Source: Myxococcales bacterium (GTDB lineage Bacteria; Myxococcota; UBA4151). From it: a stretch of DNA of 39,375 nucleotides. The notes under the pieces were generated by a model. The model was not told the origin of the DNA. It searched no databases and was given only the letters and a program-made list of their open reading frames with translations. The stretch spans positions 1 to 39,375 of the forward strand of contig PBND01000055.1 of NCBI GenBank assembly GCA_002722845.1, given 5' to 3'. Position 1 is the stretch's first letter; every line of letters begins with the position of its first letter. Positions 1-39,375 of this stretch are shown here, in pieces. The position numbers were made by a program, and so were the translations under genes.

Positions 1-8
1 AACCACAC

Positions 9-1232
9 CTAAACATCGGCTCGGGGCACTTGCCCTAGAACACTAGCCCCTTGCAACTGGTCACTGCCAAGGGTGGCGTTCAAGAGTCGCTCGGCAACCT
101 GATCGGCGACCAAAAGGCCCTTTGACGTCAATCGACAGGCACCGCTGCGCTCAATCCAGCCAGACGCTTTCGCCGCTTGGATCGCGGCAAAGAGGGCAGG
201 ATCGTCGATGCCGAACTCCCCACACCAGCGCTCTGGCGCGATCCCCAACTCAAGATCCCGTAGGCCGATCATGCAGGCTTCCCGCAACCAGGCATCCGCC
301 GACAGAGACTCCCTTAGACCGGCCCCTGCGAGGAAGGGCCTATCCGTCGCCTCTAGATTTTGACGCCAGGCCCGCACCGAGCGGGGGTTCCCCCGTCGTT
401 CGAGCCCCTCGGCTGTGAGGCGCTGGCCATGGGCCGCGGGCCCGACACCAACCCAAGATCGATTGCGCCAATACTGGCGGTTGTGGCGGCTTTCATGGCC
501 CGGTTGGGCAAAATTACTGACCTCATAATGGTGATAGTGAAGAGATTGAGCCCACTGACAAACCCGCTGGTACATGCCAAGCCACTGATCTCTCTTCATT
601 TCATCGAAGAGTCCCTGGGCAAGGGCTGTCCCAAAGGCTGTCCCCTCCTCGATGGTCAGCCCGTAGAGACTGACATGGGGGGGACGTAGGGCGGCCAACA
701 TGTCGAGGCTCTCGTCTAGATCCCGATCGCTCTGCCCAGGCAGGCCAAAGATCAGGTCGAGAGAGTAACTCGCAAACCCAGCATCAGCGATCATCCTCGC
801 AGCATCCAGCGCCTGAGCGGCGTCGTGACGGCGCCCAAGAAACTGAAGTTCTTCGTCCCGAAAACTCTGGCTCCCCAGGGAGATGCGCGTGACCCCCGCT
901 TCCCTCCAAGCCGCCAACAGGGCTGGTGTCACATCCCCGGGGTTCGCCTCCAATGTGACCTCGGCCGGCGAGGCAGGCGACGCTGGCCACCCCCAGAGCC
1001 GAGCGACCGTCGTCATCACCTGCCGAAGCCCAGCTACCGACATACGACTGGGCGTACCGCCACCGAAATAGAGACTTCGAACCGGCCCCTCGTCGAGCCA
1101 GTGATTCCAACGCTCAAGATCCCGGATGAGGGCCGGGAAAAAGCCTTGGTCCTCGGATCTGGTACTCGAAAAAAAGTCACAGTATGGACACAAGGTCTCG
1201 CAATAGGGGTAGTGGACATAAACAGCGGTCAT
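9..1232 (-). CDS. hemW: HemW-like radical SAM haem chaperone
   Basis: The 407-residue product is a radical SAM protein of the HemW family (formerly annotated as oxygen-independent coproporphyrinogen III oxidase-like), cytoplasmic proteins thought to insert haem into target enzymes. Cys11, Cys15 and Cys18 form the iron-sulfur motif in the context HYPYCETLCPYCDF. A GGGTPS motif near residue 57 is the SAM-binding glycine segment, and VGVGPAAHG occurs later as in HemW. The CxxxCxxC context ending in CDF is typical of HemW, whereas true HemN has a longer N-terminal region. The ATG has an AAGAAGG-type ribosome site. The gene is divergent from lon-1 across about 90 bp, and its length is normal for the family. 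Confidence 0.9.
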   Translation of the reverse strand: MTAVYVHYPYCETLCPYCDFFSSTRSEDQGFFPALIRDLERWNHWLDEGPVRSLYFGGGTPSRMSVAGLRQVMTTVARLWGWPASPASPAEVTLEANPGDVTPALLAAWREAGVTRISLGSQSFRDEELQFLGRRHDAAQALDAARMIADAGFASYSLDLIFGLPGQSDRDLDESLDMLAALRPPHVSLYGLTIEEGTAFGTALAQGLFDEMKRDQWLGMYQRVCQWAQSLHYHHYEVSNFAQPGHESRHNRQYWRNRSWVGVGPAAHGQRLTAEGLERRGNPRSVRAWRQNLEATDRPFLAGAGLRESLSADAWLREACMIGLRDLELGIAPERWCGEFGIDDPALFAAIQAAKASGWIERSGACRLTSKGLLVADQVAERLLNATLGSDQLQGASVLGQVPRADV

Positions 1233-1324
1233 AAGCCCTTCTTACACGTCCAAGGCCCGGCCTCCAGAGCTAGGCTTAACGGGCACCTCCCCCCCATGCT
1301 AGGGCCGACCTGGGAGCTTTGCCA

Positions 1325-3673
1325 TTGAACCAGCCAAGCGCCATCGAGATCCCCAGCGAACTACCGGTCCTCGCCCTGCGAGACTTGGTGGTTTTTCCAT
1401 TCATGATCGCGCCGATTCGCGTTGGGCGCCGAGCGTCGATTGCGGCCATCGAAGAGAGTTTATCCCAAGGCAGACTCGTCTTCCTGGTCACTCAGAAAGA
1501 CCCCCGAACGGAGAGCCCTGAGCGGGATGATCTGCCGACGATCGGCTGCATCGCGATGGTCATGCGCATGCATCGGGTGGGCGATGGAGGCATGAAGGTG
1601 CTCGTTCAGGGGCTGATTAAGGCCCGTCGAGTTGGCATCACCCAGACCCACCCCTGCATGCGGGTCAGCTTCGAGGAAATCGAAGATATTGAACCCAGCG
1701 AACTCTCGGGAGAGTGCCAAGAACTCATTCAGGAGCTGCGGCAAAATCTCGACGCATTGCACAAGCTCGGTCGTGGCCCCGGCAATGATACAGTCATGGT
1801 GCTGAAGGGGGTCCAGGACCCGGGCCGCCTCGCCGACCTCACCGCGGCCCAACTGCAACTGCCGGCCTCCGAGGCCCAAAAGGTCCTTGAGATCAACGAT
1901 CCCGTGGAGCGCCTGCGGGTTGTTAGCGGGCTTTTGAAGCGCAAACTGGACTCCAGCGGAAGCGAAGAGAAGCGCCCCCGTCGGCTCACACGGGCGCAGC
2001 GGGAAGGCTTTCTCCGGGAACAGATGCGCCAAATTCGCCGGGAGCTCGGCGATCAAACAGAGGATGACGACCCCGTCGCCGAACTTCGGGAGCGGATCGA
2101 AGGCCTCGACCTCCCCGAAGAAGGGCAGGCCGAAGCGCTCAAACAGTTACGTCGACTTGAGCACCTCAATCCGGAGAGTACGGAAGCATCCAATGTTCGT
2201 AGTTATCTGGAGTGGATCTGCGACCTGCCCTGGAACATCGAGACAGAAGATGAGCTGGATGTCCAAGAGGCGGAGAAAATCCTCGACGATGATCATTATG
2301 GCCTGAAGGAGGTCAAAGAGCGCATCCTTGAATACCTGTCCGTGCGGCAGAAGAATCCGGATCTCAAGGGCCCCATTCTCTGTCTCGTTGGGCCCCCCGG
2401 TGTCGGCAAAACCTCCATCGGGAAGAGTATCGCCCGCGCCCTCGGGCGGGAATTCTCAAGAATCGCCTTGGGCGGCATGCGGGATGAAGCCGAAATACGA
2501 GGGCACCGCCGCACCTACGTGGGCGCCATGCCCGGTCGTATCATCCAGGCCATGAAGCTGGCGGGAACGATCAATCCAGTCATCATGCTCGACGAACTCG
2601 ACAAGGTCGGTGCGGACTTCCGAGGTGATCCGGCCAGTGCTTTGCTTGAAGTCCTTGACCCGGAGCAGAATCACAGTTTTCGGGATCATTATATCAACCT
2701 GCCCTTTGATCTCTCCAAAGTCCTCTTCCTCGCCAATGCGAACCTGCCGGATCCGATCCCTTCGGCTTTAAGAGATCGCCTCGAAATCATCAGAATCCCC
2801 GGCTACACGGCCCGGGAGAAAACCGAGATCGCAAAACGCTACATCGTCGACAGGCAAGCGAGCCAAAATGGGCTGAACGAGGATGAGATTCACATCACCA
2901 CGCCAGCGATCAAGGCCCTGATTGAAGGCCACACCCGGGAGGCCGGGCTCCGGGAGTTAGAGCGCAAAGTCGGCACCATCTGCCGAAAGGTCGCTCGTCG
3001 CATCGTCAGCGGCGAAATTACCCGGACAACCATCACGCCGAAGGGGCTGAAGCGCTATTTAGGCCCCCCCCGCTTTAAGAGTGACCCCGAACTCACGGAA
3101 GACGCCATCGGCTGCGCCAACGGCCTCGCATGGACCCCTACCGGCGGGCAGGTTCTCGTGGTTGAAGCCAGTCTAATGAAGGGCAAGGGAAGCCTGATTC
3201 TCACGGGGCAACTGGGTGATGTCATGAAGGAGAGTGTGCGGGCTGCTCTGACCTATCTTCGGGCCAGGGCCGACAGCCTGGGACTCGACGTGGATGCCCT
3301 TCAGGAACAGGATCTCCATGTGCACGTCCCGGCCGGCGCGATCCCAAAAGATGGGCCCAGCGCGGGGATCACCATGGCCACTGTGATTCTCAGCCTCCTG
3401 ACCGGCCGACCGGTTCGACGCAACGTGGCCATGACCGGAGAGATTACACTGCGCGGCAGGGTGCTTGCGATCGGTGGTCTCAAAGAAAAGTCGATCGCCG
3501 CATTACGGGCAGGAATCGACACCATTTGTATTCCGCAAGGTAACGCGGTGGAGATCGACCAATTGCCAGATGAGGTTCGACGCAAGCTGACGATCGTCCC
3601 TTGCGAAGATATCTCAGAAGTCTTTGCGGTCGCGCTCGCTGAGGACTCCCCCCCGTGTCCGAGCGCCAGTTAA
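1325..3673 (+). CDS. lon: ATP-dependent protease La (Lon), first copy
   Basis: Complete Lon AAA+ serine protease that degrades misfolded and regulatory proteins in the cytoplasm. The order is a LON substrate-binding domain (about 10-200), a coiled-coil linker, an AAA+ module with Walker A GPPGVGKTS near residue 357, and a protease domain with PKDGPSAG and GGLKEKS. A TTG at 1319 is possible, but the GGGAG at 1312-1316 lies 8 bases before the TTG at 1325. With that start the catalytic pair falls at Ser679 and Lys722, the same numbers as in E. coli Lon. The 3' end overlaps thiL by 19 bases. A second complete Lon lies at 27427. Myxococcus xanthus also has two Lon proteases (LonV and LonD), but I cannot assign which is which. 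Confidence 0.95.
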   Translation: MNQPSAIEIPSELPVLALRDLVVFPFMIAPIRVGRRASIAAIEESLSQGRLVFLVTQKDPRTESPERDDLPTIGCIAMVMRMHRVGDGGMKVLVQGLIKARRVGITQTHPCMRVSFEEIEDIEPSELSGECQELIQELRQNLDALHKLGRGPGNDTVMVLKGVQDPGRLADLTAAQLQLPASEAQKVLEINDPVERLRVVSGLLKRKLDSSGSEEKRPRRLTRAQREGFLREQMRQIRRELGDQTEDDDPVAELRERIEGLDLPEEGQAEALKQLRRLEHLNPESTEASNVRSYLEWICDLPWNIETEDELDVQEAEKILDDDHYGLKEVKERILEYLSVRQKNPDLKGPILCLVGPPGVGKTSIGKSIARALGREFSRIALGGMRDEAEIRGHRRTYVGAMPGRIIQAMKLAGTINPVIMLDELDKVGADFRGDPASALLEVLDPEQNHSFRDHYINLPFDLSKVLFLANANLPDPIPSALRDRLEIIRIPGYTAREKTEIAKRYIVDRQASQNGLNEDEIHITTPAIKALIEGHTREAGLRELERKVGTICRKVARRIVSGEITRTTITPKGLKRYLGPPRFKSDPELTEDAIGCANGLAWTPTGGQVLVVEASLMKGKGSLILTGQLGDVMKESVRAALTYLRARADSLGLDVDALQEQDLHVHVPAGAIPKDGPSAGITMATVILSLLTGRPVRRNVAMTGEITLRGRVLAIGGLKEKSIAALRAGIDTICIPQGNAVEIDQLPDEVRRKLTIVPCEDISEVFAVALAEDSPPCPSAS

Positions 3674-4618
3674 TCGATCAGTTTGTTGGCCTCGCAAGGG
3701 GCTATAAGGACCCGAAAACACTGTTGGGGCCCGGCGATGATGCGGCCGTGATCGACCTGGCCCATGGGCCTGAGTGTATCAGCACGGACCAGTTCGTTGA
3801 AAATCAACATTTTCGTCATCGATGGATCGGGCCGGAAGACTTAGCAGGCCGCTGCCTTGCAGCCACCGTGAGTGATCTCGCTGCCATGGGGGCAACCCCC
3901 CGGTGGATCACCGTTGCGCTTACGCTCTCAAAGGCCCAGGATCGAGATTGGCTCATGGCTTTTGCCCAGCGATTTGGCCAAATCGTTGGCCTCTGGAATA
4001 TCGATCTGATCGGTGGCGACCTGACGCGGGGCGATCACACCTCCGTCTGTCTAACCATCGGTGGCACTGCACAAAAAGGTCGCCTGCTCCTGCGCCAAGG
4101 CGCTCGTCCAGACGATGGTATTTGGGTGAGTGGCAATCTCGGCGGGTCTTCCGCAGCCGTTGACTACCTCGAACGGGGGGGGGCGAAACCGAGGGCTTGT
4201 CGCTGATTTTTACGCTGTCCGGCACCGGGTCCTCTTGGGCTTAGCGCTCAATCGATCAGGGGTTGCCACCAGTTGTTGTGACATTTCAGATGGCCTTCTA
4301 ACGGACCTGACGAGCCTCCTCCACGACAAGTGCCGAGGTGCGCTCCTCGACATGAAGCGTCTGCCGGTCTCCCCCCTCGCAAAACGCGTTGCGACGGAAC
4401 TCGCCTGCTCCACCAGGCCATGGGTGCTCGATGGAGGAGAAGATTTCGAACTGCTCTTTACGGTCCCCCCCCATCGGGAGGAGGCCATGGGCGATCTGAG
4501 CGAGGCCCTTGCCGTGCCACTGACCCGAATTGGCACAATGGCTGAAACCCCGGGCATCGTGAACACCGAAGGCGGCCTGCTCGAACCGGCCGGCTGGGAT
4601 CCATTTCGGGGTTCTTGA
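3655..4618 (+). pseudogene. thiL: Thiamine-monophosphate kinase, frameshifted at a G9 tract
   Basis: ThiL phosphorylates thiamine monophosphate to the diphosphate cofactor. The first part (GTG at 3655) carries LGPGDDAAVID, the STDQFVENQHF segment, SDLAAMGATP and LIGGDLTRG. It stops at 4206 soon after a run of nine G (4175-4183). The remaining family sequence continues in the +1 frame with CDISDGLLTDL and LDGGEDFELLF and ends at 4618. Removing one G (eight G) restores one uninterrupted frame of normal length. Both halves are otherwise well preserved, so this is a recent event, a sequencing or assembly error, or a switchable tract. The start overlaps the end of lon-1 by 19 bases, suggesting coupled expression. 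Confidence 0.85.
4175..4183 (+). repeat. Nine-G homopolymer inside thiL
   Basis: Nine consecutive G residues sit exactly where the thiL frame shifts. An eight-G version would join both halves. Such tracts are prone to both replication slippage and sequencing error. Confidence 0.9.
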
Positions 4619-4660
4619 CCCAATTCGGCTAAGGCACCAAAGAAAGGCAGGGGGCGTGGC

Positions 4661-6349
4661 TTGAGTGAACCGGGACGGGCAAGTACCGATCTAGAGACCC
4701 TCGCCAAAGTCACGCGAGAGTTGGTCACCAGTCGGGACCCTCGGGCCCTGCTGTCCCGTTTAAATCAGATGCTTGCGGGCCGAGTGGAGTTTACCCGGGC
4801 CGCGATCCTGCTTTTCGAGCCGGGTGGAGAGACAGCCCAAGTGGTCGCCGCCACCGACCGGAGCGACGAAGAGGGCGTCTTGAGTCTGGATCTAAAAAAA
4901 TATCCGGAACTCCAGCGGCTCATCGAAACCCGCAATACCGTCCTGATCGAGGATGTTGCCTCGGACCCCTCCCTTGTCGGGGTCCGAAGCGAACTTGTCC
5001 GGGCAGGGGGTGGTGCCGCATTAATTCTCCCCCTGCTGTTCGAGGGGCGCCTAAAGGGCTGTATCTTCCTCCGCCGCCCAGTGGGGGGAGCATCTCCCAG
5101 CCAAGCCACTCTTCAGTTTGGTGAAGTGGTGGCAGGCACTTGTGCGACTGCATTACACCTGTTCGAAACCCTAGAGACGGCCCGACGACAGCAGGCTCAA
5201 GCCCAAAGAGCTCGCATGCTTGCGGAAAGCAAGTTGAAGGACAGCGCCCGATTCGAGGAGTTTTTTGAGTATGCAGCGGAGGGCATGGCCGTTTTGGACA
5301 TGCAAGGACGCATCCTGAGCGCAAACCTTGAAGGACAGCGCCTCCTAGGCTGCACTTTGTCCGCCCAGCCCCCCCGATTGGTTGACCTGGCTTCCCCCGG
5401 CGAAAGAGGACGAATCGAGCAGATGATCCATGGCTTTCAAGCCCAGGTGTTCCCAAGGGACTTTCATCTTCGACTCCACCGCCCCTCAGGGGAAGAATCG
5501 ATCCTGAGTCTGAGTTGCGGTGCCCTCGGCGGCAAGGCAGAAGGCGTGATCCTCTCCTTTCGAGAGATCACCGCCGAGATCCGCCTACAGCGGGAACTCA
5601 CCGCCACGAAAGACTTCCTCGAGAACCTGATCACGAGTTCTGCGGATGCGATCGTTGCGACAGAACTGACTGGGAAGGTCATCCTCTACAACAAGGCCGC
5701 GGAGCGCCTTTTTGAGCGGGAGGCCAATACGGTGTTGGGCCAGTTGCCCATGGCTGAACTGCAACCGGAAGGATTCTATCGGCAACACGTAGAGCAACTC
5801 CTAGATCAGGCTCAAACTGCCGAGTTATCGGCGCAGCGATCGGAGGTGCTCAGCGCCAGCGGAGCCCGTATTCCCGTGCGTCTGTCAGGAAGTCTTCTTC
5901 AAGAGGGCGGCCTCCCGGTGGCCCTGGTGTTTGTCCTGCAAGATCTCAGGGCTGAAATCCAACTTCAAGAGGACCTGGCCCGACGAAACAGTGAGCGAGA
6001 CGAGTTCGAAGGGGCTCTACTGATGGCCTCAACAGCAGCCCACGAACTGAATCAGCCACTCACCACCATCGTCGGGTTCAGCGAGATGGCATTGCAGCAA
6101 CTTGAAGCCGAACACCGAGCCAGGAAGGCGCTAGAGCGCGTCCGTGAGGCCTCGGAGCGTCTTGCCGAGCGCGTCCGCGACTTAGGTAAGCTCAAGCGAA
6201 TCGTTACCCGCTCCTATGGCGATGGCGCCCAAATTGTTGACCTAGAAGCCTCGACACGCACCACGGTCCCCCAAAATCCTCTGGGGGCCTTTGATAGGAC
6301 CTCCGAAGTCACCGACCAGTTCCCTACCCTGACGGAAGAAGACACCTGA
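4661..6349 (+). CDS. GAF-PAS-PAS sensor with HisKA domain but no ATPase domain
   Basis: A 562-residue cytoplasmic signalling protein without membrane segments. Residues about 10-165 resemble a GAF domain, followed by a short coiled coil rich in Gln, Ala and Arg. PAS-like domains lie at about 200-310 and 315-435, ending in typical S-box C-terminal segments. A HisKA-like dimerisation helix pair follows, with the H-box AAHELNQPLTTIVGFSE near residue 463. The protein ends about 90 residues later without the N, G1 or G2 boxes of an HATPase domain, so it probably cannot phosphorylate itself. It may be a phosphotransfer partner or a non-enzymatic sensor. The TTG start is preceded by AGGGGG at 7-base spacing. 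The stop overlaps the next ATG (TGATG), implying coupling to the LolA-like gene. Confidence 0.8.
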   Translation: MSEPGRASTDLETLAKVTRELVTSRDPRALLSRLNQMLAGRVEFTRAAILLFEPGGETAQVVAATDRSDEEGVLSLDLKKYPELQRLIETRNTVLIEDVASDPSLVGVRSELVRAGGGAALILPLLFEGRLKGCIFLRRPVGGASPSQATLQFGEVVAGTCATALHLFETLETARRQQAQAQRARMLAESKLKDSARFEEFFEYAAEGMAVLDMQGRILSANLEGQRLLGCTLSAQPPRLVDLASPGERGRIEQMIHGFQAQVFPRDFHLRLHRPSGEESILSLSCGALGGKAEGVILSFREITAEIRLQRELTATKDFLENLITSSADAIVATELTGKVILYNKAAERLFEREANTVLGQLPMAELQPEGFYRQHVEQLLDQAQTAELSAQRSEVLSASGARIPVRLSGSLLQEGGLPVALVFVLQDLRAEIQLQEDLARRNSERDEFEGALLMASTAAHELNQPLTTIVGFSEMALQQLEAEHRARKALERVREASERLAERVRDLGKLKRIVTRSYGDGAQIVDLEASTRTTVPQNPLGAFDRTSEVTDQFPTLTEEDT

Positions 6350-7116
6350 TGCTCCTCCTCTCTAGCCTACTCATCGCCGCCCCAACCCCAGCAAGCCCGG
6401 ATGCGACGACCTTTATGGCGAAGGTTCTTGAGCACGACGCGATGGGGTTCTCGGGGACGGCTGAAGTTGATCTAAAACTGACGATTCGTAGCCCTCGCGG
6501 CACCCTTAGCCGCCGGCGACTGCAGATCATCAGCGCAACCCTTGAGGGGCGACAACATACGCTCGTTCGCTTTCTCGCACCGGCTGAACTGTCAGGCACA
6601 GGCATGCTACTTAGAGATGAACCCGATGGCAGCAGCACCCAACTCATGTACCAACCAAGCTACGATAAGATCCGCCCAATCGCTGCCAGCAATCGCTCCG
6701 ACCGATTCATGGGGACTGACTTTTCCTATTCGGATCTCGAAGGGGCTGATTCCGGTGACAGCAAGCACCGGTTCCTTGCGGATGCAAAGTGCGGCAAAGC
6801 AACCTGTAAACAGGTGGAGAGCCGCCCCGATTCGAAGCGGGTTCAGTCCACCGGCTATGGTCGGATTATTTCACTCATCCACCCGAAGGCATTGGTGCCG
6901 ATGCGTACCCGGTTCTTTGGCCGAGATGGCAAGACGGCACTGAAGGTTTTGACCGTCAAGAAGCTCAAAAAGGTAGACGGCCGATGGATGGTCACCAAGG
7001 CGGTGATGAAGGACCTTAAGCGCGGGAGTGCAACCCAGATGGAGATGCTCAAGCTGGATCGAAACAAAAGCTTCAGCGCGGAGCATTTCACGGAGAAGGC
7101 CCTGCGCAGCCCCTAG
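6349..7116 (+). CDS. LolA-like outer-membrane lipoprotein-sorting family protein
   Basis: A 255-residue exported protein with a short hydrophobic N-terminus (MLLLSSLLIAAPTPA) acting as a signal peptide. It matches the uncharacterised LolA-like family (Pfam LolA_like, PF17131) often labelled outer membrane lipoprotein-sorting protein. The signatures are RFLAPAELSGTGMLL, a YQPSYDKIRPIAASNRSD segment and FMGTDFSYSDLEG. This family is distinct from classical LolA and frequently accompanies RND-type transporters, but none is next to it here. It is expected to be a periplasmic beta-sandwich that binds lipid or a lipoprotein. It starts inside the stop of the GAF/PAS gene and is followed by a hairpin terminator. 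Confidence 0.85.
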   Translation: MLLLSSLLIAAPTPASPDATTFMAKVLEHDAMGFSGTAEVDLKLTIRSPRGTLSRRRLQIISATLEGRQHTLVRFLAPAELSGTGMLLRDEPDGSSTQLMYQPSYDKIRPIAASNRSDRFMGTDFSYSDLEGADSGDSKHRFLADAKCGKATCKQVESRPDSKRVQSTGYGRIISLIHPKALVPMRTRFFGRDGKTALKVLTVKKLKKVDGRWMVTKAVMKDLKRGSATQMEMLKLDRNKSFSAEHFTEKALRSP

Positions 7117-7117
7117 T

Positions 7118-7159
7118 CAAAAAAAGAAAAGCAGGGAGCGAACTCCCTGCCTCTCTTTT
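7118..7159. terminator. Bidirectional intrinsic terminator between lolA-like gene and groEL
   Basis: A perfect 8-bp stem, GCAGGGAG and CTCCCTGC, closes a CGAA tetraloop at 7131-7150. On the minus strand it is followed by a strong T-rich run (the A-rich stretch at 7119-7130 read in reverse), so it should stop groEL transcripts efficiently. On the plus strand the CTCTCTTTTC tail gives a weaker signal for the LolA-like gene. Confidence 0.85.
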
Positions 7160-7173
7160 CAGCCGGGGACGGA

Positions 7174-9115
<1,942 letters not shown>

Positions 9116-9238
9116 CATGACTCCTTGTTTTCTCTTCGTTTGTGTCGCCCCCTACGGATCTTTCGCAGGAGGCAGTTTCGGTTAACGGGCGCCACTAAGC
9201 ACAGGGCTGGATGGCCTTCAACTGAATTTCTCAACCTT

Positions 9239-9271
9239 AAAAAGCAAAACCGGACCCACCACGGGATCCGG
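9239..9271 (-). terminator. Intrinsic terminator after tRNA-Phe
   Basis: On the minus strand, CCGGA(T)CCC pairs with GGGTCCGG around a 5-base loop with one bulged T. It is followed by TTTTGCTTTTT. It starts only a few bases beyond the tRNA CCA end, so it defines the 3' end of a single-tRNA transcript. Confidence 0.75.
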
Positions 9272-9277
9272 CAAGGC

Positions 9278-9353
9278 TGGTGCCCAGGGACGGAATTGAA
9301 CCGCCGACACGAGGATTTTCAGTCCACTGCTCTACCGACTGAGCTACCTGGGC
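9278..9353 (-). tRNA. tRNA-Phe (GAA)
   Basis: The 76-base gene includes an encoded CCA. The acceptor stem GCCCAGG/CCTGGGC is perfect, the D arm is GCTC/GAGC, the anticodon loop reads CTGAAAA (anticodon GAA), and the T loop is TTCAATT. The sequence is close to bacterial tRNA-Phe throughout. One oddity is a T-T opposition at positions 28 and 42 of the anticodon stem, where a pair is expected. It has its own promoter (9363-9391) and a terminator immediately after it. Confidence 0.97.
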
Positions 9354-9362
9354 GCCGAGCGC

Positions 9363-9391
9363 CTGATAGGGAGGCTCCTGCTCCCTGTCAA
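9363..9391 (-). promoter_or_regulatory. Sigma-70-type promoter of tRNA-Phe
   Basis: On the minus strand a perfect TTGACA (9386-9391) and TATCAG (9363-9368) are separated by exactly 17 bases. Only nine bases, GC-rich, lie between the -10 and the mature tRNA 5' end, so the 5' leader must be very short. A GC-rich discriminator is the known hallmark of stringently controlled stable-RNA promoters. The spacer contains a GGGAG/CTCCC dyad. The promoter sits directly beyond the stop of the J-domain gene. Confidence 0.8.
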
Positions 9392-9826
9392 CTACGGGAG
9401 TCGACCGTAACGCCGAAGTGTGTCTCTTGCCCTGCTTAGTTCCCGCATGCGCCGGGCCGCCCGCTCGGCCCGCTCGGGCGGGTGCCGGTCGGGGTGAGCC
9501 TCTTTCATCAACTGACGCAATCTTTGCCGAACCACCGCCTTTGTCGCGTCGTAAGGCAGGCCAATACTGATATAGGCCGCGACGAGGTCGAAAGGCAGAT
9601 GGTCTTCGGCGGCGCTCGCCCGACGCTGCTTGCTTCCCTGGGGACGAGTCCGCCGTCCCCGGGAGGAGGCACCAGAGCCCGGGGAGGAAGCACCACTTCG
9701 CCCCGATCGACTTCGAGTCGCCCTCGGCTGCTCGTCAACGGGAGGTGGGGCCGGGGCCGGCGCCGGCAACAACCCCTCAATCAGCCAGGCCTCGAACCAG
9801 AGCCAACTGCGCCACAAGCCTTTCAT
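9392..9826 (-). CDS. Small J-domain protein
   Basis: A 144-residue protein whose last 65 residues form a J domain with the HPD motif in [16 protein letters not shown]. Such domains stimulate the ATPase of a DnaK-type Hsp70. The N-terminal half is a short Trp-rich helix ([18 protein letters not shown]) followed by a Pro-, Ser- and Arg-rich disordered linker. No zinc-finger or client-binding domain of full DnaJ is present. The start codon overlaps the stop of the upstream exported protein (ATGA), so the two are probably translated together. The Hsp70 partner is not in the window. Confidence 0.75.
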
Positions 9827-10254
9827 GGCCCAGGGATCGGCAGGTCCAAGGGTAGCGTATTGAGAAGACCAGGAACCTTCATGTCGACGGGCTTGAGGGT
9901 TTTCCCCTCACTCATTCGACCACTTACCAGCGTAAAAATTGTCGTTTTAGGAGTCGCTCCAGGTCGCAGTTCGACCCCCTTCACCATAATCTTCTCGTTC
10001 ATGCCCCGATCTGGATCTTTGAGATCCTCAAGAATCAGGCCCACAACCGTGAGTTTGCGAATCACCTGGACTGGCTTCCGCCAGAGCTGACTGTACCAAA
10101 GAGCCACCTTGTTTGGAGGCACGTTCGCCTGGTAGGTTCGGCGCCAGGCGACACCGGCATCGAGATGGGCGAGTCGCTGGGCCCCCGGATAGACCGCGAG
10201 GCTTGCTGGCTCGGGCGTCATCAACAAGCCCGCTGTGAAAAGGATAACAACCAT
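9823..10254 (-). CDS. Exported protein of unknown function
   Basis: A 143-residue protein that I do not recognise as a named family. It opens with a hydrophobic signal-like stretch (MVVILFTAGLLMTPEPA). The mature part has a YPGAQRL segment, then a YQANVPPNKVALWYSQLW segment. This pattern (a PGA motif followed by a short helix with a conserved Tyr) resembles small periplasmic domains annotated only as hypothetical. Two hydrophobic strands follow and a Pro-rich tail ends the protein. It is divergent from the HAD gene across 29 bases and its stop overlaps the start of the J-domain gene. Confidence 0.6.
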   Translation of the reverse strand: MVVILFTAGLLMTPEPASLAVYPGAQRLAHLDAGVAWRRTYQANVPPNKVALWYSQLWRKPVQVIRKLTVVGLILEDLKDPDRGMNEKIMVKGVELRPGATPKTTIFTLVSGRMSEGKTLKPVDMKVPGLLNTLPLDLPIPGP

Positions 10255-10283
10255 ATGCTGGGCCCCATGGTAGGACAGAGTAC

Positions 10284-11072
10284 GTGAAAAGCCTATCGAG
10301 CATCGCCGCTGACCGGCTCAAAGACGTTCGAGTTGTCGCATTCGACATTGACGACACCATTACGACAGAAGGCCGAGTCACAGCCGATGCCTATCGCTCT
10401 CTATGGCAACTCCAGAGCGCGGGCTTGGTCCTTTTGGCCGTGACCGGGCGGCCGGCGGGCTGGTGCGACCTCATCGCTCGGGCCTGGCCCGTCGATGGGG
10501 TCGTCGGTGAAAATGGAGCCTTCGCCTACCTGCGAAAAGGTCGAGAGATTCATCGCTTCGATGTCGCCCCACCGCCGACATCGGTTGAACTCAAGCAGAT
10601 GGAGGATGGGCTTCTACAACAATTTCCTGATCTTGCCCTGGCCTCAGACCAATTCTGCCGGCGTTTCGATCTCGCCATCGATTTTGCCGAAGAGGTTGGA
10701 CCTTTTTCCCTCTCCGTCGCTGAAGCCGTCAAAAAGGCTTTCGAAAAGGAAGGCTGGACAGCGAAAGTGAGTAGTATCCACGTCAATGGCTGGAAAGGCG
10801 CTTGGGATAAGGCATCAACCCTCTCATCGTGCCTGGCCGACCACTACCAACTTGGTCCGGAACATCTTGCTTACGTTGGCGACTCGCCGAATGATGCGCC
10901 GATGTTTGCCCTGGCCGCGCTCAGTGTCGGCGTCGCAAACATCCAGGACTTCCCTGCCCTCGAAACGCCTCCAGAATTTGTCACAAGGACTCCCCAAGGC
11001 GCCGGGTTTTCCGAATTCGCCCAACTTCTTTTGCGCGCCCAAGGGTTTACTTTCGATAAGGCCTTTGACTAG
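10284..11072 (+). CDS. HAD-superfamily (IIB) phosphatase
   Basis: A 262-residue cytoplasmic hydrolase. The nucleophile motif is FDIDDTIT near residue 20, the second motif is LAVTGRPAGW, and the acidic motif is YVGDSPNDAPMF followed by VGVAN. The order and the cap between motifs fit class IIB HAD enzymes such as Cof-type or sugar-phosphate phosphatases. The substrate cannot be read from sequence. The GTG start has an upstream GGA-type ribosome site. Length is normal for the class. Confidence 0.85.
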   Translation: MKSLSSIAADRLKDVRVVAFDIDDTITTEGRVTADAYRSLWQLQSAGLVLLAVTGRPAGWCDLIARAWPVDGVVGENGAFAYLRKGREIHRFDVAPPPTSVELKQMEDGLLQQFPDLALASDQFCRRFDLAIDFAEEVGPFSLSVAEAVKKAFEKEGWTAKVSSIHVNGWKGAWDKASTLSSCLADHYQLGPEHLAYVGDSPNDAPMFALAALSVGVANIQDFPALETPPEFVTRTPQGAGFSEFAQLLLRAQGFTFDKAFD

Positions 11073-11102
11073 GGTCGATTCGTTCACCGAGGAACGTCTT
11101 TT

Positions 11103-13325
11103 TTGGACGTACGCTGCGATCACTGTGGGACACTTTGGGCGGTCGATGACTCCCAGTTGACCAACGAGCCCACGCCCTTTCAGTGCAATGCGTGCGGATA
11201 CATCTTCACCATCTCTCCCAGGAACGCCAATCCGATGCAGGTCCGCCATACAAACGGTAAAATCTACGCCGTCCCCGACGTCCCAACGCTCATTAAGTGG
11301 ATTCAAGATCGACGCCTTGCGCGGCGCTGTATGGTTCGCTTTGACGATGCTGAATGGATGCCTATCCTCGATATTCCAGAAGCAGCCGACGCCTTTGATG
11401 CCTTAGAAGCTGCGACCGCGCCGGAAGAGCCCCCCCCAGCGACCACCAACACATTAGATCCGGAACCAGAACCAGAACCGGAACCAGAGTCGATCACCGA
11501 CAGCGCCGATGAAGACCTCGATGCCCTAGCGGCTGAAGCAGAGCAATTGGTTGCTGATCCGGAATTCGCCGATGACTTTCCTCCCGCAACCGATGACGGC
11601 AATGCGGATTTCGACGAGGGTCCAGGTCCCATCCCCGACATTCCTTCGGTAGATGATGCGGTCGAGGAAGATCTGACGGAGGCAGCCGAAGAGCCGAGCG
11701 CTGGCGCCGCCGAAGGCGACGACCCCTTCGATATGATCAACTCGCTCGGCGGCGATAGCCCCGACGACGATGACGACGATCTCGATGACGACGATCTCGA
11801 TGACGACGATCTCGATGACGATGATTTTGACGATGAAGAAGGCGGCAAGAAGAGCAAGCTCCCCCTTATGCTCGCAGTCCTCGCCCTTCTCGGCGGGGGT
11901 GGTTACTTCGCATTCTCCGGCGGCGGTGGAGGTGGTGGCTTTGGTGCCGATGTCACCATGGACCCCACCCACGAGAAGCTCATCAGTAACGGTATCGTCG
12001 CATTACTCTCAGGAGACCGGGCCAATATGGCGAAGGCTTTGGTGGCTCTGGGTCCCGCAGTCTGCCAGGGCGAGTGCGGCAAAATGAAGCAATGCGTTGA
12101 GGCCGGCGAAGAAACAAAAGTTTGCGGCCCAAGCCCGAAAGCGGCTGCCTATGTCCCCGCTTTCCTTCTCGCCGATCGGCTCTGGCGGGAGACCGCCACC
12201 CATATGCGCGTGGATGCGAGCCTCAAAGCGCGGCTCGACGAAGTGAACACCCTCACCAGCGCGGTGAAGGCCGAAGGTGAGTTTCAAAAAGCCCACAAAT
12301 ATGTGCAGCGGGCGGCGTTTATCCATTACTATAATGCGACCCATCAGCCGAACAAAAAGGCGGAGGTCGAGCCCATCTACCAAAGCCTTCTTGGCGACCT
12401 CAAGAAGGAGGATAGCAGCGGCAATACGATGCTCTTCCTGGCGCTACAGGCCATCGATACGAATGATATCGCCTCTGCGGAACGCTTCATCAAGTCGGCA
12501 GAGAGCCCTGCCGGCGGCGGTAAAGCGGACGCCGGCCTCATGCTCTTTGCAAAAGCACGACTTGAGCGGGCTCGAGCAAAGGATAAGTGCGACAACGCGA
12601 AAGCCGCCTACAAGGCCGCTGACGAAGCAAGCCTAGGCTTTGCAACTCGGGAGGGTGCTCTGTTTCTTGCGAGCAAGGGTGACCTGGCCGGTGCCGCGGA
12701 GTTAATCGGTGCAAGCGCGGGCTCAGACCCCATCCTCAACGGCCTTAAATTGGCCCCCACAACCCCCGCACCCAAAACCATCAAGGAGCTTAAAAACGCC
12801 ACCTTCAAAAAATGGGTAAAGAACAGAAGAGGGCGGATCTTTAAGTTCTACAAAAAGAAGATCTACAAACCCCAGCGGGCCCTTGAAACCAACAGTCCGA
12901 CCAGCCTCAAGCTCGCAGATCTCCTTGAACAGGGGCACAGCCTCTTTCCATATCAAGTGGCTGATCTCGTGAGGGCAGGATGGCTGACAACCTTCCATGT
13001 CGAGGAAGAGGGACTCAAGCCTGAGGCTAAAACCCAACGGGTGGAGAAAGCCAAACAACGCTTCGACAAAGTACTCGCCCTCGACCCAGGCAACAGGGAG
13101 GCCCTGCTGGGTAAAGCGGGCTTGGCCCGATTTGGCGGCAAGGACGAAGACGGCGCGCAGGCTGCGAACTTCTACGCCTGGCTCTTTCTCTCCCATGAAG
13201 GGCTCAACGCAGGAACCTGTGCGCCACCACCACCGGCTACACCGGCCCCCGAAGCGGCTCCCGCAACACCGAAAAAGAAGAAAAAGCGCGGCAAGCGGAG
13301 ACGACGGCGCGGGCGGCGACGCTGA
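11103..13325 (+). CDS. Zinc-ribbon, GYF-like, acidic-repeat single-pass membrane protein
   Basis: A 740-residue mosaic protein. Residues 1-36 form a CxxC...CxxC zinc ribbon (CDHCGTLW, CNACGYIF) of the MJ0042 type, followed by a GYF_2-like domain (about 45-95). A long acidic stretch follows, with Pro-Glu repeats and a DDDDL repeat (residues about 222-245). A single hydrophobic segment (LPLMLAVLALLGGGGYFAF) and a Gly run come next. The remainder (about 285-710) is helical and TPR-like with two Cys-rich turns, ending in a Lys/Arg-rich tail. This architecture is common in Myxococcota and relatives, where function is mostly unknown. The TTG start is supported by GAGGAA at about 8 bases. Confidence 0.75.
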   Translation: MDVRCDHCGTLWAVDDSQLTNEPTPFQCNACGYIFTISPRNANPMQVRHTNGKIYAVPDVPTLIKWIQDRRLARRCMVRFDDAEWMPILDIPEAADAFDALEAATAPEEPPPATTNTLDPEPEPEPEPESITDSADEDLDALAAEAEQLVADPEFADDFPPATDDGNADFDEGPGPIPDIPSVDDAVEEDLTEAAEEPSAGAAEGDDPFDMINSLGGDSPDDDDDDLDDDDLDDDDLDDDDFDDEEGGKKSKLPLMLAVLALLGGGGYFAFSGGGGGGGFGADVTMDPTHEKLISNGIVALLSGDRANMAKALVALGPAVCQGECGKMKQCVEAGEETKVCGPSPKAAAYVPAFLLADRLWRETATHMRVDASLKARLDEVNTLTSAVKAEGEFQKAHKYVQRAAFIHYYNATHQPNKKAEVEPIYQSLLGDLKKEDSSGNTMLFLALQAIDTNDIASAERFIKSAESPAGGGKADAGLMLFAKARLERARAKDKCDNAKAAYKAADEASLGFATREGALFLASKGDLAGAAELIGASAGSDPILNGLKLAPTTPAPKTIKELKNATFKKWVKNRRGRIFKFYKKKIYKPQRALETNSPTSLKLADLLEQGHSLFPYQVADLVRAGWLTTFHVEEEGLKPEAKTQRVEKAKQRFDKVLALDPGNREALLGKAGLARFGGKDEDGAQAANFYAWLFLSHEGLNAGTCAPPPPATPAPEAAPATPKKKKKRGKRRRRRGRRR
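11771..11830 (+). repeat. 15-bp tandem repeat encoding DDDDL units
   Basis: Three perfect copies of TGACGACGATCTCGA (11771-11815) are followed by a degenerate fourth copy. The period is a multiple of three, so copy-number change would keep the reading frame and only alter the acidic linker length. Confidence 0.9.
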
Positions 13326-13348
13326 CCCCCAAGAGCATTGAGACTCGG

Positions 13349-14272
13349 GTGAGTCGCCTCTTCGGCGTCTCCTATCCCGTTGTTCAGGCTGGAATGATCT
13401 GGGTCAGTGGTTGGCGTCTAGCGAATGCTGTCGCCCAGGCCGGTGGTCTTGGAGTTCTGGGTGCCGGGTCCATGCGCCCCGATGTTCTTCGCCATCATAT
13501 CCACCGACTCCGAGCGGCTTGGGACGGCCCATTTGCCGTCAATATGCCCCTTCTCTACCACCACATGCCGGCCTGCCTGGAGGTCATCACCGAAGAGAAC
13601 GTCCCCATCGTCATCAGCTCGGCCGGCAGTCCCGCAGGTGTTGCCAAAGCGCTGGCTGCGGCTGATGTGGTGCACGTGCACGTAGTCGCCGCAGTTCGGC
13701 AGGCCCTTAAGTGTCAGGACTTAGGCCTCGCGGCCGTTGTCTGTGAGGGCTACGAAGCGGGGGGCCACAATGCCCCTCAAGGCACCACAAGCCTTTGCCT
13801 CATCCCTCAAGTCGTCGACGCGCTAGAGATTCCTGTCATCGCCGCCGGCGGTATCGCTGACGGCCGTGGCATGGCCGCGGCTCTGGCCCTTGGCGCTGAA
13901 GGCGTTCAAGTGGGGACCCGCTTCGCCGCCACCCAAGAAAGCTCGGCCCATCCCGCCTACAAGGCTGCCGTTGTGGAGGCCGGAGATCGAGACACCGTCG
14001 TCGCCCTGCAGGCATTAACGCCGGTACGGCTCATTAAGAACGCCTTTTCACAACAGGCGCTTGAGGCTGAAGCTCAAGGTGCGAGCCCAGCGGAGCTTAA
14101 AGCACTTCTGGGTCAAGGACGAGGTCGGCGAGGGATCTTCGAAGGCGATCTAGAAGCCGGCGAAATCGAGGCGGGCCAAATCGCCGGGATGATCGCCGAC
14201 CTCCCGCCAGCCGAAGAGGTGATGCAGCGCTTGGTCCGAGAATACCAAGGGGCTCGTTCGAGATTACCCTAA
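13349..14272 (+). CDS. Nitronate monooxygenase / FabK-like flavoprotein
   Basis: A 307-residue FMN-dependent TIM-barrel enzyme of the 2-nitropropane dioxygenase family, which includes nitronate monooxygenases and FabK-type enoyl reductases. It shows YPVVQAGMIWVSG, NMPLL, the EAGGHNAP active-site segment and AAGGIADGRGMAAALALGAEGVQ. The family usually starts with a Met-x-Thr-Arg stretch. Here the equivalent residues (IETRVSRLFGV) begin at an ATT codon at 13337, and a CTG at 13322 overlaps the previous stop. The GTG at 13349 is the first conventional start but would trim four conserved residues. The 3' end overlaps the convergent gene by 9 bases. Exact substrate unknown. Confidence 0.85.
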   Translation: MSRLFGVSYPVVQAGMIWVSGWRLANAVAQAGGLGVLGAGSMRPDVLRHHIHRLRAAWDGPFAVNMPLLYHHMPACLEVITEENVPIVISSAGSPAGVAKALAAADVVHVHVVAAVRQALKCQDLGLAAVVCEGYEAGGHNAPQGTTSLCLIPQVVDALEIPVIAAGGIADGRGMAAALALGAEGVQVGTRFAATQESSAHPAYKAAVVEAGDRDTVVALQALTPVRLIKNAFSQQALEAEAQGASPAELKALLGQGRGRRGIFEGDLEAGEIEAGQIAGMIADLPPAEEVMQRLVREYQGARSRLP

Positions 14273-15118
14273 GCCCATCACTCGCCCGATCTCGGGCTTC
14301 AGCAAGGCAGCGAGGCTTTCAAGGCGTTGGCGCCGAACCCGGTCAAGTCGTCGCCCCTCCCCTTGACAGGACAACCAAAAGAGCGGTCGCTCAGGATTGG
14401 GAAGCGGGACCAAAAATGCCGCCTCACGAAGCCCTCTTGGCCGATGCCTGCTCACCTCCACCTGGGGAGACCAAGAGCTCAGGCTTCTGCGAAGCTCCAT
14501 CAACCAATCTCCAGCACGATGGACATCCCGTAGCCGCTCCATCAGATCACCAAGGCCAGTCGCCTGTGCTGTCTTGACCGTGGGCTCCAGCGCCCGATCC
14601 GAAGCTTTGTCGGTCGGTGGAGCCTGGGGACTTGGGACTCGATAAAACCGGGGGCAGAGGCGGGAACAGAGGGCTTGAGCCATGTCACTGGCGGGCAAAC
14701 CATACAGCCAAGCGAGTAAACTCTCGACAAGGAAGGGTGCCGCAATGCGTAGTTCGGGATGGATCTGATGGGCGCTGTGCAGCGAAGGAAACAATTCTTG
14801 CGCTTTCTCGGGCCAGGCCGTGGCGAGTACCAAGCGCCGGCCAATCAAGCAGAGGGGCACTGTTTGGTAGCGCTGGGCGAGCTTGGGGCTCAAAAACCGG
14901 CGGGTTGCTCGATCGGCTAGATCCAACTCGATACCACCGATGGCTGCCTGACCTGCCCATCGGGACATGGCACGCTGGAGTTCTTCGTATGATATCAAAC
15001 CCATATCGAGAAGGTGGTCGGCCAAGGCACCACCCAAAGCCCCCTGACGCTGACGGATTAGCCGGGCCTGGCTCGGCTCCAGCACCCCATCCGTGAGTAA
15101 TCCAGCGACGAGATCCAT
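14264..15118 (-). CDS. GspE N-terminal-like (MshEN) domain protein
   Basis: A 284-residue protein whose N-terminal half resembles the N-terminal domain of type II secretion or pilus ATPases (MshEN/T2SSE_N). It starts with a helix bundle (LADHLLDMGLISYEELQRAM) followed by a beta-alpha part (YQTVPLCLIGRRLVLATAW). No ATPase domain follows. The C-terminal half is Arg- and Leu-rich and not recognised. A ribosome site (AGGAG) overlaps the stop of the upstream RDD gene. Stand-alone GspE-N domains can act as adaptors or nucleotide sensors, but no role can be assigned. Confidence 0.6.
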   Translation of the reverse strand: MDLVAGLLTDGVLEPSQARLIRQRQGALGGALADHLLDMGLISYEELQRAMSRWAGQAAIGGIELDLADRATRRFLSPKLAQRYQTVPLCLIGRRLVLATAWPEKAQELFPSLHSAHQIHPELRIAAPFLVESLLAWLYGLPASDMAQALCSRLCPRFYRVPSPQAPPTDKASDRALEPTVKTAQATGLGDLMERLRDVHRAGDWLMELRRSLSSWSPQVEVSRHRPRGLREAAFLVPLPNPERPLFWLSCQGEGRRLDRVRRQRLESLAALLKPEIGRVMGLG

Positions 15119-15127
15119 ACCTTCTCC

Positions 15128-16819
15128 TTAGGTCTTGGGGGCCGGCCCCCGCCAGCGCAGACCGAGAAGGTGGTCTGCGAGGGTCCTGCTGTTGCTGTCA
15201 ACCCATGCCCAAGTCAGGCCCAGCCCCAAAGGCAACAGGCAGACGAGACTTAAAGGCAAGCGGAGAAGAAGCCGAAACCGGCTGCCCCCCTGCCAACTCA
15301 GGCCGAACAGGCGCATTCCAAGGCTTCGCTGCAGCCAAAGACAAGCCAGCCCCACCGTCACAAGCCAGGTCCCAAGAAAGAGACTTAGACCCAGGCTTAA
15401 ACCACCTAACTCGCCGAGTAAAAGACGGGCAGCCCACTCTTCAGGGGGTAACTCGCCTTGTCCTCCTGGAGCACCAAGAGCCAGACCAAAAGCCAGCACG
15501 GGCAACAGAAGATCAACAAAAGAAGCGCCGAAGCGCCGCCAGCCAAAGCGACGCAAAAGAGCCTCTTCCAAGACGGCATCAAGCTCATGCTCCTCGTCAT
15601 TCTCAGCATCGGAGCCGACCAAATCAAAAGCATCGTCGTCATCGACAGACTCGCTTTGTTGATCCAGAGCGCCTTCGACAGCCGCAAGACGGTCCTGGCG
15701 CTCTTCCGGCCAAGATGCGGGCGAAGCGGTTTCCTGAGTTAAAGACACCGTCTCGTCATCGTTGGGCCCTTCAGGACCTGAGTCGGGCGCAGAGCGACCA
15801 AGAATCAAAGACTCAGGGGACGAGTCCTCATCTTGGGGCGTCGACGGTGACGGGCCGAAGTCGCTGAGCAGGAAGGGCTCAGCGCTCCGAAAATCATCAA
15901 CTGGCTCGGGCGCCGGCTCGGCGCCAAAGCCACTGAGCAAGAAAGGTTCAGAACTCCGAAATTCGTCGAGGACCTCGACCGTCCGTACTGAATCGGTTTC
16001 GCCCCCAGTGCTTGCCTCGGGAATCGGAAGGGCTTCGAGCGACTGCAAGGCACCATCCCTCGACGCAATCGGTGCTTCGGGTTCGACTTGTCGGGGGTTT
16101 GTGGCTTTAGTCGATGACTCGACGGTCTCCTCTTCCACATACGCGGCCGCCGCGAGGAGCATTTCATCGAAAGCCCCACGGTCTGGCTTGGCGGCAGTTG
16201 CTTGCACAGGCTGGATAATCTCGACCTCTTCATGCTGAGGAGCCAGGCCATGCTCTGGCTTGGCGGCGGCGGCTTGCACCGGCTGGATGGGCTCGGCCTC
16301 TTCATGCTGAGGGGTCAGGCCATGGGCCTCCTCGTTGGCCGGGACCAGTTCGGGGCCTGGGTCCGAGTGAAATTCTGGCTCCAATAACGGCAATGTCTCG
16401 GCTGCCGACACCCTCGGGCTTTGGGCGGCGGGTAGCTCGGGAGACCGAGCCGCGCTGGCTGCCCCACTGAGGGTGCCTGGCCGCTCCGGGCGCCGGTGCT
16501 GTGTTCGATCCGGGGAGGTGGCCGCGGGGCGAGTTCTTTCCAAATGGTCGAGACGGCGGCGAAGTTGGCTGAGCCCAGACTTCCGCTCATTGGATAAGTT
16601 GTCCCGTCGAGCACGGATCTGCTGGGGGGAAGGAAGCCCTCCTGGCAGTCGATCGATACGAGTTTCCGAATTCCCTTTATTGCGTGCTTTTTTGAGGACC
16701 GCTCGGAGACGGGGCGTCAAGCGAACAGTTCCGTTATCGAGGACCGTCTTACAAGCCCGGCACGCCCCCGAATTGGCTGCGTTCGGAAAGCCACAGCGAG
16801 GGCACGCTACACTGCTCAT
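15128..16819 (-). CDS. Zinc-ribbon and RDD-domain membrane protein
   Basis: A 563-residue protein. It begins with a zinc ribbon (CPRCGFPNAANSGACRAC), continues through a long acidic, Pro/Ala-rich disordered region (about 60-410), and ends in an RDD-type membrane domain (about 420-563). The RDD part begins with RRFGASFVDLLLP, has about three or four hydrophobic segments and closes with LADHLLGLRW. Two internal repeats occur: a 24-residue unit twice in tandem and a FRSxEPFLLSxFG unit twice. The frame is open 22 codons upstream, but the ATG at 16819 overlaps the rsmE stop (ATGA), which decides the start. RDD proteins have been linked to ion or metabolite transport; the role here is unknown. Confidence 0.75.
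   Translation of the reverse strand: MSSVACPRCGFPNAANSGACRACKTVLDNGTVRLTPRLRAVLKKARNKGNSETRIDRLPGGLPSPQQIRARRDNLSNERKSGLSQLRRRLDHLERTRPAATSPDRTQHRRPERPGTLSGAASAARSPELPAAQSPRVSAAETLPLLEPEFHSDPGPELVPANEEAHGLTPQHEEAEPIQPVQAAAAKPEHGLAPQHEEVEIIQPVQATAAKPDRGAFDEMLLAAAAYVEEETVESSTKATNPRQVEPEAPIASRDGALQSLEALPIPEASTGGETDSVRTVEVLDEFRSSEPFLLSGFGAEPAPEPVDDFRSAEPFLLSDFGPSPSTPQDEDSSPESLILGRSAPDSGPEGPNDDETVSLTQETASPASWPEERQDRLAAVEGALDQQSESVDDDDAFDLVGSDAENDEEHELDAVLEEALLRRFGWRRFGASFVDLLLPVLAFGLALGAPGGQGELPPEEWAARLLLGELGGLSLGLSLFLGTWLVTVGLACLWLQRSLGMRLFGLSWQGGSRFRLLLRLPLSLVCLLPLGLGLTWAWVDSNSRTLADHLLGLRWRGPAPKT
16178..16321 (-). repeat. 72-bp tandem duplication in the RDD protein gene
   Basis: Two adjacent 24-codon units (16250-16321 and 16178-16249) encode the near-identical segments GLxPQHEExExIQPVQAxAA followed by KP. 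They show unequal divergence, which points to a fairly recent in-frame duplication in the disordered linker. Confidence 0.85.
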
Positions 16820-17529
16820 GGCGCCCCCAAACAAAATACGGCTGGAAGTGCCACCCCCGCACTTCGGGCTCGCATCGTACCCCACCCGAGACCGATAGAC
16901 TGACCCCCCGCATGACGGATTCGGTCAAACTCAGCCGCTGAGAAGCCACCTTCTGGCCCAACCAGGATCGCTTTCGGCTTTCTACTTGGCTCCGGCTCCC
17001 CAGCCCCCGAATCACCATAGTAGATCTGATGGTCGTTGAGATCGCTAAGGGCCGTGGCAAGGTCCGCCTTCACTTCAACTTGAAGCACGTGGTACCCACC
17101 ACTCTGGCGACAGGCTTCTTGAGCAAGTCGCTGCCAGCGATCCAGGGGCAGTTGGGCCTGCCCGCGGGCATCTCGATCGGACCGAAAAAGTCGCACCTTT
17201 GGCAAGCCGAGTTCGCTGTGAACTCGAATTGCCTCATCGTTATCCTTGCCCTTCAACAGAGCCAGTACAGGCAAGGGATAATCTCCACTGGGTCGGGCCA
17301 TGGTGCGCATGGGCTCGAGCCACTGGCCGGAAATTTGGCGGCTAGAAAACTCGGTCAACTCTGCGAGTCGGGCTTGGCCCATGCCGTCGAGACACTCGAG
17401 GCTTTGCCCCGGACGAAGTCGCAACGATCGAGATAAATAGTTGATGATCTCGTCGTCTTGGACCTCGAGTTGGGACGCTTCAAGCGTCGGCCGACTCAGG
17501 ACACATCGTCGCCGGATCTCACCATCCAC
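16816..17529 (-). CDS. rsmE: 16S rRNA m3U1498 methyltransferase
   Basis: RsmE is a SPOUT-class enzyme methylating U1498 of 16S rRNA. The knot signature ILVGPEGGFSAAEF is clear near the C-terminus, and the N-terminal PUA-like part contains LRLRPGQSLECLDG. The second knot motif reads LGWGTMRARSAGVALPA, whereas the family usually has LG.RILR.ETA, so the Ile-Leu and Glu-Thr positions are changed. The frame is open to 17556, but a GTG at 17529 with GGAG six bases before it fits the family N-terminus better. It overlaps prmA by 34 bases, and its stop overlaps the next gene by 4. Confidence 0.9.
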   Translation of the reverse strand: MDGEIRRRCVLSRPTLEASQLEVQDDEIINYLSRSLRLRPGQSLECLDGMGQARLAELTEFSSRQISGQWLEPMRTMARPSGDYPLPVLALLKGKDNDEAIRVHSELGLPKVRLFRSDRDARGQAQLPLDRWQRLAQEACRQSGGYHVLQVEVKADLATALSDLNDHQIYYGDSGAGEPEPSRKPKAILVGPEGGFSAAEFDRIRHAGGQSIGLGWGTMRARSAGVALPAVFCLGAP

Positions 17530-18368
17530 AGCAGGCTCCACGCTCCCTGATTCCACTGCCGAACGGTACGCAAGCCTGATGCCAAAAAGGCAGCCTCAAC
17601 CGCTTTAGCCTGTGAAGACAGCAGTCCAGAGAGAAAAAGAGCCCCTTTAGGTGCCAAAAGAGCGGCCAGATCCGCGGCCATCCCCATCAATGGCTCCGCA
17701 AGGATGTTCGCCACGACCGTGTCATAGCTTTCCTCCGACCGGGGACGCTCACAAAGCTCGAATGCGGCCACGACCCCCGCAAGGTTTTCTTGTGCAACCG
17801 CAAGGGCCATCGGATCATTTTCCGTCAACCACAGGGAACGAGCGCCGAGTCGATCGGCGGCCAGGGCGAGGATCCCTGTCCCGGTGCCGATGTCCGCAAA
17901 TCGACCGATGGCCGCCTCCGAGGCTCGGAGATCCAAGGCCTGAACACACAGGGCCGTCGTCTCGTGCTGGCCGGTCCCGAAAGCCGTGCCAGGATCCAGA
18001 ACAATCACGCGCTCGTCGTCATCTGACTCGTACTGCACCCAACTGGGAACCACCGTGATTCGGGGGCTCAGGCGAAGGGGTTGATAGTGGATCTTCCAAG
18101 CCTCCGCCCAATCCACCCCTTCTTCGTGTTGGAGTTGGGGAGGCTCAGTCAGCAGCCCAGCCAAGTCTGCAGCCGCAATCTGGGCGCTGAGCTCCCCTTC
18201 ATCATCGACTTCAGCATAAAGATGAAACTCGACCCGACCGACCAGATTCGGATCGATGCTCTCATCCCGCTCTTCAAAACTTTGCACGCCGGCCATGATC
18301 AACCGGGCCTCCACCGCAGCCCGATGGGGACTCGTTGTTCTCAAAATACCATGAACGAATTCGGTCAT
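17496..18368 (-). CDS. prmA: Ribosomal protein L11 methyltransferase
   Basis: PrmA trimethylates lysines and the N-terminus of L11. The SAM-binding motif DIGTGTGILALAADRLGA, the upstream DPGTAFGTGQHETTALC and the catalytic VANILAEPL motif are all present in the right order. The N-terminal domain (about 1-100) is the usual substrate-binding part. The ATG at 18368 (MTEFVHGIL) is preferred over a TTG four codons upstream. The first gene of the prmA-rsmE-RDD-GspE-like run, it is divergent from rplU across about 140 bases. Confidence 0.95.
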   Translation of the reverse strand: MTEFVHGILRTTSPHRAAVEARLIMAGVQSFEERDESIDPNLVGRVEFHLYAEVDDEGELSAQIAAADLAGLLTEPPQLQHEEGVDWAEAWKIHYQPLRLSPRITVVPSWVQYESDDDERVIVLDPGTAFGTGQHETTALCVQALDLRASEAAIGRFADIGTGTGILALAADRLGARSLWLTENDPMALAVAQENLAGVVAAFELCERPRSEESYDTVVANILAEPLMGMAADLAALLAPKGALFLSGLLSSQAKAVEAAFLASGLRTVRQWNQGAWSLLWMVRSGDDVS

Positions 18369-18442
18369 ACTCCACCCCAAGCCCCCTTAGCGCAGGGTGG
18401 CCACCCACACCATCGAAGTCGCCAAAAACAAGGCCAATTCGC

Positions 18443-18471
18443 TTGACAGCCCACAGGTCGGCCCCTAGAAG
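18443..18471 (+). promoter_or_regulatory. Probable promoter of rplU-rpmA
   Basis: A perfect TTGACA (18443-18448), a 17-base spacer and TAGAAG (18466-18471) precede rplU. The bases after the -10 are GC-rich (CCGCCGCCCC), as at the tRNA-Phe promoter. This leaves a leader of about 30 bases before the ATG. Confidence 0.65.
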
Positions 18472-18510
18472 CCGCCGCCCCTTTCGTGGGTCTGTTTTGC
18501 GGAGGTCTTC

Positions 18511-18858
18511 ATGTTCGCTGTGGTCAATACCGGCGGTCGTCAACACAAGGTCCGTGAGGGCGAGTATCTCGTCATCGATCACCGAGCTGGTGAAGTGGGC
18601 GATGCCATCGATCTGGGGCCTGTCCTCCTCATTCGTGATGATGAGGGCACACGAGTTGGTGATGATGCCGCTGCGGTGAAGGTCACCGCGCACATCGTTC
18701 GCCAAGACCGGCGGGATCTTCCCTCCGAGGAGCGCCCCACGCCCCCCATGGGCAAGAAGCTCCGCATCTTTAAGCGGCGCCGGCGTAAGAATTCTCGACG
18801 GGTCACGGGCTTCCGCCCCGTCTACACCCAAGTCAAGATTACCGAGATCAAAGGTTAG
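18511..18858 (+). CDS. rplU: 50S ribosomal protein L21
   Basis: The 115-residue L21 begins [19 protein letters not shown], the typical start with the conserved GGRQ.KV motif. The basic loop [24 protein letters not shown] is the L21 signature that contacts 23S rRNA. It is about ten residues longer than the usual 103, owing to an insert before the basic region ([12 protein letters not shown]). GGAGG sits five bases before the ATG. It is the first gene of rplU-rpmA, 14 bases from rpmA. Confidence 0.97.
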
Positions 18859-18872
18859 GAAGGAGCGACACC

Positions 18873-19127
18873 ATGGCTCATAAAAAGGGACAAGGTTCCA
18901 GTCGGAACGGTCGTGATTCTAACCCGAAGTACCTGGGCGTGAAGAAGTACGCCGGTGAAAAGGTGCTGGCCGGCAACATCATCGTCCGCCAGCGTGGCAC
19001 GAAGATTAAGCCAGGTACCAACGTTGGCTGTGGACGAGATCATACACTGTTCGCTCTCGCCGATGGTGTCGTCAGTTTCTCGAGCCACCACAGCGGTCGG
19101 CGCCAGGCCCACGTTCTCGCCGAATAG
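18873..19127 (+). CDS. rpmA: 50S ribosomal protein L27
   Basis: The 84-residue L27 starts [20 protein letters not shown], whose N-terminal tail reaches the peptidyl transferase centre. It continues with [23 protein letters not shown], fully typical. No N-terminal extension of the kind cleaved in Firmicutes is present. AAGGAG precedes the ATG. A strong intrinsic terminator follows, separating it from obg. Confidence 0.98.
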
Positions 19128-19151
19128 GCACGACGAGCGACCTGACTGATC

Positions 19152-19187
19152 GCGGGGACCTGGATTCGGGTCCCCGCTGACTTTTTT
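19152..19187 (+). terminator. Intrinsic terminator between rpmA and obg
   Basis: A perfect 9-bp stem, GCGGGGACC with GGTCCCCGC, closes an 8-base loop and is followed by TGACTTTTTT. It ends 19 bases before the obg ATG, so obg is reached only by readthrough or from an unseen internal promoter. Confidence 0.85.
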
Positions 19188-19206
19188 GGCACCATGGGGG
19201 GCCACC

Positions 19207-20280
19207 ATGCGGTTTGTCGACCGAGTTCGAATCAGGGTGCGCGGTGGAGATGGTGGCGCTGGCATGATCAGCTTCATGCGCACTGCAAAAAACTCCAAAG
19301 GGGGACCTGACGGGGGCGATGGCGGCCGCGGTGGTGACATCATCCTTGTAGGCAGTAGACGACTGGAGACCTTGCTCGACCTCCGTCTTCAGCCCCAGCA
19401 AAAGGCTGAAAATGGGCGCCCTGGCGGCCGCCAACAAATGACGGGGGGGAATGCGCGCCCGGTGCGCATTCCCGTCCCCTTAGGCACCCAGGTCTATTCG
19501 GAGAACGAACAGGGAGAACGGGAATTCCTGCTGGGCGAACTCCTTGAGGAAGACCAAGAACTCCGCGTGGCCGAGGGTGGAATCGGCGGCAAAGGAAACG
19601 CCCGCTTTGCCTCCTCTCGGAGGCGACGTCCCGATTTCGCACTTGCCCCGGGCGAAGGCGAAACGGTCAGCCTCCAATTGGAGTTAAAACTGATCGCCGA
19701 TGTAGGTCTTTTGGGGATGCCCAATGCCGGCAAAAGCACCTTAATCCGGGCCGTTTCCAATGCCCGCCCCGAGGTGGCTGATTACCCATTTACCACCAAG
19801 GTACCCAACCTCGGCATCGCCCGAAGTCCAGCTGGCGACTTGGTGATCGCCGATATTCCGGGCCTCATCGAAGGGGCTGCAGAAGGACACGGTCTCGGAC
19901 ATCAGTTTTTACGCCACGTCGAACGGGTTCGAGTCCTTGCCCATTTGGTGACACTGCCTGCTCACGAGGCAGAGCGGGGACTCGCAGGCCTCCTAGAAGA
20001 CCTGGAGCTGATCGAGGCCGAGTTAAAGGCCTACAATGATGGTCACTTGGCCGAACGCCCTCGACTCGTCGTCTTGTCCCAGATCGATCAACCCTGGCTC
20101 GAGGAACTTAAAGTCCCCTTCTTGGAGGCGATGGCCGAGCGCGGCTTGAGCGCTGTGGCATGCAGTGGGATGAGCCGGCTGGGCTGTGATCAGTTTCTTC
20201 TCGCCCTCGCCAAGTTGCTCGATCCCGTCAAACCCGACGATGCCGACGAGGATCACTTCGACCCAAGCGCTGGACTCTAA
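19207..20280 (+). CDS. obg: Obg-family GTPase with degenerate G4 and G5 motifs
   Basis: Obg/CgtA GTPases act in 50S subunit assembly and stress responses. The N-terminal Obg fold is rich in glycine (GGDGGAG, GGPDGGDGGRGGD). G1 is GMPNAGKST at about 170-178, switch I is DYPFTT and G3 is DIPG. The G4 position, normally NKxD, reads SQID at 291-294, and the G5 region, normally SA, reads CSG. These residues set guanine specificity, so nucleotide preference may be altered. The ATG at 19207 (MRFVDRVRI) matches the family; seven further codons upstream are open. The gene abuts yidC tail to tail with no gap. Confidence 0.93.
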   Translation: MRFVDRVRIRVRGGDGGAGMISFMRTAKNSKGGPDGGDGGRGGDIILVGSRRLETLLDLRLQPQQKAENGRPGGRQQMTGGNARPVRIPVPLGTQVYSENEQGEREFLLGELLEEDQELRVAEGGIGGKGNARFASSRRRRPDFALAPGEGETVSLQLELKLIADVGLLGMPNAGKSTLIRAVSNARPEVADYPFTTKVPNLGIARSPAGDLVIADIPGLIEGAAEGHGLGHQFLRHVERVRVLAHLVTLPAHEAERGLAGLLEDLELIEAELKAYNDGHLAERPRLVVLSQIDQPWLEELKVPFLEAMAERGLSAVACSGMSRLGCDQFLLALAKLLDPVKPDDADEDHFDPSAGL

Positions 20281-21960
20281 TCAGGCGGCGGCTTCCGCCT
20301 CTGGCTTCTGGTCTCTCTTAATCGCGTAATACTGGTGGGCGATTCCCAGGATCGTATTGAAGAGGATGTAGAGAACCAGTCCGGCCGGTAACGCGATCAT
20401 AAAGACCGTCATCATCACCGGCATGATCTTCATGACCATTTGCTGCGAGGGGTTATCGGAGGGCGTCGGCTGGAGTTTTTGTTGGAAGAAGAAAAGAACG
20501 CCGAGCAGGAGTGGCATGACATAGAATGGATCGGAGAGGGTTAAGTCATCGATCCAGCCGGGAATGAAGGGCGCCCCATAGAGTTCCACCGCCACTCTAA
20601 GGGTAGAGTAAAGGGCGAACCACACCGGAATCTGCAGGAGCATCGGCAAGCAACCACCCGCTGGGTTAACGCCCTTCTCCTTGAACAACTCCATTTGCTT
20701 TTGGGCCTGCATCTGTCGATCAGACTCATATTTTTCCCGCAGCTTGCTGAGTTCCGGCTGAATCTCCTTCATCTTCGCCATGGAACGATAAGACATATCG
20801 GTAATGGGATAGAGGAGGGTTTTCACGATCAGCGTCAGCAAGACGATGGCGATGCCGTAATTGCCAAACACACCAAAAAGCCAGTTCAACAACCACAGCA
20901 TCGGCGCTGCAAGAAACTTGAAGATACCGAAATCAATGGTGTCGATCAGCGTGGGATGAGCAGCCTTCAGTAAGCCTTCGCTCTTGGGAGCAAGCAGCAG
21001 CGATGCCTGCCATTCGGCCTGGCCACCGGCCGGCCACTGCAGCGGATGCTCGAAGCTCACATAGACCCGGCCGTCGACCACGTCTTTCTCACTGTCCGGA
21101 TCAACAGCATTGCGGCTAATCTCACATGCTCCATTGGCTCCCGGCAGTAAGAAGGCCCCGAAATAATTTCGATCAACGCCGGCCCATTGGGCCGTGGCCG
21201 TCTTGAGTTCGACCGCTTCTGCCTCGGCGATGTCAGCGATTGGGGCCACGAGAAGATCTTCTTCGGCCCGGCACATCCCCCGGGCTAGATCTGGCAGGGT
21301 ACCGAACAGGAATCCGCCGCCAGTCTCCGCCGGGTTTGCCATTTCCAGCCCGAAGCGGAATGTTTTCTCGCCCCCCTGAGCCCCGCTTATGCGCAGCTCA
21401 TGGCGGAGTGCCTGTCCATCCAGTTGCCAGCGGCGCTCTACCTGAGAGCCATCTGCGAGCTTGCGACGAAAGACGACGCTCCCTCGGTCCTGGCTGGCCA
21501 CCTCATAGTCGGCGTCGGGCTCTAGCCCCTCGGCTTCCAGACTGGCAAAGCCTAGGGAGCCCTCAGGAACCAACTCGATGTAGGGTCGTTCCGGGTCTGT
21601 GCCTGGCTCCCGGAAGTCACGGAAACTCACAGCTGTGAGGCGAGCCCCATGGCTCGAAAACTGGACGGTGAGTAGGTCCCCTTCCAGGTCGATTTTGCGC
21701 TCTGGCTGCTTCGTCGTCGGCAGACTTGCTTTCGCCTCCGGTGAAGGGGCGGTTTCCACCGCAGTTGGCGATGGAGATGGGGGTACCTGAGCGCCGGTCG
21801 TTTTCGGCGCTCCTTGCTCTTCGGATACGGTTTCGGCGACCTCTGGTGCAGGTCTCTCTGGCGGCAATGGCGGCGGAAAGAGGCTCTGCCAGATCATCAG
21901 GATGACCATGCTCACCGCCAAGAAGGCGATCAGTCTGCCAGGGCTTTGCTCGTCATTCAT
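20281..21960 (-). CDS. yidC: Membrane protein insertase YidC
   Basis: The 559-residue YidC inserts and folds inner-membrane proteins. It has an N-terminal membrane segment (LIAFLAVSMVILMIW), a Pro-rich linker (about 30-90), the large periplasmic beta domain of Gram-negative YidC (about 90-345), and the conserved C-terminal core with five membrane segments. The core includes GNYGIAIVLLTLIVKTLLYP with the hydrophilic-groove Arg equivalent near MSYRSM, and GGCLPMLLQIPVWFALY. The start overlaps the rnpA stop by 4 bases. No yidD gene lies between rnpA and yidC, unlike the common order. Confidence 0.97.
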   Translation of the reverse strand: MNDEQSPGRLIAFLAVSMVILMIWQSLFPPPLPPERPAPEVAETVSEEQGAPKTTGAQVPPSPSPTAVETAPSPEAKASLPTTKQPERKIDLEGDLLTVQFSSHGARLTAVSFRDFREPGTDPERPYIELVPEGSLGFASLEAEGLEPDADYEVASQDRGSVVFRRKLADGSQVERRWQLDGQALRHELRISGAQGGEKTFRFGLEMANPAETGGGFLFGTLPDLARGMCRAEEDLLVAPIADIAEAEAVELKTATAQWAGVDRNYFGAFLLPGANGACEISRNAVDPDSEKDVVDGRVYVSFEHPLQWPAGGQAEWQASLLLAPKSEGLLKAAHPTLIDTIDFGIFKFLAAPMLWLLNWLFGVFGNYGIAIVLLTLIVKTLLYPITDMSYRSMAKMKEIQPELSKLREKYESDRQMQAQKQMELFKEKGVNPAGGCLPMLLQIPVWFALYSTLRVAVELYGAPFIPGWIDDLTLSDPFYVMPLLLGVLFFFQQKLQPTPSDNPSQQMVMKIMPVMMTVFMIALPAGLVLYILFNTILGIAHQYYAIKRDQKPEAEAAA

Positions 21961-22298
21961 GCTCGAACCTTCTTTGCCAACTGGAGAAGGTCATTCTCTA
22001 GCGCCCCAAACTCGGCATCCGCGGCGCCGGGGCGCGCAATGATCACGTAATGGAACCCAGTGGGGAACACCGCCCGATGCGTCCGGACCACTTCCCGCAG
22101 GCGACGGCGAACTCGATTGCGAATCACTGCCTTGCCGACCTTCTTGGAGACTGTGAAACCAAAACGCTGACCTTTTGCTCGATCCCGAGCGACGAAAAGG
22201 AAGAGCTTGTTACCATCGAGGCGACGTCCTCGCCGCTGCACCCGTAAGAACTGGCGCCGAAATCGCAGGCGTCGAGCCTTCGGAAAGGTTGCTGTCAC
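21957..22298 (-). CDS. rnpA: Ribonuclease P protein component
   Basis: The 113-residue protein subunit of RNase P, which matures tRNA 5' ends. It starts [20 protein letters not shown] with the family FP...RL....F motif, and carries the RNR-box in [25 protein letters not shown]. The GTG start overlaps the rpmH stop (GTGA) and its own stop overlaps the yidC ATG (ATGA), so the three are tightly coupled. Length is typical. Confidence 0.97.
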
Positions 22299-22447
22299 TT
22301 CCGGTAAGTTGAAACCGCAAGGCGACGACGCCCTTTGCTCCGGCGACTGGCAAGGACCTTCCGACCATTGCGGGTGGCCATTCGGGACCGGAAGCCGTGG
22401 CGCCGGGCTCGTTTGATACGGCTGGGCTGGTAGGTACGCTTACTCAT
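22295..22447 (-). CDS. rpmH: 50S ribosomal protein L34
   Basis: A 50-residue L34 read directly from the minus strand. It starts [20 protein letters not shown], with the MKRTYQPS-type start and the following [20 protein letters not shown] and RRLAVST segments of the family. It is slightly longer than the usual 44-47 residues. AGGAG lies six bases before the ATG. Its stop TGA is shared with the GTG start of rnpA. A promoter is visible at 22475-22503. Confidence 0.97.
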
Positions 22448-22474
22448 CACTGGCTCCTGTCTCGGTCCGGCGGG

Positions 22475-22503
22475 CTGATAGGTGGCCCACGAAGCCGGGT
22501 CAA
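22475..22503 (-). promoter_or_regulatory. Probable promoter of rpmH-rnpA-yidC
   Basis: On the minus strand TTGACC (22498-22503) and TATCAG (22475-22480) are spaced by 17 bases. The -10 is identical to that of tRNA-Phe, and a GC-rich discriminator (CCCGCCGG) follows. Confidence 0.65.
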
Positions 22504-22556
22504 CAGGATTCAGCCCATTTTACCTCGACAGATCGTTCCTTCGTGCCGGGCTGGCC

Positions 22557-22571
22557 TTTTCCCTGGGATAA
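22557..22571. repeat. Inverted repeat between rpmH and dnaA
   Basis: TTTTCCC, a single T and GGGATAA form a near-perfect dyad (TTWTCCC on both strands). It lies between the divergent rpmH and dnaA promoters. The TTWTCC half matches the first six bases of a DnaA box but not the CACA end. It could be an operator or a diverged DnaA site. Confidence 0.45.
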
Positions 22572-22588
22572 ATCGTTGGGAATCGGCC

Positions 22589-22617
22589 TTGTCCAAAGCC
22601 GCTGTGTAGTGAAGAAG
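22589..22617 (+). promoter_or_regulatory. Possible dnaA promoter
   Basis: TTGTCC, a 17-base spacer and AAGAAG stand 20 bases before the dnaA ATG. The -10 differs by one base from the rplU -10 (TAGAAG). The match to consensus is weak, so this is tentative. Confidence 0.3.
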
Positions 22618-22637
22618 TAATGGCTGGATAGGGTATT

Positions 22638-24029
22638 ATGGGTCTCGAGCACCGATGGAGTCAGTTCTTAGAGGCGGTGAAGACCGAAATTCACGCGACC
22701 TCTATGGAGCTTTTTGAACTCCTCGCTCCCGTCGAAGAAGGTGAGGACGAGTTGGTCCTCAGCCATCCCAGTGAGTTTATGGCCGGCGTTTGTGCCGACA
22801 CGAGCATGAATGGGATGATCTTTGACATGCTGGTGGCCCATTGGCCCGGAGCGCCGCCCAAGAGCGTCCGCGTCATCTACCGCCCAAACGAAGATCAAAC
22901 CGAACGGGCCACCTTGCCGCTCTTTCAGCGCCCCAGCGATACCGCCCCTCCCCCGCCCAGGCAGCCATCGGTGCCTGTCGCAGCCAAACCGAGCATCGGA
23001 AGTCCGCTCAACCGGGCGATGAGCTTTCAGGCCTTCATCTCAGACAACAGCAACGAAGAGGCCTTCTACGCGGCCGAGCGGTTCGCCAAGCTCGAAGATG
23101 CTGCCCACTTCAACCCCCTCTATATCCACGGTCAATCCGGCACTGGAAAGACCCATCTTCTTCACGCCATCGGCAACCACGTGAACAAGACGGCGCCCGA
23201 GCGACCCGTTCTCTACTTTACCGGTGATCAGTTCGCGACCATCATCATCGATCATATCCGCGCCCGACGGGTCGATCTGTTCCGGTCGGCAACCCAATTG
23301 GAGGGCGCCGTGGTCATTGTGGACGACGTGCAACTCCTGGCCAACAAAACCAAGACCATCGAAGAACTCTTTAACCTCTTCAATTGGCACCGTCTTCGTG
23401 GCGCCTTCCTCGCGTTCGCCTCCGACCTGCCGCCCGCGGAGATCCCCGGCCTATCCGAGCGCCTCGCAAGTCGCATGTCTGAAGGACTCGTCCTCACCGT
23501 CGCCACGCCCCTCTATGAGACCCGTGTCGCAATCGCTCAAACCTGGGCTGAGTCACTCGCCGGTAGTCGAGATGTCTTTGCCCCAGAGGTCTTCGAGTTA
23601 CTCGCCGACCTCTTCAACACCAATATTCGCGAACTTCAGGGTGCGGTGAAGCGCCTCAACCTTCGGCGAGAACTCAAAGGTCTCGATCACCTCGACCTCG
23701 CCACCGCTCGGCAAATGTTGAGTGTCGAGATGGCCCAGCGGCAGGCGAAAAGCCCCGAGGACATCGCGCGGGTGATTTGCGATCAGGAAGGTGTCTCCTT
23801 TGACAAGGTCCGGGGCAAAGGCAGGACGACACGCCTGGTCCAAGCGAGGATGTGGATTTGTGGCCTGCTACGGGAAGAGACGACGCTGAGTCTGGTCGAA
23901 GTGGGCAAGCTCCTGCAACGGGATCACAGTACCGTGCACCACAGTCTTGGGCGTTATGAGGATCATCTAAAGACCCCTGCAGGCCAGGCCCGCCGGGAGG
24001 CGCTCCGGCGAGCGCTTCGGGCCTCTTAG
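22638..24029 (+). CDS. dnaA: Chromosomal replication initiator DnaA (divergent)
   Basis: DnaA binds oriC and melts it to start replication. The 463-residue product has an N-terminal domain I (about 1-90), a Pro-rich linker, an AAA+ domain with Walker A GQSGTGKTHLL (about 165-175) and Walker B VIVDDVQLL, and a DNA-binding domain IV with the signature RDHSTVHHS near residue 428. Several usually invariant stretches differ. The GPSNRFA-type start of domain III reads DNSNEEA, and the sensor-1 SDRPP reads SDLPP. Identity is secure because of domain order and the rpmH-rnpA neighbourhood. It is divergent from rpmH. Confidence 0.95.
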   Translation: MGLEHRWSQFLEAVKTEIHATSMELFELLAPVEEGEDELVLSHPSEFMAGVCADTSMNGMIFDMLVAHWPGAPPKSVRVIYRPNEDQTERATLPLFQRPSDTAPPPPRQPSVPVAAKPSIGSPLNRAMSFQAFISDNSNEEAFYAAERFAKLEDAAHFNPLYIHGQSGTGKTHLLHAIGNHVNKTAPERPVLYFTGDQFATIIIDHIRARRVDLFRSATQLEGAVVIVDDVQLLANKTKTIEELFNLFNWHRLRGAFLAFASDLPPAEIPGLSERLASRMSEGLVLTVATPLYETRVAIAQTWAESLAGSRDVFAPEVFELLADLFNTNIRELQGAVKRLNLRRELKGLDHLDLATARQMLSVEMAQRQAKSPEDIARVICDQEGVSFDKVRGKGRTTRLVQARMWICGLLREETTLSLVEVGKLLQRDHSTVHHSLGRYEDHLKTPAGQARREALRRALRAS

Positions 24030-24036
24030 TTTCGAT

Positions 24037-24300
24037 TCATCGCTGAACTTGAGCCAATCGACTGCCTTGACGTAGTTCACCAGCGAGAAAACAGAGCAGC
24101 AGCTTGCGCTCATGACTGGAAGGCGCCTGCCCGGTTCGCCGCTCAAGCCAAGATGCACACCAGTCGACGGTTTCGTGCATTGCGAGAAGGTCGGGCTGTC
24201 CATCTTGGTCAAGGTGGGCCTCGACCTGGCCCTGGCGAAGATAGTTTCGGATAATGCGGCGGCCTCGCCGAAGTAGCTGAAGATCCACACAGATACCCAT
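24037..24300 (-). CDS. Small protein of unknown function downstream of dnaA
   Basis: An 87-residue protein that I do not recognise. It starts MGICVDLQLLRRGRRIIRNY, is predicted mostly helical and amphipathic, and contains a Cys-Trp-rich middle (ETVDWCASWLERR) and a C-terminal helix (HERKLLLCFLAGELRQG). A longer open frame exists to 24408, but the ATG at 24300 has GGAGG at an ideal 7-base spacing, which both decides the start and supports that it is a real gene. It converges on dnaA, seven bases from its stop, and is divergent from the HTH regulator. Confidence 0.6.
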   Translation of the reverse strand: MGICVDLQLLRRGRRIIRNYLRQGQVEAHLDQDGQPDLLAMHETVDWCASWLERRTGQAPSSHERKLLLCFLAGELRQGSRLAQVQR

Positions 24301-24426
24301 CTGACATCCTCCAGGTCTTGACCCGTAGGCCAGAGCATGCACAGGCAGCCATAGGGGCGCAAAAAAGCAGGCGATGGATGGACAACATGCTTCAGTCCAT
24401 GACAGCAAAGGGGCAGGAGTCTATCA

Positions 24427-24969
24427 ATGTCCGCTAAAGGCATGTTAACGGTCAAAGAGTTTTCCGAATCTGCCCGTGTAAGTACGCGAACTGTCCGTCG
24501 CTGGATCAGCTCCGGCCGGATTCGCTTCATCAAGCAAGGCAAGCAGTATCTGATTCCCGCGAGCGAAACGGCAGCAGAGCAGATCGACGCCCAACAAAGC
24601 CCCCGCCCTGCACCTCGGGCCTTTGCCCAGGTGGGCGAAGGCACCCTGCGAGATCTCCTGTTCTGGATTTGCGACCAATGGGTAGACCAAGCCGAGGCGA
24701 TGGAGGGGTTTTTGCGTGAAGACCCCCGCGGCGCGGAAGCCTACTTCCGGCGGCTTGTCGCCGAAGTGGACCGCTCGGCTGCCGCCTATGTGGATACCGA
24801 GCTCGCCCTGCGACTCCGCTTCGTCGCCCGAGACCTGCTCCGTTTTGCTGTCGAGCACTTAGCGGCCGAGGAACGGGGTGAGCCGGGCGCGGGCCCCACC
24901 ATGCCCCTCGTCGCCGCGGGGACGGGCAACTTTGAGACCCTCCCCCTTAGTTCTCACGATAAGGACTAA
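24427..24969 (+). CDS. HTH (MerR/excisionase-like) DNA-binding protein
   Basis: A 180-residue protein. Residues about 5-55 form a winged helix-turn-helix of the type found in excisionases and MerR regulators (LTVKEFSESARVSTRTVRRW then SSGRIRFIKQGKQYLIP). The rest (about 70-155) is a helical domain with DLLFWICDQWVDQAEAMEGF and LRLRFVARDLLRFAVEHL, without a recognised ligand motif. AGGAG sits seven bases before the ATG. It is followed by astA after a 2-base gap, so it may be the regulator of the astA-astD-lon-dtd operon. That role is inferred from position only. Confidence 0.75.
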   Translation: MSAKGMLTVKEFSESARVSTRTVRRWISSGRIRFIKQGKQYLIPASETAAEQIDAQQSPRPAPRAFAQVGEGTLRDLLFWICDQWVDQAEAMEGFLREDPRGAEAYFRRLVAEVDRSAAAYVDTELALRLRFVARDLLRFAVEHLAAEERGEPGAGPTMPLVAAGTGNFETLPLSSHDKD

Positions 24970-24971
24970 GC

Positions 24972-25973
24972 ATGTATCTGCTTCGTCAGGCGACCTCTTC
25001 AGACCTAGAAGCCTTGGTGCGACTCGCCAAACTCCTAGACACCATCAATCTCCCGGCCGACCCGGATGCGATGGACCGGCTCTTGGCGGAGTCCCATGAA
25101 GCATTCGAAGGCGCCTCCCAGCCGGATCAGGCGATGTTTTTTGTCCTTGAGGATCCGAAAGGCGAGGTCTGTGGTTGCTCCAACATCATCGCCCACCATG
25201 GGTCCCCCGAAGCGCCTCACACCTATTTCGATGTGATCGAAGAGGATCGCTACTCCCGTGACCTAGAGCGGCTTTTCTCCCACCTCGTGCTTCGACTCGG
25301 GACAAGTTTTCATCCCCGCACAGAGATCGGTGGCCTGATCCTGGAACCGAGTCATCGGGGCAAAGGCATGGCCTCCCTCCTCTCCCGGGCCCGCTTCCAG
25401 TACATTGCGGCCTACAGAGAGCGCTTCTGTGAACGGATCCTGGCTGAATTGCTGCCCCCCTTCGACGACGATGGCTCCTCGCCCCTCTGGAAAGCCCTCG
25501 GCCGACGCTTCACTGGGCTTGACTACCGAGAGGCCGACCGCCTCTCCATCAATCAAAAAGAATTCATTGAGGACCTGTTTCCCCGCGGGGATATCTACGT
25601 TTCGCTCTTTGATGAAGAAACCCACCGGGTCATCGGCACCGTGGGGGACGAGACCAAAGGCGTCGAGGTCATGCTCCGGCGAGAAGGTTTCCGCTACCAG
25701 CGCCGCATTGACCCCTTTGATGGTGGTCCCCACTATGGGGCACCGACTGACCGGGTTCGCAGCGTTCGACTCACTCGAAGCTGCCGGGCCATCGCCCGGG
25801 CCTCCGGCGGTCGCTCGGCCCTCGTTGCAGCCCTAGAGCCCTTTCGCTCTGTCCGGAGTCAGGTGGAACTCACCGGGCTCCAAGTCTGCGTCCCTCCCGA
25901 CGCACTCGCTCGATTACAAGCAAGCGAAGGCCAAGATCTCTTGGTAACTCCGCTTGAGGAGAACATCTCGTGA
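24972..25973 (+). CDS. astA: Arginine N-succinyltransferase
   Basis: AstA transfers succinyl from succinyl-CoA to arginine, the first step of the AST catabolic pathway. The 333-residue protein is GNAT-like with RQATSSDLEALVRLA at the start. The AstA core IGGLILEPSHRGKGMASLLS, the ERFCERILAELLPPFDDDG segment and the SINQKEFIEDLFP motif are all characteristic. The stop TGA overlaps the GTG start of astD. astB, astC and astE are absent from the window, so any complete pathway must be split across loci. An ornithine substrate for this family (AruF/AruG-type) is an alternative. Confidence 0.9.
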   Translation: MYLLRQATSSDLEALVRLAKLLDTINLPADPDAMDRLLAESHEAFEGASQPDQAMFFVLEDPKGEVCGCSNIIAHHGSPEAPHTYFDVIEEDRYSRDLERLFSHLVLRLGTSFHPRTEIGGLILEPSHRGKGMASLLSRARFQYIAAYRERFCERILAELLPPFDDDGSSPLWKALGRRFTGLDYREADRLSINQKEFIEDLFPRGDIYVSLFDEETHRVIGTVGDETKGVEVMLRREGFRYQRRIDPFDGGPHYGAPTDRVRSVRLTRSCRAIARASGGRSALVAALEPFRSVRSQVELTGLQVCVPPDALARLQASEGQDLLVTPLEENIS

Positions 25974-27430
25974 CGCCCATGGCAGCATACATAGAGGGGC
26001 GCTGGTACCCCGAAGGCTCCAAAACCCTGACGGTCATCAGCCCCGCGGAGGGCGAAGCCCTTGAATCCTTCCCCTTCTCCCCAGCCCATAGCGCCCAAGC
26101 GATCGAGGCCGCTCGCAAGGCTTTTCCAGCCTGGGCAGCCCTGGGACTTGAGGGCCGGACCCCCTATCTCCGGCGCCTGCAGGAAGCGCTCGCTAGACGC
26201 AAAGAGTCCATCGCTAAACGCATCAGCCTAGAAGTGGGCAAGCCCCTCTGGGAATCCCGGGGCGAAGCGGGGGGACTGGCCCCCCGCGTGGATCTCGTCT
26301 TGGGGCCTATCGCCGAGGACATCAGCGATATCGTCCTCCCCAATGATGGCGGGCGAGCCTGTCATCTCCCCCTCGGTGTTGTGGCCGTCCTCGGCCCCTT
26401 CAACTTCCCGGCCCATCTCGCCAACGGTCAGATTTTACCCGCACTCGCAGCGGGCAACACCGTCATCCTAAAACCCAGCGAAAAAGCCCCGGGTGTCGCC
26501 CAACTCTATGGGGAGGCCTTTGCCGAGGCCGACTTGCCCCCAGGGGTTTTCAACTTGGTCCAAGGGGATGCTGAAACTGGCGGCGTCCTGGTCGCCTCGC
26601 CGGAAGTGGATGGCTTACTATTTACCGGATCGACCCGCGTCGGCCTGGCGATTCTTGCCGCGACCCACCAGCAACCCCACAAACTCGTCGCCTTGGAGAT
26701 GGGTGGTAAAAATGCCGCCCTCGTCGCGGCCGACGCCCAATTAGGACAAACCGCTGAAGAACTCCTGATGGCCGCCTATGTCACCTGTGGACAACGCTGC
26801 ACGGCCAGTAGTCAGGCCTTCGTCCATCGGGATGTGATCGATGAACTCTCCGACCGACTTGCGGCCCTCGTCCCCCGGCTTAGCGTCGGCCACCCCCTAG
26901 AGGAAGAAGCCTTTATGGGCCCGATCATCGATCAGCATGCACGCCAACGCCTCCTCAATTTAAATCAAGCAGCCCAAACGGCCGGTGTCGACACCCTGGT
27001 GGCCGGTCAGGCCATCGATCGCCCCGGGGCTTATCTCACCCCCGCACTGCGACGGGGCCCTTGGCAGGACACAACCTACTTCCAATCTGAGCATTTTGGG
27101 CCGGATCTGGTACTCATCCCCTACCAGGATGAGGATGACGCAGTGCGCACCATGACCCAAAGCGGCTACGGGCTTGCCGCCAGCATCTTTACGGCCGACA
27201 GACAACGTTTTGAGCGCTTAGCGCCCCGGCTGCGAGCCGGGATCGTGAACTTCAACCGGAGCACGGTCGGCGCCAGCGGCCAACTGCCCTTTGGTGGTTG
27301 GGCTCAATCGGGCAATCATCGCCCCGGTGCCCGGTATGCCGGCCGGCTGGTGAGCGCCGCTCAGGCTCGACTCCACGGCCCAGCGCCTCTTCCTAACCAA
27401 CTCCTTAACTGCCTTGGAGCCCAGTCATGA
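25970..27430 (+). CDS. astD: Succinylglutamate-semialdehyde dehydrogenase
   Basis: AstD oxidises succinylglutamate semialdehyde to succinylglutamate with NAD. The 486-residue aldehyde dehydrogenase has GPFNFPAHLANGQILPALAA, KPSEKAPGV, FTGSTRVGLAI, the catalytic Glu in ALEMGGKNAA (about 243) and the catalytic Cys in VTCGQRCTAS (about 275). GPFNFPAHLxNGHIxPALxAGN is typical of AstD. The GTG start overlaps the astA stop by 4 bases, and the stop overlaps the lon-2 start by 4. A second in-frame ATG lies three codons on. Confidence 0.93.
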   Translation: MTPMAAYIEGRWYPEGSKTLTVISPAEGEALESFPFSPAHSAQAIEAARKAFPAWAALGLEGRTPYLRRLQEALARRKESIAKRISLEVGKPLWESRGEAGGLAPRVDLVLGPIAEDISDIVLPNDGGRACHLPLGVVAVLGPFNFPAHLANGQILPALAAGNTVILKPSEKAPGVAQLYGEAFAEADLPPGVFNLVQGDAETGGVLVASPEVDGLLFTGSTRVGLAILAATHQQPHKLVALEMGGKNAALVAADAQLGQTAEELLMAAYVTCGQRCTASSQAFVHRDVIDELSDRLAALVPRLSVGHPLEEEAFMGPIIDQHARQRLLNLNQAAQTAGVDTLVAGQAIDRPGAYLTPALRRGPWQDTTYFQSEHFGPDLVLIPYQDEDDAVRTMTQSGYGLAASIFTADRQRFERLAPRLRAGIVNFNRSTVGASGQLPFGGWAQSGNHRPGARYAGRLVSAAQARLHGPAPLPNQLLNCLGAQS

Positions 27431-29829
27431 CGGAAAAGTCTTTTCCTGGCGAACTCGGTATTCTTCCGCTCCGAAACGATATCTTCTTTCCCAATGCCTT
27501 ACTGCAACTGACGGTGGGAAGACCCCGTTCGGTCAATCTTTTGAAGCGTCTAGAAGCGGGCGAAATCCAACTCGGAATCGTCGCTCAGCGGGACCCGAGA
27601 GAAGAAGATCCAGGACTGGATGATCTCTTTCGGGTGGGAACTCGGGCCAAGGTCATCAGCATGATGCCGACGGCCACGGACCGCTATCAGCTGCTCGTCA
27701 AAGGACTCGAGCGCTTCGAGTTGAAATCGCTGAGCGAGAAAAATGGCCACCTGACGGGGGAGGTTGAACAACTTGAGACCCAGGGCGGGGAGAGCGACCG
27801 CAGCCGAGAGCTCGCCGAAGACCTGCGTAAGAGGGCACTAGAATATGTCGATTTGCGCCAGGACTTGCCCTCTCGGGCCAAGGGCGTTCTTGGCGGGCTG
27901 AGTGATCCAGACCGCCTCGCCGATTTCATTGCGGCCCACTTAGAACTGGATCTTGAGCGCCGTCAGGAGGTCCTGGAAGCCCTCGATCTGACCCAACGGC
28001 TTGAGATTGTGCTCGCGCTCCTCGAAGAGGCCTGCCAGGAACTGCAGATCACGTCGAAGACCACCCGCAATATCGAATCTGAGCGCAGCCGACATCAGCG
28101 GGAACAGTTTCTTCGCAGCAAGATGAAGGCGATTCGGGAAGAACTCGGTGAGGGTGAAGAGGACAGTGATCAAATCGATGCACTTGAATCACGCCTCCTC
28201 GCCAAAGACCCTTCGGAGGCCGTCAGGAAAATGGCTGCCCGGGAGTTCCGACGACTCCGCTCGATGCCTTCTTCCAGCGCCGAGTATGGTGTCATTCGAA
28301 ACTACTTGGAATGGCTTGCGGACATGCCGTGGAACCAACTCAGCGAAGACCGACTTGACCTCTCCCAGGCCGAAGAGATTCTCGACCGAGACCATTACGG
28401 CCTTGAGAAGCCTAAAAAACGGCTGCTGCAATTCCTTGCCGTCCAACAACTCAAAAAAGAGCTACAAGGCCCGATCCTTTGCCTCACGGGGCCCCCGGGC
28501 GTGGGGAAGAGTTCCCTGGCGAAGGCGATGGCCGAAGCCATGGGTCGCAACTTTGCGCGCATCGCCTTAGGCGGGGTCCGGGATGAGGCTGAGATCCGGG
28601 GCCATCGTCGCACTTATGTCGGCGCCTTTCCTGGTCGCATCGCCAAGGCCATGAAACAGGCTGGAACGATGAACCCCCTCATCCTCCTCGACGAGGTGGA
28701 TAAACTCTCCAATGACTTCCGGGGCGATCCGGCCAGTGCGCTTCTTGAGGTACTCGACCCAGAACAGAACCAAGAGTTCGCTGACCACTACTTGGATGTT
28801 CCACTGGATCTTTCCCGAGTCCTCTTCGTCGCCACCGTCAACAGCACATCTCCCCTGGCTCCAGCCCTTAAGGACCGCTTGGAGATCCTCGAGGTGAGCT
28901 CCTACACCCATCAAGACAAAGAGCATATCGCCCAGGGACACCTCATCCCTCGGCAACTGTCGCAACACGGCTTGGACAGCGAGGATCTAGAGCTTCTTGA
29001 GGGAACACTCGCCCGCCTCATCGATCACTACACACGGGAGGCCGGTGTTCGGCAGTTGGACAGAGAACTCGCCAGCTTATGCCGGGAAGCCGCCATCGCC
29101 CGAGTCAATGAAACGGGCCCCCTGCGGGTCGAGCCCGACCACCTGAATGATCTTCTGGGCCCGCGCAAATTCCACTCCGAACTCCCCGAACCCCATGCGC
29201 TTCCAGGCCTCGCCCTCGGACTTGCATGGACCCAGGTTGGCGGTGAGATCCTCCATGTGGAGGTGACGGATATGCCTGGCACTGGCAAGCTCAAGCTGAC
29301 CGGTCGCCTTGGCGATGTCATGAAGGAAAGCGGCGAGGCTGCACTCAGCTACCTGCGGGCCAACGCGATCAAGCTGGGGCTCACTGAGGATGCCCAGGAG
29401 AACCTGCTGGAAAAACGAGACCTTCATATCCACTTTCCCGCAGGCGCAACGCCAAAGGATGGTCCTTCTGCAGGGGTTGCGATGTATTCAGCCATCCTCT
29501 CCCTCCTGCGGAGCACCCCCCTACCCGCTGATCTCGCCATGACCGGTGAGATCTCACTCCGAGGTCGAATCCTCCCGGTCGGCGGTATTCGGGAAAAAGT
29601 CCTCGCCGCCCATCGGGCCGGCATCCCTCGAGTCCTCCTGCCCCGGCGTAACGAAAAGGACCTCGTGGAGGTGCCCGAGGCGGTGCGCTCCCAGTTAACG
29701 ATCCATCTGGTCGATGCTCTGGACGAGGTGACGGAACTCATCTTCGCCCAGGCCCAGCCCAATAGTCTCGACGGAGAAACCCGCTCCCAAAGCGACAGTT
29801 CCAAGCCATCGGAGCGCATCCGGACTTGA
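27427..29829 (+). CDS. lon: ATP-dependent protease La (Lon), second copy
   Basis: A second complete Lon (800 residues). It has the LON domain (LGILPLRNDIFFPNALLQL), a central helical region, Walker A GPPGVGKSSLAKA near residue 355, and the protease dyad Ser681 in PKDGPSAG and Lys724 in GGIREKV. A short acidic and Ser-rich tail follows the protease domain. It differs clearly from lon-1 in the N-terminal domain, which usually selects substrates. Start and stop overlap neighbours by 4 bases each (ATGA with astD, TTGA with dtd), so it is expressed with arginine catabolism and tRNA proofreading genes. Confidence 0.95.
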   Translation: MTEKSFPGELGILPLRNDIFFPNALLQLTVGRPRSVNLLKRLEAGEIQLGIVAQRDPREEDPGLDDLFRVGTRAKVISMMPTATDRYQLLVKGLERFELKSLSEKNGHLTGEVEQLETQGGESDRSRELAEDLRKRALEYVDLRQDLPSRAKGVLGGLSDPDRLADFIAAHLELDLERRQEVLEALDLTQRLEIVLALLEEACQELQITSKTTRNIESERSRHQREQFLRSKMKAIREELGEGEEDSDQIDALESRLLAKDPSEAVRKMAAREFRRLRSMPSSSAEYGVIRNYLEWLADMPWNQLSEDRLDLSQAEEILDRDHYGLEKPKKRLLQFLAVQQLKKELQGPILCLTGPPGVGKSSLAKAMAEAMGRNFARIALGGVRDEAEIRGHRRTYVGAFPGRIAKAMKQAGTMNPLILLDEVDKLSNDFRGDPASALLEVLDPEQNQEFADHYLDVPLDLSRVLFVATVNSTSPLAPALKDRLEILEVSSYTHQDKEHIAQGHLIPRQLSQHGLDSEDLELLEGTLARLIDHYTREAGVRQLDRELASLCREAAIARVNETGPLRVEPDHLNDLLGPRKFHSELPEPHALPGLALGLAWTQVGGEILHVEVTDMPGTGKLKLTGRLGDVMKESGEAALSYLRANAIKLGLTEDAQENLLEKRDLHIHFPAGATPKDGPSAGVAMYSAILSLLRSTPLPADLAMTGEISLRGRILPVGGIREKVLAAHRAGIPRVLLPRRNEKDLVEVPEAVRSQLTIHLVDALDEVTELIFAQAQPNSLDGETRSQSDSSKPSERIRT

Positions 29830-30263
29830 GGGCAGTCATCCAGAGAGTTCGACGGGCGCAGGTGTCTGTCGGCGGGGAAACGGTGGGACAAATCGACCAG
29901 GGCTTGCTCGCCCTCGTCTGCGCGATGGACAATGAAGAGCCCCAACTGGAGTGGTGGGCCAAGCGGCTGACTCATCTGCGCTGCTTCCCCGACGAGCAGG
30001 GCCGGATGCAGAATTCTCTCATCGATATCGATGGGGGCTTACTGCTCGTCTCCCAATTCACCCTCTCAGATGACGGGCGAAAAGGCCTCCGCCCAAGCTT
30101 CTCCCGGGCCAGTGACCCAGCGATCGCCGAGGCCCAACTCGAGGCCTTGGCGCAGCGCTGCCGGGGCTACCTTAGCCAGGTTGAAACAGGGGTCTTTGGG
30201 GCCGATATGCTCGTTGAGCTTAGCAATGATGGCCCCGTCACACTCATCCTCGACCACGCCTAG
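29826..30263 (+). CDS. dtd: D-aminoacyl-tRNA deacylase
   Basis: DTD removes D-amino acids (and glycine mischarged on tRNA-Ala) from tRNA. The 145-residue product starts MRAVIQRVRRAQVSVGGETV. It carries the active-site SQFTL motif and the cross-subunit Gly-cisPro segment NDGPVTLIL, with RPSFSRA between them. Length is standard. The TTG start overlaps the lon-2 stop (TTGA). It ends just before two parS sites. Confidence 0.95.
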   Translation: MRAVIQRVRRAQVSVGGETVGQIDQGLLALVCAMDNEEPQLEWWAKRLTHLRCFPDEQGRMQNSLIDIDGGLLLVSQFTLSDDGRKGLRPSFSRASDPAIAEAQLEALAQRCRGYLSQVETGVFGADMLVELSNDGPVTLILDHA

Positions 30264-30264
30264 G

Positions 30265-30280
30265 TGTTTCACGTGAAACA
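30265..30280. promoter_or_regulatory. parS site 1
   Basis: TGTTTCACGTGAAACA is a perfect 16-bp palindrome identical to the widely conserved chromosomal parS consensus bound by ParB. It lies one base after the dtd stop codon and 44 bp centre to centre from parS site 2. Confidence 0.97.
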
Positions 30281-30308
30281 ACTCTCCTCACACGCAACCA
30301 CGCCGAAC

Positions 30309-30324
30309 TGTTTCACGTGAAACA
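30309..30324. promoter_or_regulatory. parS site 2
   Basis: An identical 16-bp palindrome, ten bases before the rsmG GTG. Its last base is the first of the AGGA ribosome binding site of rsmG, so bound ParB would cover the leader of the rsmG-parA-parB-bactofilin operon. Confidence 0.97.
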
Positions 30325-30333
30325 GGACCTATC

Positions 30334-30894
30334 GTGAACAAGTTGGTGGTCGATTCTGTTCAGGGCGAAGTTCTTGAACCCCTCCGGCATCTTCTCTGGA
30401 AGTGGAATCAGGCCCACAACCTCTTCAGCCGTCGTCTCAAGCCAAACGACCTGGCTGAGCGACTCCTGGAGTGTCTCGCTTTCGCCCCCTTCCTTCCTCC
30501 TGGCTGTCGGGTGGCCGATCTCGGGAGTGGTGCAGGCCTCCCTGGTCTGCCGCTGGCCATGATTCGCCCCGATTTAGAACTCACGCTGGTGGAGCCGCGG
30601 GCCAAACGTTGCACGTGGCTGCGCTATGCAGCCCAACAACTGGATCTCCCTCTCACCGTCATCGAAGGCCGCTGGGACCCATCGTGGACGGACTTCGACC
30701 GAGTGATCAGCAGAGCGGTCTTCCCGCCCGCAGAGTTTCTTGAAGCTGTTGGCGCATTGGCTTCGGTCAGTGTCCAAATGACAGGACCTGATCCCGGCCA
30801 TGTAGAAGACCGTCAGCGCTATGAAATATGGCTCGATGGCCAGTCGAAAGGCTCAATCCTTGCAGGGGTAAAGCTGGCTTCCATAGGAGTCTAA
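30334..30894 (+). CDS. rsmG: 16S rRNA m7G527 methyltransferase
   Basis: RsmG (GidB) methylates G527 of 16S rRNA; loss gives low-level streptomycin resistance in other bacteria. The SAM-binding motif VADLGSGAGLPGLPLAMIRPD is present, followed by LVEPRAKRCTWLRY and the ISRAVFPPAEFL segment. At 186 residues it is slightly shorter than usual (about 205), mainly at the N-terminus. It begins MNKLVVDSVQGEVLEPLRHL from GTG. It precedes parA by 3 bases, the common gidB-parA-parB order, but mnmE and mnmG are not upstream here. Confidence 0.93.
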   Translation: MNKLVVDSVQGEVLEPLRHLLWKWNQAHNLFSRRLKPNDLAERLLECLAFAPFLPPGCRVADLGSGAGLPGLPLAMIRPDLELTLVEPRAKRCTWLRYAAQQLDLPLTVIEGRWDPSWTDFDRVISRAVFPPAEFLEAVGALASVSVQMTGPDPGHVEDRQRYEIWLDGQSKGSILAGVKLASIGV

Positions 30895-30897
30895 GCA

Positions 30898-31731
30898 ATG
30901 GCGACCGTGATCGCAGTGGCAAACCAAAAGGGTGGCGTGGGCAAGACGACGACCGCCGTGAATCTCGCGGCGAGCTTGGCCGCAGCGGAACGGCGAGTTC
31001 TCCTGGTCGATTTCGACCCGCAAGGCAATGCAAGCAGCGCTTTCGGCGTCCATTGTCAACTGGGCGACGCTCAGATCTACCATGCGCTTGTTCAGGACTT
31101 GAGCCCCGAAGAGGTGGTACAGCGAACGATTCTTGAGCACTTGGACCTGATTCCCGCCGGTCAAGATCTCGTCGGCGCAGAGATGGAGTTGGTCTCCTTT
31201 CTCGGTCGAGAAAGGCAACTAAGCCGGGTTATTGACGCTTTGAGGGATCAATACGACGAGATTCTGATCGACTGTCCCCCGAGTCTTGGCCTCCTCACAC
31301 TCAACGCGCTGGTTGCGGCGGACTCGATTCTGGTGCCGCTCCAAGCAGAGTTTTATGCGATGGAAGGCCTGAGTCACCTGCTCGAAACCGTCGATCGCGT
31401 ACGCGCGTCGTATCACCCTGATCTCAAGCTCGAAGGCATCGTCATGACCCTCGTTGACGGTCGCACCAGACTTTCTGATCAGGTGATTAGAGAAATCCGA
31501 AACTACTTCTCAAATCTTGTTTATCGTACTGATATACCAAGAAACGTCCGCCTTGCAGAGGCCCCAAGCCATGGCAAGCCAGCGCTACTTTACGACATCA
31601 CATGTCGTGGCGCTCAACGCTATCTTGATCTGGCCTCTGAATACCTTGAAAGGAATGCTCGTGAACAGCAACAGTCGCCTGGGCAAAGGCTTCAGCGCCC
31701 TGATGGACGAGAAGCGCCCGCAACGGTCTAG
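30898..31731 (+). CDS. parA: Chromosome partitioning ATPase ParA/Soj
   Basis: ParA is a DNA-binding ATPase whose gradient moves ParB-parS complexes. The 277-residue product has the deviant Walker A NQKGGVGKTTTAVNLAA (about 9-25) with the signature lysine, Walker A' in LLVDFDPQGNAS, and Walker B in ILIDCPPSLGLLTLNAL. DNA-contact residues typical of Soj are in the C-terminal half (RLAEAPSHGKPALLYD). A Gln-rich C-terminal tail of about 25 residues extends over the parB start, overlapping it by 71 bases. Confidence 0.97.
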   Translation: MATVIAVANQKGGVGKTTTAVNLAASLAAAERRVLLVDFDPQGNASSAFGVHCQLGDAQIYHALVQDLSPEEVVQRTILEHLDLIPAGQDLVGAEMELVSFLGRERQLSRVIDALRDQYDEILIDCPPSLGLLTLNALVAADSILVPLQAEFYAMEGLSHLLETVDRVRASYHPDLKLEGIVMTLVDGRTRLSDQVIREIRNYFSNLVYRTDIPRNVRLAEAPSHGKPALLYDITCRGAQRYLDLASEYLERNAREQQQSPGQRLQRPDGREAPATV

Positions 31732-32527
31732 CGACCTTCAGGAACTGCCGCTTAGCGCCATCGATAGGGACCCACAACAGCCACGCCAGGTCTTTGACGA
31801 TACGCTCCTCACGGAATTGGCCGCATCCATGGCATCCCATGGTCTCCTGGAGCCGATCGTCGTCTGTCCGACCGGCAGCGGCCGTTATCAAATCATCGCA
31901 GGAGAACGCCGGTTTCGTGCCGCTGGCAAGTTAGATTGGCAACGTATCCCAGCGGTGATTCGAGAAGCTCACGCCCAAACCAATACCATCCTGGCCCTCG
32001 TGGAGAATCTCCAACGCAGCGACCTTCACGTCCTCGAAGAAGCCGATGCCTACGCCCAACTGCAGCGGGATCATGGCTTCTCTCAGGGAGAGATCGCCCA
32101 GCATGTGGGCAAAAGCCGCTCATCGATCGCCAATGCGCTCCGCCTGTTGCGGCTCGGTGAGCCCAGCCGCTTAGCGCTCGCGTCGGGCCAAATTGATATG
32201 GGTCATGCGCGAGCACTCCTCGGCCTCCAAGAAGGCCAACAACAAGACGAATGCCTTCAGGCCTTGCTCGCCGGGAGCTGGTCCGTACGAAAGACAGAAA
32301 ACGAGATTAGACAGCGCCTCGCCGTCGAAAATACCGACGAGGAGCCCCTGAAACAGCCCAGAAAGGGGGAGTTGGTATGCGACCCGGAGTTGGAACGTTA
32401 TTTTGGCGTAGAAGTGATTCTCAAAGGCCGGCAGATTCGCCTGCAGGCGAAATCACCGGAGCAAGCGAAAACAGTCTTGAGCAAGATGAGTCAGTTGGTG
32501 AGCCTGGTGGAAGGAAACGAACAATGA
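31661..32527 (+). CDS. parB: Chromosome partitioning CTPase ParB
   Basis: ParB loads on parS and spreads as a CTP-dependent clamp. The 288-residue protein starts MNSNSRLGKGFSALM, the usual RLGKGLxAL start. It shows the CTP-binding GERRFRAAGKL motif and the ENLQRSDLHVLEEADAY motif, a helix-turn-helix (SQGEIAQHVGKSRSSIANAL) and a C-terminal dimerisation domain. The frame is open upstream to 31517 within parA. The GTG at 31661 has AAGGA at about 7 bases, whereas the ATG at 31655 is too close to it. The stop overlaps the bactofilin start by 4 bases. Confidence 0.95.
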   Translation: MNSNSRLGKGFSALMDEKRPQRSSDLQELPLSAIDRDPQQPRQVFDDTLLTELAASMASHGLLEPIVVCPTGSGRYQIIAGERRFRAAGKLDWQRIPAVIREAHAQTNTILALVENLQRSDLHVLEEADAYAQLQRDHGFSQGEIAQHVGKSRSSIANALRLLRLGEPSRLALASGQIDMGHARALLGLQEGQQQDECLQALLAGSWSVRKTENEIRQRLAVENTDEEPLKQPRKGELVCDPELERYFGVEVILKGRQIRLQAKSPEQAKTVLSKMSQLVSLVEGNEQ

Positions 32528-32913
32528 ACAAAGGAATGCATACCGTTCTCGGCCCAGAGGCCCGGTTTGAAGGAAGTCTCGATTTTGAAGGCGATGTTCG
32601 CATCGATGGATTTTTTCGCGGCGACATCGTCAGCCGAGATCGACTCATCGTTGGCGAAGGAGCCCGGATTGAGGGCACGATTCGGGTGGGAACCTTGATT
32701 CTCAACGGCGTCGTCGAAGGCGTCGTGATCGCGACGCAAGGAGCCGAACTCGAATCCCCCGGCCGACTTGTTGGGGAGCTTCACACGCCATCGCTGCAAG
32801 TGGCTCGTGGTGTCGTGTTAGACGGCACGGTTCACATGATGAACGAAGGTGTCGAACTCGCAGTGGTCCCCGAAGACCCGATGGAAGCCCAAAGCCCCCT
32901 CATTAGCGGTTGA
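32524..32913 (+). CDS. Bactofilin-family cytoskeletal protein
   Basis: Bactofilins polymerise into filaments as right-handed beta-helices without nucleotide. The 129-residue product is almost entirely the bactofilin domain: a short N-tail, then LGPEARFEGSLDFEGDVRID, GFFRGDIVSRDRLIVGEGA and further six-residue rungs to about 110, with an acidic tail. The ATG overlaps the parB stop (ATGA). In Myxococcus xanthus bactofilins anchor the ParABS machinery, so a role in chromosome segregation is a reasonable inference here. The 3' end overlaps the convergent gene by 11 bases. Confidence 0.9.
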   Translation: MNKGMHTVLGPEARFEGSLDFEGDVRIDGFFRGDIVSRDRLIVGEGARIEGTIRVGTLILNGVVEGVVIATQGAELESPGRLVGELHTPSLQVARGVVLDGTVHMMNEGVELAVVPEDPMEAQSPLISG

Positions 32914-34093
32914 GCAAGTTTTCAATCGCAGCCTGAAAATGGCTCAGGTTCACCAGAAGGACTCGCTCTTCTCGAACGAGCACCTTGCCTGGCTGTCCCG
33001 GTACTGGGTCGAGAAAGCGCCGCTCGGTCCAGCGAACCTCCTCCTGGGGTTCGGTGCCCCTAGGACCAAATCTCAAAGCGAGCGCGGCCGCGAGGTGAAC
33101 CTCCTCCTCGGGCACGGTTTCTCCTTTACCCCGACGCAGCAAAACATGAGGACCTGGCCCATTTCGGCGATGAAACCAAAGGTCACGCCCCCGGCCGAGA
33201 CCAAAGGTCACGCGGTGATTTGAACTGGCGTCCTTACCCACAAACACGTCACGCCCCGACGGGAGACAATAGCGCCGAACGCCCTTCTCTGCTCTTCCCC
33301 TTGCCGGCCCAGCGGCGGGTTGCACCGTTCTTCGTGGCGGCTCTTCACCTTCGATCGCTACCCATCGAGCTTGCAAATGCTCGAGGCGGTCAGCACGGCC
33401 TTTTTGACGCCGCTCTTCACGGCGGGCCTCTTTATAAAATCGATCCACCCGGTCCTGCAGGCTCTCTCCCCGGCGCCGATCGATTCGGTCCGCTGGCGCT
33501 TCCCCGTCGAAGGAAGGCAGCAAAAAGACCTCGGTCTCCTGGGTCACTTGGTGCCGGAGGGAGGAAAGCCGCTGACCAAAGGCTCGTAGGCCTTCCGGGT
33601 CTCCCGGATCGGCCCGCCTTAGCTCATCCATCTGCTTGCTGATCCGCCCCTGTTCCCGCGCTCGCCAAGAATCCACTTGCTCTTGTCGCCGTTTCGCTAA
33701 AAATTCCTCGGTGGGATAGGGGGTCTCCAAAGGCAGGCTGCTTTGCCAATCCCCCCCCAGAATCGAATGATCTTGCAGGCGAAGACCAGCCTGCCTCCGT
33801 CGCCAATTCAAAGCGAGCACCTGGCCCTCTTCCAAGGCCAACTCCCAAAGACCAGGGGCCTGTCGCAGGCCAATGATGGTTTTGCCGACCAAACGATGCC
33901 GCCAAGGCCCCTGGCTTCCATGGGGTTGAGATCCTTTAAAGGGCCCATCGGTCAGCAGGTACACCCCTGCCATCGGCTTTGCCATCAAGAGTAAGACATG
34001 AACGTGCGTTCGCCTCGAGCCCAGTTGAAGATGCAATGCATCGTCTTGAGGCCGGCGTAGCCCTTGGATTCGAAGGGGAAGTAAAAGGCTCAA
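32903..34093 (-). CDS. Compact NFACT-family (RqcH/Tae2-like) protein
   Basis: A 396-residue relative of RqcH/Rqc2, which bind ribosome-nascent-chain complexes in rescue. The C-terminal third is a clear NFACT-R domain: GRDVFVGKDASSNHRVTFGL, DLWFHRRNGPGPHVLL, and PGQPGKVLVREERVLLV. The middle (about 160-280) is an Arg/Glu-rich coiled coil. The N-terminal part (1-150) resembles an abbreviated NFACT-N, but the DR motif used by RqcH for tRNA binding is not visible. Canonical RqcH has about 550-570 residues, so the protein is 150 or more shorter. The TTG at 34093 overlaps the stop of the upstream barrel gene (TTGA); the frame upstream of it runs inside that gene. Confidence 0.75.
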   Translation of the reverse strand: MSLLLPLRIQGLRRPQDDALHLQLGSRRTHVHVLLLMAKPMAGVYLLTDGPFKGSQPHGSQGPWRHRLVGKTIIGLRQAPGLWELALEEGQVLALNWRRRQAGLRLQDHSILGGDWQSSLPLETPYPTEEFLAKRRQEQVDSWRAREQGRISKQMDELRRADPGDPEGLRAFGQRLSSLRHQVTQETEVFLLPSFDGEAPADRIDRRRGESLQDRVDRFYKEARREERRQKGRADRLEHLQARWVAIEGEEPPRRTVQPAAGPARGRAEKGVRRYCLPSGRDVFVGKDASSNHRVTFGLGRGRDLWFHRRNGPGPHVLLRRGKGETVPEEEVHLAAALALRFGPRGTEPQEEVRWTERRFLDPVPGQPGKVLVREERVLLVNLSHFQAAIENLLNR

Positions 34094-34818
34094 GGAGACC
34101 GACGACGCAATTGGGCTGCAAATCGAAAACCAATGAATTGGGTCTGACTTTCGAGATCTCGCCGGTAAGCCAAACCAAGCCATCCTCCCTTTTCAAGATA
34201 GTCGATTGCAAAGGCGTAGGACCGGGGACTGCGCGCGGCATCAAGACGACCCCCGAGTTCTAAGCGCATCCGCTGTCTTTCGAGGAGAATTCCCAGGCGT
34301 GAAGAGAGGTCATTTTGGAGATCAAGGCTCGCCCTGAAACCGCCCTGGCGCCCTCGGTACAAGCCAGAAAAGGTCCAGGGCGTGGCCAATTCCTCCACTG
34401 AAAAGTCGTAATGAACACCAAAGATCATGGGCCCCTGAACGAGGGCTACGCCGGTTCGTGCAGAAAGGTGGCTCCAATCCTCGTTGGGTTTTACCACAGC
34501 GAGACCGGCGGCCAGTTGGGGGCTCAACAAGAGCCCTAAGCCTGTCTCCCCAATCAGGCTGCCGTCGGGCTGGGAGACGAGTAAACCCAGACTTCCAGCC
34601 ACGGGCCCCGAGACAGCGTCCACTGCCCCAAGGCCCAAGGTGTAATCGCCCTTGTCGAGTTGGCGAAAAGCCCCGCCCATATAGAGATAGCTTCGACCCA
34701 AGGACAGGGCTGCAGGGTTTTGCCCTGGCCCCCATCGGTCCGAGTCGAGAGCCATTCCTCCATCGAGGCCCAACGTGGAAGGCGTTGCCGCCAGCAGAAG
34801 AAGAACATAGACAGGCAT
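34090..34818 (-). CDS. Outer-membrane beta-barrel protein
   Basis: A 242-residue exported protein with a signal peptide (MPVYVLLLLAATPSTLG). After it comes the GPGQNPAALSLG segment seen at the start of PorV/FadL-like and similar barrels. Regular alternating strands with Gly- and aromatic-rich turns follow (YLYMGGAFRQ, YTLGLGAVDAVSG, GWLGLAYRRD). The C-terminal strand FIGFRFAAQL ends near the terminus, as expected of outer-membrane barrels. Family and cargo are unknown. Its stop overlaps the NFACT gene start. Confidence 0.7.
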   Translation of the reverse strand: MPVYVLLLLAATPSTLGLDGGMALDSDRWGPGQNPAALSLGRSYLYMGGAFRQLDKGDYTLGLGAVDAVSGPVAGSLGLLVSQPDGSLIGETGLGLLLSPQLAAGLAVVKPNEDWSHLSARTGVALVQGPMIFGVHYDFSVEELATPWTFSGLYRGRQGGFRASLDLQNDLSSRLGILLERQRMRLELGGRLDAARSPRSYAFAIDYLEKGGWLGLAYRRDLESQTQFIGFRFAAQLRRRSP

Positions 34819-34890
34819 CAGAAACTCGCTTTCGGTCCCAGCGCTTTACTTGCAAAGTCCATTCCGCTGAGCATGAGGAAATATGAAACG

Positions 34891-35757
34891 ATGAGCTCGA
34901 TTCGCAGTGTGATCATTCCGGCTGCAGGGTGGGGGACTCGACTGCTTCCGGCCAGCCAGTCCGTCCCTAAAGAACTGCTACCCATCTACGACCGGCCGGC
35001 CATTGAGTGGGTTGTCGAGGAAGCCCTCGCTTCGGGTATTGAGCGGGTCATCTTTATCAGCGCCCGGGGTAAAAGTAGCATTCTCGATCACTTCGATCGT
35101 CACCCCCTCCTAGAGTCTATCCTTCAGCGCAGTGGCCATGAAGCCTGGGCCCAACGTATTGCCGATCGCAATCGAAGTGCTGATTTCATCGAGATTCGCC
35201 AAGGTGAAGCCCTCGGACTCGGTCATGCCGTGCTCTGCGGTGAGCCCTGTATCCAAGAAGAATACTTCGCCGTCATGCTTCCCGATGATCTCTATCTCGG
35301 CGAGCCACCGGCCCTCGGCGAGTTGATCGCGCTCCATGAAGAGAAGGGTGGCTGTGTCCTTGGCTTACATACGGTCGAACGGCAGCAGAGCCGGCAATAT
35401 GGCATGGTCGCCGGCGAGCAAATCAGTGCGCACCAGTGGCGACTCGAGGACATGGTTGAAAAGCCACAGCCCGAAGAGAGCCCCAGTTGCCAGGCGATTA
35501 CCGGACGCTACCTGGTTCATCGCTCACTCTTCGATATTCTAAGGAGCCAGAATCGGGGAGCTCTCGGTGAGATTCAACTGACAGATGGCCTGCGTCGCTT
35601 GGCCCAGGAAGGCCTCTTTCACGGCCTCGTCCCGAGGGCAGCTCGCTTTGATTCAGGCTCTGCCTTAGGGCTCTTGATCGCAAGCCTTGCTCAGGGCCTA
35701 AAAAGTAAGGATGCTGCCGCACTACGGCATGCGATTGAAGAGTTGACTTCGTCCTGA
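34891..35757 (+). CDS. galU: UTP-glucose-1-phosphate uridylyltransferase
   Basis: GalU makes UDP-glucose for envelope polysaccharide and sugar interconversion. The 288-residue product has the nucleotide-binding start AAGWGTRLLPASQSVPKELL, the conserved DRPAIEWVVEEA, the catalytic-site VMLPDDLYLG and VEKPQPEESPS. The glycine loop has GWGTR instead of the usual GLGTR. The frame is open to 34660, but the ATG at 34891 matches the family start and has GAGGAA upstream; an ATG six codons earlier is possible. The stop overlaps the next gene (TGATG). Confidence 0.93.
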   Translation: MSSIRSVIIPAAGWGTRLLPASQSVPKELLPIYDRPAIEWVVEEALASGIERVIFISARGKSSILDHFDRHPLLESILQRSGHEAWAQRIADRNRSADFIEIRQGEALGLGHAVLCGEPCIQEEYFAVMLPDDLYLGEPPALGELIALHEEKGGCVLGLHTVERQQSRQYGMVAGEQISAHQWRLEDMVEKPQPEESPSCQAITGRYLVHRSLFDILRSQNRGALGEIQLTDGLRRLAQEGLFHGLVPRAARFDSGSALGLLIASLAQGLKSKDAAALRHAIEELTSS

Positions 35758-36230
35758 TGACTACGCTGATCTTCACCCTCATTCTCGGCTTTTTCCCGGA
35801 GCCTGCGACCTATCTCACCGGTCGTCTAGAGATTCTAAAAAGTCACAATCAGAACCCCAAAGCCATTCACCTTGCATCCCATTCGACCACACAACGAATC
35901 GATATTTCGAGCCCGGGAGTCCTCGGCGCTTGGCTGGGATTGCTGGTTCATGGGCGTTCTACCCCCCGGATCGCCGAGGCCTGTGGCGTGGATCTCACGG
36001 GAACCGTCAAGCCCCGCCTTGTCGATGGCAAGGTCCTCTTGGACTTGGGAGTGAGTGGCTGGGTCATCGATCAAGACACCGGCCTACCCGTGGAGCTCAC
36101 CTGCAAGGGAGAGCGCCTCAGGCTCACCGATTATGGCCAGGGAGATTTGCCCCTTCTATTCCCCGAACGGGTGCATCTTGAGACCCCAAAAGAACAGCGA
36201 CAATATCGGGTCGTGAAAATCGAGTTCTGA
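35757..36230 (+). CDS. Exported protein of unknown function
   Basis: A 157-residue protein I do not recognise. It opens with a short hydrophobic signal-like stretch (MTTLIFTLILGFFPEPA). The mature part is rich in beta-strand-forming residues with several charged turns (VDLTGTVKPRLVDGKVLLDL, WVIDQDTGLPVELTCKGERL). The pattern around TGLPVEL and GDLPLLFPERVHLE suggests a small periplasmic beta-domain. It is coupled by TGATG junctions to galU before and priA after, so it is expressed with them. Confidence 0.65.
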   Translation: MTTLIFTLILGFFPEPATYLTGRLEILKSHNQNPKAIHLASHSTTQRIDISSPGVLGAWLGLLVHGRSTPRIAEACGVDLTGTVKPRLVDGKVLLDLGVSGWVIDQDTGLPVELTCKGERLRLTDYGQGDLPLLFPERVHLETPKEQRQYRVVKIEF

Positions 36231-38557
36231 TGGCCTCAGCGTGGGCACGAGTGGCCGTCGCTCGCCCCGTCGGGCGCCTCCTCAGCTACCAGTGCACAGA
36301 GGATTTACAGCCGGGACAACGGGTACTCGTCCCCCTCGGAAACAGTCGCTGTACAGGGCTTGTACTTGAATGTGGAACGACGGGTCATGAAGGCGAACTC
36401 CGCCCGATCGAAGCCCATCTCGACGCCGGGCCCATCTTCGATGCCGCCCTGTGCCAAACCCTCGCCTTCGCCTGCCAATGGTACCGTTGTGATCCGGGCC
36501 AATTGGTTCGAGCTGCCCTGCCTGCAGGCTTAGGCATCAGCGCGATAAAAAGCCTCATTCGACTGCCAGAAAAATCCTGGCCTACAAGTCCGGCCTTGGA
36601 AGCCTATGAGCGCCTCTTCGATGGTCACCGAGCCGTCGCCGCTCGAGACTTCGAAAAAGGAACCCTCCAGGCACTGCTCGCCAGTGGTGCGGTCAGTTGC
36701 GACACCCGTGTGACCCAACCAGCCCCCGAGCCGACGATCGAGTTGATTCGAGCGAAACGAGATCCTGAGTCTCTGCCCAAACGCAATCGTAGTCAGCGTC
36801 AACTCCTCGAGCATCTCATTCGAGTTGGAGACTGGGTGCCGACCCAACAACTGAGGGCCTTTAAGGGGCTCCGTCGCCTCATCAAGCTTCTTGAGGCTTC
36901 GGACTTCATTGAACGTATGCATCAGAGTTTGTCACCGGCGCCGACTGATGCAGACACAGTCCCTAAGCCAACGGCGGAACAAGAAGCCGTGCTGAAGGCC
37001 GTCGACCTTGATGGGGGCTTCGCCCAGCACCTCCTTTACGGTGTGACGGGTTCCGGCAAAACAGAGGTCTATCTGCAGTTGATCCAAAAAGTATTGGATC
37101 GGGGTAAGAGCGCCCTTGTTTTGGTGCCAGAAATCGCCCTGACCCCCCAAATGGTCTCCCGGTTTTCCGCTCGCTTTGGCCCCCAAGTGGCTGTCTTTCA
37201 CTCGGGCTTGAAAGACAGTGAACGTCGAAGCTCATGGTACCGGAGCCTGCGGGGAGAAAGCCGGATTGCCATCGGGGCTCGCTCAGCGGTCTTTGCCCCT
37301 TGTCACCAATTGGGTCTGATCATTGTCGATGAAGAGCACGACAGCAGTTACAAGCAAGGGGAGAACCCCCGTTATCATGGCCGGGACCTCGCCATCGTCC
37401 GGGCTAAAAATACGGGCTGTCCGATCGTCCTTGGATCAGCAACTCCGAGCCTCGAAACTTGGCATCGTGCCCACGAACAACGGCAGAGCAGTCACCTCCA
37501 TCACCTTCGACAAAGAGCGACCGGGGCAACGCTTCCGGTCATCGACTTGGTCAAACTCAAAGAAATTCCCTTTAAGGATCGGCTACCGATCTCTCCACCA
37601 CTGCAGCAGGCCATCGAGCGAACCCTCGCCCGCAAAGAGCAGGCGATTCTGCTGCTCAATCGCCGGGGCTGGGCCCCGCTCTTGACCTGTCTCGACTGTG
37701 GTGTGGAAAGCCAGTGCCCCCATTGCTCGGTGGCCCTCGTCAGCCACCGCCCACGCCGTCTTGTCTGTCATTACTGCGGCTATGAACAAGCTCCACCCAC
37801 GACCTGTCATGAATGCCAATCCAGCAACCTCGGTGAGTTGGGACAAGGAACCCAACAACTTGAGAACAGTCTCCGTGAGCGATTTCCCCAGGCCCGAGTG
37901 GGGCGTCTTGATAGCGATGTAGGGCAGCGAAGAGGTGCGATGCAAAGCCTCCTCGAGCGTTTTGCTGCCGGCGAACTAGATCTTGTTGTCGGCACCCAGA
38001 TGCTCGCAAAGGGGCATGACCTTCCCAGCGTTACTCTGGTCGGCGTCATCCTCGCCGATCGGGGCCTGCAACTTCCCGACCCCCGAGGCGGTGAGCGGGC
38101 CTTTCAGCTCCTCACCCAAGTGGCGGGACGGGCCGGTCGAGCCGGTAAGCCAGGCAGAGTGCTCTTTCAGTGCTTTGATAGTGAGCATCCCGTGATTCAG
38201 GCGGCCTGTGACCATGACGGTGATGGCTTTCTACAATGGGAGCTAGAGCGACGCCGGGCCATGGGTTTGCCACCCTTTACCCGAGCTGCACTCATACGAT
38301 GTAGCCATCAAAATAAGCGAGAAGCAGCAGCGGAAGCAATGCGTCTGAGCCGAATTCCCAGCCCGGGCTGTCACGTTTTAGGTCCGGCACCGAGTGTGAT
38401 TGAGCGACTGAGGGAACGCTGGCGATTTCAGTTCCTCATTACCGCAGAACGGGCCCAGGACTTGCAATCTCATCTCAGTCGCTTGGAAGCACAACTCCAG
38501 CCTCAGCGCAGCGGCGTTCGAGTCGCCATTGACGTGGATCCAAGCGAGTTGATGTAG
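36230..38557 (+). CDS. priA: Primosomal replication restart helicase PriA
   Basis: PriA recognises abandoned forks and reloads the replisome. The 775-residue protein has an N-terminal 3' DNA-binding domain (about 1-110), a winged helix, a DEAD-like helicase with Walker A GVTGSGKTEVYL near residue 270 and the DEEH box (VDEEHDSSYKQ), and the zinc-binding insert with paired CxxC motifs (about 487-530: CLDCG, CPHC, CHYCG, CHEC). The helicase C-terminal part contains GTQMLAKGHDLPSVTLVG. All eight zinc Cys are present. The start overlaps the previous stop. Confidence 0.97.
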   Translation: MASAWARVAVARPVGRLLSYQCTEDLQPGQRVLVPLGNSRCTGLVLECGTTGHEGELRPIEAHLDAGPIFDAALCQTLAFACQWYRCDPGQLVRAALPAGLGISAIKSLIRLPEKSWPTSPALEAYERLFDGHRAVAARDFEKGTLQALLASGAVSCDTRVTQPAPEPTIELIRAKRDPESLPKRNRSQRQLLEHLIRVGDWVPTQQLRAFKGLRRLIKLLEASDFIERMHQSLSPAPTDADTVPKPTAEQEAVLKAVDLDGGFAQHLLYGVTGSGKTEVYLQLIQKVLDRGKSALVLVPEIALTPQMVSRFSARFGPQVAVFHSGLKDSERRSSWYRSLRGESRIAIGARSAVFAPCHQLGLIIVDEEHDSSYKQGENPRYHGRDLAIVRAKNTGCPIVLGSATPSLETWHRAHEQRQSSHLHHLRQRATGATLPVIDLVKLKEIPFKDRLPISPPLQQAIERTLARKEQAILLLNRRGWAPLLTCLDCGVESQCPHCSVALVSHRPRRLVCHYCGYEQAPPTTCHECQSSNLGELGQGTQQLENSLRERFPQARVGRLDSDVGQRRGAMQSLLERFAAGELDLVVGTQMLAKGHDLPSVTLVGVILADRGLQLPDPRGGERAFQLLTQVAGRAGRAGKPGRVLFQCFDSEHPVIQAACDHDGDGFLQWELERRRAMGLPPFTRAALIRCSHQNKREAAAEAMRLSRIPSPGCHVLGPAPSVIERLRERWRFQFLITAERAQDLQSHLSRLEAQLQPQRSGVRVAIDVDPSELM

Positions 38558-38569
38558 GGAGTCTTTCAG

Positions 38570-39375
38570 GTGGCCGAAAAGATCTGGATCATCGATCCCG
38601 ACGATCGAAGTGGTTCTGCTTTAGAGGCGCTGCTTACGGAAGTGAGCTTGGAGGCTTCCCATCGATCGGAACTGACTGGGCCGGCCCCTGATCTCCTTGT
38701 CCTCGCAGGCAGTTTCGATGACGACACCCTGGCAGCTAAAATACAGCAACTTCGCGGTCTCGCCCTGGGTGATGTGGCCGCCGTGGTCATTCTGGGAGGC
38801 TCGGGCGATGCGGGTCATGCCTTAGCTCTTGGCGCCGATCTCTTCATCGCCGCACCGACAAACTTAGAGCGCTTTCTCCAAGCGATCGAACCCTTTGTTC
38901 ATATCCCAATCCCCGTCGACGCCGCCGAACGGCGGGTTTTTGAAAGTCGCGCCACGACCCCGGACGCCACCGAGGCTGAGCGTCAAGACGAGGGGGAGGC
39001 TTCACCAGAAACTCCTGCTGCTCCCGAGCCACACACTCTTGACCAAGCAGACGATCCTCCCCAACAAAGTCGCGAAGTGAGCGTTGATCCGACTCAGAGT
39101 ATCGCTCCACCCCCGATCGGCGATGAAGGAGACCTCTCGTCAGGCATGCTGCAGTTGATTGCGGAGACTCATGACCCCCACGCCGTGGACGTTGAAAGCC
39201 CCCCCTCTGAACCAGAGATCGAAGCAGGGCCAGAGCCAGCACCAGAGCCGGAGCTAGTGCCGGAGCCAGAGCCGGAGCTAGTGCCGGAGCCAGAGTTGGA
39301 GCTAGTGCCGGAGCCAGAGCCGGAGCTAGTGCCGGAGCCAGAGCCGGAGCTAGTGCCGGAGCCAGAGCCGGAGCT
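38570..39375 (+). CDS. Pseudo-receiver domain protein with Pro-Glu repeat (3' end outside window)
   Basis: An open frame of at least 268 codons without a stop before the window ends. It starts MAEKIWIIDPDDRSGSALEA from GTG with GGGAG at 8 bases, 12 bases after priA. Residues 1-115 look like a response-regulator receiver fold: an acidic pair (DPDD), a third strand DLLVLAGSF, a fourth strand AAVVILGGSGDA and a final APTNLERFLQAIEPF. The phosphoacceptor Asp is replaced by Ala or Gly, and the Lys of the KP motif by Ala, so it is probably not phosphorylated. An acidic linker and a PEPEPELV repeat follow. The C-terminal domain is unseen. Confidence 0.7.
   Translation, partial: MAEKIWIIDPDDRSGSALEALLTEVSLEASHRSELTGPAPDLLVLAGSFDDDTLAAKIQQLRGLALGDVAAVVILGGSGDAGHALALGADLFIAAPTNLERFLQAIEPFVHIPIPVDAAERRVFESRATTPDATEAERQDEGEASPETPAAPEPHTLDQADDPPQQSREVSVDPTQSIAPPPIGDEGDLSSGMLQLIAETHDPHAVDVESPPSEPEIEAGPEPAPEPELVPEPEPELVPEPELELVPEPEPELVPEPEPELVPEPEPE
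39257..39375 (+). repeat. 24-bp tandem repeat encoding VPEPEPEL
   Basis: Four full units and a 23-base partial fifth repeat the pattern GTGCCGGAGCCAGAG followed by CCGGAGCTA. The second unit has TTG in place of one CCG. The array continues past the window edge, so its true copy number is unknown. The period keeps the reading frame. Confidence 0.95.

Follow-up and report, generated by a model that had tools for sequence, protein, structure and literature searches.

Two identical 16-bp palindromes of the parS type lie directly in front of a parA-parB gene cluster in the 39,375-nucleotide stretch of Myxococcales DNA analysed here (the window, contig C55 of its own genome assembly). This position raises the question of whether the pair serves as the centromere of the chromosome, as a control element of the genes behind it, or as both. 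The two palindromes are very probably the ParB-loading centromere (parS) of this chromosome. This assignment rests on the sites themselves, their uniqueness in the assembly of their own genome, the parS-type residues of the adjoining ParB and the conserved placement of such sites in relatives.

The parS pair and its surroundings

Sites 1 (30265–30280) and 2 (30309–30324), both unstranded, are exact copies of the palindrome TGTTTCACGTGAAACA and provide the window with two exact matches to the consensus TGTTNCACGTGAAACA expected of a chromosomal ParABS system. They are spaced 44 bp start to start, with 28 bp in between. Site 1 begins 2 bases past the last base of the dtd stop codon. The final base of site 2, A 30324, is also the first base of AGGA (30324–30327, + strand), a Shine-Dalgarno-like motif whose 6-base spacing to the GTG marks it as the probable ribosome binding site of rsmG. 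An earlier note on this DNA had described two identical palindromes 44 bp apart in the dtd–rsmG gap, the second sharing a base with the ribosome binding site; the coordinates agree, in the latter case provided that the GTG is the start. Its range, 30264–30334, comprises the gap and the first base of this GTG. Both sites are located inside the gap (30264–30333), but they do not fill it as had been stated, since they cover only 32 of its 70 bp.

No further parS was found in the window at up to 3 mismatches, in line with the earlier reading. In 100 dinucleotide shuffles of the window, the mean was 0.05 matches at the same tolerance, and none of the 100 contained two. The genome-wide scan for the 16-mer that had been proposed covered the own genome (2,679,101 bases in 92 contigs, completeness 69.98) and, with 2 mismatches allowed, returned only these two sites; further parS may be missing from this count because the assembly is about 70% complete.

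The gene order around the pair is lon, dtd, parS pair, rsmG, parA, parB, bactofilin, with dtd and all genes after the pair on the + strand. The D-aminoacyl-tRNA deacylase gene dtd (29826–30263) has a TTG start, overlaps the end of lon by 4 bp and matches PF02580 as well as TIGR00256, the latter above cut-off. The product of rsmG (gidB; 30334–30894, GTG start) matches PF02527 above the gathering score and reaches 95.7 bits against TIGR00138, just below the cut-off of 99.5. Three bp further on, parA (30898–31731) encodes a Walker-type ATPase (PF13614, with KGGVGKTT in the translation), and parB (31655–32527) starts 77 bp inside parA. The parB product contains PF17762 and PF02195 (matched on 31658–32527) and a GERRFRA box, and scores above the TIGR00180 cut-off. 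The bactofilin gene (32524–32913, a chosen start) overlaps parB by 4 bp and matches PF04519 on the longer frame 32377–32913. Upstream, an HTH gene, an astA-like gene, an astD-like gene and lon also abut or overlap. The locus thus combines a parA carrying the Walker motif with a linked parB carrying ParB_N and HTH_ParB, as in known ParABS systems. Sequence search, gene families and uniqueness in the window together support the earlier identification of the sites as parS beside rsmG-parA-parB-bactofilin. Their description as part of the operon leader holds insofar as they adjoin rsmG; the promoter that it presupposes in or near the gap did not appear in a scan of 29800–33300 for promoters of the sigma-70-like type, where 0.8 were expected by chance. 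A + strand terminator was not found in the gap either. With no promoter found, the cluster may be transcribed by read-through from the tightly spaced genes upstream. Elsewhere, the window contains two full-length lon protease genes (1319–3673 and 27427–29829), both far over the TIGR00763 cut-off.

The dnaA gene (22638–24029) is located 6.2 kb from the parS pair and is preceded by rnpA. Neither DnaA boxes (TTATCCACA or TTWTCCACA) in the window nor a GC-skew sign change near dnaA were found, so that proximity to oriC rests on dnaA and rnpA, both 6 to 8 kb away; their position suggests an origin nearby. With 282 bits, the window DnaA falls short of the NCBIfam equivalog cut-off of 344. The low score and the box-free window perhaps reflect a divergent initiator or origin.

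Residues R155 and G183 of the window ParB match R173 and G201 of Caulobacter ParB and are invariant in 13 aligned sequences, the window included. The consulted part of one study (PMC7383237) describes these Caulobacter residues as absolutely conserved among ParB proteins but altered in Noc. The window protein has the R and G of ParB, not the Q and R of Noc, at positions that were also aligned with Noc chains. Against NCBIfam it scores higher with the Noc model (216 bits, below the cut-off of 315) than with the general ParB model (163 bits, above cut-off). Its relatives of solved structure include Noc, Spo0J and ParB chains, with KorB chains more distant. The residues of the window ParB are therefore of the parS type rather than the Noc type, which makes the sites almost certainly a ParB-loading centromere.

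Placement of parS in relatives and beyond the phylum

The class comprises three genomes, our own and two sisters. Both sisters keep the order lon, dtd, parS, rsmG, parA, parB, bactofilin, and both have one TGTTCCACGTGGAACA in the dtd–rsmG gap, their sole genome match at 0 or 1 mismatch; sister G002 has one additional match at 2 mismatches. In both sister loci (L059 and L060), GAGTTTTCAACA, slightly like a weak DnaA box, lies 9–10 bp upstream of parS, a place where the window has no such block. The block has one copy in G001, two in G002 and a single one, at a different location, in G000.

We surveyed 58 genomes (our own and 57 relatives). An rsmG match was present in 54 of them, and in 31 it was linked to parA, that is, located less than 4 kb upstream. 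Sites with no more than 2 mismatches to parS were counted if they lay between the rsmG and parA matches or within 500 bp ahead of the rsmG match. By this count, parS occurs around the rsmG junctions ahead of parA in all 31 linked loci, which represent 16 families. No linked locus has a parS inside parAB or within 3 kb downstream of parB (a stretch complete for 26 of the 31), and 638,785 shuffled bases gave no match. The parS placement of the window is ordinary among its relatives.

By BLAST match ends, parS lies upstream of rsmG in 20 linked loci and between rsmG and parA in 12, one locus having both. By reading frames, sites in 18 of the 31 are clear of the rsmG and parA frames, and 10 loci are uncertain owing to the start codon. 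The sole counted parS of three genomes (G028, G032 and G046) is within the 3′ end of rsmG, 22 to 27 bp before the parA match, and G043 has one parS inside rsmG and another before parA. At least two leader-region parS, by match position, are found in 13 of the 31 loci, with a pair at most 50 bp apart in nine. A bactofilin gene follows parB in 20 loci by automated count, and in 21 once the window, where this gene overlaps parB, is added.

The remaining 23 genomes with an rsmG match were classed as unlinked, having no parA or rsmG match in the region taken or a gap of more than 4 kb. Their rsmG region contains parS in 12 and lacks it in 11. In two genomes with slightly longer rsmG–parA gaps (G016, 4003; G047, 4709), parS is found upstream of parA. 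Other arrangements were also observed. The parS of G006 (L113 6148–6163) overlaps the 3′ end of parA, ahead of parB. In family f4, two parS are about 1.82–1.89 kb apart (L067 of G026; L061, L062, L063, L066, L070, L072, L076 and L077). In G026, the site at 4437–4452 touches the ATG of a gene and the site at 6267–6282 precedes rsmG, placing parS at successive gene junctions; judged by its start, the gene at the first site may be mnmG (gidA).

A wider set consisted of the best 80 loci among the ParB-alignment matches listed. They span many phyla, with one uncultured Archangium among them, and six of the 80 have no linked parA. Among these matches, 29 of the 74 loci with linked parAB have a leader parS by match position, three have it inside parAB, seven downstream within 3 kb, and 39 have none in the locus. 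In four of the 29 leader loci among the matches listed (L170, L173, L174 and L176), parS lies only inside the rsmG frame, and these include two Mesorhizobium records and one Rhizobiaceae MAG. In three Rhizobiales loci (L173 5530, L174 5483 and L176 2886), parS is in the 5′ part of the rsmG frame, so that the centromere doubles as coding sequence. Location of parS ahead of parA is thus common beyond the phylum too, and not peculiar to the window.

Probable centromere function and possible feedback on the par operon

By analogy with known ParABS systems, ParB, the product of the third gene in the adjoining cluster, would bind both palindromes, close as a CTP clamp and slide to flanking DNA. The resulting ParB–DNA complex would then be moved by ParA, leading to segregation. 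In Pseudomonas aeruginosa, a single origin-proximal parS is reported to suffice (PMC4368675). Because the sites precede rsmG-parA-parB-bactofilin and touch the rsmG ribosome binding site, ParB, bound or sliding, may in addition reduce transcription of the operon that encodes it; such self-repression by ParB is plausible.

Several described systems resemble the window, as far as the consulted parts of their reports go. The ParABS locus of Bdellovibrio bacteriovorus also has an rRNA methyltransferase gene, parA, parB and bactofilin in a row with two parS upstream, but in that locus parA is separated from the methyltransferase gene by a further gene, bd3907, and the parS sites were cloned in separate 242-bp and 330-bp fragments; the DNA context of parS decides ParB clustering there (PMC10547168). 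In Myxococcus xanthus, the bactofilin gene bacM likewise follows parA-parB, with which it is co-transcribed, and parS is upstream of parA; however, 22 parS form a 3-kb cluster about 4 kb upstream of parA, compared with two at rsmG here (PMC3899335, PMC5703909). The single chromosomal parS locus of Thermus thermophilus adjoins parA as well, but lies inside gidB, as in three of the 31 relatives and unlike the window (PMC4409726). The gidB-parA-parB locus of Mycobacterium bovis BCG has parS before gidB (rsmG), and ParB control of genes was proposed for it in 2008; there, parS overlaps the −10 element of a promoter and parA contains a second parS, whereas the window has no known promoter (PMC2346475). 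In P. aeruginosa, parS3 and parS4 are intergenic, as in the window, and lie beside promoters; in the consulted part of that report, the genes shown to be repressed by ParB are PA0011 and PA0013 rather than those of the par operon (PMC5521831).

Whether parS is kept before the par genes because bound ParB represses rsmG-parA-parB-bactofilin is a separate matter. Such a role would link negative feedback to centromere occupancy or replication; it would add to the centromere function and be compatible with it, and we consider it possible but rather unlikely. In its favour, all 31 linked loci carry parS ahead of parA, at shifting positions, and 18 have parS clear of both frames. It also has parallels in the direct repression of adjacent promoters by ParB at the intergenic parS3 and parS4 of P. 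aeruginosa (PMC5521831) and in the proposal published for the gidB promoter of M. bovis BCG (PMC2346475). No sigma-70-like promoter was found in the scan of 29800–33300, however, and a parS near parAB is already predicted by centromere linkage alone. The frame check weakens the idea further, as it put some sites inside or possibly inside genes, including the three relatives with their sole counted parS inside the rsmG 3′ end. Beyond the phylum, this placement is less consistent: among the matches listed, 29 of the 74 loci have a leader parS by match position, four of them only inside the rsmG frame, and 39 have none in the locus. According to the consulted parts of the sources, the P. aeruginosa genes beside the intragenic parS1 and parS2 are not under control (PMC5521831), and B. 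subtilis genes adjoining parS are unresponsive to loss of Spo0J (review PMC7022226). Moreover, since the window genes overlap or abut, a 16-bp site is most easily accommodated in the dtd–rsmG gap. A more far-reaching version would make one locus, two parS within 60 bp, both the sole centromere and the par-operon operator in this lineage. ParB loading would then set the synthesis of ParA, ParB and bactofilin, centromere copy number and occupancy would directly influence the partition machinery in return, and contact of the duplicated site with the ribosome binding site would sharpen the switch. We regard this combination as doubtful.

The pair could instead have been selected as RNA, its palindromes forming a long stem in a read-through transcript that hides the rsmG ribosome binding site. 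The predicted fold of 30240–30360 does pair site 1 with site 2 at −36.7 kcal/mol (z −2.86), and only 2 of 200 shuffles were as stable. Yet any two copies of a palindrome can pair in this way, and the stem is not conserved because both sisters have one site only, so that we judge selection for it to be very improbable. Chance or decayed sequence without function deserves practically no credence. No point in its support was found; against it stand two exact copies where 0.05 matches per window are expected even at 3 mismatches, and the variant that occupies the equivalent gap in both sisters, itself a perfect palindrome.

With the pair read as a centromere, the window adds a small centromere together with its genes from a little-sampled lineage. 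In all linked relatives that were compared, parS keeps its place shortly ahead of parA, for the most part at the rsmG junctions. The occurrence of single-site and double-site leaders makes chromosomal ParB feedback on its own operon testable.

Origin of the second site and parS spacing

A repeat search places both sites in an imperfect direct repeat on the + strand (82% identity, 44-bp spacing). Its first 38-bp copy (30243–30280) consists of the dtd 3′ end and parS 1, and its second (30287–30324, also 38 bp) of the spacer and parS 2. Outside the palindrome, 15 of 22 flanking bases are identical, with a shuffle p of ~1e-4 that is to be read with multiplicity, because every adjacent pair at most 110 bp apart was tested. 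The repeat points to a 44-bp tandem duplication as the probable origin of parS 2.

The window and the regions of its relatives contain 13 adjacent parS pairs with spacings of no more than 50 bp, and these spacings range from 38 to 50 bp. A fixed spacing rule is ruled out by the start-to-start distances of 25–30 bp in the wider set (L144, L154, L188 and L199). Among pairs no more than 50 bp apart, the window and G052 have repeated flanks, and G029 has them in weaker form (11 of 22, p 0.004); among more widely spaced pairs, they occur in the parS arrays of G049, G053 and G055. In G052 (L064 5301–5406), three parS follow one another at intervals of exactly 45 bp and their spacers are identical (29 of 29 bases), apparently through a recent tandem duplication of a centromere site.
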